From contig FMBT01000315.1 in NCBI GenBank assembly GCA_900095095.1, positions 124,001-188,000 on the forward strand: DNA of 64,000 nt, written 5' to 3'. The notes below the pieces were generated by a model. It was not told where the DNA came from. It searched no databases and saw nothing but the letters and a program-made list of their open reading frames with translations. Position 1 is the first letter of the stretch; each line of letters starts with the position of its first letter. This DNA comes from Fragilariopsis cylindrus CCMP1102. Lineage: Eukaryota; Bacillariophyta; Bacillariophyceae; Bacillariales; Bacillariaceae. Shown here piece by piece: positions 1 through 64,000 of the stretch. The position numbers were made by a program, and so were the translations under genes.

Positions 1-102
1 GGAGATAGATTCTTCCGCGTGACCTTTTCTGAGACCTTTCATTTGCCTTCAAATACAGGTCGTGATGTACCGCATTGGAATTGTAGAGGATATTCGCCAT
101 GA
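1..102 (+). CDS. possible C-terminal end of a gene cut by the window edge
   Basis: Frame 1 is open from the first base to a TGA at 100-102. The residues (RFFRVTFSETFHLPS, then DVPHWNCRGYSP) have an ordinary protein composition, unlike the low-complexity noise around them. I do not recognise the family. It could be the last exon of a gene lying to the left, or a chance open stretch of 33 codons; the short length makes this weak. Confidence 0.25.
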   Translation, partial: GDRFFRVTFSETFHLPSNTGRDVPHWNCRGYSP

Positions 103-1342
103 GCCTTACTAAAATGCGTATTGCAAGAGTAAGCAGCGGAACGAGTATTGAGCACAAAAACCATGAATACCACTAGCTAGGCAATACTTCGTTATAATAT
201 TAATATTTGGACAAACTTCTCTGCAGAATGAATCGAAATTCTATTTTTCGATCTTTTCCATTAGGAATGAAAGCTGACGTCGTAACAAGCGTTTCGTCGT
301 TCCAATTGCTTTTGATGATTCTTCCATCCAACCAAGTAATGTAGATAATTCATTATACTTTTCAAGCTCAACAAACAACCGTTCGAAGAAGTTGGATTAT
401 AGCAATACTGTTATTACTGTTTGTTTTAATAAGATCATTCAGAATTACTGCAGCTGCAGCTATAGATAAAGAATCAAGTGGATTGGTTATTTCTTTCTGT
501 TCTTATGTAACATATCCAACGAGAGCAATACGAATTTAAAATGATGGCGGACGAAGATGAAGAGGATTAGTACTACGACTACTACTACTAGCAGTAGTTG
601 CATTCATCTACATTTTCGACAAGAATGGTATATATCAATCGCGATATAATAGAGACAATACTGCAGAAGGCAACCTTAGATTCATTCGTTCCTTACTTCT
701 GATATTTGTTTTATCTTTCTTGACTGATCGATGACAATGATAACTGCCTGCATGTTATTTCTTTACTACCTGATCTTGATTGGATGGTTCAATGACGATC
801 GCCTTATTTCGTACCCGTAAGAATCTCTCGTAGAGATATGCGTAAAGATACTTCGAGTTATGATGATTTTAACAGTACAAGTAATCCGTGAATGAATGAA
901 ATAAAGGCTAAATAAGTTTCACGTCCGTGAATGGATGGCTAGTGAGAGGATATTGAATATTCTATGATATTTGCATGGAATGACAACGCATCATGCATCC
1001 AATCGAATGACAAATAAGAATGAGAAATGAATGAGATCAATCAAATCGTAATCCACCCATCACAAAAAATAAAATGACCACGACGACGGATGACGGATGA
1101 CGAAAAAGCAGCAGTCGCGAGGATAGAGCTACGATAGAAAATCAACAATACAATAAATGGGAATGCATGCACGATTGTTGGAAAAGGAAAGGGGAACAGA
1201 GCAGAGCAGATCAGCAAGATCCTACAGTAGCTAGCTAACGTTACAATGCATACAGTCAGTACCATAAAAAGAAAAACTGAGAAAAAAACAAAAAAAAACT
1301 GAGGAAAACAGAACAGACAACACGATGATTGCTGTTTATCGC
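103..1342. other. intergenic, no gene recognised
   Basis: AT-rich sequence with frequent stops in all frames. A hydrophobic minus-strand open frame at 1041-1364 is low complexity and looks like a chance frame. The right end probably holds the promoter and 5' UTR of the AFG1-like gene. No tRNA or clear repeat was seen. Confidence 0.5.
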
Positions 1343-3399
1343 ATGAGGACGATAGCAGCAGCAACGAATTTTGTATGAAAGCGTCGTCGACGAAGATTAT
1401 TCCAATTCCAATTCAACAACGAACATATTTATCACAACCAACCACAACCACAGGAAAGGCAAGAAGTGCTGGTGGTGTTAGTGGTGGATGTTGGTGATGT
1501 TGGTCCAGTAACGTCCGCTTAGAACAACAAATAATAGTAGGTCGTTTGAAACGTGATACTATTCAATCCAATGTTGCATTACATCTGGATCGTTTATATC
1601 AAGATTTAATTATTGCAATGACAATATTGATAATGGGAAACAAAAATGGAGAAAACAAATAGTAGATAAAATATTTACCTCAAAATAAAAGAAGATTTAG
1701 TATTAAATTGTTTTGGGAATAATAATAATGGTTTTAATTTAGTCGATCGATTAAGTCGACGTCATCCTAAGCATAATAATAATCGTCAAAGTCAAAGTAC
1801 TAGTACAACAACAGCATCAGCATCGGCATTAACATTCGATGAAAACGAATATGACAATGACAATGACGATGAAACACAATAATAATACTACAATGATGGC
1901 GATGGTACAAAATATTTCACAATCCATGAAACGATTACTTTATCAGAATATACTACGTACTATTTATAACGTTACTCCTACTACACGTGGGATCTATATT
2001 CACGGTGATGTTGGAATTGGTAAATCATTCCTAATGGATTTATTTCATCAACAAATTACTTTAGCAGAAGAAAAGAAACAACAATAAACATCAACAATCA
2101 CCATCACAATCACAACAACAAACGAATAGTAGTAGCAGTAGTAGTAGGAGAGTACATTTAATGAATTTATGTTAGATGTACATCATCGGATACATATATT
2201 TAAAAGAATAATCCATTAATGGATGCAATACCACAAATTGCGGTGGATATATCAAATGAATTATCATCCAATTCATCAAACAATTCACCAAATTTTAAAT
2301 TATTATGTTTTGATGAATTTCAAGTCACGATATTGCAGATGCAATGATCTTAAAACGTTTATTTGAATTATTATTTTATTTAAATGTGATTATTGTGGCA
2401 ACCTCGAATCGTCCACCTAAAATTATATGAAGGTGGATTAAATCGTATCAGATTTCTACCATTTATAACAACATTAACCAATCATTGTACTATTCTATGT
2501 ATGGATAATGACAATGACAACCACAAACATATTGATTATCGTCGTGATAATATTATTACACCACTTACTACTACCGGTAACGGTAACACAATTGACGATG
2601 ATGACGAAAACAACAACAACAATAAGGCTGTGAATAGTATTCCTGTACCATCCTATTATTGGCCGAATGATGATTCATTGACTAAGTCAGCTCTCGATTC
2701 CATTTTTGCCGCCGATAATGGTCGTAGTCAAGTAGAAATACTTCCGGTACGGATGGGTCGTACTATAACAATAAAAAGATCCAATCCACTAATTTATGTG
2801 GACGATTTACATTTAATGAATTATGTTTATTACCATTAGGTGCGCGGATTATTTAACATTATCGGAATATTATAAAATTATTATTATTGAAAATATACCA
2901 AAATTAGATTCCTCGAAATACAATGAAGCAAGACGATTTGTGACAATGATTGATTCATTTTATGAATCAAAAACACTACAAAAATTAGTGTTGTCAGCAG
3001 AGGTACCATTAGATGAATTATTTGTAGAATTTGATGTAACAGTTGAAACCAATGATGGTGATGAAGAAATGACAATAGTAACAGATACAGATACAGATAA
3101 GGGAGTAGTAGTAAAAGACGATGAAAGAAGAAGACGAAGAAGAAGAAATTGCAGTAATTGGTGAAGGAGGTAGTTCTAGTTCGAGTTCGACAACAACAAT
3201 TCGTACGAAATCAAAATCAAAATCATCCGATGCTGCTGCTGGTGATACTGCTGTTGACGTTGAATGGAGTGCTACTGGGCTGATTGGTGTTTCATTAGCA
3301 CAATTATCATCTGTGAAAGAAGTTGTATTTTCATTCCGACGTGCTGAATCACGATTGTACGAAATGACACAACAGCAACAGCAACATCAGAAGAAATAA
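1343..3399 (+). CDS. AFG1/LACE1-type AAA-related ATPase, reading frame broken in this sequence
   Basis: AFG1-family P-loop ATPases (yeast Afg1, human LACE1/AFG1L, bacterial ZapE) work in mitochondria on quality control of inner-membrane and respiratory-chain proteins. Family landmarks occur in order: an N-terminal '[11 protein letters not shown]' at about 1570-1610; Walker A '[19 protein letters not shown]' near 1990-2045; '[11 protein letters not shown]' near 2163-2195; Walker B 'LLCFDEFQV' near 2300-2325; 'ATSNRPP' near 2400; '[14 protein letters not shown]' near 2425-2466; '[12 protein letters not shown]' near 2812-2850; '[17 protein letters not shown]' and '[16 protein letters not shown]' before 3035; and the 'RAESRLYEM' tail. 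They lie in shifting frames, and several shifts coincide with a missing base in a homopolymer (T-run at about 2160, GG at about 2330, A-run at about 2418). No long insertion interrupts it. I therefore favour sequencing error over a true pseudogene. The start is uncertain; ATG at 1343 or 1375 could open a mitochondrial presequence. Confidence 0.8.
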
Positions 3400-3810
3400 A
3401 AGCAGTGACAATAATGAAAATAAAGAAACAAACGATGTACTGGTGAACAATTAAGTTCTCAATACCGTAGTGCTCACGGCGATTGATTCGCAACTAGTGT
3501 ACTACTAGTAGTACAGTACGCGGTGTGTAGTACGCAGCATTCTTTTCAACCGCGAGTTCATACGATACTTAAGAACATTTTCTTTACACTTTCATTGATA
3601 CTAAGCAAGTATTGTGCGCACAACGTCACAACTTGACACGTTCATTTTTTTATGAATTTATTAGAGGAAGCTGCAGATGAAGCAGAAAATGTTAATTAAT
3701 AAGTATTAATTAACTAAAACAATTTTTTTGTAGCCTATTATTCCTCAAGGCACTTTTATCGCTTAATCTACCAGTTTATATTATTGATCATGACCATCAT
3801 GTCTATCGCC
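3400..3810. other. intergenic between convergent genes
   Basis: About 0.4 kb between the end of the AFG1-like gene (+) and the S41-like gene (-). AT-rich with short inverted motifs such as 'actagtgtactactagt' near 3490-3510. It must hold both 3' ends. No gene seen. Confidence 0.5.
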
Positions 3811-3866
3811 TCAAACAAACATGTAACCCGCTGTCGTTGCCGATACAAGTACTACAGCTGCCTGAT

Positions 3867-6659
3867 CTATACCACATCTGGGAAGAGCTGAAGATGATGT
3901 AGAAGATTGATTACCATCCCCAACATCATTACGTTAGACGAGACACTGCTGCTTGATTTAGAGGATTGATTGCCATCCCCACCACTAGTGCTGTTTGAAC
4001 CATCACCATAATCACTTGACGAGTCAAAATCACTACCTGATGAGAATAGCTCGGAAGCTTCAGCATACAGTGCTGGAAGATCCCCTGCATCATCGATCAT
4101 TGTTTGGGTGTAATAAGATGGTATGTGGTTATCAGGAAGCATCTTGATGTACTGAAGAGGTAGTGCTCCTTCGCCCATAAAGGTACTGTAATAACTCATC
4201 ACTGGAACTTTAGGCAATGTGTTTGCAAAGTAGGGAGGCACAGGTAGTACACTAGAGTACTCTGAGAGCGCAGATGATATAACGGGTGAGAACGTCGAGT
4301 CGCTCTTGAGAAGTTCGTTGAATATGAATAGGAAGCCTGCTGAAAATAGCGAGTCTTCGATGTGGACATTTTGGTTGCTTGCAGGAAACCCAGCCATCAT
4401 AACATCACCTTCTGTTGTATTCAAACCTCCGTAACTAACCGAAACTAGACTACTCTTCACTAAACTACTGTCTCGGTTCTTCCAGAGCTGAGCAACAAGC
4501 GAGGCAAAGATGGCCGTTGTTGAACCACCTACGCCATTTGATACGATGATATACTCCTCAAAGTTATGGCTTGTTTGATATGCGTTAGCAACCGCCTCAT
4601 AGTAAGAGTCTGATGCGCCAACGGTGAAGGGAAGAGATATATTTGTCATCAACCCCCCCCGATTGACTGTACGAAAGCCATTTGGATTATAATCAGATAT
4701 ATCAAATATTCGTGGGCCAGGGTAAATGGTAGTAATTAGAGTCGCTAAATCTTGCGCGACCACTTTCAGTAAAGGAGGAGATCTGTATTTCTCAAAGTTA
4801 TTCATATCTTGGCTGAGGCTTGTAATGTAATCGCAATAACATCCGTCTGGATCTATGCACTCTATTCCATTGCAAACGTTTAGCATGGAACTTAGAGCTC
4901 CATTAATTGACGTAAGCTGATCCTCGGTAAGGCTGTCGATAACACTCTGATAATCTGAGTCTGTGACAGTATTAATTGTGTTACGAATATCATCGTTGAC
5001 TGGGAGAACAGTGTTATTGTAAACTTCCATTGGTGTATTAATGACATAATCAAAATTCTTCTGGAAGAATTCGTACTGTGCAGATGGGTACATAAGTTGA
5101 GCAAGAGTAGCTCCCGAAGTAACTGTGCCTCCTCCATTGTTGGATATATCAACAATGAGCTTCTTCACATTTGCTTCATTTGCTTTAGCTGATAATTCCT
5201 TCCACGCGGTGATAAGCAGTTGGCTATCAATGCTGAAATTCTCTACCTTCAGCACGGCATAACCATCTTCAATTTTACCCGCTGCCATCTTAGTTCCATC
5301 AGGATTTACAACAGTATATTCTGTATCAAAGAATGATGATACTGATTCACTTGTATTTACAAGACTTGATTCATTTCCACTTCTCAACTGAGGGGTGACA
5401 CCATTACTATTAATCTGATCAGGTACGGGTAGTCCAACAGAACGTTTATATGTCTCAAACGCTACTCCCGCTTTGTTTAGTGCCAGTTCTGCCTCAACTC
5501 GATTTATCCCCTCAATTGCACCTGCAGATGAAGTCTTATTCACCTTAAGAGCCTTAAGAGCCACCATTGCAGTTGAGGTCATTGCCGAATGATACAACTC
5601 TTCGTCTCCATTTGCATACACAACACGGACTGAATCAGGATATACATCAGAGGGTCGAGAATTTACTTCGTTAACAAGGAAGAACATCCATACATACGAG
5701 CCTGTACCATATGTATCGTTAAATTGTGATGCAAGTTGATTGTAATTCGTCCGAAACGCTGTTAGTAGAGCATTGAACCTGGCACCAATAGACTGATAGG
5801 AAAGATTAAGAGACGGAGAGTTTGATACCTCGAGGAAGAAACTATATGTATCCATATCATTCAAACTTTTGACAACACTTTCTTCTTCTTCTGTTACATT
5901 CTCATACTTCCAAAATATCTTGAGCGTCAGCTCCCCTTCTGGACCAGTCCCAAACTCATGTCTCCCCGTGACGTTGCCATTTTGACAGCGTTCTGGAATG
6001 TAGAATATAGTAGCCGATGAAAGTACGGAATCATCCCTAAACTGAGGTAGCACCACATGACCATCATGTAGTCTATTGAATACAGAATTAACATCCCAAA
6101 ATGAAGTCACAGTCGCTCCATCGCTCTTCACACGTTCAGTAATAGTTGATAACTCTGCATCAATGTCAACTTGCCCCTCGTCCGGACCTTGTAATATTGT
6201 ATATCCCAATTCTGCCTGATGTGCACGTGGATCACTTGCCGGAGGATCCTTGGCAATGTTGTAGAAGCAGCTATATTCACAACACACAAATCGAAAGTTA
6301 GTATATACAACACAAAACCAATTTGATATATATATTATAAGCAGCATGTAACATACACAATCAGCACATTATATCATGACTCACTATGAATCACGAAAAA
6401 TCTGATGAAGTGCACCAATATGTTGTAGTGTATTTGTTTTATTGATAGTCAGTGACTCAAAACAACGCTCAACGAAGGAAGATCTGTAAAATTTAACCAC
6501 TGGCATCCCCGTTTGAACGAACACATCATCCTTCTGTCCTAAACATGGATCATCATCGTCGGTAATGTTGGTTAGCTGCTGCTGCTCTTGAGACGAAGCG
6601 ATCGTAAAGACAGTTGCGAGAATAAGAAGAATAGTATATAAGTAGATCATAGTCATCAT
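3867..6659 (-). CDS. secreted S41-family (tail-specific protease-like) peptidase, two exons
   Basis: The coding sequence is complement(3867..6270, 6385..6659). The 114-bp intron (6271-6384) has a GTGAGT donor and an ATAG acceptor, and joining it gives 892 residues in frame. I chose ATG 6659 because it opens a clean signal peptide ('MMTMIYLYTILLILATVF' then AASSQE-like end); an upstream in-frame ATG at 6794 would put 45 polar residues in front. An N-terminal domain ('VNSVFNRLHDGHV' near residue 150) precedes an S41-type fold with 'LIVDISNNGGG' near 470 and the candidate nucleophile region 'IVSNGVGGSTTAIFASL' near 670, which resembles CPAF/interphotoreceptor-type S41 proteins. The catalytic Lys is not obvious, so activity is uncertain. 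The tail is Ser/Gly/Asp-rich. A probable one-base loss near 3930 hides a hydrophobic C-terminus ending at 3811 (see findings). Confidence 0.75.
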
Positions 6660-7309
6660 TGTAGAAAGGCGACAATGTCGTTTAGAACTGTTGCGACAGA
6701 CTAACGTGGTTAGAGTTGATTGGTTATTAAAGATTGTTCTAAACAACTTATGGTAGCTACACTGTAGTTCAATTCGGGTTATAGGGATAGGCATTAAGCT
6801 TTGTGAGGCTATGGTGATATCCGTCTACCTACCTACCTAAGTAGAGGTGCACGTGCATTGCTCGAGAAATGAGACGATTGCTAGTTCATCTCTCTCTCAT
6901 ATGCTTTTGGAAGTTGAGAATTGGATTTGGATCGGGGAAATACAAAATAAGGTTGATTTCGTGTTTTCGCTTGCTGCTTGACCGAAGATTGCATTAGTAA
7001 AGAATCTGTTCCTCATCACACATTAGCATCTGTTCTGTCGCGCAAAGTAATTGAGATTTATAAGGCTATTGTTGTTTTTAATAGACGGTAGGTGTATCGG
7101 CTTCTGATTGTGCATGATTATAGACTACGGCTCCAAAAACTAGTGACGCACTAATTGGATTTCATATACTAGATATTACATTCAGGTCTGTGCGCGGACA
7201 GGATAATGTCATTGTCAGGAAGATAGGTATTGTTAATAGGGCTGTATAGATCTCAAGAAAAACAAGGGAAACGGCCTAGTCTATACAAGGCTGAATGCAT
7301 TATAATCCC
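6660..7309. other. intergenic, no gene recognised
   Basis: Upstream region of the S41-like gene followed by AT-rich sequence leading into the copia remnant. A short (CTAC)n run occurs at about 6823-6838. No long terminal repeat could be matched to the copia remnant on its right. Confidence 0.4.
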
Positions 7310-9040
7310 CAGAGGATTAAACTGGGATATCAAACTGCCACCATGATACATTTACAAATATTGATAATTTTCTTACACAACAAGGATATGCTGATTTAGT
7401 CGGACAATCACTACAACGAACTCCAAGTGAACTAAGAAATAAGGAAGATGAAAGAGTTTTGGAAATCTTGGAAACGCATATGGATGCTGATGACCCAATT
7501 TTGTGAATAAAAATTGACCTGCTAAAAATACTCTTCACAAACCAACAATACCATCTTACTGAAGAAGATGAAGCACAACCGCCACAACTGCTACATAAAG
7601 AGGATCTAACTGCCCATGTGTGTGCAGTCAAAACCTGGCATAGAACATTGCATAAAGATTTAGATGCCAAAACAGGAGCTGCTATTTCAACTGAAACGGG
7701 AGCTACTATTTCAATCAAGAGGGGAGCTACTATATCATCAACCAAAAGGGGAGCTGGTGATTTGAATCTGGAATTATTATTTTGTTGATATCATCCGCTA
7801 TTGTTCGACTGCTTGCAACATCAACAAGACCTCCAATATCACTATCTGATACTGAACAAGCTTTTCCATTACCAATTTGAATTGAACGGAATGATACTGT
7901 TGAAGAAATTTGTGCATACCATTCATATTTGGACATGTTTTCACCAGATCCACATGTTACACACATTGGACACCTGAAACTATTTTGCCATATCATCTAC
8001 AACATGTTCATGATGATGAGAGAATAAGATTATACATGAAAATTCAATGGCCTGATGATGATTCACCAAGACAAAATATACCACTTGATGATTTATGCAT
8101 GGATGATCCATGGCTATGTGTTTGCTATGCGTATCAACATGATCTTGTAAATAAACCTTGTTGGGAATGGATACCAAAATATTTTGATTCCAATGAAACA
8201 CTCACAACTATGATACATACATCTCGGATTTCAGCCCTCAGTGAAAAGAAATACAAAATTGGAGTGGAAATTCCATAGTCCACAGGAGCAACAAAACTGG
8301 TGAAAAAAGGGTGATAAGCTTTGGAAAGAATCAATTGATTAAAAAATCATGCCAGATTATTTATGATTTTAATTCATTCAAAGCACTTGAAGATGAAGAG
8401 CCGGCACCATATATATATACAAGTAAGTTCCATATCATGTCATATTTGCTTGTAAAGTTGATGAAAGACATAAAGTAAGATTGGTAATTGATGGAAATAG
8501 ATCTCCACCAGTACATAAAGAAGATTGTTCTGCACCTGCCACATCAATTGAAGCAATACAAATTGGATTTTTATTGGGTCAAATGCATGATCTACAATGC
8601 GTTGCGGGAGATGTTGGGAATGTTTCCCTCGCATCTTTTCCTACAGAAAAATTATACATCATTGTTGGACCAGAATTTGGACCAGAACTTGCTGGAAAAG
8701 GACGTATCCTCAGTAAATCAGTTTATGGAACAAAGACTGGAGCAGTACAATTTCATGGATCACTATCTGCAAAACTTCGACGTATTCATTTTTACCATCA
8801 AGAGCTGATCCAGATTTATGGATGAGGAAGACAGCTGAAGGAGGTTATTACTATATATTGCAAGATACATTGATGATGTTTTGTATTTTTCAAAGAATCC
8901 GGAGAAAATTGTTCACTACCTTGAAAATCTATACATTGAAAGGTGTTGGATATCCACAATTCTATCTTGGGTATGTTGATGCTGACCATGCAAGGAATTA
9001 TGTAACACGTCGATCTGTTACGGGGGGATACTTCGAGTAA
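7310..9040 (+). mobile_element. decayed Ty1/copia (CoDi-like) retrotransposon, internal deletion
   Basis: Fragments of a copia-type polyprotein lie in several frames. Recognisable blocks: 'DKLWKESID' near 8310-8335; 'KVRLVIDGNRSPP' near 8476-8512; the RT core, where 'QMHDLQCVAGDVGN' near 8583-8622 replaces the usual D-I-x-N-A-F stretch; 'GPEFGPELAGKGR' near 8668-8705; 'SKSVYGTKTGAVQFH' near 8713-8757; 'ARYIDDVLYF'-like residues near 8860-8890 (the DD motif); and 'KGVGYPQFYLG' near 8940-8970. The last runs directly into an RNase H piece, 'VDADHARNYVTRRSVTGGY'. In full-length copia elements these two regions are well separated, so an internal deletion is inferred. Upstream (7310-8300) are fragments with no clear identity that may derive from the integrase-RT linker. 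Many stops and shifts make it inactive. No LTRs or target duplications were seen. Confidence 0.75.
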
Positions 9041-9112
9041 CTTCTACCCAATCCCGCGTTCAGGGGAGGGAAAGCTTCCGATTTGTCCGTCAATCTCAGG
9101 ACGCTGACATAA

Positions 9113-9335
9113 ACATGTTGTTTCGTAAACAACAATTTTTATGTTCTTTGCATGAAGTCGCAAAAAATTGGGACACTAAGTGTGATGACACATGTTGTGT
9201 CGTAAAGGCGTTATTTTCTTGCATGAAGTCGCACAACTCGGGGACATTAAGTGTGATGACACATGTTGTTTCGTAAACAGTTATGTTCTTTGCATGAAGT
9301 CGGTCAAATTGGGACAATAAGTCGAATGTGTCAAT
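9113..9335. repeat. three-copy tandem repeat, about 71-77 bp unit
   Basis: Units begin with 'acatgttgt(t/g)tcgtaaa' at about 9113, 9190 and 9261. They continue through 'tgcatgaagtcg' and 'gggaca(c/t)taagtgtgatgac'. The third unit is partial and diverged. It lies just downstream of the copia RNase H fragment and may be part of its degraded 3' end. Confidence 0.75.
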
Positions 9336-9994
9336 CAAAAAAAGAACAGTTTTCTTAACATATGTTTTTTTCATCTGTTTGGCGGCGAGTTAAATCAATT
9401 GTATTTCGTTAAATAATTTTGCTCAAGTGCGTTTTATAAATTATAAATATGGAGAGTGTTTTAACGAACAATGACCACGAAATAGAAGAATCAAAAGCAA
9501 CCATGACGCATTGTTTTAACCAAAAAAACATTTCGCGAACTGTTGAAAGTGTAATCATTATTCTTCTTTTTTAAATTTATGGGCACACGTTGGGGATGAA
9601 ATAGCTGAATAGACACATTGTTTGTTACATCATTACCGCACTTATACTAACTAACAATAAATAAAAAAAACAAGAACGGCTACATGCAAGTCTCACATAG
9701 AATTCTTCTATTCATCAAAAGTGAGAACAGAGTGAAATAAAATAATAAGAACGTGTACAGTTGTACTTGTACGTTCTTTTTTAAAAGTAAAGAAAGAGAA
9801 TAACAAAGATAACAGAAGAATTCAAGTTAATACCGTATGCTGATTTGAATCATCGAGAACATCAGCACACATACCACATCATAATAAATTTGTCGTCGAA
9901 GGAACACGGAGAAGGTAGTTCTACGACTTCTTGCGGTTTTTTTTTATTGCTATCCGCAACCAAAATCAAATCAATATTCCTCCTCCTTATTCCA
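9336..9994. other. AT-rich intergenic and probable 5' UTR
   Basis: No gene recognised. The region just upstream of 9995 stays open in the frame of the following gene from 9845, but has no ATG there until 9995, so it is read as 5' UTR. Confidence 0.45.
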
Positions 9995-12900
9995 ATGAAC
10001 GAACGTAAGACGACGAGGACCGGACAATCCTCGTCCTTAACGGCGATTGAATGTAAGATCCAGCCGTTATTAGGGAACAATAACGCTGACCCATCTCCTT
10101 CGTTCGTTTCATCCACATCCGCATCCTCATCCACAAAGCCAATTCAACAAGGTATCCAAACTCAAACGCAAACGCAAACTCCCACCCAACAAGCAGTGTC
10201 AAAACTTCTAAATCCGCATCAACAACAACAGCCTCATCAACAGCAGCAGCAACAGCAACAGCAGCAATATCAGCAGCAACCTGTCATTTCTTCTGCGAGT
10301 AGTAGCACGTCTGCTAATCTACTAGCTACTCCAAGCGCTAACACATACAACACTAATACTAGCGGTAATAAAGTTTCAATGTTTGGTGTGATGAATCATA
10401 ATCATGTTGATCAGCAGCTGCAGCTGCAGCAACAGCAACAGCGTATCAATAGTCATTCTAACGTGAATGCGAACATGGACACGAATGTGAACGCGAATGT
10501 GAATGTGGATGTGAATGTGAATATGAACGGACAATCAAAACCTGGTACTGGTGGCGTAGGTGGCGTACTAGCTTCTTCTACTTCTTCTACCCCATCTAAT
10601 AACAGCAGTATCAACGACCCTTCCGATTGGTTGCAGCAAATCTTACTCAATCCTGTTGCTGTCCAGAATCTCACACAGAACCAGAACAGTAGCAATACCA
10701 ACAACTGGAGTAATAACAATAGCAGTAACAGTAACGCCATGGTAACTGATCAGGACTGGCAGAATCTATTTCCTTCCACATCACAGAAAACTCAACAGTC
10801 ACAACCACAGTCTCAACAACAGTCGCATCAGCAACAGAAACAGCATTCAAGTAATATTATATTCCAATATAATCAAACTCAAGCACAAGCGCAACAGAGT
10901 CTGGTTCCTTCTCCGGGGAATAACAACAATATTGCTGGGCCTGCTAAGACTGCTGCGAATAATAACCAGCAATGGTTTGCTGTCAACAATAACAATGCTG
11001 CTATACAGCAAGCACAAGCACAGCCACAGCCACAACAGCCCGTTCCTCCTCAACAGCAACAGCAACAATTGAATCGTCTCCAACAAGAATTACAACGTCG
11101 TCAATTACAATTGCAGCAGCAGAATCAGCAGCAATTGCAGCAGCAGCAACAGCAACAACTTTTAGGAACCAACAACAACAACAGCGGCAACTGTCTTACT
11201 AGTACTTCTCAGCAGATGTATCTTCCGCCACAACAACAACAACAACAGGCATCGATTCAACTACAAAAGCAACAGCAGCAGCAGTTGCAGCAGAATGCAT
11301 CAGCAGCACCAGCAGTAGCATCACCATCGGTAACTCCAGTAACGAGCGAACAACAACAGCAACAACATCTTCTTCTTTTGGCTTTGATGATGCAACAGAA
11401 CAATAATAACAACACCACTAATAACGGTGTTGGTGTTGCCAACGTCGATACTGTCAATGCAAATGTCAATACTGCCAATACTGCTGTCAGTGGTGGTAGT
11501 AGTGCCATAGGAAGTAGTAATGTTAATGCATCAATTACATCGGCATTGGCATCACCAGAAGGAATGAGATTACTGAACTCATTCTTGGTTGCACAAAAAC
11601 GTGAGGGTGAACAGCAACAAGCTAGCAGCAGTACTGTCGTCAATGGACAACAACAGCAACAACAACAACTACAGGGTCTCATGTCGAATCAACATGCGTT
11701 ATTCCTTTCACAGCAACAGCAACGTCAACAGCAACAATTGCAACCATCACTGATACAATCATCGTTGACAGCGACACCGATGCAATCATCATCTAATATG
11801 GCGGCAGCATCTATGTCTAATATGGCGGTATTTCCACCTCCTTCTATTCATGCTGGTCTTCATCAACCTGTATCATCAAGCCGTAGGAATAATTCTTCCA
11901 CCAACATCAGTATGACTGCTGGCGCTGGCGGCGCAACTAATACTGCCACTGCCAGTATTGATGACCCACCAGGATATCTTTCCTCAACATCGTCATCATC
12001 AAAAATGCCAGCAATGACGTATCGTCATACCAGTACCAGTACTAGTGCTACTTGTAGTAATGATAGCAGCACCAACGACAGTATTAGTGGCAATAGCAAC
12101 AAAAGGAAGGCAACTGGCGATGGTAATGATAGTGCATTCCCTGTTGTTTTATATAATGAAAATGATGGTGGGATATTAGGGGAATATCAAACTTTGTTGA
12201 GGCAACAACTAGAATTATTTGAAGCTGATGGACACGATGTTATTAATGGTACATTCCGTCAAGGTCGATCAACACCAATCCAATTGGGTCAAATTGGAAT
12301 GAGATGTAAACATTGTGCAACATCACCATTAGCTATCCGTACAAAAGGTTCTGTTTACTGTAAGTACCAGTACTGTCATAACTTGACTTACATATCTTTT
12401 TTGTTCCTGCACTCTGCGTAGTCATCATCTCAAAACGGGAAAGTAGTAATGTATTGTATTGCTCTGAATTACCATATTATTATTGTTCGTTGTTAAATCT
12501 TCTTACCTTTATCGTGATTCTACTCCCTCCTTTTTTGCTATGTGTTATGACGCCACAGTCTCTCAAACCATCAAGGGAATGTATCAAATCGCTCAAAATA
12601 TGTCCAAGGTAAGAATTTCCCCGTGATTTTTGTGAATTTGCGACTACTTTTGCGGTCCTTTTCATTCATCTCACTTTTTATCAACTACAATCGAATAAAA
12701 ATCACTTCCCGTTATAGGTTCATTTATGCGAACGATGTACACGCCTACCTCCAGAAATCAAGAATAGGATGGTCATTTTAAGAAAGTAAGTCTTCAACTA
12801 CTAGACTAGCACTTCGTAATACGATGACACGACTACTAAATAATGATCGAAGCCAAAATGCAAAATGCGCATCCACATCCTTCAGCAGCTCGGTAATCGT

Positions 12901-13350
12901 TTCTTTCTCTTTCTCACAACCATGTTTTACTATTCACTTTCTTGTAATGTCTTTACTACCATAATATAACATAGCCGAAGACATCGTGCATCAGGAGGAA
13001 GAGCATATTGGATAAGGCATTTACGTGAATTAGGTGTCTACGAAGCTGGGTTAGTCCTACGTGCTCATCGTCGTGAGGATAAAAAGAAAAGTCCTCCCAA
13101 CAACAATAGTACAGCTGACACAGAAAAAATAGAAGCTGCTGTTGTGGGAGTAGTATCAGCATCAGCTCATACGTTAACGACCAGTGCTACTGCTCCGTCT
13201 CCTGTGACTGATCCTCCTCTTCATCCCCTTTCTAGTCCAATAAGAGCAAGTGCTACTACTAAAACTGTTTCGGGGGATAGCAGAAACAGTAACGACGGCG
13301 GCGGCGACAAGGACGATGGTGGCTCGCCATCGCATGCAATGCATGTCTAA
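9995..13350 (+). CDS. Gln/Asn-rich protein with a diatom-type Cys/His domain, four exons
   Basis: The coding sequence is join(9995..12359, 12559..12608, 12718..12785, 12975..13350), with GTAAGT/GTAAGA/GTAAGT donors and AG acceptors; it joins in frame to 952 residues. I chose ATG 9995 ('MNERKTTRTGQSSS') as the first in-frame ATG. Residues 1 to about 700 are low complexity: many poly-Gln tracts, Asn, Ser and Ala, plus a repeated 'NVNANV/NVDVNVN' stretch. The conserved part is split over all four exons: 'PIQLGQIGMRCKHCA' near residue 770, 'KGSVYF|SQTIKGMYQIAQ', 'HLCERCTRLPPEIKN', 'RASGGRAYWIRHLREL'. I recall this Cys/His module from many uncharacterised diatom proteins; its CxxC and CxxC pairs suggest zinc binding. 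A nuclear or regulatory role is inferred only from the Q/N-rich architecture. Confidence 0.8.
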
Positions 13351-14158
13351 AGAGTTAGCAAGCGAATTATCTTGCTTCTAACATAACAAGCGTTGATCAT
13401 CATTGTCAGGATAGAACAGAACAAAACAAAACAAAACAATCATTTGATATTTAGTCCTACCAACCATCAACCATCAGGGGATCCCATTAATTAATCAACG
13501 ATTTTGAGTATATGTATTTTTACGAGACAACCACACAAGAACAAATACGACACAAACACACGTGCATTTACACCACTCAATTACTTCCACATATATCACA
13601 CCACACCATGTTACATTAAAAACTACACCACACAGCATCATCATTACATCACAATTTTGTTTAAGAAAAAAAACATAGTACTTGTATCCTGGATTGGTCA
13701 GTCCGATCGGTCAGTCAGTCAGTCAGTCAGTGAAAATAGAGCACTAGTCGTAGCAGCCATAGCAGAAGACGACTGACCGTACCCGAATCGATAATCGAAT
13801 CGAATAACAGCAGAGTTATACATAATAAGAGGGGAAAAGCAAAGGAACAAAAAAAAGTCAAAGTATATACATACACATATATAAAGGTATTTTCGCTTGG
13901 GCATAACACAAAGAGAGAGAAAAACGCATTGATTGTACAAAAATAATACATACGCGAACAATAATACCGAACACGAAGAAAAGATACATATTCATATTCA
14001 ATAGTATATTCTAATCGTGTCTATAAATTATCCTTAACATAAAATCTACATTTTTGCTATAGATATATAGAATAGTAGCCTAGTCCTATTAGGGTATTTC
14101 AATATACTGTAGTATTACTATCAGAAATACCATTTTTCTCTTCTTGATTATTCTTGCT
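13351..14158. other. intergenic between convergent genes
   Basis: Holds the 3' ends of the Q/N-rich gene (+) and the dioxygenase gene (-). Contains a short (GTCA)n run at about 13707-13730 and (ACAT)-like simple sequence near 13870. No gene recognised. Confidence 0.5.
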
Positions 14159-15949
14159 TTATTTTTGTTGTTTATCAGTGTAATCAAGCAATCTCAAAAA
14201 ATTGATGTGACTATTAGTACTAGTACTAGTACTAGTACTATTATCACCATTGTTCTTTTTGTTCTTTTTATTATTATTTTCGTCGTCGTCGTCGTTGTAT
14301 TGTAACCAATTTTCAGGGGACCATGTGATACCAGCGTTTGGGCCTTCCACTAAATGCAATTGAAATGTATGACGTTGCTTATCACTAAAATTTGGTAAAC
14401 TAAAATGATCTAACGTACCACAAAATACCACTAAATCACCAGCTTTCACTTCAACTGGTACAAAATTTAAGGATGATGAAATAATCTCATTATCCTTATC
14501 ATCCTCATGCTCATCCTCATCATCATCGAATTCGTCGTTATCAGATCTGTTATCAGCACCATCACCTCCATCGCCGTCGTCGTCATCATCGTCATCATCA
14601 ACAACAACAACTTCAACAGAATCTGGTAATTTACCTTCCCAAGTTACATTTGGATCTTTGTAATGATTTCGAAATACGAGTTTCGATGGTGGTGATGATG
14701 ATGGCGATGGCGACGCATCATTCTTATCATTCTCATCCTTCTTATCAGTATTCTCATTCTCATTCTTATTCTCGTCATTCTGATTCTCATCAGTATTCTT
14801 ATTATTAGTATTATACAAAAGAGGATTACGAATAAATTGTCGACGTAATGTTTCCAAATGTGATTTAGGACGGATCCATAAACAACCATTGGTTAATGTA
14901 GCATCATCTAATGCTAACCATAAACCTAAACATGTTTGTTTTGGTGTGGTATATAAAAATGTCGAATCTTGATGGGTATGTACGGCACCACCGACTATTG
15001 GATTTTTAAAGATATACATCGATTGGGCTATCACCGGATCGAGATATCCTAATGAGAATACTAAGGATTGTAATTTTTTCGATGTCGAATAGTTTAAAAA
15101 TGGTTCATGTATATTCGTCTTCTTCTTATTATTATTATTGCCTTCTTCTTTTCTTTCCTTGTCAGCAAGAAGGGACGGTAAATGCAATCCATGTCCTGCC
15201 TTACATAATGCTAACAGTTTTTTATTATCACTATTATTAGCATTATCATTATCATTTTCATCATTATTCTCATAGTATTGTGATTTTAATTTTCCAGTCA
15301 ATGAATCCATTGCAGTTGGTTCCATAAAATACGATACTTTATTCGAACTTTCTAAAAATGGATCACCTCTTGCCTCATTTGATTTTGCATCTGTACCGAA
15401 TGTTACTGTTGTTGTTGTTGTTTTAGTTTCTGTTGTTTTACTTTCTTTTATATCTTTTTCATTCTCGTCTTTACCGTTATCTTTATCGTCTTTATCGTCG
15501 TCATTATCATTATCATTATCATTATTATTTGGAAACCAATTTTGTTGTACCGATTTGGACATGGCATTTTTTAATTGATGAATTTCATTTTTATTACAAA
15601 AATTACGTTCGATACAAAATCCATACGAATTAAAATATCTTAATCTTTGCTGATCTTGTTGTTGTTGACGTTGTTGCTGTTGATGATGTTGATCATCATG
15701 ATCATGATCATGATCGTTGTTTTCTTCATCTTTTCCTTCTTCTTTTCCTCCTACCACCTCCTTTGTGTTATTATTGTTACCACCGTTAAACCAAGACTTT
15801 TGTTGACGAGGTCCATGCTCATTATTATTTTTTAGTTTAATTTTTCGTTCCAGATTATCAAAAACTAATTTGGCATGACGACGAAGATATAGTAAATCAT
15901 TCAATTCTAATTCTTTTGTTTCACTTAATGGTATAACTTTTGTTTTCAT
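14159..15949 (-). CDS. phytanoyl-CoA dioxygenase family protein, PHYHD1-like
   Basis: Members are Fe(II)/2-oxoglutarate oxygenases; the PHYHD1 branch acts on an unsettled substrate. The match to that branch is strong along the chain: 'NSYGFCIERNF' near the start of the domain, the iron motif within 'HTHQDSTFLYTTP' (His and Asp near residues 325-327), 'GLWLALDDATLTNGCLWI', the distal His in 'GTLDHFSLPNFSD' near 515, 'RHTFQLHLVEG' near 528 (2-oxoglutarate side), and 'GITWSPENWLQY' at the end. ATG 15949 ('MKTKVIPLSETKELELNDL') is preferred; an upstream in-frame ATG at 16207 would add 86 residues of UTR-like character. From 15949 the protein has 596 residues, about twice the human PHYHD1 length as I recall it, because Asn/Asp/Lys/Glu-rich insertions separate the conserved blocks. 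No intron is needed. Confidence 0.88.
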   Translation of the reverse strand: MKTKVIPLSETKELELNDLLYLRRHAKLVFDNLERKIKLKNNNEHGPRQQKSWFNGGNNNNTKEVVGGKEEGKDEENNDHDHDHDDQHHQQQQRQQQQDQQRLRYFNSYGFCIERNFCNKNEIHQLKNAMSKSVQQNWFPNNNDNDNDNDDDKDDKDNGKDENEKDIKESKTTETKTTTTTVTFGTDAKSNEARGDPFLESSNKVSYFMEPTAMDSLTGKLKSQYYENNDENDNDNANNSDNKKLLALCKAGHGLHLPSLLADKERKEEGNNNNKKKTNIHEPFLNYSTSKKLQSLVFSLGYLDPVIAQSMYIFKNPIVGGAVHTHQDSTFLYTTPKQTCLGLWLALDDATLTNGCLWIRPKSHLETLRRQFIRNPLLYNTNNKNTDENQNDENKNENENTDKKDENDKNDASPSPSSSPPSKLVFRNHYKDPNVTWEGKLPDSVEVVVVDDDDDDDDGDGGDGADNRSDNDEFDDDEDEHEDDKDNEIISSSLNFVPVEVKAGDLVVFCGTLDHFSLPNFSDKQRHTFQLHLVEGPNAGITWSPENWLQYNDDDDENNNKKNKKNNGDNSTSTSTSTNSHINFLRLLDYTDKQQK

Positions 15950-16505
15950 TTTAGACCACCAACCTCCGTATGTCTGTCTGTAACCTTCCTGCCTGCCTGC
16001 CTGCCTGTGGTTGTTTGGGAATCTTATCTTGCTAGTAAAGATCTCCTCTCTCTCTCCCTCCTTCCGTACTAGTATTGTACTACTACTTTCTTCTACTGTA
16101 CTTCTGAAATTAGTTTTACGGTAGTGATTGTAATGACACGACCTCTCTCCTGTTTCTTCGCAATTCTCATCTCTCAAAAAAAAAAATCGAATGAATGAAT
16201 GAATCATTTAATCAATCATCTCCCTTCTTTGAATTTTTTTTTTTGATAATGATGAATATTGAGCGAATCAATCATCAAGGGACTGTGCTGGATGATTGAT
16301 TCGATTCACGAACTCGAAAAAATAGTGCGCAAAAATAACACGTGCAAAATACACTAGGCTGTTTATTTCAACTAGAAAATCATCAAACTCAAAAAAACGT
16401 CTCGACGAATCGAATCAATCGTCTCCTGGACAATGTAAGTGGTTCCGATCCGATACCAAGGCAGCAATGCAATATCCAACGTATCATCGACATCGAGCAT
16501 CCGTC
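15950..16505. other. divergent intergenic region
   Basis: Lies between the dioxygenase gene (-) and the NmrA-like pseudogene (+). Contains short tandem runs (gcctgcctgcc near 15995, gaatgaatga near 16190). The composition shifts toward higher GC near 16440. No gene recognised. Confidence 0.4.
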
Positions 16506-17541
16506 ATGGCTTCGCAAAAGATTTTAGTCACGGCCGCATCCAGCCGCGTCGGCAAGACATGGCATTGCTGGCCCAATCTGAAAAAGAAAGCTCCTAAGAT
16601 CACCATTCGCGCTATAATACCGTGCGAGATACAATCCAAGCCACAAGGGAGACTACCTACAATCCATCGGAGCCGACGTGATTACAAATCTTCGATCTAT
16701 CTCAAACAACCCGATACCTGGAAGGGGGGGGGGGCACGATAGTTGGTTGCGACGCCGTCTTTTCGTCCTCGATCGATGGATTCTCTCATTTTGGAACACA
16801 TATGAACTTTGCCAAATTCTTGGGGAGAAAACTACCAGGATCTCAGATCAAGCACGGCACGTCATGCACATTTCGTGTTTCGGTGCCGATACCCAACACC
16901 AACTCGTACAATAAGGACGCTTCACTCATCACAGGCCGGTGAAATGCAGGCATTCCTCTCATCATGCTCCAGCACTATTGGTGGTCGGAAGAATGCAATG
17001 CCTCATCAATGCCGGACTGAACGTGACGTCCGTTCGTGGGAATTTCTACATGAATGAATCACCTTTTGAAAAACGAAACAGACAACAAACATTCCAAAAA
17101 AAGGGATACTTTTCATCGTGCCCTCGGGGACTGCAAGAACTCGTTCGTGTGTGTGCCAACGACATTGTCGAAGCAAGCAGCGGCCGTTTGTTTGGTGGAG
17201 GGAACCCGACCGACACTTCCAACAAGTGTTACAATATTACCGACCCTGAGCCACACAGTCCATGTACGAGATTTGCTTCCGATCTGAGCGATGCTGCCCT
17301 CGGCAAAAAGAGATCGAGTACCAATCCCAGGATTTCGAGCAGTTTGGAACTTTTACAACAGTACAGGTCAGCACAAGGCGACCTCCTACAAAGACTACCC
17401 GGCCAACAAAGGGCCATTTGGCGAAACGGGAGTCGAGGAGCTCTTTTCCTCCGCGGGGGGGCTATTTTCAACAAGGGTGAGGACGCCTTTAAGGATTTGG
17501 CGAGCGTGGAAAAAGGCCTGAGCCTACAGTATGACCTTTGA
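16506..17541 (+). pseudogene. NmrA-like NAD(P)-binding protein, pseudogene
   Basis: The NmrA-like family are atypical short-chain dehydrogenases used as redox sensors or reductases. The start 'MASQKILVTAASSRVGK' is a Rossmann glycine-loop variant, followed by 'KKKAPKITIRAI'. Further blocks are in other frames: 'HFGTHMNFAKFLGE' near 16785, 'CLINAGLNVTSVRGNFYMN' near 17000-17055, 'NDIVEASSGRL' near 17160 with 'EAAAV..LVEG' in the alternative frame, 'NKCYNITDPEP' near 17222 and 'YEI' / 'QDFEQF' near 17262-17345. At least five frame changes are needed, including at a G-run near 16725-16733, and there is no continuous frame, so I call it a pseudogene; part of the damage could be sequence error. 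The block looks clearly richer in G+C than its flanks. Confidence 0.65.
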
Positions 17542-18343
17542 CACACGCAGTAGTATAATTCTGACGCAAATTATTATTGTTTTGTTTCTATGGCCATGCG
17601 TTTCGAAATTTCTTTCATAGAATCAATATACATATACAGTACAGTAGTAGGAGGAATATAAGTGTGTATATTGATAATTTGATCTCTCATGGATGGACGA
17701 CTTGATGAGTGTATTGTATAGTATTGTAATAGGAAATACAACGCATTTTATAATAATTCATTTATTTTAAAAGAAATTCTTACTATTATATTATAACACA
17801 CTTCTTTTTTCTTCCTTCTTGTTCACTACAACAGGGCACAGGTTCAGTAAGTAGTAAAGTAATTAGTTCTGTCTCCAGTAATCCACCTCACTCTCGCGGA
17901 TCGAAACGACTTGAAAACTAGCACAATATTGCTACTACTGTATTGGCTTCGACGACGACGACCGTCCGACCGAAACGACCACACCACTGAAACGGGCATT
18001 GGATCAGTACAAACAATTCGTTCTTTTTTTTTTGTACTTCTTCCCCCCCGTATACACAAATATTCTTATTCAATTAATTAATTCATCATCATCATCAGAA
18101 ATAAAATTTAGGACTAGTACACTTGATATAATAATAGTGTATTGTACACGTACACGCACACGTATACCATCCCTTCTTCTTTTTCAAACCATAAAATGAA
18201 AAAACATACATATAATACCAAACATATATAACGGATAAGAATCGAATTCGGTAGAAATAGGAATGATTCGAAATCGAATTTCGATACACTCCGAGATCCC
18301 GCCTCGATGCAAATCCATTTTTTTTCTTTCTTTTCCTATTTAC
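17542..18343. other. intergenic, no gene recognised
   Basis: AT-rich spacer with T-runs. It contains the probable 3' region of the pseudogene and the 3' UTR of the four-TM gene. Nothing else supported. Confidence 0.45.
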
Positions 18344-19338
18344 TTAAACTTTTGGGCTACAGCAGCAGGAATAGGCTTGTGTAGTATTGAAGTTGGTGGG
18401 TGGGGTAGTGATTATAGGTAGGAATAATGGAAGAACAGACTTCGTTAGAAAGGCGAGGAGAGAAGAAAGAATATATATATATATATATCACAAGATTCGA
18501 ACAACAACTTTACATACCTTCACGGGGATAAGTTTTGCAACTCATAACCCCACTCTTAATTTCAGTGATCAATCCGATCACTGGATAAAGCCATAATCCA
18601 TATGCGATGATAGAGATAATGATGGAGACAGTCGTTGTAGCTGTGGTGAATGTTACGTTGGCAATGGCTAGATAAAGGGACCATCCAAATTGAACAAGGA
18701 TAAGAAAGACCACAGTACCAAGCATACATACACTGAATCTAAGTGCAGCAACGAGAGCGAAGATGGCAAAGCACATTAAAAGGGCATATATAACGATAAC
18801 GGCTACCAACTGAACTCCACCGTCTGCTAAATCTTGTTGGTCCTCGTCGGTTAGGTCTAAATTGTCGCTATTATCATTTACAACAGCTATAGCCCCAACC
18901 CCCGTAGCAGCAAGAATGATCGCAATAATATACCAAACAATGCATACGATAGAACCAGCGACAACAGCTCGACGATAGTCGCACAAGCAACCACCTATTA
19001 TTTTTTTGATTGTATTTATAGGAAAGAATAGGAATGCAGTAGAGGGATTGAATGATTTGAATGAGTCGGCAATTTGGTACAATCATAGAAAGATACAGCA
19101 GAGATACCAATATACGTCAGGTCAGGTCACGTCTACATCATGCACAATGATGTACAGTAGTTCAACACAAAGACAAAGACAAACAACAAGCACACGTATA
19201 TACATTATTTTCCCACAACAACTTACAGCATTTCGCCCCAATCTTTTCTTGATCTCTCATTGGAATACCAGTAGCAGCTGCGGCGACTGGAACAGCAGCG
19301 GTTGCTACGGGGGTTTCTCCATTTTCTACGTCACTCAT
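18344..19338 (-). CDS. four-transmembrane protein, unknown function, three exons
   Basis: The coding sequence is complement(18344..18375, 18518..18994, 19227..19338); introns have GTAAGT and GTATGT donors and AG acceptors, and the joined frame gives 206 residues. Exon 1 encodes an Ala/Pro/Val-rich cytosolic tail opening 'MSDVENGETPVATAA'. The exon 1-2 junction creates the Cys-rich 'GAKCCGCLCDYRRA', just before the first membrane helix ('VVAGSIVCIVWYIIAIIL'). Three more helices follow: 'LVAVIVIYALLMCFAIFAL', 'LGTVVFLILVQFGWSLYLAI' and 'VSIIISIIAYGLWLYPVI'. The tiny last exon gives a 'YSCCCSPKV' end. The juxtamembrane and terminal Cys clusters are plausible palmitoylation sites (inference). The topology resembles MARVEL or tetraspan proteins but I see no diagnostic motif. 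I recall similar diatom proteins, all uncharacterised. Confidence 0.75.
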
Positions 19339-20621
19339 GATGATTGTTGATAAGTTGATTAATTAATTGGTTGGTTGGTCTGATGCTTTTTTCTTTTCGT
19401 TTCTAGATACGGTAGTGGAAGTTTTATGGTTTGAATGTGAAGTGTTTTGTTTTGCTTTAAAAATCACAAAAAAAGCAGGTGATATTAGGTGTCAACGGCA
19501 AAAAATACGTGCAGAATGTACTCATGAGCGAAGAATATTCTTGACACCGAAATGATCACGTCGTTGGCATGCGAGGGGCACATGTTAGTTTTGGTTTAAA
19601 ATTAAAAAAACGGAGAATTATGCTGGTGACGTTATTACTTAGGAGAAACGAAGTCTGTAATTAGTCAATAACCCATAGTAAAAATCAAAGGAAATAACAC
19701 CGATTTTTTGTATGATCGTTTATGTATGATCACATCGGTTCTGAAAATTTGAAAACATGCGCCGGCAAGGTAATTACTGTCACATCTTTTTAATCGAATG
19801 AGTCAAGTTTGATTAGATATTAAATAATCTAATCAACGGAAGAAAATTATTTAATTTTTTTTTTAAATCTGTCCACAATGGCGCTTTTCCTCAATTTTGG
19901 ACCATACTAGACACCACCAAACAATAGTCGATACCTTAAGATAGCTATAAATGAGATATTGACGAAGGGGATTGGTCTGAATTGCTCTAAAAATGTTATT
20001 ATTTGGTGAATTTCTGATGAATTTTCATCAGAGATATTCATCGGCTACTAGGAAAATGCTGTAAACACACAGGTTTTTTTTAGTGGAGAAGAAAGGAAAG
20101 ATGCGAAGTAATAGATTAAACAATATTAACATAGAATAGTTGACATAATGCACATAATGCGAGTATCGATATCATTGCCATTCTTTTCCATCTAAAAATC
20201 ATGTTTGCCACCACCGCACCACCACCATACTTTTGTAATAATCATAGATTAAGAAAAAGTGGTTTGTTATTAACAACCTTTGGTGATATTGTAGAAGTGA
20301 GTGGCTTCCATCGATACATTGCATATTTACCCACAAGTACACCAAGATAGCGCTAGTCTAGCAAGACTGTGGCTCTATCGTTGTCGTACATGCAAACAAA
20401 CAAACAAACAAACAAACAAACAAACAAGCAGCAAGTTAATCCCCGTTCGTTATAAAGTCTGGTCTTCTTCATTATTCGCATTAGAAAATGGATACCACTT
20501 TAAAACTACTCTAAATCCATAGGTCATAATATATACGTGCATATTTCATTTGCTAATTTAATTCGAGTCTGATTAATTTTTCTTTCTGCATATATTATAC
20601 TTCCTCCGTGCGTGAAAAATG
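19339..20621. other. intergenic, no gene recognised
   Basis: AT-rich sequence between two minus-strand genes. It includes the promoter side of the four-TM gene and the 3' end of the PPR gene, plus the (CAAA)n run listed separately. Open frames here are short and low complexity. Confidence 0.45.
20393..20427. repeat. (CAAA)n microsatellite
   Basis: About eight uninterrupted tetranucleotide CAAA units. Confidence 0.9.
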
Positions 20622-22798
20622 TCACGCGATACGTCCGAACACAATATCCGTTGCACTGAAGTATTCTACCTCTAATTCCTGAATCCGTTCTTCTGACCAA
20701 TGATATTGTTTCAAGCATTTGATCATGGTCGTGATAGTATAAATATCTGGTCCTTCTTTGATTTTCTTTTTTATTTCTTGAAGTATATTTTCTACCTCGA
20801 TTGGAGCATTTAAATTTCCTGAATTGGCCCATGCATCAAGAAGAATGTTATATGTAAACAAATTTGGTTTCGCATTTGTGTTACCAGAACTGTAGTCCGC
20901 TTTCATCATAGAAAATACTAGATTTGTACCCTCAATATCACCTCGTCGTGCATGAGCATCCATTACAGCAGCATACGTCACTACATTCGGTCGAATCTTT
21001 TTGTTGCAGTCTTCGTCGTTGTACATTGTTATCATAGTCTTTAGAATATCGAGAGCATGACTTGGAGCTTTGGGTCGATGTATTGACTTACTCCAGCAGT
21101 TAATGACAGCATTATAGGTAGCAGTTCCGGGACTTTCTTCTAACTCACCATTATTGTACAAATCAATCATTTCCATTAACAGCCGTTGGGCCTCCTTCGG
21201 TGCATCGTGATTGTTAGATTTCGACCATGCATCGATCAGAATGGTATAACTTTTTATATTTGGTGTTGCATTTTTGTTACCAGAATTGTAATCCTCCTTC
21301 ATCATCTTGAAGACCATATTCGTACCATCGACATCTCCTTGTCTCGCATACGCATCCATGACAGCGGCATACGTGATTGTATCCGGTCTCACAGCAGCTT
21401 GTTGGTTGCTGCCATCTTCTTCTTCTTTATATTTTGCTATCATTGTATTCAGAATATTCAGAGCACGACTTGGACCTTCCGGTCGGTTGGACTTGCTCCA
21501 GCAATTGATCACCACGTTGTAGGTGATAGTATTGGGTCTTTCTTCCAGACCATTAATAATTCCCATTAACAAAGATTCGGCTTGAGTAGGTGCATCTGGA
21601 CTGTCAGATTTTGACCACGAGTGTATCAGAATGTTGTAAGTTTGTATATTTGGTGTAGCATAATTGTTCATCATCGTAAAGACTTTATTTGCACCATCAA
21701 TATCACCTTGTCGTGCATGAGCATCAATTATAGAATTATAGGTGATGGTATTGGGTCGAGCAGCTTCGTTGCCATCTTCATACTTCGAGATCATTGTGTC
21801 AAGAATACCAAGAGCACGACCGAGTGCTTCGGGTCGGTTGGACTTACTCCAGCAATTGATAGCGCTGTTGTAGGTGATCGTATTAGGTCCTTCTTCTAAG
21901 TCCCCTCGATCATACCATGCATCGATGGTGGCTACCAGTTTTTCAGCAATTTCTGGTATATCCTCACGGTCCGATTTCGAACAAGCATCGATCATCGCAC
22001 TAAATGTGATCACGTTAGGCTTGGCACGTTCATTGTGTTCATTTTTATAATCATTGAGTTGCAGTTTAAAGACACCCATTGCACCATTATAATCTCCTCT
22101 CCGTGCAAAGGCATTAATAACACCAGTATACGCAAACACATTCGGTCGAATACTCGACGGACGATTATTGTGGTGGTTACTATCTTTTCTATAGACTGCA
22201 GTCATTTTGTTTAATATAGCCAGGGCTTGCTGTGGTGCATCCTTGTGTCGTGATTTACTCCATGTATTGATCACTTGTGTACAATCAATGACATCCACTG
22301 TTTGTCGACTCTGTCGTCCTTTATATCCTTTTATGATGATGTTTTTATTTTCTTTAATGTTGGGATCGTAATATCGAAACATTTCTCGCAATGCCTGTGC
22401 AGCTTCATGTGGGGCATGCCGAGATCGTTCTCGTGACCATTTCCGAATATCGTCTCTCAATAATTGTATATTGGGTATGTTTGTAGTTTCTTCCTCTTCG
22501 TTTCTCCCTTTGTCGTCTTCTTGCTGCTTCCCATTATCATTATCATTACCATCATTATCATCATCGTCATCATTATTATCGTTATCGTTATCGTTATCGT
22601 TATCGTTATTATTTGCAAAAAGTCTAAAATAAGAATAGTAATTATTTTTATTTTTATTGCCATAAATAATAAGAGATGACGAATGTAACGACGATGTAGG
22701 ATTATTCGTATTCTCAGATAATAGCTCAGCATTTGTTGTTGGTGTTGCTGTTGTTCTCGTTATGGGATGAGGATGAAGATGAGGATGATGCACCGCTT

Positions 22799-22829
<31 letters not shown>

Positions 22830-23027
22830 AGTGAATGCTGCAACGTTATAAATCCCAGACGACGACGACGATGATAGCGACGGCGACGGTGACGATGACG
22901 ACGATACTACTACTGCCAGCAACAATAGTAGCGTCCCCAACGGAAATAAAAGAAGGACTTGGGATAGGTAGAGCTTGAAGAATAATGGCAACGATGCCAT
23001 CGTCATCATATATTGTCTCTTCTTCAT
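20622..23027 (-). CDS. pentatricopeptide repeat (PPR) protein with a plastid-type leader
   Basis: PPR proteins bind organellar RNA and guide its processing, stability or translation. Residues from about 190 to 790 of 801 are a run of roughly 14 PPR motifs, recognisable by repeated 'PNTITYNSAINCWSKS', 'PNVVTYAAVMDAHARRGD', 'ARPNTITYNSIIDAHARQ' and 'TYNILIHSWSKS' segments at about 35-45 residue spacing. No DYW, E or SMR tail is visible, so it is a P-class protein. The N-terminus has a hydrophobic signal-like stretch ('YLSQVLLLFPLGTLLLLLAV') and then 'YNVAAFTTT': a signal peptide followed by Ala-Phe resembles the ASAF-type motif that routes diatom proteins to the plastid. A low-complexity Asp/Asn region separates leader and repeats. 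ATG 23027 ('MKKRQYMMTMAS') is kept; the internal Met at residue 7 is also possible. Single exon. Confidence 0.88.
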
Positions 23028-23780
23028 ATTTATTTCGTTGCGCTTTCCGGTTTGTCTATTTGTTTAGTGATGGATGCATGCATGCTATTGTACGTCGTAC
23101 CGGTACGGTATGTTGTTTGAGAAAAAATTGGTCAGATCGCATCTTTCAAATTTTTGCTTGTTTTGTTTCTGATGTTTCTTTGTGGTGGTTGGTCGTGCGA
23201 AGATTTCAAACGTGGATCCTAAAGTATAGTGCAACGTGACGACACTAATTCTGTCTTTTTTGCTATGATCGTATTTTTCAGTCGTGTATCTGAGCCTGCT
23301 TCACAGAAGAACCTGAAAAATAGAAAAATGCAGAAGAAAAAATTATATACTACTGTAGTAAGTTACTAGAACGTTTCCTGCAACAAAAAGTATTGAACGT
23401 GAGAAAGTAAACATCATGACCGAGTGGTGGAGTGGTGGAGTACAATTAAGTTTAAAGTTAGATCCGATCCCATCGACACTGCTATCTGAAGTCATTGTGT
23501 TTATTAATTTAGTACAGCTATAGGCTGTACAATACAATGTACGGTATGTATAATAATATGTTGACAATAGTTAAAGTTTTAAACATTAAAAGCTTATGAC
23601 GGCAATTAACAACAACAACCGATCGAATAGTTACGTTTTAAACTCCACGTATCGTACGCTTATTATTCGATAGTGAACGGTAGTATTTATTTTGCGAATA
23701 TGTCTTATAGCTATTTTATTTTCGTAGTGATAAATCGTTTTTATAATCAGTTAGCAACGATCTAATCAATTAGTAACGAT
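23028..23780. other. intergenic, no gene recognised
   Basis: AT-rich spacer carrying the PPR promoter side and the 3' end of the esterase gene. A short direct repeat 'agttagcaacgatctaa / attagtaacgatctaa' lies near 23750-23785. Confidence 0.45.
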
Positions 23781-23920
23781 CTAAGATATGGTATTTTTTG
23801 GTGGTAAGGAGTACGATCGTAACAGAATATACAAGCGGTGAGATAGCAAGACAAACAAACAAAAGTATTCTAGAATGAAGATGGTAACGAAACAAGTAGT
23901 AAAAGCGTATAGACACTTAC

Positions 23921-26900
23921 ATCGAATTCGTTCCCAAAAGTCGCATGTGCAGTCACGTTCTACTAGACGTCCTTCGGGAGGCCATTGAAGTTCAATAAAT
24001 TGTGGAAAGAAGTCATCATCCCAGTATCCATGACTGCTCCTACTGCTGCTGCTGCTTCCCCCGATTCCACCGCCGAAATCGCCAAAAGGGAGTCCTCCGG
24101 GCCGGTCATAATCTCCACTCAGACCTCTTCCTAGGACACCCATATCTTGTGCCATCTGTTGGATTTGTTGTATCATGTCATAATTACCATTGATGTTACT
24201 ATTTTCATCGGAAGAAGAACTACCGCCCGTTGTGATATTCCATCGTGACAAGTATAGACGCAGGGCACTCAATGGACTGTCTCCGTTAATAGAACTAGAT
24301 GGTGGCTTGTTGCGTTTCAATTCGGTCCTTAAGGAATCATCTTCGACTACTTCCATATTTAAAACTTCCAAGGCTCGCTTCCGAAATGCTTGATCAACAT
24401 TCGATTCTAGTAGATCTTCATCTTCATTACTAATCCCATCGTCTTCCTCCAGATCTACGTCTCGCCATATATTAAACAATTTCCTTTCATCCTTTTCCCA
24501 TCGAAGGTTTTCTTCGTCAACATTATTGAGATCGATGGAGTGCGGTATATATCGCCAGGGGATCCATTCTATGTTACTCTCTTCGTGATTAGGATTTCCG
24601 GATCTTGCAAATGCAACCCATCGTTGAGCCATGTCGTGTGCGGTTTCTTCGTCAGAATCTTCAAGGAAGTAATCTCCAAACATGTGCCGCAATATTTGTT
24701 GAAACCGTGAAGTATAGTTCGAGAGCTGATTAGGTAGAGGAAATGAAGATGAGGAGCAAGATCCAGTCGGCTTTTGTTGTTCACATCCACTGTCGTCGTT
24801 CTCGTTTTCTTCATCCTCGTCATCGCCATCATCGTCATCATGTAAGACACCCTGATATGAATGAATGAGATCGGTATATGGATATTCAGGTGCAACAGGA
24901 GCCTCCTTTTGGGCAATCGAGCTCAATGTACTGTAGTCACTCCGAATTATATCCATAGATTCAAACACATACGGAAGCTCTGCGGTATGACAAGACTTTC
25001 CCCAACATTCTGGGAATCCAGCTTTGAGAGAGATGGACAGAGAAACAGAGAGAAATGAAGATCATACTAAAGGTGAGAGATGAAGTTTACACTATACGTC
25101 ACAGAGATAGAGAGACAGAAAACAAAACAGAGTGTATTCTTATACAATATTAGTATTACATACGAATGTGAGTTGGTTGGGAGAAACGATAAACATAAAC
25201 GTTGTTCCGATTATCTTGGTTGTTGTCCGATTATCTTGGTTGTTGTTCCGATTATCTTGGTTGTGGTTTGTCCTTCCAAAGGATCGTTTTTCGTTATATC
25301 GATACTTGCTTTTCTTGACACGTTGTAGACTCAATTGATGCGCATACATCCAAGAGGGACACCTAAATAGGTAATCAGTAATGATTCGACTCATAACGGG
25401 ACGATAATCCAATGAGATCTTAGCTGCCTCTCTCAATGCTCGTTCCTTAGCCTTTCGCTTCATATTGTCTAGTCTTTGTTGTTGACGTGATTTGACTTGT
25501 TCGGGATCTGCTGATGGTGTAAACGCATGCCACCATCTCTTAAAATCCTCGTCGCCATTTCCTTCTTTTTCTGTATCCTCTTTTTGGGATTTGTTTTCTG
25601 TTACGTTTTCGCCACTCGTACTTCCCCCTCTTGTCGTCGTAGATGTATGCAATAGTGTCCTGTATTCTTCCTCGAGTTCTTGTTGATTCTCCAAAAAGTA
25701 TTGCTTCTTCATTTCCTCTGAGACTTGCTTTTCTGCCAAGGCGGCGGCATCGGCTTCAAGTTGTGCAACGTATGGTCGATAATGTTTGAGTACACGCGGG
25801 GCTGAATCTTTAAATAAAGCCCCTACAAACATCCAATACACTGTTTTGCTCATCGTTAAAGGGAATGCACCATGAACGAACAGTTCTCCCTCATGCTTAT
25901 TAGTACCAATGATAATAGGAATATGATCTGGCACTAGATTCAAATTGTGTAATGGTTGTGTAACATTAACGGCAAATTTTGTCTTCGATTCGCGACGATA
26001 ATTAGATCGACTTCTAGAATTGCTATATGGGTCAGTAGAGAAGAGAGACCGTTCTTTTCCCCACTCCTCTCTTCGTTGTATCGAATATGAAGACGACGAC
26101 GATGATGATGATGATGATGGTGCTGAAGATGGAGCGAACATTGGTACCTGCTGTGTAGTATGTGAACCCGATGTCGTTAAGGTCGGTCCCCATGCGAAAA
26201 AGTCACCCACGCTTCTTGGGATACCTAGATCGGCCAAAATGTGACAGGAACGGGATGTCAGTCAAGGAGAAGCCTTAGCTCGACTCATCACACGATACGA
26301 TATGACAAGACAAGACGAGACAAAATAAGAAGAACTTACCCATCAAACTCGATTGTGCCCGCATAATTTCTTCTACAGCCTCTGTCCTCATACACTCTAA
26401 GTCACGACAATCGACGGTCCGACGTAATGCATCCCCTAAAAAGTCTGCAACGACGACACTACGAAATTGATATCCCATTGGATTAGACTGTAATATAGCT
26501 TTATGAAATAAACCATCATTTTGCATTTGTAAATGTAATCCAATCATAACAGCCCCAGCCGATTCACCAAATAATGTAATACTATTTGGATTACCACCAA
26601 AACTTTCTATCCGTCGTTTGACGAAGTGTAATGCGGCACGTTGGTCCATCTGAAAAACCGAAAGAACAAAGAAGAAGGAAGGAGAAAAGGAAGATGAAAT
26701 AAGCGAAAAATGAAAAGAATGTACAAAATGAATGAATCGAGTTCTCTTATTTCAATACATATACAGTATGATACATAATATAGTAAAACGTACCAAACCA
26801 TAATTACCATTCAGACCAAGTTCATTACTAACTAAGAACCCTAATGCACCTAATCGATAATTAACAGTCACAACAACTACACGTTCTTCTTGTGCTAATC

Positions 26901-28752
26901 TACGTGCATTATATTCTGGTCGATCTCCACTACCCTGTTGGAATGCACCACCATGTAACCAAACCATAACTACACAAAACAAAGACAAACCAAAGGATTA
27001 GCATTTGATACAGGGGGCAAGGAAATGATAAGGAAGGACCAAAGATAAAAAAAGAGTGAAATGAATATATCTCCAATCATCTACCGTAGTGTACTTACCA
27101 GGTAATAATTGCGATGGTGTTGTGGTTGTTTCCGATGCTGCTGCTGCACCTGCTGGTGTAAATATATTTAAATATAAACAATCTTCGGACATTTTATTTG
27201 GATCCGCAAATGGATTCATGATAGGATCGACAATCTGATAACAATCGGTACCATAATTCGAGGAATCTAATATTTGTGGTGACCACTTTGGTGGTTCCTG
27301 GGGTGGTGCAAACCGTAAACTACCCACCGGTGGTGCTGCGTAGGGTATACCACCAAAAAAATCCACACCCAGATTATGTGTCCGTGTCCCTTGAACTATC
27401 CCTAATCCCTTTAATGTAGCACGTACAGGTATAGCTGAATCAGAATTAGAATTAGAATTTGAGTTAGTAGATGATGATGAACCTGAACCTGAACTTGAGC
27501 TCGAAGATGATGAATAAAAAGGAGAAGATTCGTATTGTTGATTTTGATTTTGATTTTGCTGCTGGGCATAGCAGCATGTTGTTGTTGCATTATGTGATAA
27601 TATTGTTAGAAAAAGTAATAATGACAAGAATATTGTTGATAATGATGTTCCTGTTACTTTTGCTATTGCCTTGGGGGAGGAGGATGCTTTTGCTGATGCT
27701 GTTGCTGCCTTCTTGGAAATACGTTCTGCTTTACGTACTTTACGTTTAGATTGCATTTGTTCGGTTATTTTCATTAATTCCTCATCCGTTTGATTTGGAT
27801 TGACTAATTTATTGATACGTATCATTTGATTCCTTTTTTCACATTGATTAAAATGTTTACATTCAATACCATATTTGAATGCAGTTTCTTGTATTAATGT
27901 TGAGGATTGTTGTCGTGTTACAATACGTTTGATACCAAATGTCACTAATGCAGCAAAACATCGTTTACAGGGTGGAATTGTGATATAGGCTGTACAATTT
28001 TCAGATGTTGATTGATTACGACTACGACATACTTCACCTAATGCATTAATTTCGGCATGTATATCACTGGTACATTCATTATTATTAAATAATGATGTAT
28101 TCGTACCGATCCCTACTATATTATCATAAAATTGTCTTTCATCAAAATTGATAATAACAGCATTATCATCTTCATCTTCATTATTATCATTATCATCATC
28201 TTGTTCTTGTTCTTGTTCTACTATTTTCAGTGACGATGACGTTGCTGCTACTAGTTCTGCTTCCATATTATCGTTCTTGTCGTTGTTACTGTTACTGTCA
28301 TTTTTGTCCCTATTGAAAGTATTTGTATTTGGTGAATTTGTTGGTGGTCGAACAATTAATGCACCCATATGACCCTGTTGACCATCGGCATTGACACTAC
28401 GTGTGATTAAAAAAACTATATCCATATATAATTCATCATAGGTTAATAATTTTGGATTCGGTTTCCATCCATATAGTTCAAATCGATCCTGTAATCGTTG
28501 GAATGCTGATGCTGATGAAACTGGTGAAGAAGAAGAAGTAGAATTCAGAGTAGGATATTGCTGTATAGATACAGCGGCTGCGTTGGTGGTATTGGTATTG
28601 GTATCTTTCGTGTCGTTGTCAACGTCAATGTCAACGTCAACATCAACCTCATCGTCAACGTCAACCTCGTCGTCGTCACCAGTCAAATCATCGGCAGCAG
28701 AAACAGCAATCGTCGTCTTGTCGATGATTTCTTCTTCCGTCATTTTTGACAT
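23921..28752 (-). CDS. deoxycytidylate-deaminase-like domain joined to a type-B carboxylesterase, five exons
   Basis: Proposed exons (minus strand): 28752-27099, 26969-26794, 26649-26340, 26224 to about 25164, and 25021 to about 23921. The first three junctions join in frame; the last (D/E) does not with the best donor and is uncertain, as is the 3' end. ATG 28752 ('MSKMTEEEII') is the first ATG. Residues about 80-330 form a zinc deaminase: 'MDIVFLITRSVNADGQ', 'DIHAEINALGE' (His 232, Glu 234) and 'PPCKRC' (Cys 262, Cys 265). After a Lys/Arg-rich stretch and a hydrophobic segment at about 367-395 comes a complete esterase: 'GIPYAAPPVGSLRFAPP', 'VWLHGGAFQQGSG' (oxyanion hole), 'GESAGAVMIG' (Ser near 640), 'IIGTNKHEGELF' (Glu), 'PECWGKSCHTAELPYVF' (His) and 'WVAFARSGNPN'. 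Both domains sit in one uninterrupted first exon. Expected topology is deaminase in the cytosol and esterase in the lumen or outside. Confidence 0.8.
25206..25266. repeat. three-copy tandem repeat, about 20-bp unit, inside the esterase gene
   Basis: Three copies of 'ccgattatcttggttgttg(t)' lie near the uncertain donor of the fourth esterase exon. Read on the minus strand in the exon frame they give repeated Asn-Gln-Asp-Asn-Arg. They may be intronic if the donor lies upstream. Confidence 0.75.
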
Positions 28753-28870
28753 ATTCAATTCTCTCTTGCTTTGGTTTGTTGCTTGTGATTTATTTTTTTA
28801 CAAATCACATTTATTTTTTATTTCTGTCGTCATTTCTATTTTTTGTTTTGATTGTTTTGTGATTGAGGAG

Positions 28871-29010
28871 TTTTTTAAAGAAAGATCCTGTCCGTCCGTC
28901 CGTCCATCCGTCCTTCCCCTCACTCATAATTCACAACAAGGTAAAAAAATTGAGCGAAAGATATACAGTACAGTTTCTACTGATTCCCCCCTTCCCCCCC
29001 CCCGACAACA
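28871..29010 (+). repeat. dispersed repeat, copy 1 (partner near 34.5 kb)
   Basis: Order of shared blocks: T-run, 'aagatcctgtccgtccgtc', 'cccctcactcataattcac', 'attgagc', 'acagtttct', a long C-run and 'ccccgac'. The same series, in the same order and orientation, recurs at about 34468-34583 with small length differences. Nature unknown; possibly a small non-autonomous element or an LTR piece. Confidence 0.7.
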
Positions 29011-29473
29011 TCGAGAAGATCTTTAGTTTGACACACACAAACGATCGTAAAACAGGATTGATTCTAATAGTAGTCTTAGTCTTCGGACTGTAAGATTCTA
29101 TTATGACTGTGAGGGTTGCTATTCACTTCCCTTGAAAGACTGACTGAGGTTGTTCTACCAGGCTATTCACCCTTCTTGAGTACGGACCTACCTTACACAG
29201 ATGGTGGTTACTTTTTCTGTAGATATCTCTATTAGTATTGCAAACGCAATATAATAGTGAAGTTCAAACGCAAAAGGTTGTTATTAACACACTTGTTTAA
29301 TTAGTCTATGGTTATTACAATTCATCAACAGTAAAAGATATTAGATAGTTCATTTCTTGTAATCGAGGTAGTCTGTTCTTTTCTTTGTATTTTGGTATTG
29401 TAGTAAACGATAACTTCTTATACAACTTCGTTCGTAACATCACTTCGCCTAATGCATATGTATTGGCGGTTTA

Positions 29474-29577
29474 GCGGACACTTCTCTTGTTCGTGCTTCG
29501 ACTTCTGCGGACACTTCTCTTGTTCGTGCTTCGACTTCATATATATTAACACTTCTCTTGTTCGTGCTTCGACTTCA
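29474..29577. repeat. three-copy tandem repeat, about 33-bp unit
   Basis: Three near-identical copies of 'acacttctcttgttcgtgct' plus 'tcgacttc', starting near 29474, 29507 and 29549, the last two separated by a short TA-rich spacer. Located about 90 bp downstream of the FAD oxidase stop codon. Confidence 0.85.
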
Positions 29578-29667
29578 CCTGGTCATCTTCAGTAATGATT
29601 AGTTCCGATACTGCGTATCGTGTATGATTTAACATGGATCATGTTTCTTTTACTACTTGCTTCTTTT

Positions 29668-32263
29668 TTATTTCTTAGTCTTCCTTTTCTTCGTAATCTT
29701 GCTCTTCTTAACTTTTGGCTTCTTGATCTGTTCGCAAACGTCGTCCTCCTCATCATCATCGATTGGTTCGACAATACAACCCCAACATATGAATAGACGA
29801 TTTGGATCATGTTTCTTCTGAACGCACTTGAGCCGATCAACAGTCGATTGCTTTCCCCACACCAGCTGTTGCCACGAGATACAATCCTTGCGCGCCTGTT
29901 TAAGTGCTTCGTACGTTTTTTCGGGATCATTGAATTCAAAAGTTACATCACAACCTTTTCTCCAATCATCTTTTTTCGGACCTACCAAAAAATGACCACT
30001 GTGACACAGATCAGCCACGGCAGGAAATTCATCTTCAACGCCAGTTCCAGTCTCATCAAAAATGTAGCTCCAAAATGTATCATAGGTACCGGGTATCGTT
30101 TGAGATTCTGCACCAAAATTAAACGGTGGATTAACACTTAAATACATGGACCCTGTGTCATCTCGTTTTGCATAGGAAGCTCGTCCATCACTAGTTTCGG
30201 CCAGTTTTCCTCCTGTTGCAGTGTACCATCCTCCCATCTTCCCAAAGAATTCAATAGATTTTTCTCGGTCTTTCATAATGACACTTTTTGGTGGAATTAG
30301 AGCACCACCATAAGCATAGGGTGCCAAAAACGGATGAGGCGTATCTGGTGCATCTTCGATTTCTACATCAAGAAAAGAATCATTAGTCCACATCTGGAAC
30401 GGATTACTTTTTCCGGTTCCATCAATTGTGCTAGAGTCATTGTCATCTCTGCTTGTTGTTAACTCAACAAAATCATAGAAGATCTTTTTCACGATCATCT
30501 TCTTCCTCACTAAGTCAATAAATGCATCGCTAAATTTAAACTTTTTCAATTTGGGTTCATTATTGATTACAATAATATTCCAAGCTTTCACGATGTCTGA
30601 TGCAACACCGTCGGAGTGACATATATGATCATTTATCGGGCCAAAAAATTTTGGATTAATGTTACCGGCACTTCCACAACTATATGCAGCTTCATCTGTC
30701 AAACCTAACGCTTTAGGATTCTCATATAAGTCAATGAGAAAGTTCACCCATATTTGATCCAAAAACATTTGGGCTTCCCCACTATTTGGTGGTGAAAGTG
30801 GGGGTGGAAATAGTTGGGGTGGTAGTCCACTTGGTAGTTCAACTTGATCAACCTTAAATCTTGTTGCAATATCCTTCAACCAACCTTTTCTAAGATCAAC
30901 GAAGTCATGTATTGTACCTGGAGAACCGACAAGTTCAAGTTGGCTAGCTTCGTGAAGGACATAATACAAAGCTGTGATTACACCATACGATCCACCACCA
31001 CCACCACGGACAGCAAACCAAAGGTCATCAAAATTGGGAATATGTTTTCCCGAGCATTCAACCCATTCCCAGTTTGCAACTTCTACTTCATTAGGTTTGG
31101 AATTGCACCAACCCAAAACTTCTGTTGTTTGGGGAGTGATTTTTCCTGCTGGTATCGGCATCGTCCAGTCTGTTGGCCCAAAACGAACATGATGTCCGGT
31201 AGGTAAAACCATTTCAAGTTGAACGATATTATCTAGCGGTGTGCCAAACTGTCGGGCGGGAGTATTACCAGAAACACCTATATGTGGTTGCAGAAAGTTG
31301 TACAGTAACAAAAACAAATTAGTGAGCAACATGATAAATTTGAGTCCATACGTAAACATATTGAATGCATCCCTTACCTCCGCATAGAATAAATCCACCG
31401 GCGCATCCAACACTTCCGGAAGAACCTGAGATGACTTGGTACGTGGGATAGATTGGATTGATCCTTAGGTTTTCTTTATGCACAGCTTTCAATACGTCAT
31501 TCCAAACCTGTCCACCTCCAACATGTATCATCGCCTTCTTTGATCGGGATTCGGCAACCTTGCAGGCAACATCGACCAAATCTTGTGTGGTTAACTTTTT
31601 TTTCGATAGGGCAACTTTATCATGATCTTGGTTGCATTCAACGATCCCGTAACTTGGTGTCATCGTATTATCTCCCGATGCAAATACGGGAAAATCTCTC
31701 ATGTAGATGTTGATAGTGTCCTTCTGAGTGGAACCACCATGATTATCATGTCCGGTTGATTTGATACTAATTCCAATTTTGTGCTTATTGGCGAAGTCAA
31801 TCGTTGTTTTAATATCTCCAACACTTTTTGGGAAGACTACTAAACTAGGTAGATTGAGTCGAACTTCGCGAAGATCAGTCTCGTCAAATTCGGGCACAAT
31901 AAACGGTAATTCCCCGTCGAATCCGTAAGGCCAAATGCATCTCTCGTATGCACAAGACAAATAATCAAGGCATACACCATTTTCTTTCTTCATGAGCTCG
32001 TAATTGCTAACCTTTGATTCACCAGAACTTAACATGTTCTTGTCATTCTTGAAAGAAGGCACACATTCATCGACCCATTTCCTACCCAAACCTTCGAAAA
32101 GAGCCGAAAGATTTGGAAGCACTTCGTTGGAAGTCAAATCCGACTGGAATTTCTTCCATTCTCGCATACTGATATCCTCAACGTTACCCAAAGCAGCATT
32201 GGCGTACCGCAGTGCGGTCGCAAGGTACAGCACAAAAACAAATTGAACCTTTGTTATCATCAT
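29668..32263 (-). CDS. secreted FAD-linked oxidase of the BBE-like / PCMH family, two exons
   Basis: The coding sequence is complement(29668..31277, 31378..32263); the 100-bp intron (31278-31377) has a GTAAGG donor and ATAG acceptor and the joined frame gives 831 residues. An N-terminal signal peptide ('MMITKVQFVFVLYLATALRY', then ANA|A) predicts secretion. The FAD-binding half shows 'PSLVVFPKSVGDIKTTIDFA', 'ISIKSTGHDNHGGST' near residue 170 (place of the covalent-FAD His), 'VGGGQVWNDVL', 'GSSGSVGCAGGFILCGG' and 'TPLDNIVQLEMVLPTG'. The BBE tail appears near 783 as 'HDPNRLFICWGCIVEP'. Family members oxidise alkaloids, sugars or alcohols with O2; the substrate here is unknown. At about 830 residues it is longer than usual owing to an inserted substrate-domain region and a Lys-rich C-terminus. 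Either of the two initial Met codons may start it. Confidence 0.88.
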
Positions 32264-32486
32264 TCTTTCGTTATTAACCCAACAAAAACCTATAAGAACT
32301 CAAGTCGATATTATTTATATTATGACAACGATGAGCGTGTAGTACCGATAGTCTTTAAAATACGAGGTTATGTTAACCCTAAATATTGTCGCATTACTCG
32401 ATCCTTATTACTAGCTTTGGTCGTGTTTTTTTAATTAAACTGATGATGGAGCTCGTTTTTGGTTTTTTGATTCCTTTCGCTTGTGA

Positions 32487-32905
32487 AATCATGTCGCCTT
32501 TCGCTCTTTATTGTAGTATTCTATGAAGCTATTCGCAGATGTTTTCTTTCTTTTGTAGAATTATGTTGCCTTTCGCTCATTATTGTAGTATTCTATGAAG
32601 CTATTCGCAGATGTTTTTTTTCTTTTGTAAAATTATGTCGCTTTTCGCTCATTATTGTAGGATTCTATGAAGTTATTCGCAGATGTTTTTTTTCTCTTGT
32701 AAAGTTATGTCGCTTTTCGCTCATTATTGTAGGATTCTATGAAGCTATTCGCAGATGTTTTTTTTCTCTTGTAAAATTATGTCGCTTTTCGCTCATTATT
32801 GTATTATTCTATGAAGCTATTCGCAGATGTTTTCTTTCTCTTGAGAAATCATGCCGCTTTTTGCTCATTATTGTAGTATTCTATGAAGCTGTATTTTTAT
32901 ATCTG
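32487..32905. repeat. 72-bp minisatellite, six units
   Basis: The motif 'ctatgaagctattcgcagat' recurs at 32521, 32593, 32665, 32737 and 32809, and its start again at 32881: exactly 72 bp each time. The rest of the unit reads like 'tcgcttttcgctcattattg'. As 72 is divisible by three, the plus strand stays open across all units (32483-33007) and would encode a 24-residue hydrophobic repeat. A related decayed copy follows at about 32975-33035. I do not call it a gene. Confidence 0.9.
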
Positions 32906-34110
32906 TTGGAGTTCACCTACGAACTTCACGTAACGAATGAATCAATCGAATCAATCACCACAGAGGAATTGGAGAGTATCTGCAGATGTTTTTTTTTTTC
33001 TCTGTGAAATCTCACTTTTCGCTCATTATTTTCTGCGAAGCATTGCTGGATAACTTACTTCTATTCACCGCAAGCATTTCATTTCTGGTAGTGTGAGTGG
33101 TTCGGCGACTCCGCGACGCTTTTCAACTGTCTGTGTTCGACAAAAAATGGACGTCCGTCAATAAGTGCGAACATGAAAAGATTTTAAATGTGCTGTCTTT
33201 GCGCTACCTATATATGACTCATATTCTTCAATTTTTTAGTAATTAAGAAAATACTAAGTTAAGGTGGCATAGACTACTACTAGGGGTTAACCGAAAGTTT
33301 GAAGCATGAGTAGGGCACACCGTTGTTGGACACATTTAAAATTGCGCAAAAACTCGTCAGAAATGATACATATTATATATAATATATATATATTCCTTTC
33401 ATAATCCAGAGAAATGACTTGTATTTCAAATACAGCATATGGAAATGTGTGTTGAATTCATTCAATCCCATTAATTTGGGGCAAGGTACAAATTCAAACA
33501 CCTACCAGTACTTCAGTAAACTTACCACAAGTATATGTAAAATAGTCATTTGCCTCTAAAGGATCAATACTACTTGGTCCTTGCGTCAAGATGCTCAATT
33601 GTATGCAATGTTCAACTAAAGTGTATAAATTGTATGGGAGTGGTTTGAAACCCTTTTTATATGTTAGAGAAGTGAGCATGGCCCAAGTTGGTCACCAAGA
33701 TAGAAAACGTTAAGTCTGGTTAAGAAAAAGAAGGTGTGAAGCTGGATAATAAAATAAATATTCTAACGGTCAATGAGCCTCCAGAACAATTAATATTTTG
33801 GGAGCTAGAGTATGAGAAGTGTACTACAAACACTATTATATAACTTCAATTGCTAAGCTCAACATCATCAAGCAATTTTTAAGTCATGATGTGCTTGCTA
33901 TTATTAAAGCCAGAATTGAGTAATTTGAAAGTTCTCCCAAGGTTGAAGACATTAAAGGCTGCACTTTTGATGGCAGCAGAATGGCTGTTGATATTATAAA
34001 AAAACGGAAATGGTGATAATCTTTCATCGTACTGTCATCAACAGAACAGCAAATGTGTGGGAAAATTGCTTGCTAATTACTAGAGCCAGCAAATTGGAAT
34101 TCTCTCTTCC

Positions 34111-34115
<5 letters not shown>

Positions 34116-34143
<28 letters not shown>
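34116..34143. repeat. (CT)n microsatellite
   Basis: About fourteen uninterrupted CT dinucleotides. Confidence 0.9.
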
Positions 34144-34148
<5 letters not shown>

Positions 34149-34467
34149 ATTTCCATTCTTTCCTTTTGATCCTTTCTTTCTGTCAGCAACAATAATAAAA
34201 AGGAGATAACATATGGAAAAGAATGGATGCAAGCAATTGAGTTTATTGATTGGGAAATAACAGAGCACTACTAAGCAAAAGCACGTATTGGGTGTACCAC
34301 CAGTCTTTATACAAAAATAAGGATGAAAATGAGTCTACATGAAAACACTATTTATCTAGACCTGAAAACTGTTAGTATAGATCATACAGACCAAATACTC
34401 AACCTGAGAATAAATGACAGATTATTATCATAAGATGATATATGCATGCATGCTTGTGTTTGAAAGG

Positions 34468-34583
34468 GGTTTTTTTTTTAAAAGATCCTGTCCGTCCGTC
34501 CCCTCACTCATAATTCACGAGAAAAGGCTAAAAATTGAGCAAAAAATCTACAGTTTCTTTGAGTCCCCCCCCCCCCCGACGAC
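34468..34583 (+). repeat. dispersed repeat, copy 2 (partner near 28.9 kb)
   Basis: Same ordered blocks as 28871-29010, including 'aagatcctgtccgtccgtc', 'ccctcactcataattcac', 'attgagc', 'ctacagtttct' and a C-run before 'gacgac'. Shorter by about 25 bp, mainly in the 'gtcc' run and the middle. Confidence 0.7.
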
Positions 34584-35161
34584 ATGACTTGAATTTAGAA
34601 TTTGACAACCGACAGGAGCCACAACAAGCAACAACACCATAATCTACATAAAACTACTGTACAAAAGATGTAACGTCAAGGGAGACATCCCCAATCTTTA
34701 GAAGAGACGGTAAACAAGCAAGCATATCAAAAGGGCATTGAGTTTATCCGTTTGCAAGTACAGAACATATCCGCAAAATATAGCATCTCAATCAAAAGAA
34801 ACTATATTGAGAAAGAAAATTGGCTGTTGTTGTTTTTGAACCAGCCAACAACGTGCGACGGAAGACGATTTACGTACTTACTTACTGTACAATAATTACT
34901 TGTAGCTAGTATAGCGCTTTTTGCTTTTTGACAAGCAATATCATATCATCCGTCATCTTGAAAAAAAAAAGTTATCTACATTCACATCACATCCCCTCAC
35001 ATCCAAAGGCACTGGTTTTTTAATATAGAAAAACGTATCTGCAAGGTATCTCAAGAGCTATATTCCAAGAAGAAAAACAGACAAAAATAGTCACGGAAAA
35101 TAGCGATAGCGACGACGATAGCGACGACGATATCGACGGCGATAGCGACGACGATTATTTC

Positions 35162-36634
35162 ATGGTGGACCAAACAGCTGCTTCTAAAAAACGAAGAAGA
35201 CTTAAATCAATTTCGGTCCTTGAAAAGGAGGATTCATTTTCTCCACGTACAAGGAATAAAATGGATGAATTAGTAGTAGAGTTTCTACATAAAACCAGAG
35301 TTGATACACATGATAATAGCGATAGCGACGACGATCATTTCATTTACGAGCAAACACCTGCTTCTAAAAAACGAAGAAGACTTAAATTAATTTTGGTCCT
35401 TGAAAAGAGGTAGATGAATTTTCTCCACGTACAAGGAATAAAAATGGATGAATTAGTAGTAGAGTTTCTACATAAAACTAGAGTTGATACTCATGGTATG
35501 CTTTGCGAGGATGATCTTGAGAATGATTACAATTACTATGGTCTAGACGACTCTCGTGATACAGAAAGCTGAAGTTGAAACTACCATAAGGTTTTTCCCC
35601 GAAGTCCTATCCAGAAAAAAAAATCGAGAAAGGTTGGACGAAGATCAAGAGCAATGGTTTCCGGGATGTTATCCCATCCACTATTAAGAATCCATACAAA
35701 AATGATGCCGATGTGTTTTTCGTGATATGCAACGTGAAAGCTGTTTCCTTTATTCCTCTAATAGCTAGGCTAGCATTAGAGCTCGGTTTATTTGAAGAAG
35801 AAGAAGAAGAAGAAGAAGAAGAAAGAGGAGGGTTGTTATCTGAAGGAAATTCCGGTTTTAATGTTTTGCGGAATCTCATACTTAGTGACAACCAACTGTA
35901 TACTCAAGAACATCATGAATACGTTGATGATAAATATCTTCGAATCTTGGTACAATTGAGAAAAATGGAGAAAGAAGACATTCAAAGGTATGAGATGCTG
36001 CATGAATTGTGCAACCAATTTTACCATTTTGCAGAAAAGCGATTCCGGTTCTTGGTCGAATGGGATCCGTCGACTTCATTGTATCCAAATGTGGCGATGA
36101 GAGCTATACCACTTCATTGTGCTGCATACAATTACTCCCTTCGAGGATTTCAGTTGGTATACGAATATGGAATTCGTTACTATCCAAAAAAAGAAAGGAA
36201 ATAATCTGCTATTCAAGAAAAACGAGCATGACGAAGATGACGACGAGGACGAGGATGGCGATACGCCCTTCAAAATTGCCTGTGAGAGATTCGGATATGA
36301 ACAAGTTATGAAGGTTATAGAAGACACCCTTATACGTTATTCTTCTTCGAACAATATACCAATCAATCTTGCAGAGGCATTGTTAATCGCAGCTATCGAC
36401 GACAGCATTCATTTAGACTGTGTGTATTTTCTATTGCGGAGACACCCAGACATGTTGGTAAAATTACAGTTATCATCAACACCGGCGGCAGTGTCAGCGT
36501 CAATGGCGAGATCAAACAACAACAATGAGGGCGATGCTGATGGTGATGGTGATGAGGGGAACAATGGTAACTGTAACACATTGGTTACCAAAAGAATATT
36601 AAATTCGATCAAGAAACGAAAGAGAGAATCATAA
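35162..36634 (+). pseudogene. diatom ankyrin-like repeat family member, frame broken
   Basis: I recognise this as a family common in Fragilariopsis/Pseudo-nitzschia genomes (from memory). Blocks in order: a Lys/Arg-rich head 'ASKKRRRLK' followed by 'SPRTRNKMDELVVEFL', present twice in tandem (35162-35300 and 35360-35490); 'FFPEVLSRKKNRERLDEDQ' near 35588-35646; 'ICNVKAVSFIPLIARLALE' near 35725; 'DKYLRILVQLRKMEKEDIQ'; 'MLHELCNQFYHFAEKRFRFL'; ankyrin-like 'IPLHCAAYNYSLRGFQLVYE'; then in another frame 'TPFKIACERFGYEQVMKVIE' and 'HLDCVYFLLRRHPDML'. The shift near 36190 is explained by one missing A in an A-run; others lie near 35412, 35570 and 35680. With four breaks I list it as a pseudogene, though sequence error could account for several. 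Function is unknown; ankyrin-like repeats suggest protein binding. Confidence 0.65.
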
Positions 36635-36659
36635 AGCAAAATCAGCCCTGTAATAGTAT

Positions 36660-36830
36660 CCGTTGAGGTGTGATATTATCCGTTGAGGATGATTAATTGA
36701 AGAAGGATTGTTATTAGTTGCTATCGATAAAAATATATCATATAGATTGTGTGTGTGTGTATTTCCTGTTGCGGGGAGAACAAGAAGATGTGCTGCAAAA
36801 GCTACCACCCTAGGCATCCGCGGTAGATGA
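36660..36830 (+). pseudogene. fragment of a second ankyrin-like gene tail
   Basis: The stretch from 'ttgttattagttgctatcga' (about 36707) through 'cctgttgcgggga' and 'gaagatgtgctgcaaaagct' resembles the 3' part of the gene just upstream (36383-36460: 'ttgttaatcgcagctatcga' through 'ctattgcggagacac'). An expanded GT run sits inside it. It looks like a decayed tandem copy of the tail exon. Confidence 0.5.
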
Positions 36831-37092
36831 ATGATGAGAACTTGATCAAAACAAAAAATTATACATAAAAAAGTGAAAACGAAAGGAGGATATGAACGAC
36901 GACAACAAAAATTTATATAACAGAATAAAATACATGCATATGTACTCAATAGATTCTTTTGTGGATAATAGAATGCTGAGCGTGCTATACACTAAAGCAG
37001 GGGACTGTTGATCGTCTACTATATTATGCCGGTATTTTTTTATGCACACCGACCATTACGAAAAAAATTCTGTTACATATATATATTAATTA

Positions 37093-38285
37093 TTATTCGA
37101 TCTTTCCAGTTTTGATCAAACTTGAACGACGTGTCTTCGTCATCTTTTTCTTTTCGTTGTCGATACTTGATAAACTAGATCGATGTAATTCACATTCTAA
37201 ATATTCCACTGAGATCAAACTTGAGCGGCGTTTTGCAATTTTCTCAAGCTCCTCTTCCGTATTATTGACGACTTCATCACCATTGTTATCGTTATCGTTA
37301 TCGTTACCATTTGTGAGTTCCGCCAGCATTTTACCGAGTATTACTAGTGACCCAGTAGCCGCAAAATCCTCATCCCGCTTCTGATCAATTACTTTCACCT
37401 TGTCTCTAATCTCTTCAAATGTTAATGTTTTGTCATTTCGTTTCCCAACAAGGCCAAGTGCATCATCAACACCATCAAGATGAGACATATCTCTTCCGGA
37501 AACATCAACAGTCTTTCCATATCCATCAGGAATATCTTGACAAGTCTCAATGCCTGGAGATTTTTTCTTGGTATATACCATGTACTCAGAAAGAGTCATA
37601 TCTCCATCACCTTCCCATCCTTGTGTTCTCATAAATTCTCCTAATGTCATACCCCCATTCTCTATTAGTGTCTTTGTTCTGTAATACAATCCTTTGAGTT
37701 TAACATCAGGATGAATTGTCAGATATAGGACTGTAATATTTTCCTCCCTTACACCACCTTCTATAAGTTTCTTTACAACAAATTCACGCCATGATTGACG
37801 ATATGTTGCATGAGAAAGTACCACATGTTGATCGGAACCCTTCTTTGCAGCATCAATTGTTTGATTTGCAATTTCTTCAAAATATGGTTTCCATAATTCT
37901 TCTGGGCCGTCTTCGGGACCTTCCTCTTTATGTACGTACGAGACGAAACACTTAAGCAGGCCGGCATATAACTCTTTATTTTTGGGTATATGGCAGTTCT
38001 TAGTGGGGAAATCTATTATTTTTGTTTTGTTTTCAAAATACATGAAATAGAAAGATATTGTTTAGTATCAAATACAAATATGGGAAAGCAATTAATAAAA
38101 CTCTCTCTCAGTCATCTCAACTTACCGCCATCAACATGGTGAAATCCATGCATCGTCTCAAGATAATCTCCAGTAAACGACTTTCCACATCCACTGACTG
38201 CCACAATATACACGATCTTGGCAGACGCGATTCGTTCCTGATCAGTCATTGTAGTAGTTGTTGTCGTAGTTGTTGTCGTAGTCAT
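37093..38285 (-). CDS. P-loop small-molecule kinase-like protein (gluconokinase/shikimate-kinase fold), two exons
   Basis: The coding sequence is complement(37093..38012, 38126..38285); the 113-bp intron has a GTAAGT donor and an ATAG acceptor and the joined frame gives 359 residues. Exon 1 opens with a poly-Thr run, then 'IVYIVAVSGCGKSFTGDYLE', a Walker A P-loop. The junction yields 'HHVDGDFPTKN', matching the H-x-D/E-G-D substrate motif of gluconokinase-like kinases. Later 'VVLSHATYRQSWREFVV' corresponds to the 'SALKRxYRDxLR' region and 'KGLYYRTKTLIENGGMTLGEF' to the lid. The substrate is not determined. The second half is diatom-specific: an Asn/Asp stretch and two 'RRSSLI' sites plus 'HRSSLSS' near the end, which look like basophilic phosphorylation sites. 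An internal Met at residue 13 ('MTDQERIAS') is an alternative start. Confidence 0.72.
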
Positions 38286-39257
38286 AATGATGTTGTTGTT
38301 TTCGGTGAGTTTTGTTTTCGTCTTTCTAATATTTCTGTTTGCCTCTTTTTTGTTTTCTTTTTTATTTTATGACAAAAGGGAAGGTTATACAAGATACTGA
38401 AAATACACCTTCCGAAAATCGCGAAGATGTGCCGAAGCCACGAAACCATGGCGGACTGAAGAAAAATTGAAAACAATGCAGGGGAAGGATAACTTCACGT
38501 TCCGTTAATTATTTATTTGCACGGCATGCACACACACGCCACGGAGAGTGACGTACTGGACAGTACGCGCCATTACGCTATATTCGACATTTCGCGACAT
38601 TACGTGCCATTAGCGCGCTGTTAAATAAGAAGCTTGAGAAAACAATATATCCTTTCACCTTTTTATTCACAATGAGGATCTCTTAGAGGCTCTTTAAGGT
38701 CTGCTCTATGAACTATGCAGGAAGAGTTCAAATATCTTGGTTAACTCTTAACCCATGTGAAGTAACTGAATACAAAATAGACAAAAAAAGTAGCCCTGCT
38801 GCCCATCAAAGTAATGAAGGCTCCAAAGAATACAAACAAAACAACCTACTATTTTAAGTCTTGTTTTTTCTTGGAATGATCAATTTATATTGAGAATTGT
38901 GGTCCTTGTATGTTTCCTTCTTAAGATGTCTTGTGTACAAAACAGATAGGAGATTGGTGATGGAACCAGGGGGTATAATTATGTTTGAGGGAATGCTAAC
39001 TATGTTTTGAAATACAGCAAACTATTGTATACAAACAACAGCAGTAGCTATTAACTAGATACGTGAAGAGTAGGAACTTGGTCTGACACTATTGTCTGTA
39101 CACAATAGTAATATCAAACCCCACAACCGAAAATTAATCTGAAATCTCATTTCGTGTTGATGTGCTTAATATATCGACATCTCGAAAACTACTCGACCAA
39201 CTAAGATTAAAACTGACAAAAAAGAGAGTGTAAATTGAATTACAATGTGTAGTGTGA
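38286..39257. other. intergenic, no gene recognised
   Basis: Upstream side of the kinase gene, then AT-rich spacer up to the tRNAs. A GC-richer patch with CACACACGCC lies near 38525-38620. No open frame worth reporting. Confidence 0.5.
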
Positions 39258-39328
39258 TGCACTATCCCAGAATCGAACTGGGGGCCCAACGATGGCAACG
39301 TTGGATTTTACCACTAAACCAATAGTGC
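39258..39328 (-). tRNA. tRNA-Gly (anticodon GCC)
   Basis: Read on the minus strand, the acceptor stem GCACTAT pairs with ATAGTGC, followed by a discriminator A. The anticodon stem CCAAC/GTTGG carries the loop with GCC, and the T arm contains GTTCGATTC. 71 nt, no intron. A-box-like 'TTTAGTGGTAAAAT' and B-box 'GGTTCGATTC'-like signals are present (here AGTTCGATTCT). Confidence 0.93.
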
Positions 39329-39332
39329 GAAA

Positions 39333-39404
39333 CTCCGTCACGGGGAATCGAACCCCGGTCTCCCGCGTGACAGGCGGGGATACTAGCCACTATACTATGA
39401 CGGA
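39333..39404 (-). tRNA. tRNA-Asp (anticodon GTC)
   Basis: Acceptor stem TCCGTCA pairs with TGACGGA, discriminator G. The D arm 'AGTATAGTGGCTAGTAT', anticodon arm CCCGC-CTGTCAC-GCGGG and T arm GGGGTTCGATTCCCC are canonical and very close to eukaryotic tRNA-Asp(GTC). 72 nt, no intron, only 4 bp from the tRNA-Gly. Confidence 0.95.
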
Positions 39405-39753
39405 TTTGTTGTTCAACATTTGTTACTAAATGGCTGATTTTTACGTTAGTAATTCAGATAAAGTACCCCAGTAAAAAATCTATCAGACGAATTAATCCTT
39501 CTTGCACTTTTGAAAGGAGTACTGTAATTCACAAAAAACTTGATGAACAATTGTTGTATTGTATATAATATAGTGTAAATAAGTTCAATAGAGTTAGACT
39601 ATGTGCTATCTATGGATGGACGGGCTATCGACGTGAACTGGGTTTTGTCTATTAGTAGTATGGTAAATGCTGGTGGTGATGGTATGTCTATGGTGGTTGC
39701 TGATCGATGCTGCTGTTTATTTTATATTGCTGCTACTATCTTATTTTTTACTT
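39405..39753. other. intergenic between the tRNA pair and the next gene
   Basis: About 350 bp, AT-rich, includes T-runs that could end Pol III or Pol II transcription. No gene seen. Confidence 0.5.
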
Positions 39754-41018
39754 CTAGTACTTACTCTCAGATATAATTCTTTGTAATATTTGATTCGATG
39801 TACTTTCAAGTGTCGGTGATGAATCTAATATACGATTTATATCAAAGCCAACTGAACTTATACTTTTATTACCAACTAGATCATAAATAAATGTTATATA
39901 ATCATTTATAATATCAGTATCAGTATCATCATCAGATGATGATAATTGACGTAAGTAATCAAAAAATTCAACACGTAATTTAACAATGCTATCATTTGAT
40001 GATGATAATGGTTCTAATAAATCAGATAATGGACGATTACTATACTTTCAATTAATCTTTTATTTGCTTTATTGAATTGTTTCTTATTTGTATCACTTAA
40101 TATAAATGTTGATGCACGACCAATTGCAATAGATGTATATCCCTTGAGGAAATTACGAAGAGATGGTCCTAATGTAATATCTAATTGTTTTTTCAAATCA
40201 TCACGAATCTTATTACGAATTGGTCCTAGTACAGGTAATTTAGATATTATATTACCAAATACATCAAATGTTTGAAAGAATTCATATATACCATCATATA
40301 ATGTTTGTGCAAATAATTCTTGTATTGCATTACTTTCTAAAAATGAATTAACAGTTTTTGAATCTGAATATAAATCAATATTTTCTATACTATTTAGCAA
40401 TTGTTTAGTTGCTTTTGTACCAATTAATTGTGCTAATGTTTGTTTTTGTTGTTCTTTTTGTTCTTGTCCATTTTTTTCATCATTACCATCTTTTTTTAAT
40501 AATTTGTTTATAATCTTATCCCAATTATCAGTAACAAAAGCTTCTAATTCATTAATAAGTTCTTTATCATTTAATAATTCATAGCAAATTGATATCGCAT
40601 CATCTTTTGATACTATATTGTCTAATGATTCATCTTGTATCCAATTTACTACATTCCGGACAGTTGTAATTGACTTTGATGACGATGATGATGATGATGA
40701 CTCGGAGTCATCATCGGAAGTAGAGGAAGATAAGGACGACGACGAAGACGACGACGACGACAATGAAAGGGACGACGTGGCCGCAGTTTGGCCTAAGTCT
40801 ATTTTGTGTATCGTTGTAGTAAACAAGATCGAGGAAAGCAACCACCACTGCCTCCTCTTGTACTTGTACCTAAAGGCTTCGATGGATTTCAATTGCATCA
40901 TCATCATCAGCATCGTCATCATCATCATCATTAAATATATTGCCATGCCCATTGGCAAAAGATAACTGCGACTGATAAGTATCGACGACGACGACAACGA
41001 CGACGACCGTGACGACAT
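39754..41018 (-). CDS. plastid-type conserved protein of unknown function, one frameshift
   Basis: The N-terminus has a Met-rich hydrophobic signal segment ('MGMAIYLMMMMMTMLMM') followed by 'SIEAFRYKYKRR', a signal peptide plus Ala-Phe arrangement like diatom plastid leaders. ATG 40952, which begins that segment, is a good alternative to 41018. After a Ser/Asp-rich spacer the conserved part includes 'SNAIQELFAQTLYDGIYEFF', 'DVFGNIISKLPVLGPIRNKI' and 'TLGPSLRNFLKGYTSIAIG'. I do not know a function; no enzyme motif or transmembrane helix is visible in the mature part. The frame stops at 40014 as given, but one missing T near 40030 would restore 'ESIVNRPLSDLLEP' and about 85 further residues, ending at TAG 39754-39756. 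The extension is conserved-looking ('VEFFDYLRQLSSSDDD'), so I take 39754 as the true end. Confidence 0.65.
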
Positions 41019-41831
41019 TGTTAATGATAATATCGTTGTTACTTTCTTTTATTTCTTTCTTTCTTTAGTAGGTTGAAAATGAATTCGAATTCAGACGATA
41101 TTTTCATTCACTGTCCAGCAGCAATACTGTACGTGGTTTGAAGGAATGATATAACGAACTGCTTCTGCTTATCAAACAAGAAGAAGAGAGTGCCGATACT
41201 GTACGATGATGGCGTGAGACTTGATGTCAACACATGTCATGTGTCCGATACCATATGTCCTCTTTCCAAAAGAAAAATCCAAAAAAGTGCTTCATGATAT
41301 ATCTTTTGTGATGGCTGTTCGTCGTGCGTCGGTGCTGGTAAGATAAAATTATTAGTAAGAGTTTCCTCAACCCTCCATCATTTAGTCACGTCGAGGAAGA
41401 CCAATTTTAATTAATCTGATAATGGGGGACTTTTTTTGTCTTCGAATTTATTGTGTATGTTAAACGCGAGCACATGTTCTTACTTGTTCTTTACGGATTG
41501 AGCGAAAGATCGACTCGACTCACATAGTCCTACATCTACTTCAGTGCCAGTAGCGTATTACTTATTACTACATTTTCAAGATTGTCATTACCTTAAGTAG
41601 AAATATCAAAGTACTTCAAGCGTGAAGGTAATTAATTGTAAGCCGTATATGCTAAATCACCATGCAGTATCCCACCTCACAATAATATAATAATACAGTA
41701 TCTCCCAGTACCGTATACACCACAAAGAAGCAAGGAGAGAGATAGAGCGATTAAGGTACAAATATATACTACTAGCTATTACAAGCAGACTTTCGATTCA
41801 TAGTATTCGTAATTGTCCATCATTAACCACC
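41019..41831. other. divergent intergenic region
   Basis: Shared upstream region of the plastid-type gene (-) and the TPR-like gene (+). AT-rich; no conserved promoter element identified with confidence. Confidence 0.5.
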
Positions 41832-42923
41832 ATGACGCTATCTTCTTTGTCGGCTTCGGTCAACTCTTCACCATCGCCGTCTACACCATCTTCGTCTGAT
41901 GCTTGCCAACTTTACCATCTTTACGCACAACAATTGAATAACAGTGCCGCATTGTGTATTGAAATTGGACATTATGAACGAGCTATTTCATCGTTGAAAA
42001 GAGCACTTTCGTTGATTTCAAAAGCTATTGAAAATAATCTGGAATATGGAGAAGCATGTGAGTGTTATCAATGTTCTTTAGATGGGTGCATCATCATTTC
42101 AGAAAATAATCCACCTGTAATCGATTACAATGGAAATATTGCATCCACAGGCACCAGCGATGTGGATACTATATGGGACCCAATGAATGACGAATACGAT
42201 GACGATGAGATCGAAAGTTGCCTCGTCCCCAGTGATGACGATGACGATGACGATGACGAAGACGTAATAGCTGATGGTGACAACAGAGAAACAAACGATT
42301 ACGGATACGGAGGTGAATATATCTACAGACGTCCGATCCGAGTCAGCCGTGAGGGGCATCATATGGGTTCTGCGCTATATCTCATCATTACATTCAATCT
42401 TGCGATTGCCCATCATCTTGGCACCAGCACCAGCACCAGCAGTGGTATCAGTATAGATCTTGTGCCAACAACTACGGTGAGTGATAAGAATAGAGAGGCG
42501 ATCATTGGTAAGACTCTTCAATTGTACAAAATAGCCTTGGAATGGCATCTCAGACTTAGCAATAGGAACTGTCTTCAGGACCAATACGAGAGCGATGATT
42601 CGAGGATGGATCCAGAACAAGGAACATCATTATTTTCATCTAGCATTCGATTCAAGATGGTCATCTACAATAACTTGAGTCAAATGTATCGTGTGATTCA
42701 CAATCATTCGATGCATCAACTTTACACGCAGCAACTGTTATCAACATTGATGGTCGTGATAGAGTAGAAGATAAGAAACGCAGTCATGGACAGTACTGGT
42801 GGCACTTTACAAACGAACTCCGGATACTATGAAGACTTCTTCCGGTTTATGGATCTAAATCATTTCATACAGAATTCCTCACATCTAATTCTACATAAAA
42901 AACAATCCGCTGAAGCTGCTTGA
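41832..42923 (+). CDS. diatom TPR-like family protein, interrupted by an in-frame TAG
   Basis: The family, expanded in pennate diatoms as I recall, has TPR-like helices with conserved blocks that are all present: 'NNSAALCIEIGHYERAISSL' near residue 37, 'YRRPIRVS' near 165, 'ALYLIITFNLAIAHHLG' near 180, 'LQLYKIALEWHLRL' near 232, 'RFKMVIYNNLSQMYRVI' near 275 and 'LLSTLMVVIE' near 302. An Asp-rich insert separates the first blocks. The given frame ends with TAG at 42765-42767. The same frame continues without shift to TGA at 42921-42923 and encodes 'GYYEDFFRFMDLNHFIQNSS' and a tail ending EAA, which fits the family's usual C-terminal end. The TAG is therefore a substitution inside the gene or a sequence error; either 311 residues are made, or 363 on readthrough. 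Role unknown, probably protein-protein interaction. Confidence 0.7.
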
Positions 42924-43614
42924 TTGATTGGTCGAGACCAAGCCTCGAGAATTCTGACTGACTAGCTATTCGGTCGAGTAAACTACTGCAATGAAGAAGG
43001 AGCGAGAAGGGGGGGGGGGGGGGTTATCTCTAAATATCGTATCTATTTGTTCTACACAAAAATAATATCTAATTTCTTAACAAAATCTTAGTCGTTGATT
43101 GAATTCTCAGTATAAAAACTAAATCATGCCCAAATTTTACTAGTATTTGTTAGTCTAGTATATGATAACAACTTTAGCATCAAGTATATCCACCTAAAAA
43201 GTCATTTTTTGGATAAATAAACTATGAAGTTTACAATTGACCTATTGGATGGAGAACTCTCACATTCCTTGGTCTTGTAACTCTACTGGTATCTCATAAT
43301 GTAGGCTCACACACAGCACACATCAAATAACCCCCCAAAATGGCCCATTTGCAGTGTTTTCTGGACATACAGTGCACTCAAAAAAGGTGAATCATCCCAA
43401 AATATGTGAATGGGGTGCACCATATATACCAAAGGAAGTTTACTCTTAGTTCTTTGTGTTGATGATCCAGCTTAGGTGCGCACAAAAGTGGAAAACCCTG
43501 TTTTGGGGCCTAAATGGCCCATTTTGTGGTTAATGTGGCCCTATACCTTCATTACCTCCATAGAAACCTAAGCATTATGTGGACCTTGTAGGTATAGGTA
43601 TAATGGTGAGCTCC
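42924..43614. other. intergenic, left of the tandem duplication
   Basis: Holds a run of about 15 G at 43009-43023. From about 43320 it has long AT/GT-rich unique sequence with repeated 'aatggcccattt' motifs (43338 and 43513). No gene. The repeat boundary with the 10.4-kb unit is at 43614/43615. Confidence 0.5.
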
Positions 43615-43920
43615 ATATTGTTTTTTGGTGTACTAAGTCCATATTGATGGTGCATCAAGGCCTTGATTGCACACACTTTTGTTATTTTGGGGATTTCAGT
43701 GTGCTTTGAAGTGCTGGGTTTTGACCCAAGACACTCCAAATATATGTATGGCTTTCTAGAACAATGGTATTATCCAATCCTTCTATAATTAAGATGGATC
43801 CTTAGCTATTTTATTTGTGATCAGCAAATCTGGTATGGTATGGGCGTGGCACTCTAGCATCTGAAATATTTTTGCAATATCCATAATGATTTTTTTTCAT
43901 CGCGCTCGACTCATTTGACT

Positions 43921-43954
43921 AAATGAAACTCATATCTGAGTTTCATTTTTTTTT
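43921..43954 (+). repeat. terminal inverted repeat, left, copy 1
   Basis: Core palindrome at 43923-43946 followed by eight T. It is the reverse complement of 51409-51442, and similarity then fades over about 10 bp ('agatcaacgc' against 'gaaatcgacg'). Confidence 0.85.
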
Positions 43955-44488
43955 AGATCAACGCTTCTTTTTTTTCAAATTGAAGCAATCTCACGTAGGA
44001 TTCTACAGGACTTTCAGTACTACAGATCCAATTTATGACAATTTAAAGGGGGTAGTACACAAATTTTCATTATTATGTGATTTTTTTTCATGTGTCGTCG
44101 ATCGGAAAATTTCGATCCAGGACGGACAAAGAAAAATAACTTGACAATGGCACATACCGTAATCCTTCTTCCCAGGTCTACTCAACAATATTTGAGGTCA
44201 TGCCGATGCTAATGGGAAGCGAAATGGCGCTCAAAGCAATTGAAATGGAGAATAATGATGGACCGGTATGTTTGATTTTGCACCTCTCCCTCCATGGTTC
44301 CATCGTTCCATCGTTCCATCATTCCTCTCTCCTATCATTAAAACTGGTACTGTCGCCGTCATCGTCATTGACGTCGTCATCAAAACGGCTTGTAGTAGTA
44401 GCAGAAGAAGAAGCGACATCTGAAGAAGAAGAAGTGATACTGCGATATCATCACAACGACAACGACGACAACAACAACAACAACAACG

Positions 44489-47400
44489 ATGGATGATTCG
44501 TACGATCCTACCTTCCTTAATGCTGATGTTGATGTGGACTTTGACTTTCTTCGGGCACAGACTCAATATCAGGATGATATTAATAACTGTTGGATCTCAG
44601 AAGGACAAGCAGAAGAAATAACAGATCCTAGTGATTTTCCTTGTGCAGCTGATTGGAAAGACGATGCACCAGATATTATTTCTAATACAGTAGTAACAGT
44701 GGATAAGGGCCGTATTCATATATGGAAACAAGGAAAGACAGAAATCCGAATCATCCGTACTGTATGGGGAGAAGATCATCCTACATTTGATACACTTGCT
44801 ACTAGAATATTTGGACCTAGGAGCAAGTTATTTCATTTATTTGAAGATGAATTATCTTTATCCTATGAAAAATACTGCAGATTTCTTGCTACTTTCTTTG
44901 CCGCATCAAGTAGAAGTTCACCTGCCTCACGACTACTAGCGGACAATCGATTTGATTCTACTGGCATGATGGAAAAGATGGAATATCATAGACTCATCAG
45001 GCAGATAGAAGAACACAGGAGTGGTGATGAATCATTGTGGATGCAGATAGAAGAATTATTTAATTCACTTACTAAAAAGCACTTTCTTTCAGAAAGAGGT
45101 GAAGAAGAACTTTACATCGCATTGGATGACGACAAGCACCATTTCAATTATTCTAAACACGCTGATACGTATGGTTTACAGAGAATGCGTCACATCAAAA
45201 CCAATAGAATGGGCCATACAGCACATACTGCAGGTTTAAGTGCAACAGGAATGCCTCTCTGTGTTATGTTTCAGAGAGAAGATGAAGCGCAATCACAAGT
45301 GTATGAAAGGATGTGTAAGAAGATGTTTGGTGGTCGAACTGGTAATGGTGATCCAAATCTTCAAGGTACGTTGTTTTGTTTGCTTTGGTTATTGTTCTGA
45401 TTCGATCCGATCCGATCCGACGCGAATTGTACTGTACTGTACTGTACTATATCGATTCGGATCGATTCGTTCCGTTCGGATTCGATTCGATTCGATTTGA
45501 TTTGATTTGATTTGATTTTTATTGGTCAATAATTATTATGTAATTGTTCCTTGCCGAAAACCATTGGCCTGAAATGATAATGTAAATTTTCTTTACCGAA
45601 AATTATTGGTCCAGAATTATTATGTAAATGATCTTTACCGAAAACCTTTGGTAAAAAATAATTATGTAAATGTTCTTTGCCGAAAACCTTTGGTCAAGAA
45701 TCATTATGTAAATTCTCTTTACCAAAAATTGATTGTCAAGATTTAATATGTCAATGTTCTTTGACGACCGGTCATTTTTCTTGACTGATTTCGTTGCTTA
45801 TATATTTATTTTTTAACTTACAGTACATTGTTTCTTTTTTTAATCTAATAAAATATAGGAATCACTTTTGGTTCCGATCGAGGATACTGGACTCCTTCTC
45901 TTCTATTTAAGTTTCTTCTACAGTGTGGAGCCGATGTGGTTGGTACTGTAGCTAGATGCTTCTGGTATCCCTTTACATTCACAAAAGGGAAGGTGACATC
46001 GATACCAGAAGTTGACACACACAATAGAACTGAAATTAGGATGAAAGGAGCAAAGGATGTATTCTACAAGACATTGAAATGGGGTAGTGCTAAGATCCGA
46101 GCAACATGTTACAGAACTGGCACTGGCACTGCTGTTTCACTTGCTATGTCAACACTTCATCATGGTCCTTTATTTGATTTGAATCTATCATTTCCCAAGG
46201 ATCACAAGTGGTATTTTAATCGAACCATAACACAAGATGAACGTAATAGCAAAGCATTTCCTGTTGTGGCTGGATCATCAGATCATTATGATATCATTAA
46301 AGCTCTACCAATCCGTCCTTTGACTCTTGTACAAGGTGATACTGCTTGGTTCATCATGAGACAATTTTCATTAACATCATCTACTGTTGATAAATGTATT
46401 TCTTCAAGATGTAGAGAGATAACACAAGACCATGCTCTCCGGGAATCATACGAGACTGTTCTACATGCTGTTGATCGAATGAATCTATTACCAAGGGGAT
46501 CTGATTACAATGATGCAAGAAGAAATAATAATAGTAGTAATAATAATAATACTACTACAACCGGCGAGCAAGAGGAAGGACTGCATTGGATGATATTATT
46601 GGTGGTGACAGTGGTAGTGATAGTAGTGACGATGAAGCAGAACTACAACCACCCATGGATTGGGCATCGAACTGGATCCGACGCGTCAATGACGGCGAAG
46701 ATGGTCTATTCAGAGATAGACTCAACTCTGATAATATGGATCATTCTATTATTAGAGGGATCATTGATAAGCATGATAATGGCAAATCAACAGGAAGCAT
46801 ATCAATTTTGAAGAAGAAACTCATAGCATGGTCTGAATTGCCTTCCTATCTCTATAGGAAGTACTACTTTTGTACAAGTCAACAGCTCAAGGATCGAATA
46901 TTAGAATTGGATGGTCAAGCAACAGTAGCAGGGAAGAAAAAGGATGCTTTGGTTGATCTGGTTGTGCGTTGTGAAAGGAAAAGAATCGGTCGCAATACAA
47001 CTTTAAATAATAATCAAGATCCATACGATGGAGAAGATGACGATGATGATGAAGATACTGTTGATCCTGTATTACTAGATATATTTAAAGCATCGAAAAT
47101 GAAGCCTTTAAAGGATGAAGCCAAGGCCTATTGCAGACAAGGACACCTTCTAGAACGTCCATTCTTGGAACAGTTCCACCAGCACAGTAAGGAAGGACTT
47201 ACACGTGGTTACAAGTCAATGCTATTCATGAAACACCAGTTGGTACGTTGTTCTATTTGCTTTGTTCTGATTTGATTTGATTTGATTTGATTTGATTCGT
47301 TTGATGATTGATTCGTTTTGATTGATTGATTCGTTTTGATTGATCCGATTTGATTGATCCGATTTGATTGATCCGATTTGATTGATCCGATTCAATTATT

Positions 47401-49135
47401 TTTGCACAGATTTAGTCCTAATTTCGATCAGATTTAGTCCTTCCTTGTCTGATTTCGCACAGATTTAGTCCTTCCTTGTCTGGACCAGTCAATTTCCGGA
47501 CTGATTTAGTTGCTAATGTTTCGTAATCGACTATATATTGTCTCACTTTTATCTATCTATCTATTTTCTAATCACTTTGAATACAACCAGTTGAATCGAC
47601 ATCAATCACAGGTGCATTGGATTCATCAGATGCTGAACTTATCTACAAGAAAGAAGATCATGCTGCTAATGATAGTGGTAGTGGTAGTGATACCGATGAT
47701 GATGATGATATTGCTATTGAAACTATGCCAATTGAAATCAAAGCTCGTGTTGCTCATTCCACTTTCTATTCTGAAAGATATTTACTTGAAGCTAATAGTG
47801 GCTTATCTGCATTCGAAAGTGGAGAACCTGTCTATGTTGAAATCGATGCAGAGGGCGGAGAGCTCCACAAGTGGATTCCAAAGCACAAGGAAAGTTTTCA
47901 ATTACTTCACCATGTTGCTATTCGTGATGCAAGGAAGGGTCTCTTTCTTGTTGGGAACAAGACGAAATTGATGTTTGGTGTGTTTGTTACATACAGTGAT
48001 AATCTTATTGCTTCCTACCGGGCTCTGTTGAAAGATCTTTTTGATCGTGCTTTGAAGCCGTTCTATGAAGACAGTATACAACTACCACAAGTGAAGATTG
48101 AGAAGATTTTACAAGCAAAGGAAATGAAGAAACTTAATATGACCTATCATTCTTTTCAAACTGACTTCTATATTTGGAGGCAGTTACGTATCAAGAAAGC
48201 ATTACACTACCAGTACCACCTTGTAATCGGATCCTTCCTTACAATCATTCAGTGTGGAATAACTTGAAGGGTGCTTCCGATACAGCCACAAAGCTGATGT
48301 GGAACTGTCAGATCAAGTTGCTTCTAGTGGTCGGTCTCAAGTGGTTGCTTTTGCTAAATTCTTACAGCTCTATTCTATTCTATTACATAGAGAATATCAA
48401 ATTGCTACAGCCAAGCCCGACTTGAACTTCTATGCATCTCTTCATCATTTCCGGAATACAAGAAATCAAAACTATCCTTTCCACAAGACAGTTGATAGGC
48501 TTTCTGTTTGGTTCATCAAGAATGCAGATGATGCAGTGGCTGCTGCTGCGGCTGCTGTACCTCCTACTCCTCCTACCACTGCACTAACTATCGATACTAC
48601 TGGAAGCAACGGTCCTCTTGTTCAATCACCTCCTCCTCGAGTACAACGGAGTAACAGAAGCTCATTCCAAGCGATTAGAAACTATACCACAATCACTGGT
48701 GGTACTCCTGGCAAAGGACGAGCCATAGATCCCAAGAACAAGACAGCTGAATGGGAAGCAGATCAAGATCGTCTGAAGAATTGTAATGGTGTTCTATATT
48801 ATACCAAAAGAAATAAGTGCTGTATTTGTGGTGTTCAATCTAATTTTGTATGTGTTATATGCAAAAGATGGTATTGTTGTAAGAACCAAGATGAAAAGAT
48901 AAATAATATGATCTTAGCTAACGATTCTAGAGTTGCATTTTTGGGTGGGGAACGACCGCCTAGTGAATTAGTAATGAATGGTGTAGCGGCTGATGGAAGT
49001 ACAAAAGAGTTCTGTACTGTTGAAAATGGATGCTTTCATATGCATCACCGGCAATCAATTTCAAGAAGAATTAACATCCTTGATGGATCACATTCTACCC
49101 CGGCACTAGTGAGTCCGATGGCAGTAGAAGAATAA
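44489..49135 (+). CDS. gene A: DDE transposase with SAP-like, YqaJ-like nuclease and zinc modules, three exons, copy 1
   Basis: Exons 44489-45365, 45859-47242 and 47612-49135, with GTACGT donors, AG acceptors and split Gly codons at both junctions. Full-length product would be 1262 residues. Residues 1 to about 480: transposase with acidic triad candidates in 'LYIALDDDKHHF' (Asp near 213), 'TFGSDRGYWTPS' (Asp 299) and 'VQGDTAWFIMRQFSLTSS' (Asp 453), and 'VVGTVARCFWYPFTF'. About 600-660: SAP-like ('LKDRILELDGQATV...ALVDLVV'). About 730-900: PD-(D/E)XK nuclease of YqaJ type, with 'GHLLERPFLEQF', 'VGALDSSDAELIY', 'PIEIKAR' (Glu 796, Lys 798) and 'ESFQLLHHVAIRDARKG'. About 1165-1240: 'CCICGVQSNFVCVICKRWYC' plus later Cys/His. 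This copy has an intact exon 1, but one-base losses near 46559, 47220, 48206 and 48317 break exons 2-3. Confidence 0.82.
45531..45780. repeat. 42-bp tandem array (six units) in intron 1 of gene A, copy 1
   Basis: Units follow the pattern 'aattattatgtaaatgttct' + 'ttgccgaaaacctttggtcaag', at about 45531, 45573, 45614, 45656, 45698 and 45740, ending in 'gacgaccggtcatttttc'. Preceded by gattcgatttgatttg-type pentanucleotide runs. The same array recurs after the gene (49333-49581). Confidence 0.9.
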
Positions 49136-49332
49136 AAGTATTCGTATTCGTATACGTGTTTGTATTACTACTGCTATTTTAATTTGTAGTATGTAAATAA
49201 GTAAATGATAATAATAGTATTTATATTATAAACTTTATCTCTTTTGTTATTATACTAGTATTAGATCTATGATTCGTTCCGATCTGATCCGATCCGATTC
49301 GATTTGATTTGATTTGATTTTTATTGGTCAAT

Positions 49333-49581
49333 AATTATTATGTAATTGTTCCTTGCCGAAAACCATTGGCCTGAAATGGTAATGTAAATTTTCTTTACCG
49401 AAAATTAATGGTCCAGAATTATTATGTAAATGATCTTTACCGAAAACCTTTGGTAAAAAATAATTATGTAAATGTTCTTTGCCGAAAACCTTGGTCAAGA
49501 ATCATTATGTAAATTCTCTTTACCAAAAATTGATTGTCAAGATTTAATATGTCAACGTTCTTTGACGACCGGTCATTTTTC
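49333..49581. repeat. 42-bp tandem array downstream of gene A, copy 1
   Basis: Same six-unit array as in intron 1, same orientation, including the preceding gatttgatttg run and the 'gacgaccggtcattttt' end. Only a few bases differ (for example 'aatggtaatg' for 'aatgataatg'). Confidence 0.9.
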
Positions 49582-49803
49582 TACGATTGTATTACTACTG
49601 CTATTAGAAGAATAAACAACGTATCGTATGTTACGATTGTATTTGTATTACTACTGCTATTTGTATTTGTATTTGTATTTGTATTTGTAGTACGTAAATA
49701 GATAATAGTAATAGTATTTATAACGTTATCTTTGTTATTCTAGTGTTAGATTTATGATTCGATTTGATTCGATTCAATTCATCAATGCAATTCATTTTGA
49801 TTT

Positions 49804-50170
49804 TCATTCCGTCCACAAATTCATCATACCGATGATAGTGTTACTGTCGTCTAATGAAATAAAAAAGGTAAATACTTCATCAGCATGAATAACAGAAGGG
49901 AATACAGTAGCTGTAGAAGATGTGACAGTCATCCTCCCCATCCTGTGATTGTTATTCCTGCTTGTGATCGGCTTGAATCTGATGTTAACACCAACACCAG
50001 TAAGTGAAATGACTAATTCTGGGAAGGGAACTGATGGCCACTTAATATCATCATAAACTAGGAGCCTCTTCAAGACGGAATCAATTGCAATACTACCATT
50101 AAATCCTAAACCAGGCCGACTAGATCTCTCCCACATCGGACACTGCATTCTAATTCGATTGGTCGGTCAT
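49804..50170 (-). CDS. gene B: small element-encoded protein, unknown, copy 1
   Basis: In copy 2 the frame is intact: 121 residues beginning 'MTDNRIRMQCPMWERSS'. Copy 1 has an extra G near 50161 that shifts the first codons, so only the part from the internal Met at 50148 is in frame. The sequence alternates hydrophobic beta-like stretches ('FPELVISLTGVGVNIRFKPI', 'DEVFTFFISLDDSNTIIGMM'). No motif recognised. It is convergent with gene A and divergent from gene C. Confidence 0.55.
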
Positions 50171-50289
50171 GGTGGTGGTACTTGTTTGTTATAATTTGTT
50201 GTTGCTGTTGTTGCTTTGTTTATTTTCTATTGATAATTTATGAAGATAACAATAATAATAATAATACGTCGTCATGCTTGTATTGTATT

Positions 50290-50619
50290 GTTTTCTATTT
50301 ATAATTTGTTAGGATAACGTTACTGTAGTAATAATAATAAGAAGAAGAATAATAAAACGAGTTGAGTTGAGTTGCCAACTTTCTTAAGAGAGGTCTAACA
50401 GACAGATTCTCCACAAGGAGAGAAGCATTGCTAGAATAATAATTTATTGTTCTAGCAAGGCTTCTCTCCTTGTGGAGATCGGTCTGTTGGTCCTCTCTTA
50501 AGAAAGTCGGCGTCGACACAACGACTCAACTTGTTGTACTCACTTATTATTATTATTATTATCATTCTTATTATTACTACAGTAACATTATCCTCATTAA
50601 TTATAAATAGAAAATAAAC
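50290..50619. repeat. large imperfect hairpin between genes B and C, copy 1
   Basis: Two arms of about 150-160 bp face each other around about 50444. The inner part is nearly perfect: 'actttcttaagagagg', 'ccacaaggagagaagc' and 'tgctagaa' on the left mirror 'ttctagca', 'gcttctctccttgtgg' and 'cctctcttaagaaagt' on the right. Outer blocks also match inverted: 'ttctatttataat', 'ttactgtagtaataataa' and 'gagttgagt' on the left. It occupies the shared upstream region of B and C. Confidence 0.85.
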
Positions 50620-50644
50620 AAAAGCAACAACAACAACAACAAAA

Positions 50645-51085
50645 ATGAAGACATCATTTTCTGTAAAAGTAATCATCGAATCAAATGAAGTTGGTGATGG
50701 TGGTGCTGCTGCTGCCGAAGCTAATGGTGGTGGTACGACAGTCCTATTGTTGATTGTTTCTTGCTCAATGCATGGAAAAAATGATCAATGATGCAATCAA
50801 GAAGTATGTCCAAGTCAAGGGTGCTCGTACCATTGAAGAGAAGAAGAAGAAGATATCTCCAGTCCTCTTCCACAACGTCGAGTTCCTTTAGATGCTGATG
50901 CTGATGCGGATGCGGATGATGATTCTACTGTCGATCCAGACGCTTCGAATGACAATGACGATGAAGATGAAGATGAAGATGAGGTCGGTGATCTACCACC
51001 TAACGTCGAGATTGACAATGAGTTTGAGGAAGACTACCAGCTCTCCCAGAAGATGGGATTGATGAGTCTTCGTCGTCGCGATTAA
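50645..51085 (+). CDS. gene C: small acidic element-encoded protein, copy 1
   Basis: Begins 'MKTSFSVKVIIESNEVGDGG' just after the hairpin and ends at TAA 51083-51085 with 'YQLSQKMGLMSLRRRD'. Combining the copies gives one frame of about 147 residues; copy 1 has losses near 50738, 50746 and 50840 that break it. The middle is a Glu tract and Asp/Ala repeats ('DADADADADDD', 'DNDDEDEDEDE'). No fold recognised; a short helix-like 'MINDAIKKYVQVKGARTIEE' is the only ordered-looking part. It could be an acidic partner of the transposase (inference). Confidence 0.55.
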
Positions 51086-51408
51086 GATAGATAGAGACTA
51101 CCACCATTGCCACTATTAATAATAATAATAATAATAATAATCAACTCTTTCTAAAATACTTTTTAACTGAAATTCGATCGAAATGAAGGGCATGGGAAAG
51201 TATTTGTTTTCATCATTCATAATCCAACCCATTGCTTCTACTAGAATTAGAAATAGAACATCTATCTTGATTGCTCAAATCACCCCAAATCGACATCCCC
51301 TTGGTGTTTTCATCAGTTTGTTGTCTTCGACGACGAACAATATGTTGTTCCTTATCTTTCCTTGCTTTTTATGTGTCAAAAATTTACATCTTGTTCGTCG
51401 TCGATTTC

Positions 51409-51442
51409 AAAAAAAAATGAAACTCAGATATGAGTTTCATTT
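51409..51442 (-). repeat. terminal inverted repeat, right, copy 1
   Basis: Eight A, then the palindromic core at 51417-51440: the exact reverse complement of the left terminal core. Confidence 0.85.
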
Positions 51443-52639
51443 TTTTGAAACGTGGATAAAACTCATATTTGAGTTTTAAAAATCACCATGGATATGTGTA
51501 TTTTGGGCCAATTTGTGTTTATTCTATTGTTCTCTGCCCCATCACACCACCAATATGGCTAATGTTCCAGGTATTGTTAGTGTATTTTGATCATATGCAT
51601 ATATGGAAGGTATCTGGATGTTCAAACCACGACCCAATTGCTTTTTTTGATGTTGTGCTGGCCTATTTCTAAATGCCACTTTTTGGCATGTTGGCCAGAA
51701 CATGATGTTGAGGGTTGCAGATGACAACACCTGCCAAGTCAGGTGCACAAGCATCCACATAGTGTACCAGAATATTTTGTGTGCCTCCTACAACTTTTCT
51801 TTTCCTGTGGTTTGTGACGCACTTGCTGTAATGTATCAAACCATCATCATCAAAAACAACTTGCGCAACTAAAAATGACTAGTTCCACGCAAAGAATTAA
51901 TCAAGCCTTTCAATAGTCACCCGGCAGAAAAATTCAAAAGAATGGTATAACAGACCAAAGTGGTACTAGTGATACGCTATACAATTGCATTTCCCTGTCC
52001 TAATATTGTTGGGATTCTGCCAGGAGCGTGGTTACAACCTTATAATCTAGTCCCAAAATTAATCCAATTCCCCAGTCACATTGAATTGGTATGCTGTTTT
52101 TGCTTTTGTTGATAGTTCCAGGATGTCCAATTCTGTTGTTGCTACTGATGTCAATTGATTGATTGTTTGCACACACTATCTCTATTGTGTAGTGAGTATT
52201 TTTGTCATCATTTTAATTTGGGGAGAAGTGCCCTGTTGCTGTTGAATCTGCTGCTGCTATGTCTGTTGTGATGGTTGAATTTCCTAGTAATTATTTTTTC
52301 TAGTAGTAGTGTTGGTGTATACAATGTTTTGGTTGCTCAAGGAATGACATTGTGCTTTGATGTTGATTATAGTTTCTTTACTCTTTTTTAAACTATTTCT
52401 ACTATTTCAATTATTGTGTCATGCCTCCCGCCTCATCTTGGTCTGGGATGTAACTTATGTATGGATCCATTCAATTTACAGTGTTTGTTACCGTTTTCTT
52501 CCTGTTGGTGGTTCTCTGTATCCTTGATGTGTCTACAAGTCATACTGGTATGTCTAACATAGAATTCATATGTCCAACAGTAGTTGTCATTATACCATCT
52601 TTGAGTCACTCATACGCCATATTTTCCATTGCTGATGTA
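51443..52639. other. right flank of the transposon inside the tandem unit, no gene
   Basis: AT- and T-rich sequence, with the secondary palindrome at 51457-51476. No protein family recognised in any frame. Confidence 0.45.
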
Positions 52640-53580
52640 GCTTTTTCCTCCTTGTTTATTGTTGCTACCATATCCTCCTTCTCCACTTTCAAGTCAATTG
52701 ATTTTGTCTGTTGGTGCTTGATTGTTGCCACTGTTGTGTCCTGTATACAGGTGATTGTTGTGGCTGTTGTGTCATTAAGACTGCATGTAATAATTGTGCT
52801 TCTTGTTGTTTTTCTAATTGTTCAATTTTGTCATTATTTGCTTCTACTGTTGCCTGTGCAAGAATTTGTTGGTTCTCTTTGTTTTGACTGACCCCTTCTT
52901 TTACTGCATTAGCAATACCAATTGCTTTCAATGTACCTGCATCATCACTTCTTTTCTTTGATTGCTTTTTTGTGTAATGGGACTTGAATTTCTTCCAAAT
53001 TGATGTCAGATTTTAGCTTGAGGTGTTCTTTGAATTGATTTAATCACTACCAGATGAGGGTTGGTTCATCAATGATTTCATTTAATGATTCAAGAGTATT
53101 ACACGTTCCGTGTACTGCTGCTTTGTAATAAACCTGGGACTCTTCATTTGGATCAGTACTATACTGTGTGGTGTTTTGGATTTCTGCTATAACTACATCC
53201 TCTGATTGTACATATTCCAATAGTATAGGTGTTTAATAACAGTTCAATTGCTGTGTATCCAACTACTAGTCTCCATTGTCATCCTGTTTTTTGTATTTCA
53301 AGGAAGTGGTATTCTTTGAATGCGCGCATGGCCATTTTCTTTGTTGCTGCTTGTGCCAGTTTGTACCGGTTCCATGTTTGTTGTTCTGCCCTATGGACTT
53401 CTAGCTTTAAGTGTGTTGTCCCATTGTGTGCTCCTAGGTTGATAGGTGGGGCAATTGGTGCTGTTATTGTCTCTTTATGAGCAAACCCCTTTTGGTTCCA
53501 TTGAATGTATGATTGTCCATGGTCATGAGTGTGGGGATCGACGCATACCCTTGTTTGCAATTGCCTACTTCTTTCGCCCC
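52640..53580 (-). mobile_element. retroelement gag-like remnant, copy 1
   Basis: Minus-strand fragments resemble gag of diatom copia elements: 'TTHLKLEVHRAEQQTWNRYK' and 'ATKKMAMRAFKEYHFLEIQ' near 53290-53410, then 'VGYTAIELLLNTYTIGI' near 53200-53265, and a Gln/Glu-rich coiled segment 'QATVEANNDKIEQLEKQQEA' near 52790-52850. Frames are broken and the identification rests on general resemblance. Confidence 0.4.
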
Positions 53581-54887
53581 TTCCTTTAGTATTAGTAATA
53601 CTAATGAGAGTTGGTGTGCGCCTTTAGCTACTGGCAAGTAATGGTGGCTTTAGTCCCGGCAGGATCTCATCAATACCGCAAGGATGGAATGTATGATGAT
53701 AAGGTAGCACCTACCAGTATGAACCACCTGAATGATTTGTTTGCACAACCTGTTGTACACAAATATCTCTATTATTTACCAATTTAAATGAAATTTATTT
53801 AATGTACTTCTATAGCATTCCTTTTCTTCAACACAAATAACAACAGCACATCAATCAATCCATCCATTCAATCATTATCAATGCATCAAATGTTGTTTAC
53901 ATTATTATGCTTCAAAAAGTAGAGGGGAATTAATTGTTGCAAAAAAATTGCTCCTGTTGAATCCAACCCAATAGTGAAAGTTGTTAGACAGAGAATCATA
54001 GAATGTTAGGGGTATATTGTTTTTTGGTGTACTAAGTCCATATTGATGGTGCATCAAGGCCTTGATTGCACACACTTTTGTTATTTTGGGGATTTCAGTG
54101 TGCTTTGAAGTGCTGGGTTTTGACCCAAGACACTCCAAATATATGTATGGCTTTCTAGAACAATGGTATTATCCAATCCTTCTATAATTAAGATGGATCC
54201 TTAGCTATTTTATTTGTGATCAGCAAATCTGGTATGGTATGGGCGTGGCACTCTAGCATCTGAAATATTTTTGCAATATCCATAATGATTTTTTTTCATC
54301 GCGCTCGACTCATTTGACTAAATGAAACTCATATCTGAGTTTCATTTTTTTTTAGATCAACGCTTCTTTTTTTTCAAATTGAAGCAATCTCACGTAGGAT
54401 TCTACAGGACTTTCAGTACTACAGATCCAATTTATGACAATTTAAAGGGGGTAGTACACAAATTTTCATTATTATGTGATTTTTTTTCATGTGTCGTCGA
54501 TCGGAAAATTTCGATCCAGGACGGACAAAGAAAAATAACTTGACAATGGCACATACCGTAATCCTTCTTCCCAGGTCTACTCAACAATATTTGAGGGTCA
54601 TGCCGATGCTAATGGAAGCGAAATGGCGCTCAAAGCAATTGAAATGGAGAATAATGATGGACCGGTATGTTTGATTTTGCACCTCTCCCTCCATGGTTCC
54701 ATCGTTCCATCGTTCCATCATTCCTCTCTCCTATCATTAAAACTGGTACTGTCGCCGTCATCGTCATTGACGTCGTCATCAAAACGGCTTGTAGTAGTAG
54801 CAGAAGAAGAAGCGACATCTGAAGAAGAAGAAGTGATACTGCGATATCATCACAACGACAACGACGACAACAACAACAACAACAACG

Positions 54888-57800
54888 ATGGATGATTCGT
54901 ACGATCCTACCTTCCTTAATGCTGATGTTGATGTGGACTTTGACTTTCTTCGGGCACAGACTCAATATCAGGATGATATTAATAACTGTTGGATCTCAGA
55001 AGGACAAGCAGAAGAAATAACAGATCCTAGTGATTTCCTTGTGCAGCTGATTGGAAAGACGATGCACCAGATATTATTTCTAATACAGTAGTAACAGTGG
55101 ATAAGGGCCGTATTCATATATGGAAACAAGGAAAGACAGAAATCCGAATCATCCGTACTGTATGGGGAGAAGATCATCCTACATTTGATACACTTGCTAC
55201 TAGAATATTTGGACCTAGGAGCAAGTTATTTCATTTATTTGAAGATGAATTATCTTTATCCTATGAAAAATACTGCAGATTTCTTGCTACTTTCTTTGCC
55301 GCATCAAGTAGAAGTTCACCTGCCTCACGACTACTAGCGGACAATCGATTTGATTCTACTGGCATGATGGAAAAGATGGAATATCATAGACTCATCAGGC
55401 AGATAGAAGAACACAGGAGTGGTGATGAATCATTGTGGATGCAGATAGAAGAATTATTTAATTCACTTACTAAAAAGCACTTTCTTTCAGAAAGAGGTGA
55501 AGAAGAACTTTACATCGCATTGGATGACGACAAGCACCATTTCAATTATTCTAAACACGCTGATACGTATGGTTTACAGAGAATGCGTCACATCAAAACC
55601 AATAGAATGGGCCATACAGCACATACTGCAGGTTTAAGTGCAACAGGAATGCCTCTCTGTGTTATGTTTCAGAGAGAAGATGAAGCGCAATCACAAGTGT
55701 ATGAAAGGATGTGTAAGAAGATGTTTGGTGGTCGAACTGGTAATGGTGATCCAAATCTTCAAGGTACGTTGTTTTGTTTGCTTTGGTTATTGTTCTGATT
55801 CGATCCGATCCGATCCGACGCGAATTGTACTGTACTGTACTGTACTATATCGATTCGGATCGATTCGTTCCGTTCGGATTCGATTCGATTCGATTTGATT
55901 TGATTTGATTTGATTTTTATTGGTCAATAATTATTATGTAATTGTTCCTTGCCGAAAACCATTGGCCTGAAATGATAATGTAAATTTTCTTTACCGAAAA
56001 TTATTGGTCCAGAATTATTATGTAAATGATCTTTACCGAAAACCTTTGGTAAAAAATAATTATGTAAATGTTCTTTGCCGAAAACCTTTGGTCAAGAATC
56101 ATTATGTAAATTCTCTTTACCAAAAATTGATTGTCAAGATTTAATATGTCAATGTTCTTTGACGACCGGTCATTTTTCTTGACTGATTTCGTTGCTTATA
56201 TATTTATTTTTTAACTTACAGTACATTGTTTCTTTTTTTAATCTAATAAAATATAGGAATCACTTTTGGTTCCGATCGAGGATACTGGACTCCTTCTCTT
56301 CTATTTAAGTTTCTTCTACAGTGTGGAGCCGATGTGGTTGGTACTGTAGCTAGATGCTTCTGGTATCCCTTTACATTCACAAAAGGGAAGGTGACATCGA
56401 TACCAGAAGTTGACACACACAATAGAACTGAAATTAGGATGAAAGGAGCAAAGGATGTATTCTACAAGACATTGAAATGGGGTAGTGCTAAGATCCGAGC
56501 AACATGTTACAGAACTGGCACTGGCACTGCTGTTTCACTTGCTATGTCAACACTTCATCATGGTCCTTTATTTGATTTGAATCTATCATTTCCCAAGGAT
56601 CACAAGTGGTATTTTAATCGAACCATAACACAAGATGAACGTAATAGCAAAGCATTTCCTGTTGTGGCTGGATCATCAGATCATTATGATATCATTAAAG
56701 CTCTACCAATCCGTCCTTTGACTCTTGTACAAGGTGATACTGCTTGGTTCATCATGAGACAATTTTCATTAACATCATCTACTGTTGATAAATGTATTTC
56801 TTCAAGATGTAGAGAGATAACACAAGACCATGCTCTCCGGGAATCATACGAGACTGTTCTACATGCTGTTGATCGAATGAATCTATTACCAAGGGGATCT
56901 GATTACAATGATGCAAGAAGAAATAATAATAGTAGTAATAATAATAATACTACTACAAACCGGCGAGCAAGAGGAAGGACTGCATTGGATGATATTATTG
57001 GTGGTGACAGTGGTAGTGATAGTAGTGACGATGAAGCAGAACTACAACCACCCATGGATTGGGCATCGAACTGGATCCGACGCGTCAATGACGGCGAAGA
57101 TGGTCTATTCAGAGATAGACTCAACTCTGATAATATGGATCATTCTATTATTAGAGGGATCATTGATAAGCATGATAATGGCAAATCAACAGGAAGCATA
57201 TCAATTTTGAAGAAGAAACTCATAGCATGGTCTGAATTGCCTTCCTATCTCTATAGGAAGTACTACTTTTGTACAAGTCAACAGCTCAAGGATCGAATAT
57301 TAGAATTGGATGGTCAAGCAACAGTAGCAGGGAAGAAAAAGGATGCTTTGGTTGATCTGGTTGTGCGTTGTGAAAGGAAAAGAATCGGTCGCAATACAAC
57401 TTTAAATAATAATCAAGATCCATACGATGGAGAAGATGACGATGATGATGAAGATACTGTTGATCCTGTATTACTAGATATATTTAAAGCATCGAAAATG
57501 AAGCCTTTAAAGGATGAAGCCAAGGCCTATTGCAGACAAGGACACCTTCTAGAACGTCCATTCTTGGAACAGTTCCACCAGCACAGTAAGGAAGGACTTA
57601 CACGTGGTTACAAGTCAATTGCTATTCATGAAACACCAGTTGGTACGTTGTTCTATTTGCTTTGTTCTGATTTGATTTGATTTGATTTGATTTGATTCGT
57701 TTTGATTGATTGATTCGTTTTGATTGATTGATTCGTTTTGATTGATCCGATTTGATTGATCCGATTTGATTGATCCGATTTGATTGATCCGATTCAATTA

Positions 57801-59539
57801 TTTTTGCACAGATTTAGTCCTAATTTCGATCAGATTTAGTCCTTCCTTGTCTGATTTCGCACAGATTTAGTCCTTCCTTGTCTGGACCAGTCAATTTCCG
57901 GACTGATTTAGTTGCTAATGTTTCGTAATCGACTATATATTGTCTCACTTTTATCTATCTATCTATTTTCTAATCACTTTGAATACAACCAGTTGAATCG
58001 ACATCAATCACAGGTGCATTGGATTCATCAGATGCTGAACTTATCTACAAGAAAGAAGATCATGCTGCTAATGATAGTGGTAGTGGTAGTGATACCGATG
58101 ATGATGATGATATTGCTATTGAAACTATGCCAATTGAAATCAAAGCTCGTGTTGCTCATTCCACTTTCTATTCTGAAAGATATTTACTTGAAGCTAATAG
58201 TGGCTTATCTGCATTCGAAAGTGGAGAACCTGTCTATGTTGAAATCGATGCAGAGGGCGGAGAGCTCCACAAGTGGATTCCAAAGCACAAGGAAAGTTTT
58301 CAATTACTTCACCATGTTGCTATTCGTGATGCAAGGAAGGGTCTCTTTCTTGTTGGGAACAAGACGAAATTGATGTTTGGTGTGTTTGTTACATACAGTG
58401 ATAATCTTATTGCTTCCTACCGGGCTCTGTTGAAAGATCTTTTTGATCGTGCTTTGAAGCCGTTCTATGAAGACAGTATACAACTACCACAAGTGAAGAT
58501 TGAGAAGATTTTACAAGCAAAGGAAATGAAGAAACTTAATATGACCTATCATTCTTTTCAAACTGACTTCTATATTTGGAGGCAGTTACGTATCAAGAAA
58601 GCATTACCACTACCAGTACCACCTTGTAATCGGATCCTTCCTTACAATCATTCAGTGTGGAATAACTTGAAGGGTGCTTCCGATACAGCCACAAAGCTGA
58701 TGTGGAACTGTCAGATCAAGTTTGCTTCTAGTGGTCGGTCTCAAGTGGTTGCTTTTGCTAAATTCTTACAGCTCTATTCTATTCTATTACATAGAGAATA
58801 TCAAATTGCTACAGCCAAGCCCGACTTGAACTTCTATGCATCTCTTCATCATTTCCGGAATACAAGAAATCAAAACTATCCTTTCCACAAGACAGTTGAT
58901 AGGCTTTCTGTTTGGTTCATCAAGAATGCAGATGATGCAGTGGCTGCTGCTGCGGCTGCTGTACCTCCTACTCCTCCTACCACTGCACTAACTATCGATA
59001 CTACTGGAAGCAACGGTCCTCTTGTTCAATCACCTCCTCCTCGAGTACAACGGAGTAACAGAAGCTCATTCCAAGCGATTAGAAACTATACCACAATCAC
59101 TGGTGGTACTCCTGGCAAAGGACGAGCCATAGATCCCAAGAACAAGACAGCTGAATGGGAAGCAGATCAAGATCGTCTGAAGAATTGTAATGGTGTTCTA
59201 TATTATACCAAAAGAAATAAGTGCTGTATTTGTGGTGTTCAATCTAATTTTGTATGTGTTATATGCAAAAGATGGTATTGTTGTAAGAACCAAGATGAAA
59301 AGATAAATAATATGATCTTAGCTAACGATTCTAGAGTTGCATTTTTGGGTGGGGAACGACCGCCTAGTGAATTAGTAATGAATGGTGTAGCGGCTGATGG
59401 AAGTACAAAAGAGTTCTGTACTGTTGAAAATGGATGCTTTCATATGCATCACCGGCAATCAATTTCAAGAAGAATTAACATCCTTGATGGATCACATTCT
59501 ACCCCGGCACTAGTGAGTCCGATGGCAGTAGAAGAATAA
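54888..59539 (+). CDS. gene A: DDE transposase with SAP-like, YqaJ-like nuclease and zinc modules, copy 2
   Basis: Exons 54888-55763, 56257-57642 and 58014-59539. Exon 2 (1386 bp) and exon 3 (1526 bp) are uninterrupted and their lengths fit the split-codon phases exactly, which confirms the gene model. Exon 1 has one missing T at about 55036 ('gatttcc' against 'gattttcc' in copy 1), shifting the frame after 'AEEITDPSDF'. Domain content as in copy 1. The linker between transposase and nuclease is Asn/Asp-rich ('RRNNNSSNNNN', 'DDDDDEDTVDP') and an Ala-rich/Pro-rich stretch precedes the zinc module. With the transposase N-terminus from copy 1 and the rest from copy 2 both halves are open, so the element may be active if the indels are errors. 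Confidence 0.82.
55928..56178. repeat. 42-bp tandem array in intron 1 of gene A, copy 2
   Basis: Same six-unit array as 45531-45780. Confidence 0.9.
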
Positions 59540-59736
59540 AAGTATTCGTATTCGTATACGTGTTTGTATTACTACTGCTATTTTAATTTGTAGTATGTAA
59601 ATAAGTAAATGATAATAATAGTATTTATATTATAAACTTTATCTCTTTTGTTATTATACTAGTATTAGATCTATGATTCGTTCCGATCTGATCCGATCCG
59701 ATTCGATTTGATTTGATTTGATTTTTATTGGTCAAT

Positions 59737-59985
59737 AATTATTATGTAATTGTTCCTTGCCGAAAACCATTGGCCTGAAATGGTAATGTAAATTTTCTTT
59801 ACCGAAAATTAATGGTCCAGAATTATTATGTAAATATCTTTACCGAAAACCTTTGGTAAAAAATAATTATGTAAATGTTCTTTGCCGAAAACCTTTGGTC
59901 AAGAATCATTATGTAAATTCTCTTTACCAAAAATTGATTGTCAAGATTTAATATGTCAACGTTCTTTGACGACCGGTCATTTTTC
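59737..59985. repeat. 42-bp tandem array downstream of gene A, copy 2
   Basis: Same array as 49333-49581, with one-base indels (for example 'aaatatct' for 'aaatgatct'). Confidence 0.9.
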
Positions 59986-60206
59986 TACGATTGTATTACT
60001 ACTGCTATTAGAAGAATAAAACAACGTATCGTATGTTACGATTGTATTTGTATTACTACTGCTATTTGTATTTGTATTTGTATTTGTATTTGTAGTACGT
60101 AAATAGATAATATAATAGTATTTATAACGTTATCTTTGTTATTCTAGTGTAGATTTATGATTCGATTTGATTCGATTCAATTCATCAATGCAATTCATTT
60201 TGATTT

Positions 60207-60572
60207 TCATTCCGTCCACAAATTCATCATACCGATGATAGTGTTACTGTCGTCTAATGAAATAAAAAAGGTAAATACTTCATCAGCATGAATAACAGAA
60301 GGGAATACAGTAGCTGTAGAAGATGTGACAGTCATCCTCCCCATCCTGTGATTGTTATTCCTGCTTGTGATCGGCTTGAATCTGATGTTAACACCAACAC
60401 CAGTAAGTGAAATGACTAATTCTGGGAAGGGAACTGATGGCCACTTAATATCATCATAAACTAGGAGCCTCTTCAAGACGGAATCAATTGCAATACTACC
60501 ATTAAATCCTAAACCAGGCCGACTAGATCTCTCCCACATCGGACACTGCATTCTAATTCGATTGTCGGTCAT
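60207..60572 (-). CDS. gene B: small element-encoded protein, unknown, copy 2
   Basis: Intact frame of 121 residues, starting 'MTDNRIRMQCPMWERSSRPG' at ATG 60572, about 120 bp from the outer edge of the hairpin, and ending 'IIGMMNLWTE'. No family recognised. Preservation in both copies, apart from one indel at the start in copy 1, says little about selection because the copies are nearly identical. Confidence 0.6.
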   Translation of the reverse strand: MTDNRIRMQCPMWERSSRPGLGFNGSIAIDSVLKRLLVYDDIKWPSVPFPELVISLTGVGVNIRFKPITSRNNNHRMGRMTVTSSTATVFPSVIHADEVFTFFISLDDSNTIIGMMNLWTE

Positions 60573-60691
60573 GGTGGTGGTACTTGTTTGTTATAATTTG
60601 TTGTTGCTGTTGTTGCTTTGTTTATTTTCTATTGATAATTTATGAAGATAACAATAATAATAATAATACGTCGTCATGCTTGTATTGTATT

Positions 60692-61021
60692 GTTTTCTAT
60701 TTATAATTTGTTAGGATAACGTTACTGTAGTAATAATAATAAGAAGAAGAATAATAAAACGAGTTGAGTTGAGTTGCCAACTTTCTTAAGAGAGGTCTAA
60801 CAGACAGATTCTCCACAAGGAGAGAAGCATTGCTAGAATAATAATTTATTGTTCTAGCAAGGCTTCTCTCCTTGTGGAGAATCGGTCTGTTGGTCCTCTC
60901 TTAAGAAAGTCGGCGTCGACACAACGACTCAACTTGTGTACTCACTTATTATTATTATTATTATCATTCTTATTATTACTACAGTAACATTATCCTCATT
61001 AATTATAAATAGAAAATAAAC
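60692..61021. repeat. large imperfect hairpin between genes B and C, copy 2
   Basis: Same structure as 50290-50619. Here the right arm reads 'cttgtggagaatcggtc', which pairs better with the left arm than the copy 1 version lacking one A. Confidence 0.85.
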
Positions 61022-61046
61022 AAAAGCAACAACAACAACAACAAAA

Positions 61047-61491
61047 ATGAAGACATCATTTTCTGTAAAAGTAATCATCGAATCAAATGAAGTTGGTGAT
61101 GGTGGTGCTGCTGCTGCCGAAGCTAATGGTGGTGGTAACGACAGTCCTATTGTTGATTTGTTTCTTGCTCAATGCATGGAAAAAAATGATCAATGATGCA
61201 ATCAAGAAGTATGTCCAAGTCAAGGGTGCTCGTACCATTGAAGAAGAAGAAGAAGAAGATATCTCCAGTCCTCTTCCACAACGTCGAGTTCCTTTAGATG
61301 CTGATGCTGATGCGGATGCGGATGATGATTCTACTGTCGATCCAGACGCTTCGAATGACAATGACGATGAAGATGAAGATGAAGATGAGGTCGGTGATCT
61401 ACCACCTAACGTCGAGATTGACAATGAGTTTGAGGAAGACTACCAGCTCTCCCAGAAGATGGGATTGATGAGTCTTCGTCGTCGCGATTAA
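61047..61491 (+). CDS. gene C: small acidic element-encoded protein, copy 2
   Basis: Starts 'MKTSFSVKVI' and stays open through 'NDSPIVDLFLAQCMEK', then shifts because of an extra A in an A-run near 61185. The downstream part is open in the other frame to TAA at 61489-61491 ('RTIEEEEEEDISSPLPQRRV' onward). See copy 1 for composition. Confidence 0.55.
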
Positions 61492-61850
61492 GATAGATAG
61501 AGACTACCACCATTGCCACTATTAATAATAATAATAATAATAATAATCAACTCTTTCTAAAATACTTTTTAAACTGAAATTCGATCGAAATGAAGGGGCA
61601 TGGGAAAGTATTTGTTTTCATCATTCATAATCCAACCCATTGCTTCTACTAGAATTAGAAATAGAACATCTATCTTGATTGCTCAAATCACCCCAAATCG
61701 ACATCCCCTTGGTGTTTTCATCAGTTTGTTGTCTTCGACGACGAACAATATGTTGTTCCTTATCTTTCCTTGCTTTTTATGTGTCAAAAATTTACATCTT
61801 GTTCGTCGTCGATTTCAAAAAAAAATGAAACTCAGATATGAGTTTCATTT

Positions 61851-63049
61851 TTTTGAAACGTGGATAAAACTCATATTTGAGTTTTAAAAATCACCATGGA
61901 TATGTGTATTTTGGGCCAATTTGTGTTTATTCTATTGTTCTCTGCCCCATCACACCACCAATATGGCTAATGTTCCAGGTATTGTTAGTGTATTTTGATC
62001 ATATGCATATATGGAAGGTATCTGGATGTTCAAACCACGACCCAATTGCTTTTTTGATGTTGTGCTGGCCTATTTCTAAATGCCACTTTTGGCATGTTGG
62101 CCAGAACATGATGTTGAGGGTTGCAGATGACAACACCTGCCAAGTCAGGTGCACAAGCATCCACATAGTGTACCAGAATATTTTGGTGTGCCTCCTACAA
62201 CTTTTCTTTTCCTGTGGTTTGTGACGCACTTGCTGTAATGTATCAAACCATCATCATCAAAAACAACTTGCGCAACTAAAAAGACTAGTTCCACGCAAAG
62301 AATTAATCAAGCCTTTCAATAGGTCACCCGGCAGAAAAATTCAAAAGAATGGTATAACAGACCAAAGTGGTACTAGTGATACGCTATACAATTGCATTTC
62401 CCTGTCCTAATATTGTTGGGATTCTGCCAGGAGCGTGGTTACAACCTTATAATCTAGTCCCAAAATTAATCCAATTCCCCAGTCACATTGAATTGGTATG
62501 CTGTTTTTGCTTTTGTTGATAGTTCCAGGATGTCCAATTCTGTTGTTGCTACTGATGTCAATTGATTGATTGTTTGCACACACTATCTCTATTGTGTAGT
62601 GAGTATTTTTGTCATCATTTTAATTTGGGGGAGAAGTGCCCTGTTGCTGTTGAATCTGCTGCTGCTATGTCTGTTGTGATGGTTGAATTTCCTAGTAATT
62701 ATTTTTTCTAGTAGTAGTGTTGGTGTATACAATGTTTTGTTGCTCAAGGAATGACATTGTGCTTTGATGTTGATTATAGTTTCTTTACTCTTTTTAAACT
62801 ATTTCTACTATTTCAATTATTGTGTCATGCCTCCCGCCTCATCTTGGTCTGGGATGTAACTTATGTATGGATCCATTCAATTTACAGTGTTTGTTACCGT
62901 TTTCTTCCTGTTGGTGTTCTCTGTATCCTTGATGTGTCTACAAGTCATACTGGTATGTCTAACATAGAATTCATATGTCCAACAGTAGTTGTCATTATAC
63001 CATCTTTGAGTCACTCATACGCCATATTTCCATTGCTGATGTAGCTTTT
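61851..63049. other. right flank of transposon copy 2, no gene
   Basis: Same sequence as 51443-52639 apart from one-base indels. No gene recognised. Confidence 0.45.
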
Positions 63050-63985
63050 TCCTCCTTGTTTATTGTTGCTACCATATCCTCCTTCTCCACTTTCAAGTCA
63101 ATTGATTTTGTCTGTTGGTGCTTTGATTGTTGCCACTGTTGTGTCCTGTATACAGTGATTGTTGTGGCTGTTGTGTCATTAAGACTGCATGTAATAATTG
63201 TGCTTCTTGTTGTTTTTCTAATTGTTCAATTTTGTCATTATTTGCTTCTACTGTTGCCTGTGCAAGAATTTGTTGGTTCTCTTTGTTTTGACTGACCCCT
63301 TCTTTTACTGCATTAGCAATACCAATTGCTTTCAATGTACCTGCATCATCACTTCTTTTCTTTGATTGCTTTTTTGTGTAATGGGACTTGAATTTCTTCC
63401 AAATTGATGTCAGATTTTAGCTTGAGGTGTTCTTTGAATTGATTTAATCACTACCAGATGAGGGTTGGTTCATCAATGATTTCATTTAATGATTCAAGAG
63501 TATTACACGTTCCGTGTACTGCTGCTTTGTAATAAACCTGGGACTCTTCATTTGGATCAGTACTATACTGTGTGTGTTTTGGATTTCTGCTATAACTACA
63601 TCCTCTGATTGTACATATTCCAATAGTATGGTGTTTAATAACAGTTCAATTGCTGTGTATCCAACTACCTAGTCTCCATTGTCATCCTGTTTTTTGTATT
63701 TCAAGGAAGTGGTATTCTTTGAATGCGCGCATGGCCATTTTCTTTGTTGCTTGCTTGTGCCAGTTTGTACCGGTTCCATGTTTTGTTGTCTGCCCTATGG
63801 ACTTCTAGCTTTAAGTGTGTTGTCCCATTGTGTGCTCCTAGGTTGATAGGTGGGGCAATTGGTGCTGTTATTGTCTCTTTATGAGCAAACCCCTTTTGTT
63901 CCATTGAATGTATGATTGTCCATGGTCATGAGTGTGGGGATCGACGCATACCCTTGTTTGCAATTGCCTACTTCTTTCGCCCCTT
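63050..63985 (-). mobile_element. retroelement gag-like remnant, copy 2
   Basis: Second copy of the remnant described at 52640-53580, with the same peptide fragments ('TTHLKLEVHRA', 'KTWNRYKLAQA', 'VEANNDKIEQLEKQQEAQLL') and extra indels. Confidence 0.4.
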
Positions 63986-64000
63986 CCTTTAGTATTAGTA

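Follow-up and report, generated by a model that had tools for sequence, protein, structure and literature searches.

The 64,000-nucleotide stretch of diatom DNA analysed here (the window) holds copies of a real TIR transposon, with ends, an ATAT duplication and past mobility of its family, and two independent copies elsewhere in the same genome encode its protein as one chain with low dN/dS. The element is probably an autonomous diatom transposon whose large spliced protein joins a piggyBac-like DDE transposase to a lambda-exonuclease/YqaJ-type PD-(D/E)XK nuclease. ATAT occurs at 10/10 readable ends of long copies, and removal of this duplication leaves the termini CC...GG. The terminal pattern was found at 33 exact and 13 one-mismatch places, compared with 1 in the control, and pairs of ∼220-bp MITEs of the element family were also found. 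The empty sites of related MITEs agree over 96/96 bases at two places, with a single ATAT, and a further empty site at C401 shows 96% identity over 106 bases; an empty allele of the C742 copy was looked for and none was found. The left subterminal repeat contains a near-perfect 28-bp palindrome (stem 43921–43948; Table 1).

Table 1. Features of the element and its tandem copies (window positions; residues are those of the 1269-residue window chain).
Feature	Position	Strand	Remarks
First tandem 10.4-kb unit	43615..53597	+	
Second tandem 10.4-kb unit	54014-64000		ends at window edge
ATAT, left target-site duplication, copy 1	43877..43880	.	single ATAT in empty sites of related MITEs
Transposon copy 1, ∼7.6 kb	43881..51491	+	termini CCATAATGATTTTT...AAAAATCACCATGG; from alignment limits of independent copies and terminal pattern
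ATAT, right target-site duplication, copy 1	51492..51495	.	
Left subterminal inverted repeat	43921..43954	+	100% complementary to 51409-51442
Right subterminal inverted repeat	51409..51442	-	
Exon 1, copy 1	44489..45365	+	open; residues 1-292 and one base
Exon 2, copy 1	45859..47242	+	frame broken; two bases shorter than in copy 2
Exon 3, copy 1	47591..49135	+	frame broken; two bases shorter than in copy 2
Transposon copy 2, in second tandem unit	54280..61899	+	ATAT at 54276-54279 and 61900-61903
Exon 1, copy 2	54888..55763	+	frame broken; one base shorter than in copy 1
Exon 2, copy 2	56257..57642	+	open; residues 293-754; Asp299 block, nuclease N-terminal signature (451-467), nuclease motif I (Glu725)
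Exon 3, copy 2	57993..59539	+	open; residues 755-1269; Asp765/768, Glu803-x-Lys805, Gln858, Asp985 block, Cys/His module 1165-1241
Second conserved gene, 121 aa	60207..60572	-	copy 1: open 49804-50166
Third, acidic open frame	61075..61491	+	copy 1: up to 51085

The two tandem units of the window are 99.6% identical, two further units lie to the right of this pair on C72, and reading-frame breaks occur in all four C72 copies of the element, so that within the window no copy is open throughout. The sequence-only reading had described one gene over 44489–59539, with three exons and matching split codons. These exons do give one open chain, containing the reported 'GALDSSDAEL', 'PIEIKAR' and 'FQLLHHVA' segments and the Cys-rich C-terminus, with a length of 1269 residues instead of 1262; the span, however, consists of parts of two tandem copies, exon 1 coming from copy 1 and exons 2 and 3 from copy 2, and the window chain is chimaeric. 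From the coordinates, it appears that exons were joined across two copies, the damage in copy 1 lying in exons 2 and 3 and that in copy 2 in exon 1.

Single-locus genes for the whole three-exon protein are present on C742 and C80 (1258 and 1255 aa; protein identity to the window chain 90% and 88%), with the GT-AG introns and phases of the window chain. Direct translation places in-frame stops in both C742 introns, and splicing is therefore needed; for the open frames of C742, the search output was conflicting (1062 and 944 versus 475 and 529) and direct translation was relied on. The overall dN/dS of the full-length copies is 0.20–0.23, with 0.11–0.17 for residues 700–900, 0.11–0.14 for residues 200–500 and values of ≤0.47 in all eight regions compared, and intron identity between copies is 0.35–0.76 versus 0.89–0.90 for exon 1, the exon covered by this comparison. 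The earlier proposal that the nuclease is fused to the transposase thus holds at both loci as regards one predicted spliced chain, with a transposase part that is putative. A weak degenerate relative with six stops occurs on C760 (E 1.5e-4, 30% identity) and was left out of the comparisons.

The presence of a lambda-exonuclease/YqaJ-type nuclease signature in the chain is supported by three ordered motifs, Q-x4-W-x3-R-x3-h-T-x-[ST] at residue 451, G-x3-E-x6-F at 721 and I-E-I-K at 802, and a PD-(D/E)XK fold would be expected for this part. All three are found in 3/3 element proteins and in 14/14 phage homologues with the spacing inside each motif as in the family, and the gap from the first to the second motif is 253 residues in the element versus 40–88 in the 14 phage proteins. 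The first motif was matched in 0/20,000 shuffles, all motif expressions (those of the nuclease included) having been written after seeing the sequence. An HMM of 14 YqaJ proteins gives 9.6 bits for segment 437–500 and 6.6 for the cut-out domain, against a best score of 4.8 among 200 shuffles of that domain, while on full chains its scores (window 4.0, C742 2.7, C80 2.1) fall below some shuffles. Pfam PF09588 (YqaJ) was not matched at E up to 10, a search in which most hits with E above about 0.1 are discarded by the HMMER filters, even with the insert removed (lambda exonuclease control, E 2.7e-30), and HHalign to YqaJ was not above chance (18.8 versus a maximum of 20.1 among 60 shuffles). One PHROGs 'endonuclease' family was matched at E 0.16 in 1/3 members, the PDB sequence search returned only Rtc1 (E 0.0023, residues 598–695) and weaker unrelated chains, and an AlphaFold2 single-sequence model of exon 3 alone had a pLDDT of 35. 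The nuclease of the sequence-only reading is therefore borne out by the ordered signature and not by the Pfam profile, and it begins near residue 446 instead of 730. The SAP-like segment of that reading was not recovered, as no Pfam SAP match was obtained at E up to 10 and the SAP regular expression was unmatched in 3/3 proteins (residues 560–700). Viral contigs searched at the protein level and with a degenerate DNA pattern yielded no relatives, and phages searched with exon 3 yielded none at E up to 10. Two YqaJ genes detected by PF09588 in the same genome (C72:402292–403453 and C175:37816–38814) were considered as parts of the element and rejected, their open frames being judged to be host gene.

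The DDE part looks piggyBac-like in its Asp299 block, Asp985 block and C-terminal Cys cluster, a motif-based assignment made by comparison with PMC2533014 and PMC8086355. With expressions adapted after seeing the sequence, the Asp299 block was matched in 135/20,000 shuffles and the Asp985 block in 144/20,000, and the C-terminal pattern CxxC-x7-CxxC-x4-C, present in 3/3 proteins, in 1/20,000, its remaining ligands having been assigned by eye. Asp213, Asp299 and Asp453 had been named as DDE candidates; the numbering is right and the first two remain candidates, but Asp453 sits in the nuclease N-terminal signature and was rejected from the triad. The third catalytic Asp is predicted to be Asp434 or, on the C-terminal side of the nuclease, Asp985; with the latter in this role, the nuclease would be nested inside the DDE core. 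It is tentatively proposed, as an arrangement that is plausible but short of probable, that the YqaJ-type nuclease (about 446–915) is inserted between Asp299 and Asp985 and itself holds a further ∼170–210-residue segment between its first two motifs, giving two nested nucleases in one polypeptide and a new piggyBac-like lineage that targets ATAT. piggyBac has its own insertion domain at the same place. An arrangement in line, with Asp434 (GSSDHYD) just upstream of the nuclease as the third Asp, is possible, if somewhat doubtful: the Asp299–Asp434 spacing of 135 is near the 128 of the genomic piggyBac L061, and the loose block form also fits at 426, followed after three residues, in the manner of piggyBac, by a second Asp. 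However, the only fit of the stricter block (P...aromatic...[GA][GA]xD) is at 971–985, the Gly-Asp spacing differs by one residue in C80, and Asp434 would lie only about 15 residues from the nuclease.

A reading in which the N-terminal part is something other than a DDE transposase, the YqaJ-type nuclease is the active enzyme and movement depends on an enzyme encoded elsewhere (by the 121-aa ORF2 or, in trans, by another element) would account for the failure of every profile to detect a DDE domain. PF13843 (DDE_Tnp_1_7) was unmatched in the chain (control L061, E 6e-22), copies of this element account for none of the 61 PF13843 places in the genome, and Pfam DDE profiles gave no match at E up to 10, whether the chain was whole or lacked the insert or the nuclease; similarly, HH comparison of the DDE segment with genomic piggyBac was no better than shuffles, and in none of five pairwise comparisons with genomic piggyBac proteins did the result exceed shuffles. 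The element also contains two more conserved frames. Similar frames to the 121-aa gene occur in C80, C240 and C742, and also in C375, where the frame is split into three pieces; the dN/dS of this gene is 0.23–0.52 (six pairs among window, C80, C240 and C742), and it has no Pfam match. For the acidic frame, a 101-residue query matches 94–101 residues in C80, C240, C742 and C375, which is weak evidence given its low complexity. Against such a division of labour stand the canonical order of the piggyBac-like blocks, the low dN/dS in residues 200–500, and the TIRs, 4-bp duplication and MITEs, which are compatible with a DDE mechanism, and this reading is considered unlikely. The element could also belong to another DDE superfamily, in the first place Kolobok (KolobokE type), as a lineage whose ends and target have drifted, in which case the nuclease fusion would already have been described. 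As described in PMC9587614, 4-bp duplications are typical of Kolobok, the superfamily is present in diatoms, and at least one Kolobok lineage (KolobokP) lacks the TTAA preference. The element termini are, however, CC...GG and not the RR...YY of Kolobok, and C/DxxH is absent between Asp299 and Asp985 in 3/3 proteins, as is any CxxC or CxxH pair; the only conserved [CD]xxH is DDKH at 214–217, before Asp299, in a test that assumes Asp299 to be the second catalytic residue. On these termini and the C/DxxH absence, Kolobok membership was rejected, and descent from another superfamily is regarded as quite improbable. An origin of the fusion in faulty annotation or assembly, from two genes or chimaeric exons, might be suspected from the chimaeric window chain and the broken C72 copies but is very improbable, since on C742 and on C80 a single locus encodes the complete chain, the splice sites are conserved and dN/dS stays below 0.5 throughout the regions compared.

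Under the preferred reading, a piggyBac-like transposase with a YqaJ-type nuclease in the same chain, the DDE part would cut the CC...GG ends and join them to ATAT targets, and the self-complementary 4-bp duplication could let the donor site be closed without a scar, as in piggyBac. Binding to the palindromic subterminal repeats may be the task of the C-terminal Cys module. Broken DNA would be the substrate of the nuclease, most likely for 5'-strand resection at the donor break, which could lead to repair from the sister or homologue and thereby restore the donor copy. Lambda-exonuclease-type nucleases recur in unrelated DNA transposons (ISL2EU and KolobokE), and the role of the extra ORFs in PHIS elements is called unclear in PMC4482050. 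Covalent fusion makes the role of the nuclease in excision, donor-site repair and copy number testable in one protein, and an ATAT-targeting transposase of piggyBac-like type, if true, would be a useful contrast to TTAA.

The pairing of transposase and nuclease is known in outline from other transposons and appears to occur here in a different, so far unclassified family. The element shares with the piggyBac superfamily (DDE_Tnp_1_7; T. ni piggyBac; PMC7351741, PMC2533014) a 4-bp palindromic A/T target duplication, termini beginning with CC (as described in PMC4273485 and PMC2872659), a C-terminal Cys/His module and a subterminal palindromic repeat, together with candidate Asp...GT...P and GxxD blocks, but differs in its target (ATAT versus TTAA) and in the YqaJ-type nuclease of its chain, with no profile or pairwise similarity detected. 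According to PMC9587614, KolobokE similarly has a DDD/E transposase followed by a PD-(D/E)XK nuclease of lambda-exonuclease-like type, and Kolobok usually makes a 4-bp duplication, at TTAA instead of the ATAT found here; the RR...YY termini and C/DxxH signature of Kolobok are missing in the element, KolobokE being set apart by its description and not by sequences. ISL2EU (PHIS superfamily) also carries a YqaJ-type nuclease, as a separate ORF beside a DDE/HTH/THAP transposase, in the accounts of PMC4482050 and PMC9179366, with which the statement in the sequence-only reading agrees, whereas the element has one spliced chain, to which the THAP profile gave no match. Compared with the lambda exonuclease/YqaJ family (PF09588), the element nuclease has the same ordered motifs Q-x4-W-x3-R...T-x-S, G-x3-E-x6-[YF] and E-x-K, but with a wider first gap, below Pfam detection and fused within a transposon protein.

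Two tandem units of ∼10.4 kb, 99.6% identical, lie in the window, and two more follow rightward on the same contig (C72:189289 and 199674; 67.9 Mb and 818 contigs searched). The sequence-only reading had proposed one three-exon gene at 44489..59539, but these coordinates begin in exon 1 of unit 1 and end in exon 3 of unit 2, and its chain is therefore a join of two copies. The frame is unbroken throughout in none of the four C72 copies, and the small insertions and deletions distinguishing them may be assembly noise. The gene structure itself held, as the complete three-exon chain occurs at single loci on contigs C742 (L013, 1258 aa) and C80 (L012, 1255 aa), with GT-AG sites and phases identical to those of the window chain (1269 aa); by these independent copies the predicted gene is real. 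Damaged copies lie on C375 and C240, and a match on C640 starts only in the later portion of exon 2. Among the three pairs of window, C742, and C80 chains, overall dN/dS is 0.20–0.23 (NG86), intron lengths vary (493, 528, and 406 bases; 350, 279, and 715 bases), and intron identity is 0.35–0.76 compared with 0.89–0.90 for exon 1, while both C742 introns carry in-frame stops on direct translation. One predicted spliced chain is thus the best reading.

Features in the window and regional dN/dS (NG86, ranges over three chain pairs)
Feature	Position	dN/dS
Tandem unit 1	43615-53597	
Tandem unit 2	54014-64000	
Element, copy 1	43881-51491	
Element, copy 2	54280-61899	
Exon 1	44489-45365	0.23-0.30
Exon 2	56257-57642	
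Exon 3	57993-59539	
Subterminal palindromes, left / right	43921-43954 / 51409-51442	
309-bp block, intron 1	45473-45781	
309-bp block, 3' of gene	49275-49582	
121-aa gene, minus strand	60207-60572 (copy 1, 49804-50166)	
Third element frame, acidic	61075-61491	
Chain residues	200-500	0.11-0.14
Chain residues	500-585	0.22-0.47
Chain residues	585-700	0.24-0.31
Chain residues	700-900	0.11-0.17
Chain residues	900-1060	0.07-0.12
Chain residues	1060-1160	0.26-0.43
Chain residues	1160-1269	0.10-0.33

Each of the four C72 units, from window position 43615 rightwards, consists of the 7.6-kb element and 2.8 kb of flank; the array would have arisen by segmental tandem duplication, not by four separate insertions, or else reflects the assembly. 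The 309-bp block of intron 1 contains repeats at 42-base intervals and has a second occurrence, 96.8% identical, 3' of the gene; copy 2 shows the same arrangement. A second conserved gene, on the opposite strand and also present in four other copies, matches no Pfam family; the acidic frame follows it. The silicon-transporter family PF03842, with 27 matches (best E 1.1e-226), marks the genome as that of a diatom; its matches are near-equal on the contig pairs C268/C581, C90/C331, and C401/C648, which suggests that the assembly partly holds both haplotypes.

The element is a transposon. Independent copies cease to align leftward at ATATCCATAATGATTTTT and rightward near AAAAATCAYCATGGATAT. A genome-wide scan for the terminal pattern ATATCCATRRTGATTTTT gave 33 exact and 13 one-mismatch places, and its reversed control gave 1. 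Five pairs are miniature elements of 218–221 bp, and a sixth was recognized by eye on C341. Among long copies, all 10 ends that could be read (left and right for C72, C742, C240, and C375, right only for C80 and C640) have ATAT outside CC...GG; these copies were found through coding similarity, but the end expression included ATAT, and 7 of the 10 ends were also seen without it in alignments. Joined by a single ATAT, the flanks of the C253 miniature element form a 96-base sequence present at 96/96 on C679 and C360. The C648 miniature element sits in a repeat, with at least 41 joined-flank matches (40 of 255 candidates scored), the best among those scored spanning positions 1–106 of the joined flanks at C401 (96% identity). 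With a single ATAT at these empty sites, the target duplication is 4 bp long (ATAT), and the family is a real one with past mobility; an empty site sought for the C742 copy was not found. The subterminal palindromes (L011, L012, L014, and L064-L068) read ACTCATATCTGAGT, AACCGAATACGGTT, ATTCTCATATATGAGAAT, and AACCACCGGTGGTT, all near-palindromic by eye, with left and right alike within C72, C742, C375, and C80 and unlike within C240; dyad symmetry seems to be kept while the letters change. A shortened relative (L015, G000:C108:134500-143500) aligns with the element's right end and with the beginning of exon 1, and has no match to the middle.

Curated profiles were blind to the YqaJ-like nuclease read from the sequence, giving no nuclease match in the element chains, and PHROGs returned one 'endonuclease' family (E 0.16) in one of three element proteins. 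In 14/14 phage lambda-exonuclease/YqaJ proteins (lambda and 13 picked among 60 of 296 records), Q-x4-W-x3-R-x3-h-T-x-[ST] is followed by G-x3-E-x6-[YF] and then h-E-h-K, and the same motifs occur in the same order in 3/3 element proteins, in the window chain at 451, 721, and 802 as QGDTAWFIMRQFSLTSS (lambda counterpart QGDDAWHKLRLGVITAS), GHLLERPFLEQF, and IEIK. The first motif appeared in 0/20,000 shuffles, with expressions composed after the match had been noticed by eye. A profile HMM built from the 14 phage proteins gave 9.6 bits for residues 437–500 and 6.6 for the cut-out domain (best of 200 shuffles, 4.8), and 4.0, 2.7, and 2.1 bits for the full window, C742, and C80 chains, below some shuffles; HHalign to YqaJ scored 18.8 (60 shuffles: mean 14.4, maximum 20.1). 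The putative nuclease is thus assigned to the lambda-exonuclease/YqaJ family by signature, not by profile. Because its first motif lies at 451, it starts near residue 446, and Asp453, earlier taken as a DDE candidate, is rejected as such, being the D of QGD in that motif. Between motifs one and two lie 253 residues (40–88 in the phage proteins), including acidic linkers and the supposed SAP-like segment, which no SAP test supported; residues 598–695 match Rtc1 in the PDB (E 0.0023). A separate gene on two contigs (L058, C72:402k; L060, C175:38k) has a YqaJ domain with PF09588 over cut-off and is apparently a host gene.

For the proposed DDE transposase, a profile match to DDE families failed, as did pairwise comparisons with piggyBac, and no element copy is among the 61 PF13843 matches in the genome at E up to 1 (56 over cut-off); a piggyBac-like block at Asp299 was found. 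In the piggyBac descriptions drawn on here, Asp346 is followed by GTVRxNKRxIP, PxxxxxxYxxxxGGVDxxD includes Asp447, and a CxxC-CxxC module is C-terminal (PMC2533014, PMC8086355, PMC7351741). The candidate counterparts are DRGYWTPSLLFKFLLQCGADVVGTVARCFWYP at 299 (135/20,000 shuffles; 1,086 with the aromatic residue dropped), PYNHSVWNNLKGASDTAT at 971–988 (144/20,000), and CCICGVQSNFVCVICKRWYC at 1165 (1/20,000), the last bearing out the predicted Cys-rich C-terminus. The assignment is piggyBac-like at motif level only. Were Asp985 the third catalytic residue, the nuclease would lie inside the core, where piggyBac, between its Asp346 and Asp447, has an insertion domain with residues V414 and L416 (PMC7351741); were it Asp434, the nuclease would follow the core, and the relaxed second block also fits FPVVAGSSDHYD at 426 (4,309/20,000 shuffles). 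Nesting within the catalytic core is a tentative placement, slightly less likely than not. An ordinary piggyBac-type frame of 938 aa (L061, G000:C63:46000-50000) seems by eye to have a SAP-like segment preceding the DDE domain, with no Pfam SAP match; L062 is of another type with divergent blocks.

In piggyBac, ends are freed via hairpins on a 4-nt flank, leaving complementary overhangs for resealing (PMC7351741). ATAT is self-complementary like TTAA, so this route would be open to the element, whose ends may be released and donor resealed through the ATAT flanks. For the nuclease, possible roles are resection of the donor break, which would favor repair from a sister copy, trimming of ends, or cutting of the second strand.

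In piggyBac the C-terminal domain binds a palindromic repeat, and the subterminal palindromes here (43921-43948 and partner) are of a similar kind; ATAT is a rare variant of the TTAA target in the account of a moth piggyBac-like element (2/21 sites; PMC4273485). KolobokE, in its published description, has a lambda-exonuclease-like PD-(D/E)XK nuclease downstream of a DDD/E transposase (PMC9587614). Compared with the description of Kolobok, the element lacks the RR...YY termini, the C/DxxH that lies between catalytic residues two and three, and the TTAA target; KolobokP is likewise described as having no strong target preference (PMC9587614). A conserved DDKH at 214–217, before Asp299, would be relevant to the Kolobok signature only if the triad were placed otherwise. 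Published accounts of ISL2EU elements place the YqaJ protein in a separate ORF (PMC4482050, PMC9179366), as the sequence-only reading had stated. Among the matches listed from the open literature, titles and abstract openings held no description of the element. The family appears to represent a new lineage in which nuclease and transposase are fused, an idea that already has precedent; the parts that would be new are the proposed nesting and the putative identity as a piggyBac-like element targeting ATAT.
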